The notes beneath the pieces were generated by a model. The model made no database searches. It was given only the letters and a program-made list of their open reading frames with translations, and had not been told where the DNA came from. From the NCBI GenBank assembly GCA_013150955.1, contig JAADJD010000034.1, positions 1 through 45,058 of the forward strand: a stretch of DNA of 45,058 nt. Reading direction: 5' to 3'. Shown here in pieces: positions 1 to 45,058 of the stretch (position 1 is its first letter; each line of letters begins with the position of its first letter). The DNA comes from Calditrichota bacterium (GTDB lineage: Bacteria; Calditrichota; Calditrichia; RBG-13-44-9; J042). A program made the position numbers and the translations under genes.

Positions 1-20
1 ATTGAATTATATACGGTTAC

Positions 21-90
21 ATCCGGGTGGACGGCCGTAGGACTTCCCGATTTCATCGGGACAACAGGGGTTCGAATCCCCTTGGGAGCG
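21..90 (+). tRNA. tRNA-Glu(TTC)-like gene lacking its 5' acceptor strand
   Basis: The 3' two-thirds folds as a tRNA. Anticodon stem TCCCG (45-49) pairs with CGGGA (57-61) around the loop ATTTCAT, with T33 and anticodon TTC. A CAAC variable loop follows, then a perfect T arm (66-82, loop TTCGAAT), then TGGGAGC with discriminator G at 90. The block from CAAC to the T arm closely resembles bacterial tRNA-Glu. The D-loop part (31-43) has the GGCC and GGAC expected for Glu, but the 5' D stem pairs poorly. The needed acceptor strand GCTCCCA is not present upstream. It is either a pseudo-tRNA or a junction near a contig end. A class II tRNA with a long variable arm was considered, but the anticodon reading fits better. 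Confidence 0.5.
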
Positions 91-108
91 CAGGATGAGT
101 TAATGGGT

Positions 109-136
109 AGGGGCTATAGTGATAGCCCCTTTTTTA
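109..136 (+). terminator. Rho-independent terminator after the tRNA-like gene
   Basis: Stem AGGGGCTA (109-116) pairs with TAGCCCCT (123-130) across a six-base loop and is followed directly by a T run (130-135). It lies 19 bases after the tRNA discriminator base, which suggests the tRNA unit is, or was, transcribed on this strand. Confidence 0.75.
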
Positions 137-141
137 TTGAT

Positions 142-378
142 ATGCAGGAGCGTTATTACACCTACATTTTGGAGTCGGAGACGACGGGACGTTTGTATGT
201 GGGACACACGTCCGATCTGGAGGCGCGGTTATTGCGGCACAATGAGGGGCAAACACTCAGGAGAGATATTCTGAAATGGCCATTGGCCCATCGGTATCTC
301 ACATGCGGCACTGGTATTTGGGGATTACCTTCAGATATTCCAGCGGATCGACCAGCTCACCATTTCGGGTTACCATAA
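142..378 (+). pseudogene. Truncated GIY-YIG nuclease-domain gene
   Basis: The first 38 or so residues from ATG 142 match the start of small stand-alone GIY-YIG proteins (YhbQ/UPF0213 type): YYTYIL as the GIY strand, LYVG as the YIG strand, and the EARLLRHN helix with its arginine. After HNEG the family pattern stops. Intact members continue for another 40-50 residues with a conserved basic strand and a glutamate. Here the frame runs into unrelated sequence and then over the 3' end of the opposite-strand M23 gene. Such solo domains are often found right behind tRNA genes in this group, as here. It is most likely a broken gene. A TTG at 82 would lengthen the frame but lies in the tRNA. Confidence 0.6.
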
Positions 379-2350
379 AATGGAGATGGTCTCCGGTGGC
401 GTCTCCGGTTGCACCAATGCGACCGATGATTTCACCCCGCCTCACTCGCTGACCGGCTTTCACCAGCACTTCGCTCAGGTGGTGATATCCCGTAACGTAT
501 TTGTCCCCGTGAATATGATGTTCCATGCGGATGCTCAATCCATATCCCCCGCGCCATCCTGCCCAGATAATTTCGCCATCGGCGGGCGCATATACCGGCT
601 CGCCCGTGTAGCCATCAATATCAATCCCCGTGTGGAATTTAAAGTAATTCCGGTGGTTGCGGTGATCGAAAGGATTGGGGCGCCATCCAAAAAAGGAAGT
701 TAATCGTGGGATACCTTTTACCGGCCAATCGAAAGGTCGCGGAGACGTCTCCGGCTCCTCACGATAGGTTACCTGAAGGGAATCAAACAGCTCCACCCGG
801 TAAATGCCCAGTTCCGTTAATGGAAAGCCCATTTCCTGCTGCAGGTTAATTTTCTTGATTAGCCCCAGGTGATATCGAATGAGAAACTGGCGGCTATCCA
901 GCTCGAAGGCTTTTTCTAAAATTTGCTCTGCCAGATCGGTTTTCCCTTCCAGGAAATACAGAATGGCCAGACTATTCATGGCCCGAGTGGCATTGGGGTT
1001 TTGAGAAAGGGCGCGTAGCAGGTGTCGGCGGGCGTTTTGTCGATCACCGGTGATTAGAAGAACTTCTGCCAGTTCGGTGTGGACGTCCCAACGCTCGGGT
1101 TGATTCATTAGTATGATGCGATAAAGACGAATTGCTTCCTCATATTGTTGACGGAAGACATGCATGTGGGCCAGGTGCAAATGCCGATCGATTCGGGGCC
1201 GTTCAAGTCGCAGGGCACGTTGCAGGTAGGCAACGGCCGAATCCCCTTGATTGGCATGCAGGTAAAGGACGCCAATGTCATGAGACAATCTGGCCCGGTG
1301 CACGGGATCGGGAATCCGGGGTAAAGCCTGTTTCAGGGCATTGAGGAAGGAAGTAAGATTGCGGGATGGGTCATCGGAGACGGGAGACTGCGCCAGTTCC
1401 TTAAACAATCCCCTTGATTTTAAATAATCTCTCCAGTTTTGAACCACGGCACTCATCATATTTTCCAGATGGTAATTACTGCCGCGGATGAAGAGAAATT
1501 CTTCCAGAATTTCACCGGCCAGCTGCTCCGGGGTGGGATGATCATCTGCGGATTTTAAGCAGGCGGTTTGGCGCAGGTACTCTGTCAGCAAGTCGCGGAT
1601 CTCCAGGCGGTTCCCGAAGCGGTAGCGTTCGATCAGTTCTTTAAAATACTTTTTCCCGGCCTGCAGTGTGTATAGCGGATTCAACCGTTCGTCCCGGCGA
1701 AAATCAATGGCGGTGGTAGCACGATCCACCCGCAGCCCCAGTCGACGAGCCTGTTCAACGGGTAACATTAAGAGGCCCGCCCCACCGCAGGGATTGTGGG
1801 CATCCGCTCTTAACCGGGAGAGCCTGTCCATTAATAACAGTAAAAGTTCCGGTTGCAGGCGGGTTTCGCGAGCGAATTGAATCACCGCTGGCTCAAGTGC
1901 ATGGGGATCGAGAAAGTCGGTTGCCATGGTAGGCCGTGAACGTTGGGGAGTTTTCAAAAATTGGGCTAACTGGCGGTGGACGTGAATGTACGCGTCGGAA
2001 GAATCCCGTCTGGCGGCAATTGCCAGGTACCGAAGTGCGCTATCGGGTTGCTGAAGTTGCAAGAAACAGTATGCCAGATTGTTGTACAGGGGAATGTATT
2101 CTGGATCGATGCGGATCGCCTTTTTGTAATATTGAATGGCTTTACGGTACAAGCCCTGTTGCTGGTAGTGCCAGGCCCGTTCGTGGGTTGCCAGAATGTC
2201 GCCACTCAGAAAATGGGCACAGGAAAAGAAGATGGTTAATCCGATCCAGCTAATGAATTGCCAGAAGAATCGGACGTTGTCGGCAAAATGGTAAAATGTA
2301 TCGTGCCCAGATAGTGCTGACTGCCTTTGACGTAGATATCGACTCGCCAT
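299..2350 (-). CDS. TPR protein with degenerate lytic-transglycosylase domain and C-terminal M23 peptidase
   Basis: A 683-residue envelope protein probably acting on peptidoglycan. A hydrophobic stretch near residues 33-47 looks like a signal or anchor. TPR repeats follow (about 55-125). Residues 153-300 resemble a goose-lysozyme-like SLT domain (NPCGGAGLLML, then QARRLGL), but the position of the catalytic Glu is Leu178, so this part looks inactive. More TPRs span about 340-500. The C-terminus (about 545-683) is an M23/LytM metallopeptidase with the zinc residues His573 and Asp577 (HTGID) and His657 (HLH); His655 is also kept, so it should cleave peptide cross-links. The ATG at 2350 overlaps the end of the upstream gene by 115 bases, suggesting translational coupling. 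No better start was seen; a shorter protein from a rare start is possible. Confidence 0.85.
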   Translation of the reverse strand: MASRYLRQRQSALSGHDTFYHFADNVRFFWQFISWIGLTIFFSCAHFLSGDILATHERAWHYQQQGLYRKAIQYYKKAIRIDPEYIPLYNNLAYCFLQLQQPDSALRYLAIAARRDSSDAYIHVHRQLAQFLKTPQRSRPTMATDFLDPHALEPAVIQFARETRLQPELLLLLMDRLSRLRADAHNPCGGAGLLMLPVEQARRLGLRVDRATTAIDFRRDERLNPLYTLQAGKKYFKELIERYRFGNRLEIRDLLTEYLRQTACLKSADDHPTPEQLAGEILEEFLFIRGSNYHLENMMSAVVQNWRDYLKSRGLFKELAQSPVSDDPSRNLTSFLNALKQALPRIPDPVHRARLSHDIGVLYLHANQGDSAVAYLQRALRLERPRIDRHLHLAHMHVFRQQYEEAIRLYRIILMNQPERWDVHTELAEVLLITGDRQNARRHLLRALSQNPNATRAMNSLAILYFLEGKTDLAEQILEKAFELDSRQFLIRYHLGLIKKINLQQEMGFPLTELGIYRVELFDSLQVTYREEPETSPRPFDWPVKGIPRLTSFFGWRPNPFDHRNHRNYFKFHTGIDIDGYTGEPVYAPADGEIIWAGWRGGYGLSIRMEHHIHGDKYVTGYHHLSEVLVKAGQRVRRGEIIGRIGATGDATGDHLHFMVTRNGELVDPLEYLKVIPKYQCRM

Positions 2351-4347
2351 GGTCCCGTTTGATGTTTTAAAATGGTTTTATAGCCGAATGTTCTTCCACT
2401 AATGCCAACCCGGAGCCCTTTTTCGCCCCGAAAGATAAGCTGGTCTTTCCAGTACCACTCGGGTACCACCCGAATGCCCTCCGGGGGAACGCCGGTTAGC
2501 TTTAACCAGACATAGACGCGTCCAACCGTGTCTGGAAAAGTGGTGGCGGCTCCGCGAATATGAAAACTGCCCCGTTGGACATGTCGGGCGGTTCCACCGT
2601 CGATCAGCCGGATTCCCTCCGGCGTGGGGTTCTCGGCAAATTCGATCTGCCTTCCTGGACGATACGTACTGGCAAGGCGCATTTGGGCCAGTAGGCTGTA
2701 GGGATGATTGGGGGCCGTTTGTATCAACTGTTTCCAGAGCGTGTCGGCCATTGCATATTGATAATGTTGATAGTAACTTTCTGCCAGATAATACAAAGCC
2801 CCCACCGGAATCCATTTGCGCCGAATGGCATGAAGGAAGGACGAAATGGCCTGTGGAATCTGGCCGTTCTGCAACTGGGCCTGTCCAAGGCCGGCCCACA
2901 GATAGGTGTGGGTGGAGTCCATCATAAGAGCATCCAGAAAAATTTCCCGTGCCTGTTGGGCGTCCCCTTGAAGCAGGTGGAATAATCCCATGCTGGCAAG
3001 GGTTTCCAGTCGATAAGGAGCCAGGCGGCGGCTCATGCGGAGATAGGATTGGGCTTTATAAACATTCCGTTGAACGGCCCAGAGTAAGCCCAGTTGTTGA
3101 TAGGTCGGCCAGTGATGGGGATATGCATCAATGGCACCTTCCCACAGTTGCTGAATAAATCGCCTTTGGGTTGGGTTTCCCTTCAGCCAGTTCCGTAGGG
3201 GGAGGCGGATGGTCGTTCCCGATTGGAATGATTTTCGATCGGCCACCTCATTGTAGGCCAAAATGTCCAGGGTGTCGGTGATGATTTCTGGATCCAGGAT
3301 GGAAGCGTAAGTGGACAGTACCGCAGTCAAAGATTCCTCCTTCTGAAGCCGATACGAAATTTCTGCTGGAAGATGTGCCTGCGGATTGGGCGTTTCCAGC
3401 AGATGAAGCCCCGCGATTTGCGCCATGGCCAGCTCATACACATCGGTGGGCAGGCGAATTTGCTGCCGAATCTTACCGAAATTCACCTGAAATCCAATCG
3501 CGTAATAATAATTGTCTGGCGATTGTTGCAGGATGCCAATTTCCAGTCCTGGATTTCCCAGGGATATGCCACCGGTAAAATACAATTTTTCCCATCGTTT
3601 TTGCTGAATGTCGCGGAATGAGGCGTGGCCAAACGCCCCCGCCCGAATGGCAATGGAGCGCGCCGGTTGAATCTCGATGCCGGTGTAATATTGTTTGCGA
3701 ATGAGGTCGTAATCTCCGCTGATGATCAGGAAAGACCGGGGCTTCCACATTATCCCGGTGCGGGCCAGCAACAGATTGTCAGACGCCTGCCACCTCCCGG
3801 ACCACAGTTGTCTGGCGGTGGTGTGCAGAACACCCCCCAGCCGCAAATGGGGATTGGGTTGGATCATGATCCCGGCTGCACCACCCCAGCGATCCGGCTG
3901 ATATTCCGGTTGCTTGAAGGATAATCGATAAAAAACGGTTCCTCCCAGACGCAGAAATCGATTAAGCCGGCGGGAATGTCCAATGGCCATCAGGGTCTTT
4001 TCCGGACGCTTGCCCATGCTGTAGCCTCCCAGCACCCAGTTTCCGTTACCCCGACTGGAAAACGACAACAGCAGGTGCCGGGGATACATCCGCACCTGAA
4101 ACGACTCGACGAACGCAATGCTTTCCAGGCTCCATTGATTTTGAGGATTAAACGACAGTCCCGCTGGATTCCAGAAAATGGCCAGATTGTCTCCTGCGGT
4201 GGCGGTGTAAGCGTACCCCATGCCCATGCTGCGGATGCCGGGGAATAACACCAGACGGGGCGATTTTGCCAGACCTGTAGACAACCCGCTGATAAGCAGC
4301 CATCCGGTAACGATCACCCCAAAAAGATGAAGGATACCTCGTTTCAT
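2236..4347 (-). CDS. PorV/UPF0164-like outer-membrane protein with TPRs and DUF2914-like domain
   Basis: 703 residues from ATG 4347, chosen because it opens directly with a signal peptide (MKRGILHLFG, then a hydrophobic core). An in-frame ATG at 4398 would add 17 unlikely residues. Residues about 28-320 match PorV/UPF0164-type barrels: SMGMGYAYTATAGD then WNPAGL is the hallmark of the family, which in type IX secretion shuttles substrates in the outer membrane. TPR repeats cover about 415-580. The last 100 residues look like DUF2914: a RVYVWLKL strand, aromatic PEWYWKD, and GPWRVDIYV near the end. It heads a minus-strand pair with the M23 protein, so the two may work together in envelope assembly or wall remodelling. 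That functional link is inference. Confidence 0.75.
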   Translation of the reverse strand: MKRGILHLFGVIVTGWLLISGLSTGLAKSPRLVLFPGIRSMGMGYAYTATAGDNLAIFWNPAGLSFNPQNQWSLESIAFVESFQVRMYPRHLLLSFSSRGNGNWVLGGYSMGKRPEKTLMAIGHSRRLNRFLRLGGTVFYRLSFKQPEYQPDRWGGAAGIMIQPNPHLRLGGVLHTTARQLWSGRWQASDNLLLARTGIMWKPRSFLIISGDYDLIRKQYYTGIEIQPARSIAIRAGAFGHASFRDIQQKRWEKLYFTGGISLGNPGLEIGILQQSPDNYYYAIGFQVNFGKIRQQIRLPTDVYELAMAQIAGLHLLETPNPQAHLPAEISYRLQKEESLTAVLSTYASILDPEIITDTLDILAYNEVADRKSFQSGTTIRLPLRNWLKGNPTQRRFIQQLWEGAIDAYPHHWPTYQQLGLLWAVQRNVYKAQSYLRMSRRLAPYRLETLASMGLFHLLQGDAQQAREIFLDALMMDSTHTYLWAGLGQAQLQNGQIPQAISSFLHAIRRKWIPVGALYYLAESYYQHYQYAMADTLWKQLIQTAPNHPYSLLAQMRLASTYRPGRQIEFAENPTPEGIRLIDGGTARHVQRGSFHIRGAATTFPDTVGRVYVWLKLTGVPPEGIRVVPEWYWKDQLIFRGEKGLRVGISGRTFGYKTILKHQTGPWRVDIYVKGSQHYLGTIHFTILPTTSDSSGNSLAGSD

Positions 4348-4527
4348 GTTCGGTGTCAAATCCCCTCCCCGGCATTGATGGTATTGGATTGAATTCATTT
4401 TGCAACCCGCATGCCGGAATGGTCATGCGATCGATTCTGAATGGATGATCGAGCAAGGAACTGAATGGGATACGTTTTTCTGATGGGGGACATTCGTCGG
4501 TTGCCAATATGGCGATATTGGAGGATT

Positions 4528-4866
4528 AACCCAAGTAATGCATCAAACCACGAATCACACGAATGAATCCAAAAAATATCAACAAAATCGCGAATAATCC
4601 CCGAAACGATTTTTATCCCAAATTTCGCATTAAACCGCGAATCACGCGAATGAAACCAAAAAATGTCAACAAAAACGCGAATAAGCTATGGAACACATTT
4701 TCATCCAGACACAATCCAATGTATTTTATTGGTTTTATTTGTGTTAATTCGTGTAATTCGTAGGCTATTGGTTAATCTGGGTTTATTCAGATACAACTAA
4801 TGTATTTTATTGTTATTATTCGTCTTAATTCGTGTCATTCGTAGGCTATTGCATAACCTGGGATTA
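4528..4866. repeat. Interspersed palindromic repeat, cluster 1
   Basis: Two or more overlapping partial units. It starts AACCCAAGTAATGCAT, carries left arms of the type CCACGAATCACACGAATGAA, and ends with right arms of the type ATTCGTGTAATTCGTAGGC and TGCATAACCTGGG. The arms are imperfect reverse complements of each other, so one unit is a roughly 170 bp near-palindrome. This is the only copy lying between divergent genes. Confidence 0.85.
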
Positions 4867-4950
4867 AGAATGGCGCATATTGCTGCTTGTGATACCCGCG
4901 CCACGGGAACGTCATCCAGATGTCTACATTTTGACACACATTGCCGACGT

Positions 4951-5098
4951 TTATCCCATATCATGCATGAAACCGCGAATCACGCGAACGAATCTAAAAC
5001 ATATCCACAAAATCGTGAATAAATCCCGGAACACTTTTTTCATCCGGATATAACAAAAATGATTTTATTGTTTTTGTTCGTGTTCATTCGCAGCCTAA
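4951..5098. repeat. Interspersed palindromic repeat, cluster 2
   Basis: One unit of about 148 bp with left arm GAAACCGCGAATCACGCGAA, a central CGGAACACTTTTTTCATCCG motif, and a shortened right arm TTCGTGTTCATTCGCAGCC. The outer end TGCATAATCTGGG is missing on the right, so this copy is eroded. Confidence 0.8.
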
Positions 5099-5248
5099 AG
5101 CTAGATTTGTCGAAAACGGGAAAATTGGCGGTGATGGAGTTAGGTCAAAGAGACGCTGCGGAAAGGATGGAAAGGGGGAGCAGGAATTTTTATCAGAATT
5201 GTTTCCGGGGTGAAGTCGTAATAAATTTCACAAGGAGGTTGATGAGGC

Positions 5249-7387
5249 ATGACGTTCCGTTTGCGGGTGTTGATTTGCTGGAGCTGGCTTCTGGCCAGTG
5301 CGGTAGCGCAAACGCTGGTGGTGTATCCACTGGAGAATGAGACCATTCATCTGGACGGCATTCTGGATGAACCCGCCTGGCAGCGTGCCGATGCCATTAC
5401 CCATTTGACCATGGTGGAACCGCATGAGGGGGCTGAACCCACCTTTCAAACAATCGTGAAGGTGCTTGCGGACGAGCGCCATATCTATCTGGGTATCATG
5501 TGTTACGATCCCCAACCGGATAAGATCGTGGTCTATTCCCGGATTCGCGATTCGTATTTGCGCAGCGAGGACTGGATCAAGTTTGTGCTGGATACCAATC
5601 GGGATCAGCGCACCGGTTTTATTTTTGGGGTGAATCCCGCCGGCACTCGCTACGATGCCCTGGTGGCCAATTTTGGAGAAGGGGAAAATCGGAATTGGGA
5701 CGGCATCTGGGATGCCCGGACACAGATGACTCGCGAGGGGTGGTCGGTGGAAATTGTAATTCCCATCCATACCCTGACGTACGCCGCCGGTCAACGGGAG
5801 TGGGGATTTAATATTGAACGCAACATTCAACGATTGCTGGAACGGGATCGCTGGACAGGTGCCCGGCGCGATTATCGTCTGGGACAGCTGGCACATGCTG
5901 GTTTGCTGGTGGGATTGCCGGCATTTCAGCCGGGCTATGGCGTTACCCTGAAGCTTTCTGGCATCAATCGGATGGAGAACGCGCGGCACCAGCATCCCCG
6001 ATACCAGCCAGACCTCAGCCTGGACGTCATCCAGAAAATAACTCCGGACGTGACCGCACAATTGACCGTAAACACGGATTTTGCCGAAACTGAAGTCGAC
6101 GCCCGACGCACCAATCTGACCCGCTTTCCGTTATTTTTCCCGGAAAAGCGGGCGTTTTTTCTGGAAGGTTCCGACGTGTTCAGCTTTGGCATTGGCCTGG
6201 GACGGGAAGTCATCCCATTTTTCAGTCGCCGGATTGGGTTGTACCGGGGGCAGAAAGTTCCCATTTTATGGGGGGGCAAATTAAACGGTCGGGTTCGGAA
6301 CACCAATTTTGGGGCTCTGGTTACCCGAACAGAACCGGTAGCAGGGCTTGTCCCCGCCACTACCATGGGTGCCTTTCGCATAAAACAGAATGTGTTATCG
6401 GAATCCGCGGTGGGATTGATCGGTACCTGGGGCGATCCGCTGGGCGTAACCTATGCCTGGTTGCTGGGGGTGGATATGACCTACAGGACTTCCGTTTTTC
6501 GGGGAGACAAGAATTTTCTGGCCGGGGTCTGGTTTTTACAGAATCACCATCCCGGAAGGCGTGGTGGCGATCGGGCGATGGGATTCAAAATCGATTATCC
6601 CAACGATTTGTGGGATGTGGCGCTGACGGTGAAAATGATCGGCCAGAATTTCCAGCCATCGCTGGGATTCGTTCCCCGTCCCGGCATCATCTCATACCGG
6701 ATGGGGGTGGATTACATGCCCCGGCCTCAGGGCACCTTCATTCGCCGGTTCTTTTTTGAATCTGGGCTGCGTTACATTACAGATTTGCACCATCGCTGGG
6801 AAAGCTACAGTTTGTTTACGGCGCCCATTCATTTTTTACTGGAAAGCGGCGATCGGTTTGAATTCAACATCATGCCCCAGGGTGAATATTTAAAAGCCGA
6901 ATTCCCCATTCGTGATGGGGTGATCATCCCTCCCGGTGCGTACCACTGGTGGCGCTATCGTTTGGAATTCGAAAGTGCTTCCAAACGCTGGATCAGCGGT
7001 CAGGCCACCTGGTGGTTTGGTTCTTTTTACGAGGGCAGGCTGGATCAGATCGAGCTGCGTTTGCGCCTGCGACCCGCCAGCAATTTTAATTTCTACCTGA
7101 ATTTCGAAAAGAATGTGGTGCGCCTGCCTCAGGGGAATTTCACCCAGAACCTGTTTGGCAGCCGGTTTCAGTTCAGCCTGTCCCCGGATTTTGAAGTGAG
7201 CTCGTTCATTCAGTACGATTCGGATTCCCGATCCCTGGGCAGCAACACCCGTCTGCGCTGGCATTTCAGCATGCTGGGGGATTTGTTTATCGTCTACAAT
7301 CACAACCTGCAGTATTTTCCCCACTGGCACTGGCAATACGATTCCAATCAGCTGATTGTAAAACTGAGCTACGGTCTCTGGTATTAA
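5249..7387 (+). CDS. CBM9-like/DUF5916 outer-membrane barrel protein
   Basis: 712 residues with a signal peptide (ending near SAVAQ). Residues about 25-200 form a carbohydrate-binding family 9-like sandwich: HLDGILDEPAWQRA followed by HIYLGIMCYD is its usual signature. Residues about 205-712 match the DUF5916 barrel: DFAETEVDARRTNLTRF and FFPEKRAFFLEG are conserved landmarks, and the tail alternates polar and aromatic residues up to a terminal Tyr, as expected of an outer-membrane protein. In FCB bacteria such proteins are thought to bind or transport glycans or other polymers; the substrate is unknown. The start is set by the strong AAGGAGG at 5232-5238, ten bases before the ATG. It appears monocistronic, with a repeat cluster on each side. 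Confidence 0.85.
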   Translation: MTFRLRVLICWSWLLASAVAQTLVVYPLENETIHLDGILDEPAWQRADAITHLTMVEPHEGAEPTFQTIVKVLADERHIYLGIMCYDPQPDKIVVYSRIRDSYLRSEDWIKFVLDTNRDQRTGFIFGVNPAGTRYDALVANFGEGENRNWDGIWDARTQMTREGWSVEIVIPIHTLTYAAGQREWGFNIERNIQRLLERDRWTGARRDYRLGQLAHAGLLVGLPAFQPGYGVTLKLSGINRMENARHQHPRYQPDLSLDVIQKITPDVTAQLTVNTDFAETEVDARRTNLTRFPLFFPEKRAFFLEGSDVFSFGIGLGREVIPFFSRRIGLYRGQKVPILWGGKLNGRVRNTNFGALVTRTEPVAGLVPATTMGAFRIKQNVLSESAVGLIGTWGDPLGVTYAWLLGVDMTYRTSVFRGDKNFLAGVWFLQNHHPGRRGGDRAMGFKIDYPNDLWDVALTVKMIGQNFQPSLGFVPRPGIISYRMGVDYMPRPQGTFIRRFFFESGLRYITDLHHRWESYSLFTAPIHFLLESGDRFEFNIMPQGEYLKAEFPIRDGVIIPPGAYHWWRYRLEFESASKRWISGQATWWFGSFYEGRLDQIELRLRLRPASNFNFYLNFEKNVVRLPQGNFTQNLFGSRFQFSLSPDFEVSSFIQYDSDSRSLGSNTRLRWHFSMLGDLFIVYNHNLQYFPHWHWQYDSNQLIVKLSYGLWY

Positions 7388-7653
7388 CCCAAATAATGCA
7401 ATCAACCGTTAATCACTCGAATGAATCATAAAAATATCAACAAAATAGCGATTAAATCCCGGAACACTTTTTTCATCTGGATATAATTCAAACGGTTTTT
7501 ATTGTTTTTGTTCGTGTTCATTCGTGTAATTCGTAGGCTATTGCATAATCTGGGTTTATTTGTGGTCATTCGCGTCATTCGTGGTCTGAAGTTTAATCTT
7601 GGATTATTTTTGTTCGCGATAATTCGTGTCTTTCGTGGGCGAAAGCATAATTC
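7386..7653. repeat. Interspersed palindromic repeat, cluster 3
   Basis: A full unit (7386-7558) from AACCCAAATAATGCA to TGCATAATCTGGGTTT, followed by two extra right-arm fragments (CATTCGCGTCATTCGTGG and ATTCGTGTCTTTCGTGGGC). It fills the convergent junction between the DUF5916 gene and the YCF48 gene and abuts the terminator of the latter. Confidence 0.85.
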
Positions 7654-7689
7654 AAAATAAAGGCACCACCGCATCGGGCGATGGTGCCT
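7654..7689 (-). terminator. Terminator of the YCF48/T9SS protein gene
   Basis: On the minus strand AGGCACCA (7689-7682) pairs with TGGTGCCT (7668-7661) and is followed by TTATTTT. It lies 37 bases beyond the stop codon of the minus-strand gene. Confidence 0.75.
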
Positions 7690-7725
7690 GGATGGGAGTT
7701 CCGAGAGGAACGAGAGACGTGCGAT

Positions 7726-9855
7726 TTATTTCAACAATAGCATTTTACGGCTTAGTGTTCGTTCGGGAGTGATAAGGCGGTAGAAGTAAATTCCCGAGCT
7801 CTGGCGCTGCCCTGAGTCATCGGTGCCATCCCACTGGAACAGATGTTTTCCGGGTGCCAGGGTACCCTGCCACAGGGTGCGGACGCGCTGTCCCCTGGCA
7901 TTGTACACTTCCAATCGTACCTGGCTTTGTCGGTTCAGGGAAAAAGGAATGGTTGTCAATGGGTTAAACGGGTTGGGGTAATTCTGACCCAGTTGCAGGG
8001 TTTGGACGGTCGTTGGGGGGGCGTTGTCCGCATCAATGGATGTTACCAGTCCCATGCTTCCTTTCAGGATAATGCCGCCATCGCCCACAACCCAGCCATT
8101 CGCGGTGTCCACAAATATCACGCGATTTAAGGCCAGACTCACCCGGGCGTTATCGTCCGTCCAGGTTTTCCCACCATCCAGGGTTTGCAGGACGGTGCCC
8201 AGTTCGCCCACCGCCCAGCCAAATTGCGGGGTTAAAAAGAACACGCTGTATAACGGTTCACTTTGACCGGTGCTCTGTTTCGTCCAGCTCTGGCCGCCAT
8301 CGGTGGTGTGGTACACGTTGCCATCGATGGCCGCGACCCATCCATTTAAGGAATCCACGAACACCACGTCGTAGTACGTCATGGTGTTTTTGATCCCTGA
8401 CCAGGTCTGTCCCCCGTCCCGGGTCTGGTACAGGTAACCATCTCCACACACCACAGCCCTCAGGGAATCGAAGGCGTAAACACCGTACAGGTTTTGTCCT
8501 TCCAGGGAAGCCAGGGAGACGTTTTGCCAGTTTCGCCCGCCATCGGTGGTGCGCAGCACCAGCAAGCGCTCGCCCACCGCCCAACCGTTCAGGCTGTCTA
8601 CAAAGTCTACATTATAAATATGCCGCGATGTGCCCGTTTGTTGGATAAACCAGGTGGTTCCGTAATTCCGGGTGTGGTACACCTTGCCGTTTTTGGCTAC
8701 CGCCCAGCCCAGAGAATCTACAAAATCCACCGCCTGCGGTTTATTCACGGTCTCGGTCAGCAGCCGCTGCCAGTTTTTGCCACCGCTGGCCGTGCGGTAA
8801 ATGGAGCCCGTCCGGGTCACAATCCACCCCACACGGGCGTCTTGAAAATAAGCATCCACAATATCGTCGGTTGTGAAAGCAGTGCTGAGTTTTTGCCAGC
8901 TTAATCCCCCATCGGTGGTTTTGTAAATAATGCCCCCGTATCCCACCACCATTCCGGTATATTGATCGGCGAAATGCATGCCATACAGGAAATCATTTTC
9001 TGCGCCAGGAATTTTATTGATTGTCCAGTTTTTGCCGCCATCCGTTGTTTTTGCATAAATACCACCATTGGCCATAATGTAGCCGGTGTGAGGGGTGGGG
9101 AAATACACCTCGTGTACAATCTTGTACTCGAAGGCGGAGTCTGGCAGTTGTTCATGGGAAAGCCAGTACCAGCCCTGATTGGGAGTGTATAAAATTTTTC
9201 CATTGGAGCCCGTAATCCAGCCGGTAGAATCGTTGTTAAAATAGATCGAGAAATATGGATCCGACCAGCCCGAGTTATTTCCCGCAACCAGTTGCCAGAG
9301 TTGCCCGCCATTCTCCGTGTAAAAAATGGTTTCGTCATAACCAATTGCAAAACCCTTGTTGGCGTTCACAAAAAAAACATCCGATAGCCAGATGGAGTAG
9401 GAATAGGTGGTGATTTGCATCGTCCAGGTATCGCCGCCATCGGTGGTGTGCAGAATACTGTTTTGATCGGCGGCTAACCATCCTCTCTGCGCATCCAGGA
9501 AAAAGATGGCATTGTAGTAAGAATCACTGGCAATCAATGTTTCCCAGGTTTCGCCACCGTCCTTTGTACGCATCACCAGATTGTCCCCACAAACAAATCC
9601 CAGATAACGATTAACAAATTCCACATCATAGAATGTAACATCGGTGTTGACGGGAATGGGATACCAGGTGATGCCCCCATCCATCGTCTTCATGATGCCC
9701 CCCTGGTTCCCCACCGCAATGGCCACGGAATCGTCGATCATATAAACATCCTGAATGATTTCCATCGTTTGCGGATTGAGCTTTTTCCAGATTGTAGCGT
9801 TCAGGGACAGAATCAGTGTAAACACGACCAGTAAAGTGAGTGGCCAGACCCTCAT
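7726..9855 (-). CDS. Secreted YCF48-type beta-propeller protein with T9SS-like C-terminal domain
   Basis: 709 residues from ATG 9855, chosen for GAAGGAGG just upstream and the signal peptide starting MRVWPLTLLV. The in-frame start at 9966 would add 37 charged residues before the signal. The body holds 13 repeats with the motif T-x-D/N-G-G-x-x-W (TMDGGITW, TKDGGETW, TTDGGDTW and so on), each followed by a VFFVDSLNGWAVG-like strand. These are the hallmark of YCF48/BNR photosystem-stability-type propellers. The last 85 residues are a FlgD-Ig-like sorting domain with QNYPNPFNPLT, GQRVRTL and GIYFYRL, expected to direct export by a type IX-like system. The partner or ligand is unknown. It has its own terminator. 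Confidence 0.85.
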   Translation of the reverse strand: MRVWPLTLLVVFTLILSLNATIWKKLNPQTMEIIQDVYMIDDSVAIAVGNQGGIMKTMDGGITWYPIPVNTDVTFYDVEFVNRYLGFVCGDNLVMRTKDGGETWETLIASDSYYNAIFFLDAQRGWLAADQNSILHTTDGGDTWTMQITTYSYSIWLSDVFFVNANKGFAIGYDETIFYTENGGQLWQLVAGNNSGWSDPYFSIYFNNDSTGWITGSNGKILYTPNQGWYWLSHEQLPDSAFEYKIVHEVYFPTPHTGYIMANGGIYAKTTDGGKNWTINKIPGAENDFLYGMHFADQYTGMVVGYGGIIYKTTDGGLSWQKLSTAFTTDDIVDAYFQDARVGWIVTRTGSIYRTASGGKNWQRLLTETVNKPQAVDFVDSLGWAVAKNGKVYHTRNYGTTWFIQQTGTSRHIYNVDFVDSLNGWAVGERLLVLRTTDGGRNWQNVSLASLEGQNLYGVYAFDSLRAVVCGDGYLYQTRDGGQTWSGIKNTMTYYDVVFVDSLNGWVAAIDGNVYHTTDGGQSWTKQSTGQSEPLYSVFFLTPQFGWAVGELGTVLQTLDGGKTWTDDNARVSLALNRVIFVDTANGWVVGDGGIILKGSMGLVTSIDADNAPPTTVQTLQLGQNYPNPFNPLTTIPFSLNRQSQVRLEVYNARGQRVRTLWQGTLAPGKHLFQWDGTDDSGQRQSSGIYFYRLITPERTLSRKMLLLK

Positions 9856-10406
9856 GGAAAACCTCCTTCGTTTTTTAAATGATGATTTTATTGCTGATCG
9901 TTTTTGCATGCGGGAAAATTCCAGATTGCATGTTGCACAAAGATTCCCACGGATTATTTTCAACACTTAGCATGAATTTTTCCCGGATGACATCATTGGG
10001 CGAATGTTTCATCATTGATTGAAAAAGCGCAACCGATCATTCTGGATGCGTTTTGAATGAGACCGAAAGTTTCACTAAATTTTTTTCTGCAAAAAATACC
10101 AATGGATAAAATTATTAGACGGAACCGTTCATACCCGTCGGGTAAAATCGAAATTTGGGTTTAATTCCACAAAAATTCCAATTACCGAATGATCCGTATT
10201 ATCGATATTTCCGCTTTTTTTCTTTACCCCAAATTGAGAAGATAGGGATTGGGTACATGGAAAGAACTTCTGCAGAATGAACTCGTAAGCTTCTGAATGA
10301 AAATTTTGGGGAGATCAACTTACAGGAAAAGCTTTTGCCCAAGTTGCGGGTATCCATTATATTTGAATGATTTGCGAATTTACAACGAAATGTGGAAAGT
10401 GGTCTT
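9856..10406. other. Divergent intergenic region without repeats
   Basis: About 550 AT-rich bases between divergent starts. Apart from the candidate promoter at 10335-10363, no gene, RNA or repeat copy was recognised. Confidence 0.6.
10335..10363 (+). promoter_or_regulatory. Candidate promoter of the TPR-TonB operon
   Basis: TTGCCC (10335-10340), a 17-base spacer and TATATT (10358-10363), read as a -35/-10 pair. The same place gives an exact Bacteroidota-type -7 element TATATTTG with TTG 20 bases upstream. Predicted transcription starts near 10370, leaving a leader of about 37 bases. Confidence 0.5.
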
Positions 10407-13400
10407 ATGAAACGATGGTGGATTTTCCTAATCTGGCTTGCCATTTTCGGGCTGACGTTAGCGCCTGCCCAGTTATCCCGACTGGAAAAGCAGGATTTTC
10501 TGACCGCTCAGGGACTATTTGATGACGGGCATTACGAATTGGCCATTGCCCAGCTCAATGAATTTCTCCAGAAGTATCCTCAGAGTGCCTTACGGGAGGA
10601 TGCCCATTTCCTGATCGGGGAAAGCTATTTTATGCTGGGAAACTATCCGGCCGCCATTCAGATGTACGATGAGCACCTGCGTACCTTCCCCAATGGCAAG
10701 TTTGTGGAGGAGGCGCTATTTCGCAAAGGGCTCAGCTATTACAAGAATCAACAATTTACCGCCGCCCTCAAAACCTTGCAGGCGTTTCTTAAAACCTATA
10801 CCCGCCACGAGCTGGCCGCCGAGGCGTATTACTGGCTGGGAGAAAGCTATTATAAATTGCAGCAGCTGGATCAGGCCGAGTGGGCTTACCGCCAGTGCAT
10901 TCAAAAATTCCCCGCTGCCGAGATTAAAGCCTATGCGCTGTATTCCCTGGGCTGGATTTATCAGAACCGGCAACAGTATCCGCAGGCCTTGCAGGCATAT
11001 CGCCAGCTGGTCAGGGAATTTCCCGACCATGAGTTGAGTCTGGAGGCGTATTTTATTCAGGGCAATATTTATTATCAGATGGGAGATTATGAGCAGGCCA
11101 TCGAGATTACCTATGAGGGAATGCAGCGCGATCGGGAGGAGCGATTCCGTCCGCAGGCGTTGTTTTTGCTGGGCGAGGCGTTGTTTGCCCAGGGAAAAAT
11201 CGAAGAAGCCCGGGAGTTTTATCAAAAAATTATTAAGGAATATCCTCGCCAGCCCATTTACTGGACGGCGCAGTTTTCCATGGGCTGGAGCTATTTTTCT
11301 CAGCAGCAATATCGCCAGGCGTATTTGATTTTTGAACGCATTGCCCGGGAGAAGCTGGATGAGCCGCTGGGGCGCAAGGCCCTGTTTTACAGTGCGATCT
11401 GCAAAAAAGCCGAACAGGATTTTGCCCTGGCCGAACAGATTTTGAATCAGTTAATCTTAACCCATCCCAATGATGATTATGCCGACGATGCCCTTTACGA
11501 GCTGGCGGGCATTTATTTTGAACGCGGCGATTTTCAGGAAGCCATTCGCCATTTGCAAAAATTGGTGGAAGTTTACCAGAACAGCGAGTTGCGCCCCTAC
11601 GCCGTCAAGATGCAGGCGGATGGATGGATCGAGCTAAAAGATTACCGGCAGGCCCTGAAGTTATTGAATGGTCTGCAACCGGCACCAGAAGATATTCGTC
11701 AGGAGGTGTTGTTTAAGAAGGGCTGGTGTGCGTTTCAATTGGCGGAATATCAGCAGGCGCGGGACTTTTTTCAACAGTATCTGGAAACATTTCCGGCTGG
11801 CGAATATGTCGCTGAGGCGCAATATTGGCTGGCCGAAAGTCAATATCTGGATGGCGATTTCGAGGGCGCCCTGCAAACCTACCAGGCGTTTATTGAACGT
11901 TTTCCGAAACACGATTACCAACGAGATGCCCGTTACGGGCTGGCCTGGAGCTATTATCAGCTGAATCGGTTTAAGGAGGCGATCCGGGAGTTCGAAGCCA
12001 TTCGCCAGGCCCGCCCGGATGATGACTACGCCCGGGATGCCCTGTTACGCACCGCCGACGCTTACTTTGCTCAGAAGCGCTATCGGGATGCGCTTCGGCG
12101 GTATCAAGAATATAGCCGGCAATATCCCCGCGGAGAGGAAATTGAGTGGGCGATTTTTCAGACAGGAATGTGCTATTTTAAACTGGAGGATTACGCCCGG
12201 GCTCAGGATGCATTTCGCAAACTGCTGTTGGATGATCGCGCGGGAGAATACGACGAAAACGCCATGTATCTGATCGCGCGGGGGTATTTTAAGCAAAATC
12301 AATTTCGTCGTGCAGTGGAAGTCTACCAGCAATTTGTCAAGACTTTTCCGGAAAGTGCACTGCTTCCCCGGGTATATTACGAAATCGGGGATAGTTATTA
12401 CAATCAGCGCGATTTTAAACAGGCGATGAACTGGTACCAGAAGGTTATTGAAACATTTCCGGACAGCGATCTGGTGGGCGATGCGATAAACGGAATGCAG
12501 TGGGCGGCCATGCAGATGGGCGATGTGGAACGCGCATTTCAAATTGCGGATCAGTTTATCCAGAAAAATCCCCAAAGCCGGTTGAGCCAGGAATTGCTGA
12601 TCCGACGGGGAGATTTTTACTTTGGTCAGGGCAACTACCGTCAGGCGATCCAGGCCTATCAGACCTTTCTACAGAAGTATCCGGGATCGTTGCTGGCACC
12701 CAAGGCCCATTACTGGATTGGCATGAGTTACCTGAACCTGAACGAGCCGGAAAATGCCATCCGCCATTTCCAGATTGTGCGTACCCGATTTCGTGACAGT
12801 GCGGTGGTTCCGGATGCCTTGTTCCAGTTGGGGGTGGTATATCGAAATCTGGGGCAGTTTGAAAAGTCCTTGCAGATGTTTCAACGGATCCTCTCCGGTC
12901 AGTTCCAGCGCAGCCAGGACAAAAGTTTTATCAGCGAGGTTTACTTCCAGATCGGTCGCACTCACCTGCGTCTGGAGGCTCCGGAGCGGGCGCAAACCGC
13001 ATTTCGGCAGGCCATTGACGTATCCCCCCACAGCTTCAGCAGTTATCGGGCGCGTATTGAGCTGGCACGCCTGCTGGGGATGGAGAAACAAACCGATGCC
13101 GCCGTTCAACTGTTGAATGAAGTTATCCGCGACCGCACCGATGAACTGGCGGCTCAGGCGCAAAAGGTAATGGGCGATGTTTACGCCAGTTCCGGAAATT
13201 TTCAAAAGGCCATTACCAATTATCTGCGCGTGAAATACCTTTACAAGGCCTATCCCAAATGGGTAGCAGCGGCGCTGTTTGCTGCGGGTCAAACCTACGA
13301 GAAAATGAAGCGAAAGACCGATGCCCGGAAATTGTATCAGGAAGTGGTGGATCAGTTTGGGAACCAGGACATTGCTCGCAAGGCGCGCGAACGTCTGGCG

Positions 13401-13412
13401 GCACTGCGCTAA
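10407..13412 (+). CDS. Giant periplasmic TPR protein (YbgF/BamD-like repeats)
   Basis: 1001 residues from ATG 10407 with a signal peptide (MKRWWIFLIW to about APAQ). An upstream GTG at 10392 is in frame but lacks support. The rest is a run of more than 20 TPRs of the YbgF/BamD type with recurring motifs such as A-x-Y-W-L-G-E-S-Y-Y and F-P-x-S/D (for example EAYYWLGESYY). No enzymatic domain is seen. It opens an operon: a barrel protein follows after 37 bases, then ExbB, ExbD and TonB. Such TPR proteins probably act as a periplasmic scaffold for the energised outer-membrane machine; this is inference from the context. The Shine-Dalgarno site is weak. Confidence 0.8.
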   Translation: MKRWWIFLIWLAIFGLTLAPAQLSRLEKQDFLTAQGLFDDGHYELAIAQLNEFLQKYPQSALREDAHFLIGESYFMLGNYPAAIQMYDEHLRTFPNGKFVEEALFRKGLSYYKNQQFTAALKTLQAFLKTYTRHELAAEAYYWLGESYYKLQQLDQAEWAYRQCIQKFPAAEIKAYALYSLGWIYQNRQQYPQALQAYRQLVREFPDHELSLEAYFIQGNIYYQMGDYEQAIEITYEGMQRDREERFRPQALFLLGEALFAQGKIEEAREFYQKIIKEYPRQPIYWTAQFSMGWSYFSQQQYRQAYLIFERIAREKLDEPLGRKALFYSAICKKAEQDFALAEQILNQLILTHPNDDYADDALYELAGIYFERGDFQEAIRHLQKLVEVYQNSELRPYAVKMQADGWIELKDYRQALKLLNGLQPAPEDIRQEVLFKKGWCAFQLAEYQQARDFFQQYLETFPAGEYVAEAQYWLAESQYLDGDFEGALQTYQAFIERFPKHDYQRDARYGLAWSYYQLNRFKEAIREFEAIRQARPDDDYARDALLRTADAYFAQKRYRDALRRYQEYSRQYPRGEEIEWAIFQTGMCYFKLEDYARAQDAFRKLLLDDRAGEYDENAMYLIARGYFKQNQFRRAVEVYQQFVKTFPESALLPRVYYEIGDSYYNQRDFKQAMNWYQKVIETFPDSDLVGDAINGMQWAAMQMGDVERAFQIADQFIQKNPQSRLSQELLIRRGDFYFGQGNYRQAIQAYQTFLQKYPGSLLAPKAHYWIGMSYLNLNEPENAIRHFQIVRTRFRDSAVVPDALFQLGVVYRNLGQFEKSLQMFQRILSGQFQRSQDKSFISEVYFQIGRTHLRLEAPERAQTAFRQAIDVSPHSFSSYRARIELARLLGMEKQTDAAVQLLNEVIRDRTDELAAQAQKVMGDVYASSGNFQKAITNYLRVKYLYKAYPKWVAAALFAAGQTYEKMKRKTDARKLYQEVVDQFGNQDIARKARERLAALR

Positions 13413-13449
13413 TGGTAATCGGAGATCCGGGAAGATGAGAGAGGTCACC

Positions 13450-15162
13450 ATGGCATTGAAAAGGATATGCGGATCGGTTTCAGGATGGGCGTTTGTTCTG
13501 GGAATGGGAATGTTGTTCTTCCTGATGCGGCCAGCCCTTGCTCAGGAAACCACGGCGACCAGGGAATCGTTGCCGGAAATTTATCTTCAGGAATACACCA
13601 TTGTGGGACTGGAAAAGGTGGTGTTGCCGGAAAAGGAACGGCGGGTCATTTTCAAGAAAGTGCCCGGTCGCTGGGTGGAAAACCGGCGCATTCAACAGAA
13701 ATTCGCCCCTTTGCAGGTATTCGCCTTTTCCCGATTGAAACCCACCATTGTGGCTCCCCCGGAAATAAATCGATTGAGTGCACGGGTTTCTTACGGGTCA
13801 TTTAACACCCTGAAAGCCGATGTGTTGACGCAGTTTCGTGTCCGTCATGTGCAACCTTACATACGGCTGGCCTACGAGCGGAGCGATGGCCATTTGCCGG
13901 GTGCACGTATGAACGGTTTGCGCCTGAGGGGAGGCGTGGAAGGTCAACTCTGGGAAAACAATCTGGTTCAGGTACAGCTGCAGGTGGAACAACAAAATCA
14001 GGGACTCTGGGGCACGGCACTGCCCCTGGATTCGCTGTGGGAAGTGAACCGCCAATTTTTACGGGGACGCCTTCACTGGCAGCAGCGCTGGGCGGAACGC
14101 TGGTTATTGGATTTAAACACCGGGTGGATGCAGGAATCCCACCAGAGTTTCTGGAACACTCGTCAGCGCTTTTTGCACGGGGAAATGACGCTGCAGTACC
14201 AATGGCCACAGACCACCCTGTTTTTGATGGGGCGGTACGAAACGGTTCAGACAGATATTCGTAATTCGACGCGCTCCACCCATGCGCCGGTACAAACCGT
14301 TCGGGAAACCCTGCCTGCGGCACGGGTGGGATTGGCTCATCAGTTTGGTTTACTGGCGTTTCGGGTGGGATTCCACCTCCAATCGACTGGCGGGATGGAT
14401 ACCTCGGCGCAGTTCCAGGTATGGCCACAATTTGAGGCCACCATGCGGCTGGCGCCCGGTTTACACCTTACCGGCAGTTTCGAGGCGGGCTATCGTTTGT
14501 TGCAGAATCGGTATTTTTCGGAATTTTTGTTACCGGCCGATTTTTCCACTTACGCAGTAACCAGAGTCCAGCAGGACTGGCAGCTGGGGTTGAAGTACAC
14601 GCCATCCGCGGCCTTTCAAATGAACTACATGCTGAACTATCTGGACGCATCCAATTATCCGGTGGTGGAATCGCTCCTGCGAAACGGAACCGGAAGTGCC
14701 ACCACCCCGCTGTGGCAGTACCGCTATGCCGATCAGGTACGACTGATTGAACACACGTTCCATTTGCTGGGGAAGATGTCTGCGCGCTTTCGGGTGGAGG
14801 GCTGGATCATGTTCCGGCAAACCCGGCTGGAGGGGACGTTCACGGATGGTCAATCGGTTGTCGAAAAAGACGTACCCTATTTGCCCGATCTGGAAGCCTG
14901 GGTGGATGCCCGCTGGCAGTTATGGCGGGAAACGTACTTCCACCTCTCCACCCGGTTTGTGGGAGAGCGTTTCGATGATTTGAACAATACCGATCCCCTG
15001 AAACCCTATGTATTAATCAATGCGCAAATTCGAGCAAATCTGGGACGCCATTTCCTGATGATCCTTCGCGGGGAGAATTTGCTGAACCAGACGTATGACC
15101 TGTGGAGAACCATGGAAGCAGCGCCCATCCGAGGGTCATTCACATTGGGTATAAGATTTTAA
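13450..15162 (+). CDS. TonB-dependent-receptor-type barrel apparently lacking a plug domain
   Basis: 570 residues from ATG 13450, preceded by GAGAGG and giving a clean signal peptide (MALKRICG up to ALAQ). An ATG at 13435 is also possible. After the signal come only about 70-90 residues (LPEIYLQEYTIVG, then a basic stretch) before barrel strands begin (ARVSYGSFNTLKADV, YIRLAYERSDG). A normal receptor has a plug of about 130 residues there, and no plug motifs are seen. The C-terminal part (GENLLNQTYDLW, GSFTLGIRF) is typical of the last strands of TonB-dependent receptors, ending in Phe. Together with the following ExbB-ExbD-TonB it should form one energised outer-membrane system; the cargo is unknown. 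Confidence 0.75.
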   Translation: MALKRICGSVSGWAFVLGMGMLFFLMRPALAQETTATRESLPEIYLQEYTIVGLEKVVLPEKERRVIFKKVPGRWVENRRIQQKFAPLQVFAFSRLKPTIVAPPEINRLSARVSYGSFNTLKADVLTQFRVRHVQPYIRLAYERSDGHLPGARMNGLRLRGGVEGQLWENNLVQVQLQVEQQNQGLWGTALPLDSLWEVNRQFLRGRLHWQQRWAERWLLDLNTGWMQESHQSFWNTRQRFLHGEMTLQYQWPQTTLFLMGRYETVQTDIRNSTRSTHAPVQTVRETLPAARVGLAHQFGLLAFRVGFHLQSTGGMDTSAQFQVWPQFEATMRLAPGLHLTGSFEAGYRLLQNRYFSEFLLPADFSTYAVTRVQQDWQLGLKYTPSAAFQMNYMLNYLDASNYPVVESLLRNGTGSATTPLWQYRYADQVRLIEHTFHLLGKMSARFRVEGWIMFRQTRLEGTFTDGQSVVEKDVPYLPDLEAWVDARWQLWRETYFHLSTRFVGERFDDLNNTDPLKPYVLINAQIRANLGRHFLMILRGENLLNQTYDLWRTMEAAPIRGSFTLGIRF

Positions 15163-15173
15163 AGGAGGGAAGT

Positions 15174-15809
15174 ATGAATTTATTGTCCATTCTGGCCAAA
15201 GGCGGCTGGCTGATGATTCCGATTGCTTTATTTTCTTTGATTGCCCTGGGTATTTTTGTAGAACGTTTGCTGGTGTTGCGAAAGACCCGGATCAATTTGA
15301 ATGCCTTTTTATTGAAGCTGCGTCAGCGGATTGCCAATAACGACATTGAGGGAGCTCTGGTGTTGTGTGCCCAGACGGAGAGTCCCATTGCCAAGGTGCT
15401 GGAGACGGGGATTAAAAAACACGGGCAGAGCCGGGAAGAGATTAAGGAGGCTATCGAGAGCGCCGGGCGGGCGGAAATTTTCCAGCTGGAACGCGGTTTT
15501 GGTGCGCTGGCAACCATTTCCGGTGTGGCACCCCTGACGGGATTTCTGGGAACGGTAACCGGGATGATTCAGGCGTTCATGCGCATTCAGGAATTGGGGG
15601 GCAACGTGAACGCCACCGTGCTGGCGGGCGGTATCTGGGAGGCACTGGTCACCACGGCAGCCGGTCTGGTGGTGGGGATTCTTACCCTGCTGGGATACAA
15701 TTATCTGGTAGCCCGCGTGCAGCGCTTTGTGTTCGAGCTGGAAGTTAGCTCCACCAATTTATTAGAACTCCTGACGGGGGATGTGGACGAGGAGGTGTCG
15801 GCATCATGA
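15174..15809 (+). CDS. exbB: ExbB/TolQ-family proton channel protein
   Basis: 211 residues. AAAGGAGGG at 15161-15169 sets the ATG at 15174. Three membrane segments are visible: about 10-30, then a pair at about 105-130 (ISGVAPLTGFLGTVTGMI) and about 150-180 (TTAAGLVVGILTLLGYNY). The GAL-x-T-I-S-x-V-A-P-L-x-G-x-L-G-T-V-x-G motif is diagnostic of the MotA/TolQ/ExbB family. It forms the pentameric inner-membrane channel that with ExbD turns the proton gradient into motion of TonB. The stop overlaps the exbD start by four bases (ATGA), so the two are translationally coupled. TolQ is the alternative name, but the TonB neighbour favours ExbB. Confidence 0.9.
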   Translation: MNLLSILAKGGWLMIPIALFSLIALGIFVERLLVLRKTRINLNAFLLKLRQRIANNDIEGALVLCAQTESPIAKVLETGIKKHGQSREEIKEAIESAGRAEIFQLERGFGALATISGVAPLTGFLGTVTGMIQAFMRIQELGGNVNATVLAGGIWEALVTTAAGLVVGILTLLGYNYLVARVQRFVFELEVSSTNLLELLTGDVDEEVSAS

Positions 15810-16210
15810 AATTTGAGAGTGAACAGAAATATCTGGCCACGTTTAGCTTTTCCTCGCTCACGGACATTGTGCTGTTGCTGCTGATCTTTTTCCTGCTTTC
15901 GTCGTCTTTCATCATTCAACCGGGTATTAAGGTGACCCTGCCCAAAACGCGGAGTGCGGACGTCCATTCGGAAAAGAGCATTTACATTACCATTTCCCGG
16001 CACGGGAGTATATATCTCAACGATCAGGAGTCGTCACTGGGGCGACTGGGTGCTGAATTGCGCCGATTGCTGGTCAGCGGCGAAAAGCAGGTGATCGTCA
16101 TCCGGGCGGATCGGGAAGTGCCCCTGGAGCTGGCGGTAAAGGTGATGGACATCTGTAAGGCCGCCGGGGGCGAAAAATTTTTGATTGCCACCCAGCCCAT
16201 TCGGGAATAG
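15806..16210 (+). CDS. exbD: ExbD/TolR-family biopolymer transport protein
   Basis: 134 residues with the expected build: short cytoplasmic start, one membrane helix (about 17-40) carrying the essential Asp20 in SSLTDIVLLLL, then a periplasmic domain (KVTLPKTRSA, VIVIRADREVPLELAVKVMDICKAAG). The aspartate is the proton-carrying residue of the family. It overlaps exbB by four bases. The next gene, TonB, starts 124 bases later; that gap shows no gene and only weak short hairpins, so TonB may be translated less tightly. Confidence 0.9.
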   Translation: MKFESEQKYLATFSFSSLTDIVLLLLIFFLLSSSFIIQPGIKVTLPKTRSADVHSEKSIYITISRHGSIYLNDQESSLGRLGAELRRLLVSGEKQVIVIRADREVPLELAVKVMDICKAAGGEKFLIATQPIRE

Positions 16211-16334
16211 TTCTCGCCACGTGGGGTGAGAGAACAACCGATGCCGCCTGATGTTTCCGTAGAGCAGGCTTTCGGGGCTGGCTGAACCCAATTTTCAGGA
16301 AGGCCGTTTAACCAATAAAAAATGTTGTGATGCC

Positions 16335-17141
16335 ATGAAGCATTTGTTTCGGGACGAAAAGGTTCTTTCAGTCGGCATAACCATTATCGTGCACCTGCTG
16401 TTGTTGCTGCTTTTTATTGCCATTCACGTCGATTTTTCACCGGTAGTAACCGAGTTTGTGGAGTTGAGTTTTGCTGGAGGAATTGAGGCTCCAGACTATC
16501 CACCATCGGTGGATGAAGAAGCAGGCGATGTGCCCGATACGGAACCCACAGCGGCGGAAGATGCGGAAATGGAAAATGTTGCGTTGCAGGAAATTGAACT
16601 GCCCGAACGCCGGGAACTGGCCGTGGATGAGGAAGAAATTGTAGAGCGGTTACAGCCGGAACCGGAAAAGCGCTTCGAAGTGCCCCCGGTGAGTCGGAAG
16701 ATTCGGTCGTCTCCGGCATTACCGGGACGCCGGCAGGGCGCGCCGTCGACCTTTCCCTTTAAGAAGCGCGAAAAAGAGGTGCCTGCGGGCATTTTCAAGC
16801 GCCGAACGGATGACCTCTCCCTGACCGGAACGCAAAAGGTTACCCAGCAATTGAGCAAGGACTTTGAAATTGACTGGGAAGGGGAAATCCAGCGCGAGAT
16901 TTATCAGAAAAAATTGCCAGAATTTCCCCCCGATGTGCAGCGAGAAGCCACCATCAAAATCAAGTTTACCGTGCTGCCCAATGGTCTGGTGGGATCCGCA
17001 GTGTTGCTTCAGAAAGGGGATACGCGATTGGAAAACCTGACGTTGGAGGCGTTTAAAACCTGGCGATTCAATCCCCTGCCGCCTTATGTGGAGCAGGTGC
17101 CGCAGCACGGGGTTATTACTTTCCGGTTTAAACTAAAGTAA
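16335..17141 (+). CDS. tonB: TonB-family energy transducer
   Basis: 268 residues. An N-terminal membrane anchor (about 10-30, VGITIIVHLLLLLLFIAI) is followed by a long acidic then basic linker (about 45-180) that takes the place of the usual Pro-rich spacer. The C-terminal TonB domain spans about 190-268: YQKKLPEFPP, IKIKFTVLPNGLVGSAVLLQ, LTLEAFKTWRFNPLPP and a final FRFKL strand, all at conserved places. It would couple the ExbB-ExbD motor to the barrel encoded two genes upstream. No clear ribosome-binding site is seen before the ATG. A TolA-like role in a Tol system is possible. Confidence 0.88.
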   Translation: MKHLFRDEKVLSVGITIIVHLLLLLLFIAIHVDFSPVVTEFVELSFAGGIEAPDYPPSVDEEAGDVPDTEPTAAEDAEMENVALQEIELPERRELAVDEEEIVERLQPEPEKRFEVPPVSRKIRSSPALPGRRQGAPSTFPFKKREKEVPAGIFKRRTDDLSLTGTQKVTQQLSKDFEIDWEGEIQREIYQKKLPEFPPDVQREATIKIKFTVLPNGLVGSAVLLQKGDTRLENLTLEAFKTWRFNPLPPYVEQVPQHGVITFRFKLK

Positions 17142-17181
17142 TCCCGCAGTCCGCCTGGATGTGTGAACTTACCGTGATATT

Positions 17182-17406
17182 TAACCCGGAAAATGCATAA
17201 AACCACGAATCACATGAATGAACCCAAAACATATCAATAAACCTAAGTTATGCACTAAACCACGAATCACACGAATGAAACCAAAAATTATCTACAAAAA
17301 CGCGAATGAACCAGGGAACACATTTTCATCCAGACACAATCCAATGTATTTTATTGGTTTTATTTGTGTGAATTCGTGTCATTCGTAGGCTAATGCATAA
17401 TCTGGT
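17182..17406. repeat. Interspersed palindromic repeat, cluster 4
   Basis: A left-arm fragment (17182-17243) and then a complete unit with left arm CCACGAATCACACGAATGAA, centre GGAACACATTTTCATCC, and right arm GAATTCGTGTCATTCGTAGG ending TGCATAATCTGG. It sits in the convergent junction between tonB and the MEMO gene. The rest of the 17142-17524 gap shows nothing else. Confidence 0.85.
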
Positions 17407-17524
17407 AGTTAAAACACCAGCCAGAAAATCCCTTTTTCCCTGGTCTTTTTTTCAGGGAACACTTCGCTACGGGAAACGATCCGGACGTGATTTCAATGAC
17501 TCCAGATGTAACTTCAGCAGAATT

Positions 17525-18367
17525 TTACCGATAGAGCACGCCCGCCATGTAACCCACCACCTGCGATTTTTCCCCGTAAGGCACATCGCCAGAGGTGGCA
17601 TACTTGAGTACCTTTGCGTTTGGGTAACCCATTAATTTGCAGGCATACATGGTGGCCACGATGGGGCCGGCACCACAGGCTTCCACCTCCCGTGCTGCCA
17701 CCTGATCCAGGATCTGATCATAAGCAAATGTTTCCACCAGGTGCACCATTTTCTCGTCCAGACGGTAGGCCGTTTCGTAAGGGTAATAATGGGACAGATC
17801 AGACGATGCCACCACCAGGACTTTGCGATCCCGAAACACCGTGGCGATGGCCTGTGCCAGGGCTTCGGCTGTGGGCCAATCCTGCTCTGCCATAACAATG
17901 GGGATCAGCTGAAAGTTCTTCAGCACCCGCTGCAAAAAGGGCAATTCCACTTCCAGGGCATGTTCGCCCCGTCCACCCCCCAGAAGACGATGGCCTTCGT
18001 CCGATTTCCGCAGGCGCGGGTTCTGCGCCACCAGCTGGTCGACCAGCTCCGTGGCCACCGGGATACTCCCCAGCGGGGTTTCGTAAGACTGCCCCGGAAA
18101 AACCGATGCTCCCTGAAAATATTCAAAATGCGATGGGGCAATGACCACCACGTAGGGATAGGTTTTCCCTTCGATCTGTTTGAATGCCCAGGCGGCCACC
18201 GGGCCGGAGTAAATGTATCCCGCATGGGGGGCGATGAGCCCGCCGATCTCTCCGTCAACGACCTGTCGCGATTCGCTTAAATACGCATCGATCATGGTGG
18301 TCAATTCTTCTACATCGGCTGGATAAAACATCCCCGCTACCGCCGGTTCGCGTACCTGAACGGTCAT
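17525..18367 (-). CDS. amrB: MEMO1 family protein (AmmeMemoRadiSam system protein B)
   Basis: 280 residues, the usual length of the family. Conserved parts are REPAVAGMFYP at the start, GGLIAPHAGYIYSGPVAAWAF, VVIAPSHFEYF, GEHALEVELPFLQ, VLVVASSDLSHYYPY, EACGAGPI and the end TSGDVPYGEKSQVVGYMAG. In the family the histidines of APHAGY, PSH and SDLSH and the cysteine of ACG lie in a pocket like that of extradiol dioxygenases. Bacterial members usually travel with AMMECR1 and a radical-SAM protein; neither is in this window, so the chemistry is undefined. GAGGAGGG lies ten bases before the ATG. Confidence 0.92.
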   Translation of the reverse strand: MTVQVREPAVAGMFYPADVEELTTMIDAYLSESRQVVDGEIGGLIAPHAGYIYSGPVAAWAFKQIEGKTYPYVVVIAPSHFEYFQGASVFPGQSYETPLGSIPVATELVDQLVAQNPRLRKSDEGHRLLGGGRGEHALEVELPFLQRVLKNFQLIPIVMAEQDWPTAEALAQAIATVFRDRKVLVVASSDLSHYYPYETAYRLDEKMVHLVETFAYDQILDQVAAREVEACGAGPIVATMYACKLMGYPNAKVLKYATSGDVPYGEKSQVVGYMAGVLYR

Positions 18368-18498
18368 CGGCTGCCCTCCTCACGTTTTTACCCACTGGCT
18401 ACTTACGCCAATGGCAATTTATAGGTTCTCTGGCATAAATTCCAGTAATTCTCGCGGGATACACCATTTTCATCGATTGACTGTAGGGATGATGATTT

Positions 18499-18645
18499 TA
18501 GCCCAAATAATGCATTCAACCGCGAATCACGCGAATGAACCCAAAAAATGTCAATAAAATCGTGAAAAAACCGCGAAACGAATTTTCATCCAGATATATT
18601 CGTGTTAATTCGTGCAATTCGTGGTCTCATGCATAATCCGGGATG
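18499..18645. repeat. Interspersed palindromic repeat, cluster 5
   Basis: A compact unit from AGCCCAAATAATGCATTC through left arm ACCGCGAATCACGCGAATGA to right arm ATTCGTGCAATTCGTGG and TGCATAATCCGGG. The T-rich middle segment is shortened. It lies in the 18368-18788 gap between two minus-strand genes; the remainder of that gap shows no gene. Confidence 0.85.
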
Positions 18646-18788
18646 AAAGACGCAAAACCATCAATCCATAGTAGACAGCCAGCGGATGAAAGTTGACGAA
18701 ATGGAGATCATTTGACCTGTTGGGACACGTAGGAATAATGAAGGGATTTTTGAAAAGCCGTTCAAATCGTGGGAAAGCCATCCAACCC

Positions 18789-20111
18789 TCAGGGAGAGCG
18801 CGCGGCTTCCGCTGATGAGGGCCGTTCTTCCGGGATTTCCCCGGACTTCCACAGTGAATAGCGAAACAGCACCGGCCCCACAATTTGATTGATGGCAATG
18901 GCCGCCACGATGATGGTCTTGATGTTCGATCCCAGCGGTGGTGGCAATTCTTTTTCCAGGATCACGCTTAAACCCAGGGTTAATCCCGCCTGCCCGATGA
19001 AACCCATCCAGCCATAGCGTTTGACGTGCTGGGTGCCGTTGGCCAGATGACTGCCCACCCAGGTACCCAGGTGGGTGGTGAACATGCGCGCACTCACCAG
19101 AATCAGAGTAAATAGCCAGTTCTGGAGGAAGATGCTGATCTTTAAGGAAGCCCCGGCGATGGCAAAAAACGTGACGTAAACCGGCAGGGAGCTTTTTTCG
19201 ATAGTGTGCAGCAAATCGTCACCAAAACGGGTGAAATTTTGCACCACAAATCCCGCCATCATGAAAATTAAAATCAGTTCCAGATGGAGCATCTGACTGA
19301 TTTCGATGACCAGAAGAATCAGGCTGAACAGGAAAAGAAAAAAATCCATCTCGATGTAACGCAAATACACGTAGATGAGCAGTCCCACCAGCATGCCAGT
19401 GCCAAGGGACATGAGAATTTCCAGAAAAACCTGTTGCACGTAATGCAGCTGGAAGGTGGCGCTTTCGGAAACAAGGGGCTGGGTTAATGCCAGGACAAAC
19501 GCAAACAGCAGTACGATGATGATGTCCTTCAGGATGGTGATTCCCAGAATGAAGTTGGTAAACGGGCCACTGGATTTGGTTTCCGTTATGATGGCAATGG
19601 TGGTAGCGGGAGATTTAGCCACTGCCAGCACCCCAAAGATCAATCCGACCCCCAGAATGGTGGTAAACGCCTGACCCTTCAGGAAGGGGATGAGCGGGCT
19701 AAAACTCATGACAATGATGGTGATCCCGATGAGCACGATGATGATCTGCCACATGGTGACGCTGACGATAAGCTTCAGCTGTTCCTTCACCTTGCTGATT
19801 TTAAATTCCCCGCCTGCGGTTAGTGCAATCAGGCTCAGCGCCACATTATCGATGAGCTGGAGGTCGGTCACGTTTCGCTGGGACAGAATGTTCAGGACGT
19901 CCGGCCCGATGATGATGCCCGTGAGCAAATAGCCGGTGATTTTGGGGAGCCGATAGCGGTTGATGAATCGCCCAAAAAGGTAGGCCACCATCAGGGTTGC
20001 CCCCAGCAACAAAATGGATTCGGCCTCGGGAATGGCCTGTTCTGTGGGGATCAGAAACAGAAAAAAGGAAGTGATCAGTAGAATGAATCCCAGAAAAATA
20101 AGAATTCGCAA
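18789..20111 (-). CDS. CPA2-family cation:proton antiporter
   Basis: 440 residues, almost entirely membrane helices (about 12-13). After a first hairpin come FGRFINRYRLPKITGYLLTGIIIGPDVL, the classic start of the Na+/H+ exchanger (KefB/NhaP2-like) domain, then LSLIALTAGGEFKI, VAKSPATTIAIITE in the ion-binding region and GFIGQAGLTLGLSVIL near the end. The tail is short and hydrophilic; there is no RCK/TrkA-N domain, so no nucleotide gating is expected. It exchanges a monovalent cation for protons across the inner membrane; ion choice cannot be read from sequence. It is separated from its neighbours and probably transcribed alone. Confidence 0.88.
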   Translation of the reverse strand: MRILIFLGFILLITSFFLFLIPTEQAIPEAESILLLGATLMVAYLFGRFINRYRLPKITGYLLTGIIIGPDVLNILSQRNVTDLQLIDNVALSLIALTAGGEFKISKVKEQLKLIVSVTMWQIIIVLIGITIIVMSFSPLIPFLKGQAFTTILGVGLIFGVLAVAKSPATTIAIITETKSSGPFTNFILGITILKDIIIVLLFAFVLALTQPLVSESATFQLHYVQQVFLEILMSLGTGMLVGLLIYVYLRYIEMDFFLFLFSLILLVIEISQMLHLELILIFMMAGFVVQNFTRFGDDLLHTIEKSSLPVYVTFFAIAGASLKISIFLQNWLFTLILVSARMFTTHLGTWVGSHLANGTQHVKRYGWMGFIGQAGLTLGLSVILEKELPPPLGSNIKTIIVAAIAINQIVGPVLFRYSLWKSGEIPEERPSSAEAARSP

Positions 20112-20279
20112 AAAAGATGCTCCTGCTTAAGTTCCCGAATTAGCAATCCCGTTTCTGAACATTGAATATACGGCATGATGGGGAATGAATGAAACAGCCA
20201 ATTTTTTTGTTTGACGCTGAAAAGATTTTTTCTGTGTTATTTTCAATGATGATATTTTCCAGCTGGAAGAGGGTACCCG

Positions 20280-22589
20280 TTACCGCAACAGGGTCATTTT
20301 TTGCACCCGATAAAATTGGGGCGTCTGGAAGACCACGAAGTAAATCCCGCTGGGGAGTGGCTGCCCCTGGTCGCTGGTGCCATCCCAGCGCAGATCGTAT
20401 CGGCCCGGTGGAAGAGGGGCATTCAGCAGCTGGTACACGCGGCGACCGTTGATGTCGTAAATCGTCAGGCGTACCGGCGGTGGCCCCGATTCCAGAAGCG
20501 GAATGTCCACCCGAATCCAGGTTTGCGGATTAAAAGGATTGGGATAATTGGGATGCAAGCGAAATTGAGTGGGGAACACTCCCGGCTGGCGGACAATGGG
20601 TACGGTTCCCGGACGAAACAGAACTTCCAGGGTATCGCTAAAATGCCGCTCGCCGGTCAGGCTGACGTCGGCAATTCGATAAGCGTACCGTTGACCGGGG
20701 ATGACCCGAACATCTTCGAATTGATACACTCTGGGACGGTTGCTGTTGCCCTGTCCCTGCAGTTGCGGATGGGTCAGGTAATCCGCAATTCTTACAAAAT
20801 CTCCATCCGGGGCGTCCCGACGGTACACTTCGAAACCCAGGTTGTTGATTTCACTTTCGGTTCGCCAGATTAAGATGATGGATTGATTCGTGACCTGAGC
20901 ACGAAACATGGAGAGCACCACCGGAAGCGCCTGATCCGGGCCGGCGTAACCCGGAGAACCCGCATCGCCAGCGCTACCCGGCCAGGGCTCGCTGGCAATT
21001 GACCAGAGGGACGGATCGTTGTTATTTTGCGAGGCGGTACCGGTGAAAACCATGGAGGCCCCGGTGGGATCCGGCCAGTTTACTCCGCCATCGTATTCCA
21101 CCCGATCCACTTCCGTGGTGCCATCGCCCGCAATCAGGATGATCTCATCATCGGCATTGCTTAAAAAGAATCCGGTATACTGATAATCCACCTGCACGCC
21201 GCCATTCGTGCTGCTGTTGGCATTATTGCCCAGTACCAGAAAGCCACCTGCGGGAATGATCAGCGCACCGCCATTGTCAATGGTGTGGCTGTCGCTACCC
21301 AGATCTTTAATCGTCCAGCCGTTGATGTCCACATCGGTGCTGCCGTAATTGTACAGCTCAAACCATTCCCCGTCGCTGTCCGCCACCGCATTGGGGTTCT
21401 GCATGATTTCCGAAATCATGACCGTCAGATCGCTGCCCAGTGTGGTCTGGCTCCCGGTCAGGGGACTGGTTGACCAGGTAGTGTCGTGCAGTGTGTTCCA
21501 GATGCTGACGTAATAGGTCGTGGCCGGCGATAGACCGGTCACCGTTACGCCTGTACTGTCTCCAATGTACACCACGTAACTGCCACTGCCCACTTCGCTG
21601 CCCCGGCCAAAAACGGAATTGGCCGTGTAGCTGGACACCGGGTTGGGAGTGGGATCATCATCCACCGGGGATCCGGCCTGCATCACCACACAAATGTCGT
21701 TCAGAGTGGCGTCGTAGCCGTTGGGCATCAGCCAGTTCAGGGTCATGGAAGTGGTGGTCACATTGCTGAAGGTCAGGTGGGTGGGCGGATCCGCATTCGG
21801 TGGTGGAAAGTAGGCGCGCCGCACCAGTGTGGAGTCCAGAACAAAGGGATTGGGCTTGTTCTCCTGATACTTCGCAATCTTGTACGTCCGGCTGACTTCG
21901 GCGGAATCGGCGGGATCCTGCTTGTGCCATTGGTACAAAATCTCTTTCTGGATCAGAAAGAAATTGGGATCGGCATTATCCGCCTCGGCCTTGTACATGG
22001 TGTAAAAATAAAACATGGAGCGGGCAGCATTGCCTTTGTGATCTTCCCGCGGCTCAAAGCGATTGGCATCTTCATCCTTTTCGCTGTATTCGTCAATAAA
22101 CTGGGTGGGAATGGTGGTCAGGTAGTAGTCGTGCCGCCACCATTTGTCCGTATCACTGTCGTTGATTTCGGCAAACGGGTCGTTGCTGCGGGAGGAGTTA
22201 ACCGCATCTCTTGCAGGATACAGATGGTGCATGTCGCTGCGGGCGTTACCGGCATCGGCTCCCTTACTCTGCGGCCAGGTGTGCTCGGTGTTGATCCCCT
22301 TCAAATAAGCGTCGGTGGTGGGATCCGCCGTGGGATTCAGGTAAATTGTATATCCGGAGTATACCCCGGTTAAACTGTCGTTGTGATTGTCGATCCGGGC
22401 AAACAGAGTGTCCCGCGCATCATCGTACGAAAGCACCACCTGCGGCTTGTAATGGGCAACCAGGCTGTCCAGTAATTCCTGTCCGTACAGACCGGGAAAG
22501 ATCTGGCTGCCCTGCCCCTGCACCATGTTCGGGGAATACAACCCCAATGCGAGCCATATTCCCGTAAAATAAAGTCCAATCCGTTTCAC
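20280..22589 (-). CDS. Secreted endonuclease I with FnIII, lamin-tail and T9SS-like C-terminal domains
   Basis: 769 residues from GTG 22589, preferred for AAAGGTAGG just upstream and a signal peptide starting there; an in-frame start at 22640 adds 17 residues. Residues about 35-260 are an EndA/endonuclease I domain: NTEHTWPQS (His103), DMHHLYPARDAVNSSRSNDPF (His121, His122, Asn131) form the beta-beta-alpha metal nuclease centre. A fibronectin III-like module follows (about 265-390), then a lamin-tail domain (about 395-540, MISEIMQNP, GEWFELYNYGS, GWTIKDLGS), a linker domain, and a sorting domain with HPNYPNPFNPQT, GRRVYQL and SGIYFVVFQ. It should be an exported or surface DNase/RNase, perhaps for nutrient scavenging. 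Confidence 0.88.
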   Translation of the reverse strand: MKRIGLYFTGIWLALGLYSPNMVQGQGSQIFPGLYGQELLDSLVAHYKPQVVLSYDDARDTLFARIDNHNDSLTGVYSGYTIYLNPTADPTTDAYLKGINTEHTWPQSKGADAGNARSDMHHLYPARDAVNSSRSNDPFAEINDSDTDKWWRHDYYLTTIPTQFIDEYSEKDEDANRFEPREDHKGNAARSMFYFYTMYKAEADNADPNFFLIQKEILYQWHKQDPADSAEVSRTYKIAKYQENKPNPFVLDSTLVRRAYFPPPNADPPTHLTFSNVTTTSMTLNWLMPNGYDATLNDICVVMQAGSPVDDDPTPNPVSSYTANSVFGRGSEVGSGSYVVYIGDSTGVTVTGLSPATTYYVSIWNTLHDTTWSTSPLTGSQTTLGSDLTVMISEIMQNPNAVADSDGEWFELYNYGSTDVDINGWTIKDLGSDSHTIDNGGALIIPAGGFLVLGNNANSSTNGGVQVDYQYTGFFLSNADDEIILIAGDGTTEVDRVEYDGGVNWPDPTGASMVFTGTASQNNNDPSLWSIASEPWPGSAGDAGSPGYAGPDQALPVVLSMFRAQVTNQSIILIWRTESEINNLGFEVYRRDAPDGDFVRIADYLTHPQLQGQGNSNRPRVYQFEDVRVIPGQRYAYRIADVSLTGERHFSDTLEVLFRPGTVPIVRQPGVFPTQFRLHPNYPNPFNPQTWIRVDIPLLESGPPPVRLTIYDINGRRVYQLLNAPLPPGRYDLRWDGTSDQGQPLPSGIYFVVFQTPQFYRVQKMTLLR

Positions 22590-22733
22590 TGGCCTACCTT
22601 TGACGAAATTCCTTTTAAAATGGATTTGTGAAAGACCCACGGGTTCGGGTTATCCTGTTCGAGATGCCAGAAATAAGCAAGCTTTTGCAAATTGGGCGTT
22701 GTTTTAGATCAGAATTTTTGATTTGGTGAATTA

Positions 22734-22912
22734 AACCCGGATTTTGTGTTAGACCACGAATGACACGAATGGACACAAATAAAAAACATTGGATTATATC
22801 TGGGTGAAAATGTTTTCCCGGCCATAGTCGCTATTTTGTTGTTTTTTTCGAATTCATTCGCGTGATTTGTGGTTTAACGCATTATTTGAGTTTAAGCATC
22901 ATTTGGGTTAAA
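22734..22912. repeat. Interspersed palindromic repeat, cluster 6
   Basis: A full unit in the opposite orientation to clusters 1-5: AACCCGGATTTTGTGTTAGA, ACCACGAATGACACGAATGG, a T-rich centre, then ATTCATTCGCGTGATTTGTG and ATTATTTGAG, with an extra end fragment ATCATTTGGGTT. It lies between the starts/ends of two minus-strand genes in the 22590-22956 gap, which holds nothing else recognisable. Confidence 0.85.
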
Positions 22913-22956
22913 AACCCGAATCGATTTTCCGGATGCATTACCGGTGTTGTCGCTGT

Positions 22957-24096
22957 TTATTTGCGTCGCCGGCCTTTGACCGACGGTTTCCGCGATGGCG
23001 CTCGAGATGGCTGCCGTGGCGCCAGCACGGTCTTCAGCATCTGAAATTCCTGTTCAAAATTTGGGGTGAAGGTACCTGTCCCCAGCCGGGATTCGATTTC
23101 AGCGAATGGCCAGAAGCGAATTTCAGAAATTTCCCGGCGATTGGGGTAGAATGGCCCATCGTCCCGTAATAGAAACGAGTACACCAGCTCGCTTTCGTAA
23201 TCGTTGCGATGGATGTAGCGAAACAGGGGCTGAAACCGTGCCAGGGAAATTCCCAGCTCCTCTTCCGATTCCCGTCGGAGGGCCTGTTCGATGCTCTCCC
23301 CGCTTTTCACATGACCACCGATGGCGGTGTCCCAGGTGTCGGGGTACAGGTCTTTATCGGGAGCACGTTTTTGCAGCAAAAGCTCGCCGCGGGAATTGAG
23401 AATGTGCACGTGTACCACCGGATGCATCAGCCGGGGATTGCCGTGGACGGCACTTCGCGGGGCTCTACCAATGATCTTTCCTTCCGGTGTCACAATGTCG
23501 AACCATTCCTGATGCGCCATCTCCTGCTGCCATCGCCGCCGTTGTCGCCGTGCCTGCCAGAATTCCACAGCCAGCAGGATGCCCATCAGGATGTAAAACA
23601 GGCCGCCGCTGATGAATCCCCACGCTTCGGTGCTCAGAAAAAATGCCGCGTAAACGATCAACAGTGTGTGCAGGGCAAGGGGATAGAACAGGCGCTTCAT
23701 GGTGCGCTGCATGGCCTGGATGTGATCGCGGGTGATGACCACCCCTTTCAAATAGCGTTGACTCATCTGAATCAACAGGGGCCGATCCGTAAAGGCGCTA
23801 ATTCCCAGCAGGATGACCAGAATCAGTTCCACCAGTGCTGGCTTGAGCTTGAAGAAAATGTCGTTGTGAAGCAAAAGGGAGGTGAGCCCCAGCAAAACGA
23901 TCAGGGCGGTGTCGAATAAAATGAACCGATCCACCCGGCGCTCTCGCCAGTAAGTCAGGCCGGCTTCCAGTATCCCGATCCCGATGGCCACAATCAGTCC
24001 CGCCGTTAACCCAAAAAATGCATCAACAACGATGAATACCAGCAGGGGGAGAAACCCCAGCGAAAGATTCCGCAACAGGATTTTTTGATCCATCAT
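22957..24096 (-). CDS. Fusion of a YciB/septation-protein-A-like membrane domain with a Nudix hydrolase
   Basis: 379 residues. Residues about 1-185 hold five to six membrane helices in the YciB (IspZ) pattern: LGFLPLLVFIVVDAFFG, ATGs of charged turns (YWRERRVDRF), and the telling LLHNDIFFKLKP stretch followed by DRPLLIQMSQRYL. Residues about 195-360 are a Nudix domain of the Idi-like type: WFDIVTPEGKIIG, HPVVHVHIL, WDTAIGGHVKSGES and the Nudix box G-H-V-x5-E-x7-REESEEELGI with its glutamates intact (REs-EE-LG). The C-terminal tail is basic. YciB proteins act in envelope and division maintenance; the Nudix part would hydrolyse or isomerise a diphosphate substrate at the cytoplasmic face. The fusion is unusual. 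The first codon may also be TTG 24099. Confidence 0.82.
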   Translation of the reverse strand: MMDQKILLRNLSLGFLPLLVFIVVDAFFGLTAGLIVAIGIGILEAGLTYWRERRVDRFILFDTALIVLLGLTSLLLHNDIFFKLKPALVELILVILLGISAFTDRPLLIQMSQRYLKGVVITRDHIQAMQRTMKRLFYPLALHTLLIVYAAFFLSTEAWGFISGGLFYILMGILLAVEFWQARRQRRRWQQEMAHQEWFDIVTPEGKIIGRAPRSAVHGNPRLMHPVVHVHILNSRGELLLQKRAPDKDLYPDTWDTAIGGHVKSGESIEQALRRESEEELGISLARFQPLFRYIHRNDYESELVYSFLLRDDGPFYPNRREISEIRFWPFAEIESRLGTGTFTPNFEQEFQMLKTVLAPRQPSRAPSRKPSVKGRRRK

Positions 24097-24284
24097 CAAA
24101 ATTCTGCCTGTTCAGTAACGGAGAAATCTACAGGTTCTGAGCGGGAATTAAAAATGATTTTTTACGGGGGGATGGAATAGATGGCCATTCAAGAGGGCAA
24201 AAGCGATGAAACCGGTAGCCAGGGGCGTATCCCTGCAAAAATACCGGCACCATGTCAAATATCCGGCGCACCGTCCGTGGAATT

Positions 24285-24560
24285 TTACAGGCGCTGTTTC
24301 AAGAAGCTGACGGTTTCTTCGGGCAGATGCGTCCAGGCGGCTTCCCGGAACAGGCGCACCACCAGAAAATAGCCTTCAGATCCCGTGCGACGAACGATCT
24401 CGTCGCGGATTTCTTTGGCACTTTTGGCGGATTTGATAATCCACATGTCCCCGAATCGGTGAGATTCATCCGCAATCTGCTTGATGACAGCAGCCAGCGG
24501 TCGCCGCAGGTGCGGCTGAGAATCCGGCAAATACGTGATCATATACGTCTTCAGTGCCAT
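24285..24560 (-). CDS. Small protein, possibly Cas2/SinR-like fold
   Basis: 91 residues with a good ribosome-binding site (GAAGGAAAGG, six bases before the ATG). The pattern TYMITYLPDSQPHL, then a helix, then FGDMWIIKSAKSAKEIRDEI, then GYFLVVRLFREAAWTHL follows the beta-alpha-beta-beta layout of small SinR/Cas2-like ferredoxin-fold proteins, where a W/T-x-W-I-I strand is followed by helix SA-EEIRD and a strand ending in an AAW-like motif. No cas1, other cas gene or CRISPR array is in the window, so a role in adaptation is not supported. The function is unknown; the similarity is by eye and would need a profile search. Confidence 0.6.
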   Translation of the reverse strand: MALKTYMITYLPDSQPHLRRPLAAVIKQIADESHRFGDMWIIKSAKSAKEIRDEIVRRTGSEGYFLVVRLFREAAWTHLPEETVSFLKQRL

Positions 24561-25049
24561 GATACCTTTCCTTCTAATTAACCCTTCATCCCTGGTTTTG
24601 TGTAAATTTTTTCCATTCTGGAAAAAATTGCCGATTGCCCTTCCTCTGGAACATCAACCGGCAATTCATATTCTCGACTGAAACTTTCAATATTGTGAGA
24701 ATTCATTTATGCCCTATCCGTTTTTTCTTTTCGGTCTCATTCATCAGCCCGTCGCCATTGGTTTAAATTGCCAATTTCATGCCAGTTTGAACAGACTTTC
24801 TTGATCCCCAGGCCGGGAAGTTAAAAAGAGGTGGACACGCCTTTCCCACAATGGCAACCTGAAGGGGTTTGTCTGGCATCTCCTGTCGTGAGTCGTCACA
24901 TGGGGATGTACAGATTTTTCCCATGTGGAATATCCTGCAGTCGGTTGCGGAATATTCTGTGCCAGGGAGCGGTTCAGGCGATTTTTCCCTTTGAAAAATT
25001 CCGCAAGCACTCTATCTTTGTCGCATGAGATCAGGAATTGCAGGTAACC
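24561..25049. other. Divergent intergenic region with two inverted repeats
   Basis: No gene is recognised in these 489 bases. Two inverted repeats stand out: AATTTTTTCC (24605-24614) with GGAAAAAATT (24620-24629), perfect over 10 bp, and CACATGGG (24897-24904) with CCCATGTG (24920-24927). The first could be a terminator-like or operator site; no role is proven. The pyrF promoter candidate is listed separately. Confidence 0.5.
24991..25018 (+). promoter_or_regulatory. Candidate pyrF promoter
   Basis: TTGAAA (24991-24996), 16-base spacer, TATCTT (25013-25018). Read in the Bacteroidota style it is TTG, 19 bases, then the exact -7 element TATCTTTG. Transcription would start near 25025, about 25 bases before the ATG. 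Confidence 0.5.
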
Positions 25050-25892
25050 ATGCTGTTAGAAAAAATTAATCAGATCATTCAGCGAAAGACCTCGTTGCTT
25101 TGCGTCGGGCTGGATATCGATATAGAGCGGATTCCCACCTTTTTACACAAGGAAGTGGATCCGCTGTTTTTATTTAACCGGGAGATCATCGAAGCCACCC
25201 GCGATTACGTGGCCGCTTATAAACTGAACATCGCTTTTTATGAAGTGCTGGGCATTCCGGGATGGGAGTTGCTGGAGCGAACGCTGGCAATTCTGCCCCG
25301 GGATGTATTGCTGATTGCGGACGCCAAGCGGGGCGATGTGGGCCACAGTTCCCGCAAGTACGCCGAAACGTATTTCCAGACTTACAATTTCGATGCGGTG
25401 ACCGTTTCGCCTTATCTGGGGCACGACTCGCTGGAACCGTTTCTGGAATATGAAGAAAAGGGGGTGTTTGTTCTGGCGCTGACTTCCAATCCCGGTTCGG
25501 TGGACTTTCAGTACCTGAAAGTGGATCATATGCCATTGTATTTGAAGGTGGCCGAGAAAGTCATGGAATGGAATTTTATTTACGGGAATTGTGGGCTGGT
25601 GGTTGGCGGTACCCATGCCAATGAAATTGCCGAGATCCGCCAGCTGGTGCCGGAGTTGCCCTTTCTGGTTCCGGGCATTGGTGCGCAGGGGGGCAATCTG
25701 GAGGTGGCCGTCCGTTACGCCACCGACGAACAGGGACGTTCTGCGCTGTTCAACGTGAGCCGATCCATTTTATACGCTTCCGATCAAACCAACTTTGCTG
25801 AAGTTGCCCGGGAAAAAGCCCGGCAATTGCGCGATCAGATGAATCTGCTGCTAAGCATCTACAAAAATTTAAATTTTATGGACGAGAACTGA
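25050..25892 (+). CDS. pyrF: Orotidine 5'-phosphate decarboxylase, type 2
   Basis: 280 residues from ATG 25050 (a TTG at 25038 is in frame but less likely). It removes CO2 from OMP to make UMP, the last step of pyrimidine synthesis, in the cytoplasm. LCVGLDIDIERIP opens the barrel; LLIADAKRGDVGHSS carries the catalytic D-x-K-x-x-D set (Asp91, Lys93, Asp96); VTVSPYLGHDSLEPF, FVLALTSNPGS, GLVVGGTHANE and LVPGIGAQGG are phosphate- and base-binding loops. The length and the VSPYLGHDSLEPF block mark the longer type 2 (PyrF_2) subfamily. It is followed on the same strand by pyrE after 84 bases, so the two final UMP steps are probably co-transcribed. Confidence 0.95.
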   Translation: MLLEKINQIIQRKTSLLCVGLDIDIERIPTFLHKEVDPLFLFNREIIEATRDYVAAYKLNIAFYEVLGIPGWELLERTLAILPRDVLLIADAKRGDVGHSSRKYAETYFQTYNFDAVTVSPYLGHDSLEPFLEYEEKGVFVLALTSNPGSVDFQYLKVDHMPLYLKVAEKVMEWNFIYGNCGLVVGGTHANEIAEIRQLVPELPFLVPGIGAQGGNLEVAVRYATDEQGRSALFNVSRSILYASDQTNFAEVAREKARQLRDQMNLLLSIYKNLNFMDEN

Positions 25893-25976
25893 TTTGTTTC
25901 CTAATATTGCAATCCAATAAAGAATTCGGGGCGGTTTTTGCCCGGATGCATTGAACCGAAAAACGAGCAAAGACGA

Positions 25977-26567
25977 ATGGACAAAAAGGAAGCCCTGCGC
26001 ATTTTCGAAACCACCGGTGCCCTGCAAAATGGCCATTTTCTGCTTAGCTCCGGCCTGCATAGCCCAACCTATTTTCAATGTGCCCTGGTGTTGCAATATC
26101 CCCGTTATCTGGAGCAATTCTGCCGGGAAATTGTGGATTACTTCCGGGAAGAGGATGAAATCATTAACGTGGTCATCGCGCCGGCAATTGGAGGGATTGT
26201 GGTGGCCCAGGAAGTGGGACGGCAACTGGGAGTACGCAGCATTTATGCCGAGCGGGAAAATGGGAAAATGACGCTTCGCCGTGGGTTTGCCATCGATCCC
26301 AGCGAGAATGTGCTGGTGGTTGAGGATGTCATTACCACCGGGGGATCGGTAAAGGAGGTGATTGAGCTGGTGGAAGCCACCGGCGCGTTTGTAGTGGGGG
26401 TAGGATGCGTGGTGGATCGCAGCGGTGGAAAGGTCAATCTGGGGGTTCCCATGTTTGCGGTCTACTCCACCAAAATGGTCACCTACAAGCCGGAGAATTG
26501 TCCGTTGTGTATGCAAAAAATTCCGCTAACCAAACCCGGGAGTCGGGATGTGGGGGAAAGGGCCTGA
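25977..26567 (+). CDS. pyrE: Orotate phosphoribosyltransferase
   Basis: 196 residues from ATG 25977, where the protein starts MDKKEALRIFETTGAL; frames starting at 25938 add unlikely residues. It joins orotate to PRPP to give OMP, the substrate of the adjacent pyrF product. GALQNGHFLLSSGLHSPTYFQCA is the N-terminal signature, VVIAPAIGGIVVAQEVGRQL a conserved loop, YAERENGKMTLRRGF the flexible catalytic loop, and VLVVEDVITTGGS (112-124) the PRPP-binding motif. The C-terminal CPLCMQKIPLTKPGS, with a Cys pair, is typical of the variant seen in archaea-like and FCB enzymes. The ribosome-binding site is weak. Confidence 0.94.
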   Translation: MDKKEALRIFETTGALQNGHFLLSSGLHSPTYFQCALVLQYPRYLEQFCREIVDYFREEDEIINVVIAPAIGGIVVAQEVGRQLGVRSIYAERENGKMTLRRGFAIDPSENVLVVEDVITTGGSVKEVIELVEATGAFVVGVGCVVDRSGGKVNLGVPMFAVYSTKMVTYKPENCPLCMQKIPLTKPGSRDVGERA

Positions 26568-26625
26568 GGCAAATGCGATTCCAGAAAGGTTGAGAACAGG
26601 AAGGACTGCAAGAAAGGCCGTTTGA

Positions 26626-27387
26626 ATGAGGTTTTGTATTCTGGCAAGTGGAAGTCGGGGCAACTCGGTATTCATCGAATCGGACTACGCGCGGGTGCTG
26701 GTGGATGTGGGCCTATCGGCCCGCCAGATTGAACTCCGCCTGCGCGGAATTGGTGTCGATCCCTCCAGCATCGATGCCATTGTACTGACGCACGATCATA
26801 CCGATCATGTGCGAGGTGTGGGCGTATTTGCCCGCCGTTTTGGCGTGCCCATCTATGGTCACCCCGATACGCTGGATAATATTACCTATCTGTTGCGCAA
26901 TCAGGAGACCATTCAACCCTGGCATCGGGAATTTTTTATTAAAGATCTGGGGTTCTGGCCCTTTCCCCTGCCACACGATAGTTATCCAACTGTGGGTTAC
27001 CTGGTGGAACATCACCAACGGTACCTGGCCATTTGCACGGATCTGGGAGTGGCCACAGAAGAGGTAAAACAGCATCTGCAGGAGGCCAACGCCATTTTGC
27101 TGGAAAGCAACCACGACCCCGAGATGCTCCTGAACGGCCCCTATCCCTGGCATTTAAAGGAACGCATTGCCAGTCATGTGGGGCACCTTTCCAATCACAA
27201 TGCGGGAGAGCTCTTAAACGCCGTACTCCACCCCGGAGTCCAGCAGGTGATTCTGGGGCATTTGAGTGAAGAGAACAATACCGCCCAATTGGCGTTACAA
27301 ACAGTTCTGGAATATCTACCAACAACGGTGCATGATCAGGTGACGGTAATTGAACAGCGGCAGGTTTCGCCGGTGTTCCAGTTGTAA
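26626..27387 (+). CDS. WalJ/YycJ-type metallo-beta-lactamase-fold hydrolase
   Basis: 253 residues, starting CILASGSRGNSVFIES as in the WalJ (YycJ) family. The metal site is LTHDHTDHVRG (His56, His58, Asp60, His61), with a third histidine in the SNHDPEML loop (the asparagine-histidine-aspartate motif) and a last one in QVILGHLSEENN. Family members are double-strand 5'-3' exonuclease-like or cell-wall-linked hydrolases; the natural substrate here is unknown. The gene follows pyrE by 58 bases and precedes the CaCA exchanger by 20 bases, all on the same strand, so it is probably part of the pyrF-pyrE unit by position only. Confidence 0.88.
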   Translation: MRFCILASGSRGNSVFIESDYARVLVDVGLSARQIELRLRGIGVDPSSIDAIVLTHDHTDHVRGVGVFARRFGVPIYGHPDTLDNITYLLRNQETIQPWHREFFIKDLGFWPFPLPHDSYPTVGYLVEHHQRYLAICTDLGVATEEVKQHLQEANAILLESNHDPEMLLNGPYPWHLKERIASHVGHLSNHNAGELLNAVLHPGVQQVILGHLSEENNTAQLALQTVLEYLPTTVHDQVTVIEQRQVSPVFQL

Positions 27388-27407
27388 CGAAAAATCGGGA
27401 TGAATTG

Positions 27408-28415
27408 ATGATGCCGGAACAGCTTCTGGGTGTTTCAGGAATGCCATTGCAGATTGCCTATTTACTGGTGGGGGTGGGGCTCCTGTGGATTGGCGCCGAT
27501 TTACTGGTGAAGAATGCGTCACAATTTGCCACCGCGGTTGGGGTCAGTCCCATTATTGTGGGCTTATCCGTGGTATCTCTTGGTACCTCGGCTCCGGAGC
27601 TGGTGGTGAGCCTGATGGCCGCCTTTAAGCATAGTGCGGGACTGTCTATCGGTAACATCATTGGCAGTAACATCGCCAATATTGGATTGATTCTGGGAGT
27701 TGGGGCCATCATCACCCCGTTGAACGTGGAAAAATCCTGGGTCAAGCGCGAAGTGCCATTTATGATCGGGGTTACCCTGGTGTTTTCCTTCATTGCCTAT
27801 CGGGGGTATGAACTGAATCAGCTGGATGGGGTGGTGCTGCTGGGGCTTATGGTGGCATTCATGTACTACCTGGCCCGTTACGCGCGGAAGGAAATGAACG
27901 AGTTTAAAGAAATCCAGCGGGAACTGTTGCATCAGGATAGTCCGGATGTCCAGGTGGTATCGGTCATGAAGAAACTGGGTTATCTGCTGGGGGCTCTGCT
28001 GGGATTGGGCATTTTGATTCTGGGCTCCAACATCACGGTGAATTCAGGGAAAACCCTGGCCGTAATGCTGGGCGTAAGCGATATGATCATCGGGCTTACC
28101 CTGATTGCCATCGGTACGTCGTTGCCGGAGCTGGCGACCACCATTGTGGGAGCCATCCGGAAGGAAACGGACATTGTGGTGGGCAATGTCATCGGGAGCA
28201 ATATTTTTAATCTGCTGCTGATTGGCGGTGTGGTGGCCATCATTCATCCGGTGGCCATTCAAAAAAATCTATTTTTCATTAATATTCCCATGCTCATCTT
28301 CACCAGTCTCATTGTTTTGCCCATTATGCGCATCAAATTAAATATTCAACGCTACGAGGGGTTTTTCCTGCTGGCGTTGTATGTTCTATTTATTTATCTG
28401 ACATTTCGTGTTTAG
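27408..28415 (+). CDS. CaCA-family Na+/Ca2+-type exchanger (YrbG-like)
   Basis: 335 residues with about ten membrane helices in two inverted halves. The alpha-1 repeat has VSLGTSAPELVVSLMAA and GNIIGSNIANIGLILG; the alpha-2 repeat has IAIGTSLPELATTIVGA and GNVIGSNIFNLLLIGG. The acidic residues in the two GTS-x-PE motifs are the ion-binding glutamates of the family. It should exchange Ca2+ (or another cation) for Na+ or H+ across the inner membrane. ATG 27408 and ATG 27411 are both possible. It ends the short same-strand run that starts with pyrF. Confidence 0.92.
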   Translation: MMPEQLLGVSGMPLQIAYLLVGVGLLWIGADLLVKNASQFATAVGVSPIIVGLSVVSLGTSAPELVVSLMAAFKHSAGLSIGNIIGSNIANIGLILGVGAIITPLNVEKSWVKREVPFMIGVTLVFSFIAYRGYELNQLDGVVLLGLMVAFMYYLARYARKEMNEFKEIQRELLHQDSPDVQVVSVMKKLGYLLGALLGLGILILGSNITVNSGKTLAVMLGVSDMIIGLTLIAIGTSLPELATTIVGAIRKETDIVVGNVIGSNIFNLLLIGGVVAIIHPVAIQKNLFFINIPMLIFTSLIVLPIMRIKLNIQRYEGFFLLALYVLFIYLTFRV

Positions 28416-28607
28416 TGTCACGCCTGCCCCTGGCAAAAGGAATTATTTGGAAATAAGGTGTGAATCCGGGTTTAGATCCGGGAGTTAGTCGGCACCCAAC
28501 AAAGTAATAAAGTCAGTGCCGTTTTCATCGAGAATGAATAAAGCGAAAGCGAAATGACATTGAATGTGAAGAAGTGGTTTACGATAAAACGTGGGAGTAA
28601 AACCGAA

Positions 28608-29531
28608 ATGAAGGTTGCATTAGTTCTGGGTGGCGGCGGTGCCAGGGGACTTGCCCACCTGGGGGTTTTAAAAGTTCTGGAAAAAGAAAAAATCAAATTT
28701 GACTATATCGTTGGATGTAGTTTTGGGGCCATCATTGGTGCCATGTACGCCCAAACGCCGCAGGTGAGTCTGGTGGAAAAGCGCCTGCGCAATTTTGTGC
28801 ACACCGAGGCTTACCAGAAGCTGGGCATCGAAAAAATGAAGCGCCAGCCGGTTCAGGAGGAAGATTACTTCCGCCAGCTGGCCAATAGCATTCGGAATCG
28901 GGTGATGTTGAATGTGGTCGCCAGTCGGATTTCGGTGTTGAAGGGAGAGCGCATCAAAAATGCCGTGTATTATCTGGTCAAGCCGGGTAAAATCGAGGAT
29001 ACCCACATCCCCTTTGCCTGCAATTCCACCGATTTGATCACCGGACGTCCGGTACTGTTCACGCAGGGGGATATCCGCAAGGCGGTGCTGGCCAGTAGCT
29101 CCATTCCCGGCTTTTTCCCACCGGTAAAGATTGACGGTAAAATGCTGGTCGATGGTGCCGTAACCTATAATTTGCCCATCAAGTTTGCGCGGGCACTGGG
29201 TGCGGATTTTGTCATTGCCGTGGATGTCCACCCGGTGCTTCAAAAAGAAGAAAATCTCAATAACGTATTTGATGTGTTCCTGCGGGCCAACACCATCACT
29301 GCAACCCTGTTGACCGAAGAATCGCTGCACGAAGCGGATATGGTGATCACCCCGGATGTGGGACAGTACCTGTGGTACGATTTTGACAAAGCGGAGCGGA
29401 TTGTCCATGCAGGAATTGAAGCCGCGTACGCCCATGTGGATGCCTTGAAGCAAATGATGCCGCCGCCAAAGGCGCATCGTTTTCGGAAGTTCTGGCGGAT
29501 TCGATCGACGTCTCAACCATCGGTGGAATGA
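28608..29531 (+). CDS. Patatin-like phospholipase (RssA-like)
   Basis: 307 residues from ATG 28608, where the protein begins MKVALVLGGGGARGLAHLGV as the family does; an in-frame ATG at 28554 would add 18 residues. The oxyanion loop is GGGGARG, the nucleophile is Ser38 in GCSFG, and the partner aspartate is Asp182 in the MLVDGAV motif, so the Ser-Asp dyad is complete. FACNSTDLITGRPV and LASSSIPGFFPPVKI are usual family blocks. It hydrolyses acyl esters, probably of phospholipids; there is no signal peptide, so it acts in the cytoplasm. It appears to stand alone; the 28416-28607 leader contains no other gene. Confidence 0.9.
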   Translation: MKVALVLGGGGARGLAHLGVLKVLEKEKIKFDYIVGCSFGAIIGAMYAQTPQVSLVEKRLRNFVHTEAYQKLGIEKMKRQPVQEEDYFRQLANSIRNRVMLNVVASRISVLKGERIKNAVYYLVKPGKIEDTHIPFACNSTDLITGRPVLFTQGDIRKAVLASSSIPGFFPPVKIDGKMLVDGAVTYNLPIKFARALGADFVIAVDVHPVLQKEENLNNVFDVFLRANTITATLLTEESLHEADMVITPDVGQYLWYDFDKAERIVHAGIEAAYAHVDALKQMMPPPKAHRFRKFWRIRSTSQPSVE

Positions 29532-29817
29532 TTTCCGCCCGCCGGCCCCGGTTTGGTGAGCATTCCCGAAGCCCCTTTCCGTTTTTTGCCTGAATGGCCC
29601 TTCCGTGGGTAAAGCCCGTCCGGAAAAGGTGCACCGACTTTCCGTTCATAATAGCATTCACGATTGGGCTGAACGCCACCATGAGGCCCTGCGCTGGCAG
29701 GGTACTGTAGTTCAACGCTTGTTTAGCAAAATTCCGGGTGTGGCTTAAGTCACATCTGGCAAAGTCGAGTATAGGTAAAGAAAATTTTTTCAGGGATGAA
29801 ACAGGAGGTTGTCAGGG
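29532..29817. other. Intergenic region before the HD-GYP-mot operon
   Basis: These 286 bases show no gene, repeat copy or clear sigma-28 or sigma-54 promoter. AGGAGG at 29803-29808 is the ribosome-binding site of the next gene. Confidence 0.55.
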
Positions 29818-30777
29818 ATGGCAAACCAGCAGATGGACGTCCATCCAGTATCCATTGAAGCGCTTACCGAGGAAAATCTCCGGCTGAAGGCGCAGTTGAA
29901 ACGGCAGCAGGAGATGTATGAAAATTCCCACCTGGAACTCATCAAATATATGGTGGAAAGCGAACGGCAATCCAAAGAATTAAAGCGCTTGAACCGTATG
30001 GTCAGTCGGGCCTTTCTGAATACCATCGAAATCATTCAAGCCATGATTGACCTGCGGGAACCCGGTTATTATGACCATTCCATGCGGGTGGCCGATGTGG
30101 CCCGCAGTATCGCCCGGAAACAGGGACTGAAGGAAATCGATGTGCAGCAGATTTACATTGCTGCAAGAATTCACGAAATCGGCAAAATGAGCATTCCCGA
30201 TAGCATTCTGCACAAGCCCTTTGCGCAACTGAGCGATAAAGAACGACAATTGCGCGAGAACCATTACGTAATTGGGGCCAAATTGCTGGAACGCATTTCC
30301 AGCTTTCGGAAAATTGCACGGATCATTCGAGCGCTGAGCGAGCATTATGATGGTTCTGGATGTCCCGACGGTTTAAAAGGGGAAGAAATTCCCATCGGGG
30401 CACGTATCATTGCGCTGGTGAATGTCTGGGATTCGCTGTTTTTCATCGAACAGGTTTATCAGAAACCGCTGGATGCCCTTGCCGCTATCGAAAATGAACT
30501 GGACGGAAAATATGACCGCCAATTTTTCCCCTTTCTAAAAGCCGAAATCCTCATGCGGTATTCCGAAAAAGACCGTCCCACCGAAAAGCAAATCCCCATT
30601 CCCGAATTGAAACCGGGAATGGTATTGAGTCGGGATTTGATGACCATGACCAACGTTTTACTGGTACCTGCCGGAAATCAACTGGATCAGCGAACCATCG
30701 AGAAAATTCAGAAATATCAATCCGTCGATCCGGTTCAGGGTGGGGTGTTTGTGACCCGGGAAAGCATAGGAGGTTGA
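29818..30777 (+). CDS. Divergent HD-GYP protein with altered metal-site residues
   Basis: 319 residues from ATG 29818, set by AGGAGG nine bases upstream. An N-terminal coiled coil (about 10-65) is followed by an HD-GYP domain (about 66-225) and a short C-terminal extension (PELKPGMVLSRDLMT). His87, His119 and His149 are kept, but HD reads HE (Glu120), the HHE of the GYP loop reads LSE before HYDGSG, GYP reads GCP (182-183), and the distal VaDvfDA motif has Asn202 for Asp. The usual diiron centre that cleaves cyclic di-GMP is therefore probably impaired, and the protein may be a sensor or binder. It lies four bases before motA, so it is expected to act on the motor. Confidence 0.85.
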   Translation: MANQQMDVHPVSIEALTEENLRLKAQLKRQQEMYENSHLELIKYMVESERQSKELKRLNRMVSRAFLNTIEIIQAMIDLREPGYYDHSMRVADVARSIARKQGLKEIDVQQIYIAARIHEIGKMSIPDSILHKPFAQLSDKERQLRENHYVIGAKLLERISSFRKIARIIRALSEHYDGSGCPDGLKGEEIPIGARIIALVNVWDSLFFIEQVYQKPLDALAAIENELDGKYDRQFFPFLKAEILMRYSEKDRPTEKQIPIPELKPGMVLSRDLMTMTNVLLVPAGNQLDQRTIEKIQKYQSVDPVQGGVFVTRESIGG

Positions 30778-30780
30778 TGT

Positions 30781-31587
30781 ATGGATATTGCAACGATTAT
30801 CGGCGTGATCTCCGGTCTGGGGTTAATCACGGCTTCCATTTTCATGGGAGGGGATATTCGTATTTTTATCAATATTCCATCCATGATGATTGTGGGTGGG
30901 GGTACCCTGGCGGCAACGCTGATTGCCTATCCCTTGAAGGAAGTATTTGGCGTCTTCAAGGTGATGATGAAGGTCTTCAAAATGGAAAAGCAGGATTACA
31001 CCCGCCTGATCAACGAACTGGTACGGTTGGCCACCATCGCCAAACAACAGGGGGTGCTGGCCCTGGAAGCCGAAAGCAAGAAAGTAAAACATCCGCTTCT
31101 CAAGCAGGGATTGCAAATGCTCTCCGATGGCTTTCCCAAAGGGACATTGATCAAAATTCTGGTGGGTGAAATTACCACCATGCAGGAGCGGCATAAAGTC
31201 GGGCGTCAGATTTTTACGGAGATGGGCAAATTTGCTCCCGCTTTTGGAATGATTGGAACCTTAATCGGGCTGGTGCAAATGCTGGCTTCATTGAACGATC
31301 CGTCCACCATCGGCCCCAAGATGGCTGTTGCCTTGATTACCACCTTTTATGGGGCTTTACTGGCAAACGTCGTCTTCTTGCCCATGGCCACCAAACTCAA
31401 ACGCCGCAGTGAAATTGAAACCATCGAGATGAAGCTTATGATTGAGGCCATGGTGGCGATTGCCGAGGGGGAAAATCCCAAAGTCATGGTCGATCGCCTG
31501 AAGGTGTTTCTGGATAAACAGATTAAAGAACAACTGGAGAAAAATATGAACAAGTCCAGCGCCGGTGGAGCCCGGAAAGCCGCGTAG
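30781..31587 (+). CDS. motA: Flagellar motor stator protein MotA
   Basis: 268 residues with four membrane segments: two at the start (about 5-50, IIGVISGLGLITASIFMGG and a following helix) and two late (about 150-210), where PAFGMIGTLIGLVQML and LITTFYGALLANVVFLPMATKL match the conserved MotA/PomA helices lining the ion path. The large cytoplasmic loop between them and the charged C-terminal tail are as usual. It forms the stator with MotB and drives the flagellar rotor with a proton or sodium flow. AGGAGG precedes the ATG. It starts three bases after the HD-GYP stop and motB starts eight bases after its end. No other flagellar gene is in the window. Confidence 0.93.
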   Translation: MDIATIIGVISGLGLITASIFMGGDIRIFINIPSMMIVGGGTLAATLIAYPLKEVFGVFKVMMKVFKMEKQDYTRLINELVRLATIAKQQGVLALEAESKKVKHPLLKQGLQMLSDGFPKGTLIKILVGEITTMQERHKVGRQIFTEMGKFAPAFGMIGTLIGLVQMLASLNDPSTIGPKMAVALITTFYGALLANVVFLPMATKLKRRSEIETIEMKLMIEAMVAIAEGENPKVMVDRLKVFLDKQIKEQLEKNMNKSSAGGARKAA

Positions 31588-31595
31588 GAGGACAC

Positions 31596-32411
31596 ATGAA
31601 CTGGGATGATAAAGAAAAATGTGGATTGCCCGCGGATGAGGAAACGGAAGAAGCCGGTTGGATTGTTACCTTCAGCGATCTGATGAGTTTGCTGTTGACC
31701 TTTTTTATTCTGCTGTTTTCCTTTGCGTCCATCGAAGAACAGAAGTTTAAGGAATTGCTGGAATCGCTGCGAGATGCCTTTGGCGTGCAGCAAATTCCCG
31801 AAGCCGGTACCCGCGAGGGATTGGAAATGTTAAAGACGGATGCGGAGGTCAAACAGATTGCGGTGGATGAGCTGGGGGGATTGGTGCAGAAGGAAATGGA
31901 GGAAATCAAATCCCAGGTCGAAGAGTTTGTTTTGAAGAACAAGTTGCAGGGGATGGTGGAGGTGAAAACCGGAGATCGCGGAGCGGTGATTACCATTTCC
32001 GACGTGGTGATTTTTCCGGTGGGTGAAGCGGAATTTAATCCCGAAGCCTATCCCATTCTGGAAAAGATGGCCGAATTGTTAAAGCAGTTTCCCTACAAGG
32101 TGCGGGTAGAGGGGCATACGGACAACGTGCCCATTCGCACCGCGCGATATCCTTCGAACTGGGAACTGTCCACAGCACGCGCGGCCCGCATTGTGCGATA
32201 TTTTATTTCCAAGGGGATCGATCCCAATCGCTTGTCGGCCGAAGGATTTGCCCATTACCGTCCGGTGGCGGATAATGCCACCCCTGAGGGACGGGCGCGG
32301 AACCGGCGGGTGGAAATCGTTTATACCCGGGAGAGCATCATCGAGGGGATCAAGAAAAAATACGGCTTGCCGGAGGAGTTGAGCGAAACCGTTACCGGGG
32401 AAACCTCCTGA
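31596..32411 (+). CDS. motB: Flagellar motor stator protein MotB
   Basis: 271 residues. A short acidic cytoplasmic start is followed by one membrane helix with the essential ion-binding Asp28 (VTFSDLMSLLLTFFILLFSFAS). A plug/linker region (about 45-125) leads to an OmpA-like peptidoglycan-binding domain (about 130-250): VRVEGHTDNVPI, SNWELSTARAARIVRYF, RLSAEGFAHYRPVADN and ARNRRVEIVY. It anchors the stator to the wall. GGAGGA lies just before the ATG. The 3' side carries a structured RNA and a strong terminator that would end the HD-GYP-motA-motB transcript. Confidence 0.93.
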   Translation: MNWDDKEKCGLPADEETEEAGWIVTFSDLMSLLLTFFILLFSFASIEEQKFKELLESLRDAFGVQQIPEAGTREGLEMLKTDAEVKQIAVDELGGLVQKEMEEIKSQVEEFVLKNKLQGMVEVKTGDRGAVITISDVVIFPVGEAEFNPEAYPILEKMAELLKQFPYKVRVEGHTDNVPIRTARYPSNWELSTARAARIVRYFISKGIDPNRLSAEGFAHYRPVADNATPEGRARNRRVEIVYTRESIIEGIKKKYGLPEELSETVTGETS

Positions 32412-32499
32412 AGCGTGGGAAAACCCGCAGGCATGTGATGGGAATCACCCCGGGGAACCGGGTTTCCGCTATTTTGAAGATTAATGAAAATGAGAAAAT

Positions 32500-32618
32500 C
32501 AGAGGATTCAACCTCAGCCGTGTGGAAGTGGAGTCCCCGAGATTTTCCGACATCGGCTGAGGTCGATCCTCGACGATGTGACGGCGGTGGTTCGGGTTAC
32601 GGAATCACCGCCTTTTTT
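32500..32618 (+). ncRNA. Structured RNA candidate downstream of motB
   Basis: Three hairpins in a row end in a terminator. Hairpin 1 has CCTCAGCCG (32512-32520) paired perfectly with CGGCTGAGG (32554-32562) around a loop that can itself form GGAA/TTCC (32524-32527, 32545-32548). Hairpin 2 is GTCGA (32562-32566) with TCGAC (32570-32574). Hairpin 3 is the terminator. It does not match a riboswitch or RNA that I recognise and no gene follows on this strand. It could be an independent small RNA or a 3' UTR of the mot operon. A 72-codon open frame across it (32484-32702) has no family look. Confidence 0.5.
32583..32618 (+). terminator. Terminator of the HD-GYP-motA-motB operon / structured RNA
   Basis: GGCGGTGGTTC (32583-32593) pairs with GAATCACCGCC (32602-32612), 11 bp with one G-T pair and an eight-base loop, followed by six T. 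Confidence 0.85.
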
Positions 32619-32713
32619 CTTGCCACTCCGTTACCGGCTCGGAAACCGTTATCCCGGATGTCCAGGGCAATTCTTAGGCATTGCAAGGATACAATCCAAT
32701 AGTGCATTGTTTA

Positions 32714-33105
32714 AGTTGAACCCAAATTTTACATTCGCCTGCAAATGACACGAATGAACACGAATAAAAATAATCCCAGATTAAGCAATAGCCTACGAAT
32801 GACACGAATGAACACAAATGAAAATAATAAACCCAGATGATGTATTAGAACCACGAATGACACGAATTCACACCAACAAAAATAATAAAAGTGCACTTGA
32901 TTCTATCTGGACGAAAATGTTTTCCGGGATATATTCACTATTTTGTTGATATGATTCGAATTCATTCGTGTGATTCGTGGTTTAACGCATTATTTGGGTT
33001 AAAATACACTGGATTATTTCTGTATGAAAATGTGTTTCGAGGTTTATTCGCGATTTTGTAGATATTTTGGGGTTTCATTCGCGTGATTCGCGGTTTCATG
33101 AATTA
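32714..33105. repeat. Interspersed palindromic repeat, cluster 7
   Basis: Several partial left arms in tandem (GCCTGCAAATGACACGAATG, GCCTACGAATGACACGAATG, CCACGAATGACACGAATTC) followed by two right arms (ATTCATTCGTGTGATTCGTG with ATTATTTGGGTT, and ATTCGCGTGATTCGCGG). It is the largest cluster, in the convergent junction between the mot operon and rpoD. 32619-32713 shows nothing else. Confidence 0.85.
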
Positions 33106-33130
33106 CCGGATTGAAATTCGGATGGGCAAG

Positions 33131-33166
33131 AAAAAAGCCTGGCTCTGGATAGTGCCAGGCTTTTTT
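33131..33166 (-). terminator. Bidirectional terminator at the end of rpoD
   Basis: AAAAAAGCCTGGC (33131-33143) and GCCAGGCTTTTTT (33154-33166) are perfect inverted repeats with A and T tails on both strands. It ends the minus-strand capA-rpoD unit 20 bases after the rpoD stop and could also stop read-through from the plus strand. Confidence 0.9.
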
Positions 33167-33185
33167 GAGTTCCGTTATATCAGGA

Positions 33186-34034
33186 TTATCCTAAAAATGC
33201 CCGCAATGCGCGGCTACGGGATGCGTGCCGCAGACGGCGAATGGCCTTTTCTTTAATCTGGCGTACCCGTTCCCGGGTCAAATTGAACCGCTCTCCAATT
33301 TCTTCTAGCGTTAACGGATGTTCCTGTCCCAGACCAAAGTACAGGCGTACGACCTCTGCCTCGCGCTTGGTTAACGTAGCCAGCGCGCGTTCAATTTCCA
33401 CCTTCAGAGATTCGTTCATCAGATCATGATCGGGAGGTGGCTGATGATCGTTTTCGATGACGTCCAGCAAACGGTTGTCTTCGCTATTGCTGAACGGGGC
33501 ATCCATTGACAGATGGCGCCCGGAGATTTTCAGCGTATCGGCCACTTCATAATCGGTCATGTCTAACTGCTCGGCGATCTCGCTGGCACTGGGTTCCCGC
33601 TCGAACTCCTGTTCCAGTGCAGAGTAGGCCTTGCCGATTTTGTTCAACGCGCCCACTCGATTCAGTGGCAATCGCACCACGCGGGATTGTTCCGCCAGTG
33701 CCTGCAAAATCGATTGCCGAATCCACCACACCGCGTAAGAAATGAACTTAAATCCCCGGGTTTCATCGAAGCGTTTGGCCGCCTTAATCAGTCCCAGGTT
33801 CCCCTCGTTAATGAGGTCACCCAGAGACAATCCCTGATTCTGATACTGCTTGGCAACACTCACCACAAAACGCAGATTGGCCTTGGTCAATTTCTCCAGC
33901 GCCTCCTGATCACCCTGCTTAATCCGACGCGCAAGTTCAATCTCTTCTTCCGGGGTCAGTAATGGTACTTCCCCAATTTCCTGTAAATATTTGTCCAGTG
34001 ATTGGCTGGCTCGGCTGACTGTCCCTCTTGCCAT
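33186..34034 (-). CDS. rpoD: Principal RNA polymerase sigma factor (RpoD-type, short form)
   Basis: 282 residues without region 1.1, as in the main sigma factor of FCB bacteria. Region 1.2 is [20 protein letters not shown]; region 2 includes [30 protein letters not shown] and [15 protein letters not shown], which bind the core enzyme and melt the -10 element; region 3 follows (RVVRLPLNR); region 4 ends with [29 protein letters not shown], the -35-binding helix-turn-helix. GGAGGG and AGAAGGG lie before the ATG. It sits 17 bases after the capA-like gene, so the two are probably co-transcribed. RpoS-like paralogues have the same length, but region 2 here is of the primary type. Confidence 0.93.
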
Positions 34035-34051
34035 GCTACCCTTCTACCCTC

Positions 34052-35104
34052 CTAATTTACTTTATGCTTAGGGTTCTTTTTTTTATATGTCAATTTTCCA
34101 TCGCTACTAATAACGACCTCTGAAATGTTTAGTTCCCGGCTTAAATTTTCCAGATAATTTAGAAATTCCTGCCGCGATAGACCATCCAGCGGCCTGGGTT
34201 GAAATTCAACCTCTTTGTTATACACGTTAATAGGATGAACCTGAATTTCGTAGGTGGCCCCTGCCCGAAGCCGAATTTCCACCAGCATGCTGACCTTCGC
34301 GTTTTCACTGTAAGAACCAAAGATAAAATTTCCCAGCGAATAAACAATAGGTTTTCCACGATAAATTTCAATTCCCTGGATCACATGGGGATGATGTCCC
34401 AGAATCACATCGGCTCCGGCATCGATCAATTGATGGGCCAGCTGAATTTGATACGGCTTGGGGCGATCCATCAGTTCCTGTCCCCAGTGGCAGGAAACGA
34501 TTACCCAGTCCACTTCTTTTTTTAGATCCTCCACATCCTGAAAAACAAAATGATGATAGGGAAAACAGGTACCGGCGGTGGAGTCGGTGGCCCAGAATTC
34601 TTCCGGAAACGTCAGGCTATAAGCCAGAAACCCGATTTTCCAGTCACCGATCGTCACAATGGCCGGCCTGCGTGCTTCCCGAAGATTCATGCCTGCGCCG
34701 GCAAAATGAATGTCCCATTTTTTCAGCGTTTCCAGGGTTTCGGTCAAACCTTTGATGCCATAATCCAGGATATGATTATTGGCCAGGCTGACCAGATTAA
34801 TGCCCCCGGCTTTCAGCACTTCTGCCATCTCCGGCGGCACCTTGAAGTTGTACTTTTTGGGAAACGGATCACCGCCTGTAGTGAAAGGCGCTTCCAGATT
34901 GGCGAAAATCACATCCGCCGTTTCCAGCATCGGCTGGATATGTTGGAAGGGATAATCCATACCGTTTTGCTCAATCACGTCAATGACCCAGGAACCCAGC
35001 ATCACGTCCCCTCCGGCAATGACCCGAATTCCGGATTGCTGGCTCCAACCTTCCAGAACCCAGAACAGGGTACCGATCAGGACAATCTGCAGGGCTTTTC
35101 CCAT
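34052..35104 (-). CDS. CapA-family metallophosphatase-like protein
   Basis: 350 residues from ATG 35104 (a TTG at 35110 is in frame), with a signal peptide (MGKALQIVLIGTLFWVLEGWSQ). The CapA/PGA_cap fold is clear: IAGGDVMLG, FANLEAPF, LVSLANNHILDYG, WVIVSCHWGQE, VILGHHPHVIQGIEIY and PIVYSLGNFIFG carry the Asp, Asn and His metal ligands of the calcineurin-like superfamily. Relatives take part in poly-gamma-glutamate or capsule polymer export; no pgs genes are near, so the role here is open. It lies directly upstream of rpoD on the same strand. Confidence 0.9.
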   Translation of the reverse strand: MGKALQIVLIGTLFWVLEGWSQQSGIRVIAGGDVMLGSWVIDVIEQNGMDYPFQHIQPMLETADVIFANLEAPFTTGGDPFPKKYNFKVPPEMAEVLKAGGINLVSLANNHILDYGIKGLTETLETLKKWDIHFAGAGMNLREARRPAIVTIGDWKIGFLAYSLTFPEEFWATDSTAGTCFPYHHFVFQDVEDLKKEVDWVIVSCHWGQELMDRPKPYQIQLAHQLIDAGADVILGHHPHVIQGIEIYRGKPIVYSLGNFIFGSYSENAKVSMLVEIRLRAGATYEIQVHPINVYNKEVEFQPRPLDGLSRQEFLNYLENLSRELNISEVVISSDGKLTYKKKNPKHKVN

Positions 35105-35514
35105 TGCCAAATTTGCACATCTTCGCGTTTATCGTTCAATTTCAAAAAATGAATAAATTTATACTTCTTCAATGAATTTCAAAATAGAAAAAATAATTTT
35201 TTTGGTTCATCCAGAAGCGTTGTGATGTCTTCCCTGAAACGGGCATAAAAAGCATTATCGGTTTCCTCTCCGGAAAACTTTAATCGTTTTGCCTGTTTTA
35301 GATGTGAAGATCCGTCTGGGTGTTACAAAACTTTTTATCAAAACAACAGGGGGAAGGGTGGGCAGGGAGATTTCGGATATATTCATCCGAATATTCATTG
35401 ACAGGCTCAATATTTGAGATAAAAATTTTAATGAAAACAGAGCATAATCTGGCCAAAAAATCAATGGGAATCGAAAAAAATTGCAAAATATCTAAATAAA
35501 TAAACAAATTGATC
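35105..35514. other. AT-rich divergent intergenic region
   Basis: No gene, RNA or repeat copy is recognised here. Open frames on the minus strand (for example about 35255-35702) have no family character and run through the cold-shock leader. Confidence 0.6.
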
Positions 35515-35543
35515 TTGACAAAAATAATGCGGCATCCTATATT
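35515..35543 (+). promoter_or_regulatory. Strong promoter of the cold-shock gene
   Basis: Perfect TTGACA (35515-35520), 17-base spacer, TATATT (35538-35543). Transcription would start near 35550, giving a folded leader of about 100 bases. Confidence 0.75.
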
Positions 35544-35551
35544 TTTTTTAA

Positions 35552-35649
35552 CCTGTGGAAAGCACCTCTTCATTGGGCGGGAAATAAATCCACAGGGGTT
35601 CACAATGAAGAGGGCGAGGTGTTTAGTCTTTCTGGGAGGTTTTTGTTCT
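35552..35649 (+). promoter_or_regulatory. Structured 5' leader of the cold-shock gene (interlocking stems)
   Basis: CCTGTGGA (35552-35559) pairs perfectly with TCCACAGG (35589-35596). CCTCTTCATTG (35565-35575) pairs perfectly with CAATGAAGAGG (35603-35613). The second 5' arm lies inside the loop of the first stem, so both together form a pseudoknot. CACCTC (35563-35568) can instead pair with GAGGTG (35616-35621). The ribosome-binding site GGGAGG (35634-35639) lies just downstream. Cold-shock mRNAs such as E. coli cspA use temperature-dependent leader folds; a similar thermoswitch is inferred here. Confidence 0.6.
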
Positions 35650-35859
35650 ATGCCAACGGGTAAGGTAAAGTGGTTCAATGACAACAAAGGATGGGGCTTC
35701 ATTGAACCCGACGAAGGTGGCGATGATGTGTTTGTTCACTATTCGGCCATTCAGGAGGAAGGGTACAAAACGTTGCGTGAAGGTCAGCGGGTGGAGTATG
35801 AATTGCGCCCTGGTAAAGACGGAAAATACCAGGCGGCCAATGTTGTTAAAATTGAGTGA
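35650..35859 (+). CDS. csp: Cold-shock domain protein (CspA family)
   Basis: 69 residues, the standard size. Starting [11 protein letters not shown], it has RNP-1 (KGWGFI) and RNP-2 (VFVHYSAI), the two nucleic-acid-binding strands, and ends [11 protein letters not shown]. It binds single-stranded RNA and helps translation or transcription in the cold or generally. GGGAGG lies 10 bases before the ATG. In-frame ATGs at 35605 and 35509 would give N-terminal extensions not known in the family and cross the folded leader, so ATG 35650 is preferred. It is monocistronic with its own strong promoter and terminator. Confidence 0.95.
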
Positions 35860-35878
35860 ACGAACCAAATCGCCCACA

Positions 35879-35924
35879 CAGGCAAAGGCCTCAGGGAATC
35901 GAGAGGTCTTTGCCTGATTTTTTT
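35879..35924 (+). terminator. Terminator of the cold-shock gene
   Basis: CAGGCAAAG (35879-35887) pairs with CTTTGCCTG (35908-35916), with further inner CCTC/GAGAGG pairs, followed by seven T. Confidence 0.85.
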
Positions 35925-36061
35925 CATCCCCCATTTGCTGTTCAACTTTTCCTCCTTCCGAAAAATCACGAAACTACCAATTGGGGCATGAAATCACCTT
36001 AACCAGTTCCTGTTCAGTGACTCCACCAAATAACCGGGAACCGGATTGTTTCGATGGTTGA

Positions 36062-36355
36062 TTTAACCCGCGATAAACTCAGATTATGCAGTAGACCACG
36101 AATTACACGAATGAACACAAATAAAATTAATAAAATAGATTGAATTGTACATGGATGAAAACATGTTCTCATAATTTATTCGCTTTTTTGTGGATGTATT
36201 TTGGTTTCATTCGTGAGATTCGCGGTTAAATGAACCCAAACAATGCGTTAAACTGCGAATCATGTGAATGAATTCGAAAAAATCAACAAAATAGCGAATA
36301 TATCCGGGAAAACATTTTCATCCAGATAGAATCCAGTGCATTTTATTATTTTTAC
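36062..36355. repeat. Interspersed palindromic repeat, cluster 8, left part
   Basis: A forward unit (about 36062-36233, ACCACGAATTACACGAATGA to TTCGTGAGATTCGCGG) is followed head-to-head by a reverse unit (from AACCCAAACAATGCGTTA, through GTGAATGAATTCG and CATTTTCATCCAGATAG) that stops at 36355, where the hairpin element begins. Confidence 0.85.
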
Positions 36356-36570
36356 CCGTTGTGCTAATTCAGGATAAAGCAGGTATTTAGAAAAACCGTT
36401 AAAACGGTTAAGAATCAATCGGTTACCTCATCTATTCTCCTGGCTGAAGCCAGGAGTTAATCGACATTCTCATTCATTAACACCCAGATTTATCTGGGTG
36501 GACAACTCCTAAAGTAACAATAATTTACAGAACCGTTTCAACGGTTTGGGTTGTCTAATTCGCACAACGG
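36356..36570. mobile_element. 215 bp MITE-like element with four hairpins and 9 bp inverted ends
   Basis: The ends CCGTTGTGC (36356-36364) and GCACAACGG (36562-36570) are perfect inverted repeats. Inside are four perfect hairpins: AACCGTT/AACGGTT (36394-36409), CTCCTGGCT/AGCCAGGAG (36437-36456), CACCCAGA/TCTGGGTG (36481-36500) and AACCGTT/AACGGTT (36531-36546). There is no open frame of note. It lies between two partial copies of the interspersed repeat, which share a direct repeat around GCGAATATATCCGGG. It resembles non-autonomous palindromic elements; no matching transposase is present and no target duplication is clear. Confidence 0.55.
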
Positions 36571-36682
36571 ATTAGCGAATATATCCGGGAAAACATTTTC
36601 ATCCAGATAAAATCACGTACATTTTATTATTTTTATTGGTGTTCATTCGTGTCATTCGTAGGCGAATGCATGATCTGGGATA
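36571..36682. repeat. Interspersed palindromic repeat, cluster 8, right part
   Basis: The right half of a reverse unit: GCGAATATATCCGGGAAAAC, CATTTTCATCCAGATA, then GTTCATTCGTGTCATTCGTA ending ATGCATGATCTGGG. It repeats the sequence seen just left of the hairpin element and so flanks it directly. Confidence 0.8.
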
Positions 36683-36698
36683 AAAGCTGTTTTTTTAT

Positions 36699-36726
36699 TT
36701 GGTCTTGCCATATTTCCCATTATATT
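36699..36726 (+). promoter_or_regulatory. Possible promoter of the M1 peptidase gene
   Basis: TTGGTC (36699-36704), 16-base spacer, TATATT (36721-36726; TATATTTT fits seven of eight bases of the FCB -7 element). The match at -35 is only moderate. Confidence 0.35.
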
Positions 36727-36800
36727 TTTCAGTTCGTACGAATGGCCATTCGGATCTTTCTCATCTTCGATATTCACCCATCAGCGGAGGTTGTTGTCTT

Positions 36801-38849
36801 ATGAAAACCATTGCATTTTTCCTGACACTCTGGTTCGTGATCCCGGTGTTTGCTCAGCCAGATTCTCTGGAAACCCGACGAATTGTGGAAATTACCCGCG
36901 AAGCCCGGCAGAAAGAGCGCGCCCAACGGGTACGTACGTTCACGGCCTGGAAAAAAGTGGCCAATCCCGATTCCGCCGATTACGATGCCATTTATTACGA
37001 GCTGAATCTGCGCATCTCTATATCTCCCAGACAGCTGGAAGGCACCGTCAAAGGCCTGTTTCGGAGCAACATTGAAGGATTGTCGGGCATCATTTTAAAT
37101 TTTGATTCGCGTGAAGATTTGAGCACCCCCTGGCAGGATTTCTGGGTGGCCGGCCCCATTCAAAACTGGCGGCATGAGAACTGGAATCTTTACCTGGACT
37201 TCGATACCACCTTTGGAATTGGGGATACGTTTTCCATAACCGTGCATTATCGCGGATTGCCCCGAAGGGGCGGATTTCAGGCGTTTGCATTCACCACAAA
37301 CAATTATGGGGATACGGTTGTTTCCACCCTGAGTGAGCCATATTTGGCCCAAACCTGGTGGCCCTGCAAGGATGATCCGTCCGATAAAGCCGATTCCGCC
37401 AAAATCATTGTCACCGTTCCCCGCGACTATCTGGTGGCCTCCAATGGGCTGTTACTGCGGGATGAACTGTTGCCCGATAGCAGCCGCCGAAAGTTTGTCT
37501 GGAAGGTGACCTATCCGATAACCACTTACTTAATCTCCCTGGCCATTGCCAAGTATACCCATTTTACCGATCGCTGGGAATATGAGCCCGGCAGGTATTT
37601 GCCCATCGATTATTACGTATATCCGCAGCAGTATAAGACGGCTGTGGAGGCTTTTCAGACCATTCCGGACATGTTGACCGTCTTTTCCGATCTCTTCGGG
37701 CTGTATCCATTTATCCGGGAAAAATACGGACACGCCCAGTTTGAATGGGGCGGCGCCATGGAGCACCAGACCATCACCAGTATCGGGAACGTTTCCATCT
37801 CCTGGGAATACATTTACGCCCATGAGCTGGCACATCACTGGTTCGGGAATCTGGTCACCTGCCGTACCTGGGGCGATATCTGGCTCAATGAGGGATTCGC
37901 ATCGTATTGCGAGGCGCTGTACTACGAGGCCATTAATGGTAAGCAAGCGTACCACGATTATATGAACGCTTCCCTGAGGTACATTAGTAGCTGGGGAGCA
38001 GAGGCCGTGTATCGATACCGGACGGATGATCCCTGGGACATTTTCAGTAGCACCGTGTACGACAAAGGGGCCTGGGTGCTTCATATGCTGCGATACGTGC
38101 TGGGGGATTCGGTATTCTTTCGGGTAATGTACGAATATCCCAACGATCCCCGATTCCGTTACGCCTCTGCATCCACCGCCGATTTTCAATCCGTTTGCGA
38201 AGCCATTAGCGGACAGGATTTGCAATGGTTTTTTGATCAGTGGGTGTATGAGCCGTATTATCCATATTATTACTGGGGATATACCGTGTCCGAGACCGAT
38301 TCTCTGTACGAAATTTACATTCAGGTGGAGCAGGCCAAACGTCCCAACTGGTTTACCAGTTACGTGTTTAAAATGCCTCTGGAATTTGAGATCCGTTATC
38401 TGGATGGGAGCAGCGAGCGGGTGCGATTATGGAATGAGAAGCGGGTGGAAACCTTTGTGCTGCGACGCAGTCAACCGGTGGATCTGATCAAATTTGATCC
38501 GGATCGGTGGATTCTGAAGAAGTCCAGTCGGGTGGTGGTGTCCATCCCCGATACCAACGAACAGCCCATTGCCCAGTTTCGGTTGTATCCCAATTACCCC
38601 AATCCCTTCAATCGGGAAACGAAAATTACCTACGACCTGGTTGATCCGGCGGCCATTCGGCTGGAGATTTACGATGTTCACGGGCGACGGGTGCGGACGC
38701 TGGTGGAAGGCTTCCATGCGTCGGGACGTTATACCGTGGTCTGGGATGCCACCGATGACGAGGGCCGGGTGGTCTCCGGAGGGGTGTACTTTAGCGTAAT
38801 TCGGGGTAGCGGCATTCGGGATGTAAGGAAAATGGTGTTCGTGCCCTGA
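36801..38849 (+). CDS. Secreted M1-family metallopeptidase with T9SS-like C-terminal domain
   Basis: 682 residues from ATG 36801, set by GCGGAGG ten bases upstream and a signal peptide (MKTIAFFLTLWF to FAQ). The N-terminal sheet domain leads to the gluzincin core: GGAMEH (Glu321, substrate N-terminus binding), HELAHHWFGN (zinc His341 and His345, catalytic Glu342) and WLNEGFASY (zinc Glu364). The downstream Tyr region is present (VYDKGAWVLHML). The enzyme should trim N-terminal residues from peptides outside the cell. The last 90 residues are a sorting domain with YPNYPNPFNRET, GRRVRTLVEG and GGVYFSV, so it is probably exported and cleaved or anchored by a type IX-like system. Confidence 0.92.
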   Translation: MKTIAFFLTLWFVIPVFAQPDSLETRRIVEITREARQKERAQRVRTFTAWKKVANPDSADYDAIYYELNLRISISPRQLEGTVKGLFRSNIEGLSGIILNFDSREDLSTPWQDFWVAGPIQNWRHENWNLYLDFDTTFGIGDTFSITVHYRGLPRRGGFQAFAFTTNNYGDTVVSTLSEPYLAQTWWPCKDDPSDKADSAKIIVTVPRDYLVASNGLLLRDELLPDSSRRKFVWKVTYPITTYLISLAIAKYTHFTDRWEYEPGRYLPIDYYVYPQQYKTAVEAFQTIPDMLTVFSDLFGLYPFIREKYGHAQFEWGGAMEHQTITSIGNVSISWEYIYAHELAHHWFGNLVTCRTWGDIWLNEGFASYCEALYYEAINGKQAYHDYMNASLRYISSWGAEAVYRYRTDDPWDIFSSTVYDKGAWVLHMLRYVLGDSVFFRVMYEYPNDPRFRYASASTADFQSVCEAISGQDLQWFFDQWVYEPYYPYYYWGYTVSETDSLYEIYIQVEQAKRPNWFTSYVFKMPLEFEIRYLDGSSERVRLWNEKRVETFVLRRSQPVDLIKFDPDRWILKKSSRVVVSIPDTNEQPIAQFRLYPNYPNPFNRETKITYDLVDPAAIRLEIYDVHGRRVRTLVEGFHASGRYTVVWDATDDEGRVVSGGVYFSVIRGSGIRDVRKMVFVP

Positions 38850-38897
38850 AAGAATCCTCGACGGGAAATACCGAATGGCTCGAACACACGATCAATT

Positions 38898-39070
38898 TTA
38901 ACTCAAATAAAGCGTTAAACCACCAATCACGCGAATGAATTCGAAAAAAATCAACAGAATAGCAAATATATCCGGGAAAACATTTTCATCCAGATAGAAT
39001 CCAGTGCATTTTGTTATTTTTATTGGTGTTCATTCGTGTCATTCGTAGGCTGTTGCATAATTTGGGTTTA
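38898..39070. repeat. Interspersed palindromic repeat, cluster 9
   Basis: A complete reverse-orientation unit: AACTCAAATAAAGCGTTAAA, CCACCAATCACGCGAATGAA, CGGGAAAACATTTTCATCC, GTTCATTCGTGTCATTCGTA and TGCATAATTTGGGTTT. Its centre is nearly identical to cluster 8, which suggests recent copying. It fills the convergent junction between the M1 peptidase and DUF58 genes. Confidence 0.85.
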
Positions 39071-39123
39071 AATTATCCAGAGTGCCAGCAAAGAAATTCA
39101 GGTGGCCATTGGTCGAAATTGAC

Positions 39124-40035
39124 TTACATCAATCGCTGGCGTTTGAGCAGAAAACGAATCAGTGCCTTATCGAAAGGTTCGCGCGTAAAGATGTTCTGAA
39201 AATCCACCTGCATGTTGTGGCAACCGGTTCGCAGGGTTTTGTAGAACGATTCCACCAGATTGCGATAGTCCTGACGAATGAAATAGGGCTGGGTTTTGAT
39301 CTCATCGCCGCTTTCCATGTCCACAAAGGTGATTTCATCGGAAAAGTCAAAAAACCAGTCCCGGGGATCCAGTATGTTGAAAACCAGTACTTCATGATTA
39401 TAGTAGCGAAAATGGCGGATGCCTTCCAGAATTTTGTCGGCATCCTCGTACAGAAATTCGGATAGGATGATGATCAGCCCGCGGCGTTTGATTTGCTCGG
39501 CCATCAGGTGCAGGGTGTCGCTGACCGAGGTTTTCACCGGCAGGGGCGAGGCCTGTTCCAGCGTCTGAAATAAAAATTTTAGGTAGGATGTGGCCGATTT
39601 GGGTGGCAGAAACTTTAACAACTTATCGGCGAAAAGTCCCAGTCCTACTGCATCCCGTTGTTTGATCAATATGTAAGCCAGTGCCGCCGCCAGGTAGGTC
39701 GCGTACTGTAATTTGGTAATGTTATGGCTGCTGTATCCCATGGAACCCGACACATCCAGCAGAATGTAAGCTTTCAGATTGGTTTCTTCTTCGTATTGCT
39801 TAATATAAAAGCGATCGGTGCGGCCGTAAACCTTCCAGTCAATATCCCGGATGTTGTCGCCAGGCATGTATTGCCGATGTTCCGAGAATTCCACGCTAAA
39901 TCCGTGAAACGGGCTCTTGTGCAGCCCCACCAGGAATCCTTCCACAATAAATTTGGCAATCAATTCCAGATTTTTCACCCGGGCAACAACTTCGGGATAC
40001 AGATATTGCCGATAGGATGTGTCGGGTGCACTCAT
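39124..40035 (-). CDS. DUF58 protein with von Willebrand A-like domain
   Basis: 303 residues from ATG 40035; an in-frame start at 40104 adds 23 residues of poor character. The DUF58 signature is complete: GFSVEFSEHRQYMPGDNIRDIDWKVYGRTDRFYIKQYEEE in short, then the vWA part with the MIDAS motif DVSGSM (Asp94), a later Thr/Ser site (SVSDTLHLM) and the ILSEF strand. Such proteins usually work with a MoxR-type AAA+ ATPase; none is in the window, so the partner must lie elsewhere. It is cytoplasmic (no signal or membrane helix). It is transcribed divergently from trxB. The ribosome-binding site is weak. Confidence 0.9.
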   Translation of the reverse strand: MSAPDTSYRQYLYPEVVARVKNLELIAKFIVEGFLVGLHKSPFHGFSVEFSEHRQYMPGDNIRDIDWKVYGRTDRFYIKQYEEETNLKAYILLDVSGSMGYSSHNITKLQYATYLAAALAYILIKQRDAVGLGLFADKLLKFLPPKSATSYLKFLFQTLEQASPLPVKTSVSDTLHLMAEQIKRRGLIIILSEFLYEDADKILEGIRHFRYYNHEVLVFNILDPRDWFFDFSDEITFVDMESGDEIKTQPYFIRQDYRNLVESFYKTLRTGCHNMQVDFQNIFTREPFDKALIRFLLKRQRLM

Positions 40036-40112
40036 TTTACGATCGCTTTGCCTTTTACCTGTTATCGTTCCTGAGAAAATTAAGGGTAAACCCGGTAAGG
40101 CCAAAACGAATT

Positions 40113-40140
40113 TTGAAATCGATGTATCTCTCGTTACATT
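40113..40140 (+). promoter_or_regulatory. Possible trxB promoter
   Basis: TTGAAA (40113-40118), 16-base spacer, TACATT (40135-40140). The start would fall near 40147, about 57 bases before the trxB ATG. Confidence 0.35.
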
Positions 40141-40203
40141 AATGAATCTAAATCTTTTGAATTTTTGACCGTGGACAACACAAACGAAGAGGAGAAGGGT
40201 TCA

Positions 40204-41163
40204 ATGGAAGTGAAGGGGCATTACAGGGTTGTGATCATTGGATCGGGGCCGGCGGGATTGACCGCGGCGATTTATGCAGGACGTGCCGAATTAAAACCCC
40301 TGGTTATTGAAGGGTTGCAGCCCGGGGGCCAGTTGACCATCACCACCGAAGTGGAGAATTTCCCCGGATTTCCCGAAGGCATCATGGGGCCGGAATTGAT
40401 GAATCGCATGCATGCGCAGGCCGAAAAGTTTGGAACAGAGTTTTATTTTGGAACGGTTACCCGGGTGGATTTTTCCCGGCGACCTTTTGTGATCGAGGCA
40501 GAGGGCACCGTCTTCACTGCCGATGCAGTGATCATCGCTTCGGGTGCTTCGGCCCGGCTGCTGGGACTGGAATCTGAAAAACGATTGATGGGGCGGGGCG
40601 TCAGCGCCTGTGCCACCTGCGACGGATTTTTCTTTAAGGACAAACACGTGGTGGTTGTCGGCGGCGGGGACTCAGCCATGGAAGAAGCCACCTTTCTCAC
40701 CAAGTTCGCCAGCCGGGTTACCGTGATTCATCGGCGGGATAAACTCCGGGCTTCCCGCATCATGCAGGAACGGGCCTTTCGGAATCCCAAGATCGACTTC
40801 TTGTGGAATAAAGTGGTCATCGATATTCTGGGAACCCCGGAGGAGGGTGTGAAAGGCGTTCGGCTAAAGGATACCGTCACCGGTGAGGAAAGCGAGTTTG
40901 CCTGTGAAGGGGTGTTCCTGGCCATAGGTCACGTGCCCAATACCAAAATTTTCGAGGGGCAACTGGAACTGGATGACAAGGGCTACATCATCACCGAAAA
41001 AGGTACCACGAAGACCTCGGTTAAAGGTGTCTTTGCCGCGGGAGATGTGCAGGACTCGGTTTACCGTCAGGCGGTAACCGCTGCGGGCAGTGGGTGCATG
41101 GCGGCTCTGGATGCCGAACATTATCTGGCGGAACTGGAATTCCAGGAAAGCCAGAAGAAATAA
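40204..41163 (+). CDS. trxB: Thioredoxin-disulfide reductase
   Basis: 319 residues from ATG 40204, set by AGGAGAAGGG a few bases upstream; the in-frame start at 40165 adds 13 residues. FAD binding is by [10 protein letters not shown] (13-18) and the late AAGDVQD motif; NADPH binding by [14 protein letters not shown] and the HRRDKLRAS arginines; the redox pair is Cys136 and Cys139 in [21 protein letters not shown] is a typical block. It passes electrons from NADPH to thioredoxin in the cytoplasm and so serves disulfide balance and ribonucleotide reductase. No thioredoxin gene is nearby. It ends directly at a repeat cluster. Confidence 0.96.
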
Positions 41164-41333
41164 ACCCAGATTATGTAAAAAAACCACGAATTACACGAAT
41201 TAACACCAATAAAAATAATAAAATACATTGAGTAATATCTGGATGGAAATTTGTTTTCGGGTTAATTTGCGAATTCGTGGATATTTTTGGTTTCATTCGC
41301 GTGATTCGCGGTTTAACGCATTATTTGGGATAC
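41160..41333. repeat. Interspersed palindromic repeat, cluster 10
   Basis: A single complete unit and a good model for the family: AAACCCAGATTATGTA, ACCACGAATTACACGAATTA, T-rich centre with ATCTGGATGGAAATTTG, then TTCATTCGCGTGATTCGCGG and TAACGCATTATTTGGG. Its first base overlaps the trxB stop region. It lies in the convergent junction with the GAF-GGDEF-like gene. Confidence 0.88.
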
Positions 41334-41383
41334 ATGAGAAGAATGGGAACCCCACTTATCTGGCATTGCAATCGGTTGGGAGG

Positions 41384-42448
41384 TCAGGGACTGGAAGCAA
41401 TTAAATTAGACAGGGCCAGTTTAACCAGCAGGGGCGGCTCGATGGTATCCGTGGGATAGGTGGCCACATTGGTAGAGACGGCCAGTTTAATGGGGCCGGC
41501 TTTTTTGTGGGTAAATTCCATGGCTTCAAGATCCAGCTTGATTTTTTCCGCCAGGGCACAGGCATCTTTTTTGGTGGTTTCGGGGAGGAGCAAAAGAAAG
41601 ATGTTGTTATCGTAGTGAACGGGGATATCGAAGAGGCGGGTGTTTTGGTTCAGGTATCCCGACACCTGTTTTAAAATGGCATCCCGAAAGGCACTGCGGT
41701 AAATCTGCACGATCTTGCCGAAATTCTCAATCCGCACCGAAAGCAGGGAAAGCGGATGCTGGAATCGCTGAGATCGGCGGAATTCCGCTTCCAGCAGCAG
41801 GGAAAGCGTGTGGCGTCGAAACATGTTGGTCAGAGGATCCCGCCAGCTTTGTCTGTTCAACATATCCACCCGCTCGCTGCGCAGCATGGTGATGGTGATG
41901 GGTTCGGTCAACTGGGAGAGCACGTTTCGGTCGGCGTCGGAAAACCCATTGACCCGCGTTTTGTGGAGCTTCAGCACACCCAGAGGGGGCTGATCGCCAT
42001 GGGCCAGGGGCAGGTAAAGCAGGCATCCCCGTGCCATTCCCGGAAGTCCCAGAAATGCACCGGGCCGGGCCTGTGAAATGTCCGGCACGTAAATCATCTG
42101 ATTCTGAAGATATGCCTGACCGACAAATCCTTCCCCCGGTTTGTAGAAAATCTCTCGCAACCGACGCTTGGCAAACCCGTTGGAGTATTTCACCAGCAAC
42201 CAGTGTTGCCGTTCTTCAAACACAAAAAAGGCGAAATCTTCGGTTTGAAAGAACTCCAGGAATAACTTGCGGATGGCTCGAATGAAGTCCTTGATGTCGA
42301 ACACCCCGTTTAACAGTTGCAATGCGTTGTACAGTCGGAGCAGTTCTTTAATTTGATGGGTGAGCAGATTGTTGATGCTTTCGATTTCTGCAAATTTGTC
42401 TTCCAGCTCTTCAATTTTCTTTTGAATGTTGGAAATTGAATGTGTCAT
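41384..42448 (-). CDS. GAF-domain protein with degenerate GGDEF domain
   Basis: 354 residues. An N-terminal coiled coil (about 1-45) leads to a GAF sensor domain (about 50-195, KPGEGFVGQAYLQ, PLGVLKLHK) and a GGDEF-like domain (about 205-350). The latter opens with DPLTNMFRRHTL, close to the usual DPLTGLxNR, but at the active site the GGDEF stretch reads HYDNNIF, so cyclic di-GMP synthesis is not expected. It could be a binding or regulatory domain. There is no clear ribosome-binding site before ATG 42448. It is transcribed divergently from the TolB/TPR gene. Together with the altered HD-GYP protein it is one of two dead-looking cyclic di-GMP enzymes here. Confidence 0.8.
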   Translation of the reverse strand: MTHSISNIQKKIEELEDKFAEIESINNLLTHQIKELLRLYNALQLLNGVFDIKDFIRAIRKLFLEFFQTEDFAFFVFEERQHWLLVKYSNGFAKRRLREIFYKPGEGFVGQAYLQNQMIYVPDISQARPGAFLGLPGMARGCLLYLPLAHGDQPPLGVLKLHKTRVNGFSDADRNVLSQLTEPITITMLRSERVDMLNRQSWRDPLTNMFRRHTLSLLLEAEFRRSQRFQHPLSLLSVRIENFGKIVQIYRSAFRDAILKQVSGYLNQNTRLFDIPVHYDNNIFLLLLPETTKKDACALAEKIKLDLEAMEFTHKKAGPIKLAVSTNVATYPTDTIEPPLLVKLALSNLIASSP

Positions 42449-42794
42449 AAATTTATTGCTTTTTTAAAGTTACGATAAATTACATTTCTGGACTTAAAAA
42501 TCAATATTTAATTCAAATTTTTATTTCAACTTTCTGTGATCGCCGTCAAAGGGAAGGGATGGGTATTGCCCTTCATAAGGGCGTTCTCTGTTCAGGCCGT
42601 TCGGGAAAACCACCTTTTGTTACCGAATACGGCAGTTTTTCAAAATTTCATGAGGGTGATGGAAGTCCATTTTTTATCTTCTGAATGCGTTTTAAGTTTG
42701 GGGGTATTCAGACGAAAATATGGGTGAGCCTGAGGAACTTGGCGAATGGAAATTCAATTGATTTTATAATGTTCATAAACTATATTTTTGCACT
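42449..42794. other. Divergent intergenic region without repeats
   Basis: 346 bases with no gene or repeat copy recognised. It ends in the promoter candidate at 42758-42786. Confidence 0.6.
42758..42786 (+). promoter_or_regulatory. Promoter candidate giving a nearly leaderless mRNA
   Basis: TTGATT (42758-42763), 17-base spacer, TATATT (42781-42786; TATATTTT fits seven of eight of the FCB -7 element). Transcription would start near 42793, only about two bases before the ATG at 42795, and no Shine-Dalgarno site is present. Confidence 0.5.
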
Positions 42795-44663
42795 ATGATG
42801 AGATTAAAGAGAGTTCTGTTTGTTCTATTCATTGCCCTGGTTACCACCGCCACTTTCTCCCCGGTTTTCTCCCAATCTCGCCGCGTGGTAGGAGTGGTTT
42901 TCTTCAAAAATAAGGGAAAGATTTCCCACAACTGGGTTGCCTGGGGAATTGAATATCTGCTGTACGATAAATTGAAGAATATCAATGCGGTTTCCGTTTA
43001 TGAAAAGGAAACATTGAATCGGGTGCTGAAAAAACTGAAAATTCGGCACTCCGCAGATGTGGATGTCCGCAAGGCTTTTACCGTTGGGAAGTACACCGGG
43101 ATCGAGATTCTGTTCACCGGAAGTTACGCGGTACGGGGCCAGCAGATTGCTATCGAGATGAAGGTGCTGAGCACCTACACGGGAGCCGCGGTTTTTGAAA
43201 AAATTTACACCGGTACCCTGTCGCAAATATTCGATCTGTTCAATCAGGCGTTGCTGGAGGCACTGAATACCCTTCAAATTCCGTTGTCGGAACGGGAAAA
43301 GGCCTACGTGCTGAGCAAGCCCACCGCGTCCCTGAAAGCGTTCGAATCGTATTGCAAGGCCTACGTGGAGATCAGCCGGGGTTCCCCCATGGAGATGATC
43401 GCCGGTTATTTTCAGCGGGCGATTCAGGAGGATCCCAACTTCTGGGAAGCCCCCTACAATCTGGGTGTCATTTATTACAACTTCGATTTGTACGAAAAGG
43501 CGCAACAGCAGTTTGAGCGGGTCATTCAACAGCGGGGGGATTTTTACAAGGCCTATTTTGGTAAAGGCGTCATTTTCTATTTGCAAAAAAAATACCGTCG
43601 GGCGATTCGCCAGTTTAAAAAGGTCGTCTCGCTCTACCCGGAACACGATCGTTCCTATTATTATATGGGAATCTGCTACACCCGCCTGGATTCGTTAAAG
43701 AAGGGCATTCAGGCACTGGAAAAATCCATTGAGTTGAATCCCAATTATGCTCCAGCCTACTACCAGCTGGGACTGGCGGACATGCGACGGCGCTGGTTTA
43801 AGAAAGCCATTGTGAGTTTCAACAAGGCCATTAAATTGAATCCCGATTACTACCAGGCACACAATGCCCTGGGGGAAGCGTATTATGCGCTGAACATGTT
43901 TGAAGAAGCGATAATTGAGTTTCAGAAGACCATCAAATTGCGGCCGCGATTTGCTACCGCTTATTTTAATCTGGGAAATGCCATTTACAAAAAGGGGGCA
44001 CTGGAAGAGATTGTGGACGCCTTCTGGGCACTGATGGAGATTGAAATCATCCCTGGACAGAAGTCTGAAGGCGTGCCCGCCGTTCCGGGAACCACCGATC
44101 TGGCCAGGCTTCGGGAAAAATCCCGAATCAAAGATCCCACCAAGATTTATCGCAAAATGGTTAGCAATTATCGCAAGGCGTTAAAATATGATCGAAAGTT
44201 TTTTGAGGCCAGCTACAACCTGGGACTGACCTACGAAAATCTCTCCATGCCGGATTCTGCAGAATATTATTACCGGATGAGCATTCGCATCAAGCCGGAT
44301 CTGGCACAGGCCCACATGCGATTGGGGAAACTGTACGAAAAGCGCAAGGCGTATGATCTGGCGCTGAAGGAATTTGAAGAAGTGGTTAAGATTGAACCGC
44401 GCTATTTTGCGGCCAATCCCAAATTGGGAGAACCCTATCGCTATGTGAATATTATTGATCTGGTGCTGCAAAAATACCAGGCCCGATTGCAGAAGAATCC
44501 CCGCGATCGCGAGGCATTGAAGGTAGTGGGGAAAATTTATTTCAGCCTGGGGCGATTTGGTCAGGCCGAACAGTATTTTCAGCAGCTGGTGGAAATGAGT
44601 CCGGATGACCGCCTGGCCCGGCAAACCCTGCAGGAAATTCGACGCAAGTTGCGCAAGCTGTAA
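42795..44663 (+). CDS. TolB/CsgG-like N-terminal domain with TPR repeats
   Basis: 622 residues with a signal peptide (MMRLKRVLFVLFIALVTT to VFSQ). Residues about 28-165 resemble the TolB-N/CsgG/FlgO-like fold often found before TPRs: VVGVVFFKNKG, WVAWGIEYLLYDKL, VYEKETLNRVL, KYTGIEILFTGSYAVRG, IEMKVLSTYTGAAVFEKIY. From about 170 to the end run around ten TPRs (for example APAYYQLGLADMRR, YYQAHNALGEAYYAL, AYFNLGNAIYKKGAL). It is likely a periplasmic or outer-membrane scaffold; partners are unknown. ATG 42795 and ATG 42798 are both possible; neither has a ribosome-binding site. Confidence 0.78.
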   Translation: MMRLKRVLFVLFIALVTTATFSPVFSQSRRVVGVVFFKNKGKISHNWVAWGIEYLLYDKLKNINAVSVYEKETLNRVLKKLKIRHSADVDVRKAFTVGKYTGIEILFTGSYAVRGQQIAIEMKVLSTYTGAAVFEKIYTGTLSQIFDLFNQALLEALNTLQIPLSEREKAYVLSKPTASLKAFESYCKAYVEISRGSPMEMIAGYFQRAIQEDPNFWEAPYNLGVIYYNFDLYEKAQQQFERVIQQRGDFYKAYFGKGVIFYLQKKYRRAIRQFKKVVSLYPEHDRSYYYMGICYTRLDSLKKGIQALEKSIELNPNYAPAYYQLGLADMRRRWFKKAIVSFNKAIKLNPDYYQAHNALGEAYYALNMFEEAIIEFQKTIKLRPRFATAYFNLGNAIYKKGALEEIVDAFWALMEIEIIPGQKSEGVPAVPGTTDLARLREKSRIKDPTKIYRKMVSNYRKALKYDRKFFEASYNLGLTYENLSMPDSAEYYYRMSIRIKPDLAQAHMRLGKLYEKRKAYDLALKEFEEVVKIEPRYFAANPKLGEPYRYVNIIDLVLQKYQARLQKNPRDREALKVVGKIYFSLGRFGQAEQYFQQLVEMSPDDRLARQTLQEIRRKLRKL

Positions 44664-44711
44664 GGATCGGTATTCCGAATCAGAATACAAATTCCCTCCC
44701 CGGAATGCATT

Positions 44712-45058
44712 TTAACCCAGATGATGCAATAGACCACGAATTACGCGAATGAACACCAATAAAAATAATCAAATACATTGGATCAGATCTGGGTAAAAAT
44801 TTGTTTCGGTGTTTATTCGCGATTTAACCCAGATGATGCAATAGCCTACGAATGACACGAATGAACACTAATAAAACAAATGAAGTACATTGGATTGTAT
44901 CTGGATGAAAATGTGGTTTGTGGTTTATTCACGATTTTATAGATATTTTTGGGTTTCATTCGCGTGATTCGCGGTTTAACCCAAATTATGCTTTAGACCA
45001 CGAATTGCACGAATTAACACAAATAAAAACAATAAAATCCATTGATTTAGATCTGTAT
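44712..45058. repeat. Interspersed palindromic repeat, cluster 11 (runs off the window)
   Basis: Two forward units and the start of a third, in tandem, each beginning AACCCAGATGATGCAATAG or AACCCAAATTATGC followed by CACGAATTACGCGAATGAAC-type arms. The first (44712-44823) is cut short before its right arm; the second (about 44824-44978) is complete and ends TTCATTCGCGTGATTCGCGG. It shows that units can insert into or next to each other. Confidence 0.85.

Follow-up and report, generated by a model that had tools for sequence, protein, structure and literature searches.

A conserved H-type pseudoknot at the predicted 5′ end of a cold-shock mRNA in one order of Calditrichota

To our knowledge, most experimentally supported structured leaders of cold-shock (csp) genes have been described in proteobacterial and firmicute models. 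At 37 °C the mRNA of Escherichia coli cspA folds into one form and at 10 °C into another that excludes the first (PMC4166951); the 37 °C form hides the start codon and the Shine-Dalgarno sequence (PMC6386945, PMC9947658). Did control of cold shock by mRNA structure also arise independently, with a different fold? The leader of a csp gene from a Calditrichota bacterium provides a compact system for this question, being short, restricted to one lineage and covarying in both of its crossing stems. The gene lies on contig JAADJD010000034.1 of the 4.07 Mb assembly GCA_013150955.1; positions 1–45,058 of the forward strand of this contig were analysed and are called the window here. On comparative sequence evidence, its leader is a genuine conserved H-type pseudoknot with both helices backed by covariation. 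How widely does this structure occur, do its two helices form together or in turn, and does it have anything to do with temperature?

The product of this canonical csp gene (Table 1) scores 96.7 bits against Pfam PF00313 (cut-off 27) and thus belongs to that family, and the solved chains nearest to it are cold-shock proteins. From the promoter, transcription is predicted to start at about 35550, 2–3 bases upstream of the first stem of the leader. A terminator-like hairpin follows csp, so that the gene looks monocistronic; the 10-nt loop of this hairpin lies beyond the range of the scan that gave the promoter. In the other genomes, the CapA-like neighbour and csp lie on different contigs or far apart. 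Since this neighbour does not travel with csp, the leader is tied to the gene and not to the neighbourhood. Diverged AT-rich repeats of the ttcattcgtg / cacgaatgaacac type occupy 36060–36360 and 32700–33110 of the window. With 112 genomic matches, spread over both strands, the former represents an abundant interspersed family with inverted halves, to which the latter, judged by eye, seems to belong.

Between the promoter and the ribosome-binding site, the first-pass annotation had placed two perfect, interlocking stems, and both are indeed found there, with 8/8 and 11/11 pairs. They cross on one RNA strand, which makes an H-type pseudoknot whose three loops measure 5, 13 and 6 nt. Could such an arrangement be a product of chance? 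When the leader was shuffled 2000 times with its dinucleotides kept, no pseudoknot of the observed geometry and strength arose, and none of 1000 shuffles scored under a loose geometry matched the leader. Nested folding of the leader alone gave an uninformative z of −0.16, a pseudoknot being impossible to represent in a nested fold. A scan of both strands of the 45 kb found one other locus of similar score (window about 32497–32565), so the single sequence alone is not decisive; the comparison of six genomes is.

The region 32497–32620, between a MotB/OmpA-like ORF (ending at 32411) and a convergent sigma-factor gene, may be a structured RNA in its own right: a hairpin (GAGGATTCAACCTCAGCCG / CGGCTGAGGTCGATCCTC) and a crossing GAAAATC/GATTTTC pairing are followed by a strong hairpin terminator and its run of T. 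This candidate has no credible Rfam match. Past the same sigma gene in another genome (G002, locus L283), AGAGGATTCAACCTCAGCC is kept, with a matching 3′ arm and a terminator.

Table 1. Positions in the window of the csp gene, its expression signals and the parts of the leader pseudoknot
Feature	Position	Strand	Remarks
Promoter, TTGACA and TATATT	35515–35520 and 35538–35543	+	17-nt spacer; promoter scan, 11/12 match
Stem 1 (stem A of the first-pass annotation), 5′ arm CCTGTGGA	35552–35559	+	Predicted mRNA 5′ end; exact 8/8 pairing
Loop 1, AAGCA	35560–35564	+	5 nt; 4–5 nt in 6/6 orthologues
Stem 2 (stem B of the first-pass annotation), 5′ arm CCTCTTCATTG	35565–35575	+	Exact 11/11 pairing
Loop 2, GGCGGGAAATAAA	35576–35588	+	13 nt; 13–18 nt across orthologues; 3′ end A-rich in 5/6
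Stem 1, 3′ arm TCCACAGG	35589–35596	+	Pairs with 35552–35559, 8 bp
Loop 3, GGTTCA	35597–35602	+	6 nt; 5–8 nt across orthologues
Stem 2, 3′ arm CAATGAAGAGG	35603–35613	+	Pairs with 35565–35575, 11 bp
GAGGTG, partner of CACCTC (35563–35568)	35616–35621	+	Third pairing, 6/6; not conserved, probably incidental
Shine-Dalgarno GGGAGG	35634–35639	+	Read from sequence; outside the pseudoknot
csp, 69-aa cold-shock-domain protein	35650–35859	+	Start ATG at 35650; KGWGFI variant of RNP1
Probable intrinsic terminator, CAGGCAAAGGCCTC / GAGGTCTTTGCCTG, then T run	35879–35924	+	14-bp hairpin; read from sequence

The genomes compared numbered 16 for the order and 40 for the class, the same 40 standing for the phylum. 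A csp orthologue group stands out clearly among them, with profile scores of 148–155 bits against at most 89 for every other csp gene. Its members are found in six genomes of one order, three from one family (G000, the assembly of the window, G002 and G003) and three from a second (G005, G007 and G011). Searches of genome and viral contigs with a profile of the csp alignment gave no closer orthologue among the matches listed, which were other csp genes.

Both crossing stems are kept in all six orthologous leaders, on which the structural case rests. Besides the arms of G000 given in Table 1, stem 1 and stem 2 read, respectively, CTGCGGA/TCCGCAG and CCTCTTCGTCC/GGATGAAGAGG in G003, CTTGTGGA/TCCACAAG and TCTCTCCATC/GATGGGGAGG in G007, TCTCATGGAT/ATCCGTGAGA and CCTCTCCAAT/ATTGGAGAGG in G005, CTTACGGG/TCCGTAAG and CCTCTTCATC/GGTGGAGAGG in G011, and CTTGCGG/CCGCAGG and, with a bulge, GGTAGC(C)TCGTTGA/TTAACGAGCTGCC in G002. 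The layout is kept as well: stem 1 (7–10 bp) begins 6–8 nt past the −10 box of a TTGACA-17-TA(T/A)A(T/A)T promoter in every leader, stem 2 measures 10–13 bp, loops 1, 2 and 3 measure 4–5, 13–18 and 5–8 nt, and stem 2 ends 29–36 nt before the ATG, with the Shine-Dalgarno sequence 13–21 nt downstream of this stem and outside the pseudoknot (6/6). A sister species of the same genus (G001, 98% complete) has different genes around its copy of the downstream peptidase gene and lacks this csp, indicating that the element is dispensable within the lineage.

Is the pairing kept where the sequence changes? Initial MAFFT alignments lost the structural register and were superseded by an alignment of five leaders padded with N in the loops to keep the arms in register, G002 being compared by hand; as the padding itself holds the arms in register, this alignment is biased towards the structure. 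Of its 95 pair cells, 95.8% hold standard pairs, and 8 of the 19 pairs have changed on both sides (4/8 in stem 1 and 4/11 in stem 2). No shuffle in 500 reached the observed pairing and covariation. This control is blind to relatedness and has only five rows, so the weight is carried by controls with slid partners, in which pairing fell to 37.5–57.5%, and by G002, where stem 2 has been wholly replaced by an unrelated 13-bp helix with pairing kept. Both stems thus come through the covariation check that the first-pass annotation had put forward for homologous leaders.

The same stretch could in principle act as inverted repeats in DNA, such as operators, or be translated, as an N-terminal extension of Csp or an upstream ORF. 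In G000 and G003 an ATG within stem 2 (window 35605) is in frame with csp, with no stop in between, and would add 15 codons in the window. It was rejected as the csp start, because the frame is not kept across orthologues: G005 has a stop in it, G007 a frame shift, and stem 2 of G002 and of G005 contains no ATG. The predicted transcript start, moreover, precedes stem 1, and the G-U pairs in the stems, together with the interlocking of unequal repeats, fit RNA rather than DNA. Function as DNA or as coding sequence can therefore hardly account for the conservation.

How far does the pseudoknot extend beyond this gene? Of 187 csp leaders, 181 are non-orthologous, and not one of these carries a pseudoknot that passes a filter set on this geometry and strength, which G002 (bulge) and G007 (extended stem 1) also fail to pass; two weak non-orthologous leaders reach 27.5 points against 42–48 for intact orthologues. 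The other csp genes of the orthologue-bearing genomes are likewise without it. Two covariance models were used, R1 including stem 2 and R2 including stem 1. R1 gives its five training leaders 55–58 bits, and its search of 385 genomes found no credible further copy, the next match having 25.8 bits; matches of 22–26 bits over these genomes were set aside as chance level, and a class-level match of 23.1 bits (L245) was rejected as apparently lying inside a coding region. G002, which was not in the training set, was missed by R1 and received 9.3 bits (E 0.54) from R2, so divergent copies elsewhere could escape the search. At the level of sequence comparison, we take the presence of the pseudoknot, its geometry, its two-stem covariation and its restriction to this csp orthologue group as established.

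Other csp genes seem to carry conserved leaders of other kinds. Outside the phylum, the csp genes at two loci (L018 in G097 and L030 in G040) share a second candidate structured leader in the roughly 100 nt before the gene, with CATCGA near its 5′ end followed by a hairpin of GACGG... type; this may be a further csp leader RNA that is not yet listed. Upstream of csp at L023, L025, L031 and L032 there are unrelated conserved leader blocks (GTACATGTTTTTTCGC... and ...CGATTTTTTTT), which suggest that these bacteria have csp leaders of at least two kinds.

Does the leader switch? The first-pass annotation had proposed a thermoswitch, with a third pairing, CACCTC/GAGGTG, competing with stem 2. In a strict bistable switch, stem 2 would alternate either with stem 1 or with a pairing further downstream, one state masking and the other freeing the Shine-Dalgarno sequence. 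The cspA mRNA of E. coli does switch (PMC4166951, PMC9947658), and the best tail partner of the pyrimidine-rich 5′ arm of stem 2 (CCTC) overlaps the Shine-Dalgarno sequence in four of the six leaders. However, no such downstream pairing beats shuffles (p 0.17–0.46), and stem 2 is much the longer in each case. The third pairing does exist in the window (6/6) but does not exceed chance (p about 0.08), and the perfect 6-mer is absent from the other five leaders. As the arms of stems 1 and 2 share no nucleotides, nothing forces them to alternate, and joint formation is the simplest explanation of why both are kept. Nested folding of the six leaders gave no common trend of Shine-Dalgarno accessibility with temperature, and the ribosome-binding site lies outside the conserved fold, which is therefore not that of an RNA thermometer masking the Shine-Dalgarno sequence. 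The thermoswitch originally proposed is thus not supported, and we consider a strict bistable switch of any of these forms improbable.

The knot was also compared with the most stable nested fold that its stretch of RNA can form, using a Dirks-Pierce-like initiation penalty whose value was set by us and treated as entropic, so that the result is a rough estimate. At 10–50 °C the knot beats the nested fold in five of the six leaders, and its lead is greater at 10 °C; G002 is the exception, its nested fold being predicted to be the more stable. These modelled energies, together with the non-overlapping arms, favour the view that both helices are formed at the same time.

What would such a knot do? 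The first 65 or so nucleotides of the csp mRNA, made from what looks like a strong plain promoter, would fold into one H-type pseudoknot, with stem 1 at the extreme 5′ end. The whole would border the ribosome-binding region on its upstream side and leave the Shine-Dalgarno sequence free. By analogy with E. coli cspA, it is most likely a 5′-end element that acts in cis, presumably after transcription, and sets the stability or the translation of csp mRNA. By burying the 5′ end of the mRNA and holding the leader compact, the knot may protect the mRNA while its start site stays open for 30S loading. The protective effect would be expected to rise as the temperature falls, because the predicted advantage of the knot over other folds grows in the cold. 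Csp itself, which belongs to a family of RNA chaperones, may feed back on the knot. A cis-acting 5′-end pseudoknot that protects csp mRNA and keeps its start site open, more so in the cold, is the explanation that we prefer, with moderate confidence. Against it count the tightness of a loop 1 of 4–5 nt that spans a stem of 10–11 bp, the more stable nested fold predicted for G002, the absence of this csp from the sister species and the small number of leaders, six in all.

How much of this depends on temperature? A response of the leader to temperature is plausible. In a bolder version, the knot would be a cold sensor that tightens on cooling and so acts directly to lengthen the life of csp mRNA or to increase 30S loading; cold induction would then use a fold unrelated to the two-state switch of E. 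coli cspA and evolved separately in this lineage. This is a tentative proposal that we think may well be wrong. The knot might instead be independent of temperature, a 5′ stabiliser or a stand-by element for the ribosome that only sets a constant high level of csp mRNA. This would agree with the position of stem 1 at the predicted 5′ end (6/6) and with a Shine-Dalgarno sequence lying outside the knot at a near-constant distance. No computed result separates this version from the temperature-tuned one, but the lack of the knot in the other csp genes of the same genomes speaks against it, and we regard it as possible rather than probable.

Alternatively, the knot might be bound by Csp, by a ribosomal protein or by a small molecule, and would then be an autoregulatory site or a ligand riboswitch. 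Compact conserved pseudoknots often bind something, and loop 2 is A-rich where it meets the 3′ arm of stem 1 in five of the six leaders. However, few unpaired bases are invariant and no Rfam riboswitch matches. Since the loops vary, and loop 2 of G002 is unrelated and replaced along with stem 2, the leader does not look like a metabolite riboswitch, and binding of any of these partners seems to us unlikely to be what the knot is for.

If, as we prefer, the leader is a protective 5′-end pseudoknot, is it a known one? The leader alone has no match in Rfam 15 at gathering or relaxed thresholds; the cspA family RF01766 is matched only when the coding sequence is included, and then at 39.2 bits, below its gathering threshold of 78. 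A search of the open literature found no csp leader described as having a pseudoknot laid out in this way. What we describe is apparently new, a cold-shock leader that is structured like others but has its own fold. Even if it had no response to temperature, it would still define a conserved leader RNA that is new and absent from Rfam.

Like the E. coli cspA thermosensor (RF01766), this is a structured 5′ leader of a cspA-family gene, transcribed from a standard promoter and expected to be regulated post-transcriptionally; unlike in E. coli, where the Shine-Dalgarno sequence and the start codon are buried at 37 °C, the Shine-Dalgarno sequence here lies outside the conserved fold. The leader is also shorter, at a predicted length of about 100 nt against the 159 nt of the E. 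coli cspA leader, the cold form of which has been drawn with a pseudoknot. With the ROSE and fourU thermometers it shares a structured leader on a temperature-stress gene, but those elements mask the Shine-Dalgarno sequence at low temperature, whereas the conserved fold here excludes it. Among translationally controlled mRNAs, the α-operon mRNA bound by S4 (cited in PMC7858274) is similar in having a leader pseudoknot adjoining the start site; the gene is a different one, a protein ligand of the present knot would be hypothetical, and this knot lies upstream of the ribosome-binding site. Finally, the element has the two crossing helices and three loops of H-type pseudoknots in general, but its loop 2 is 13–18 nt long, compared with the usual 0–1 nt.
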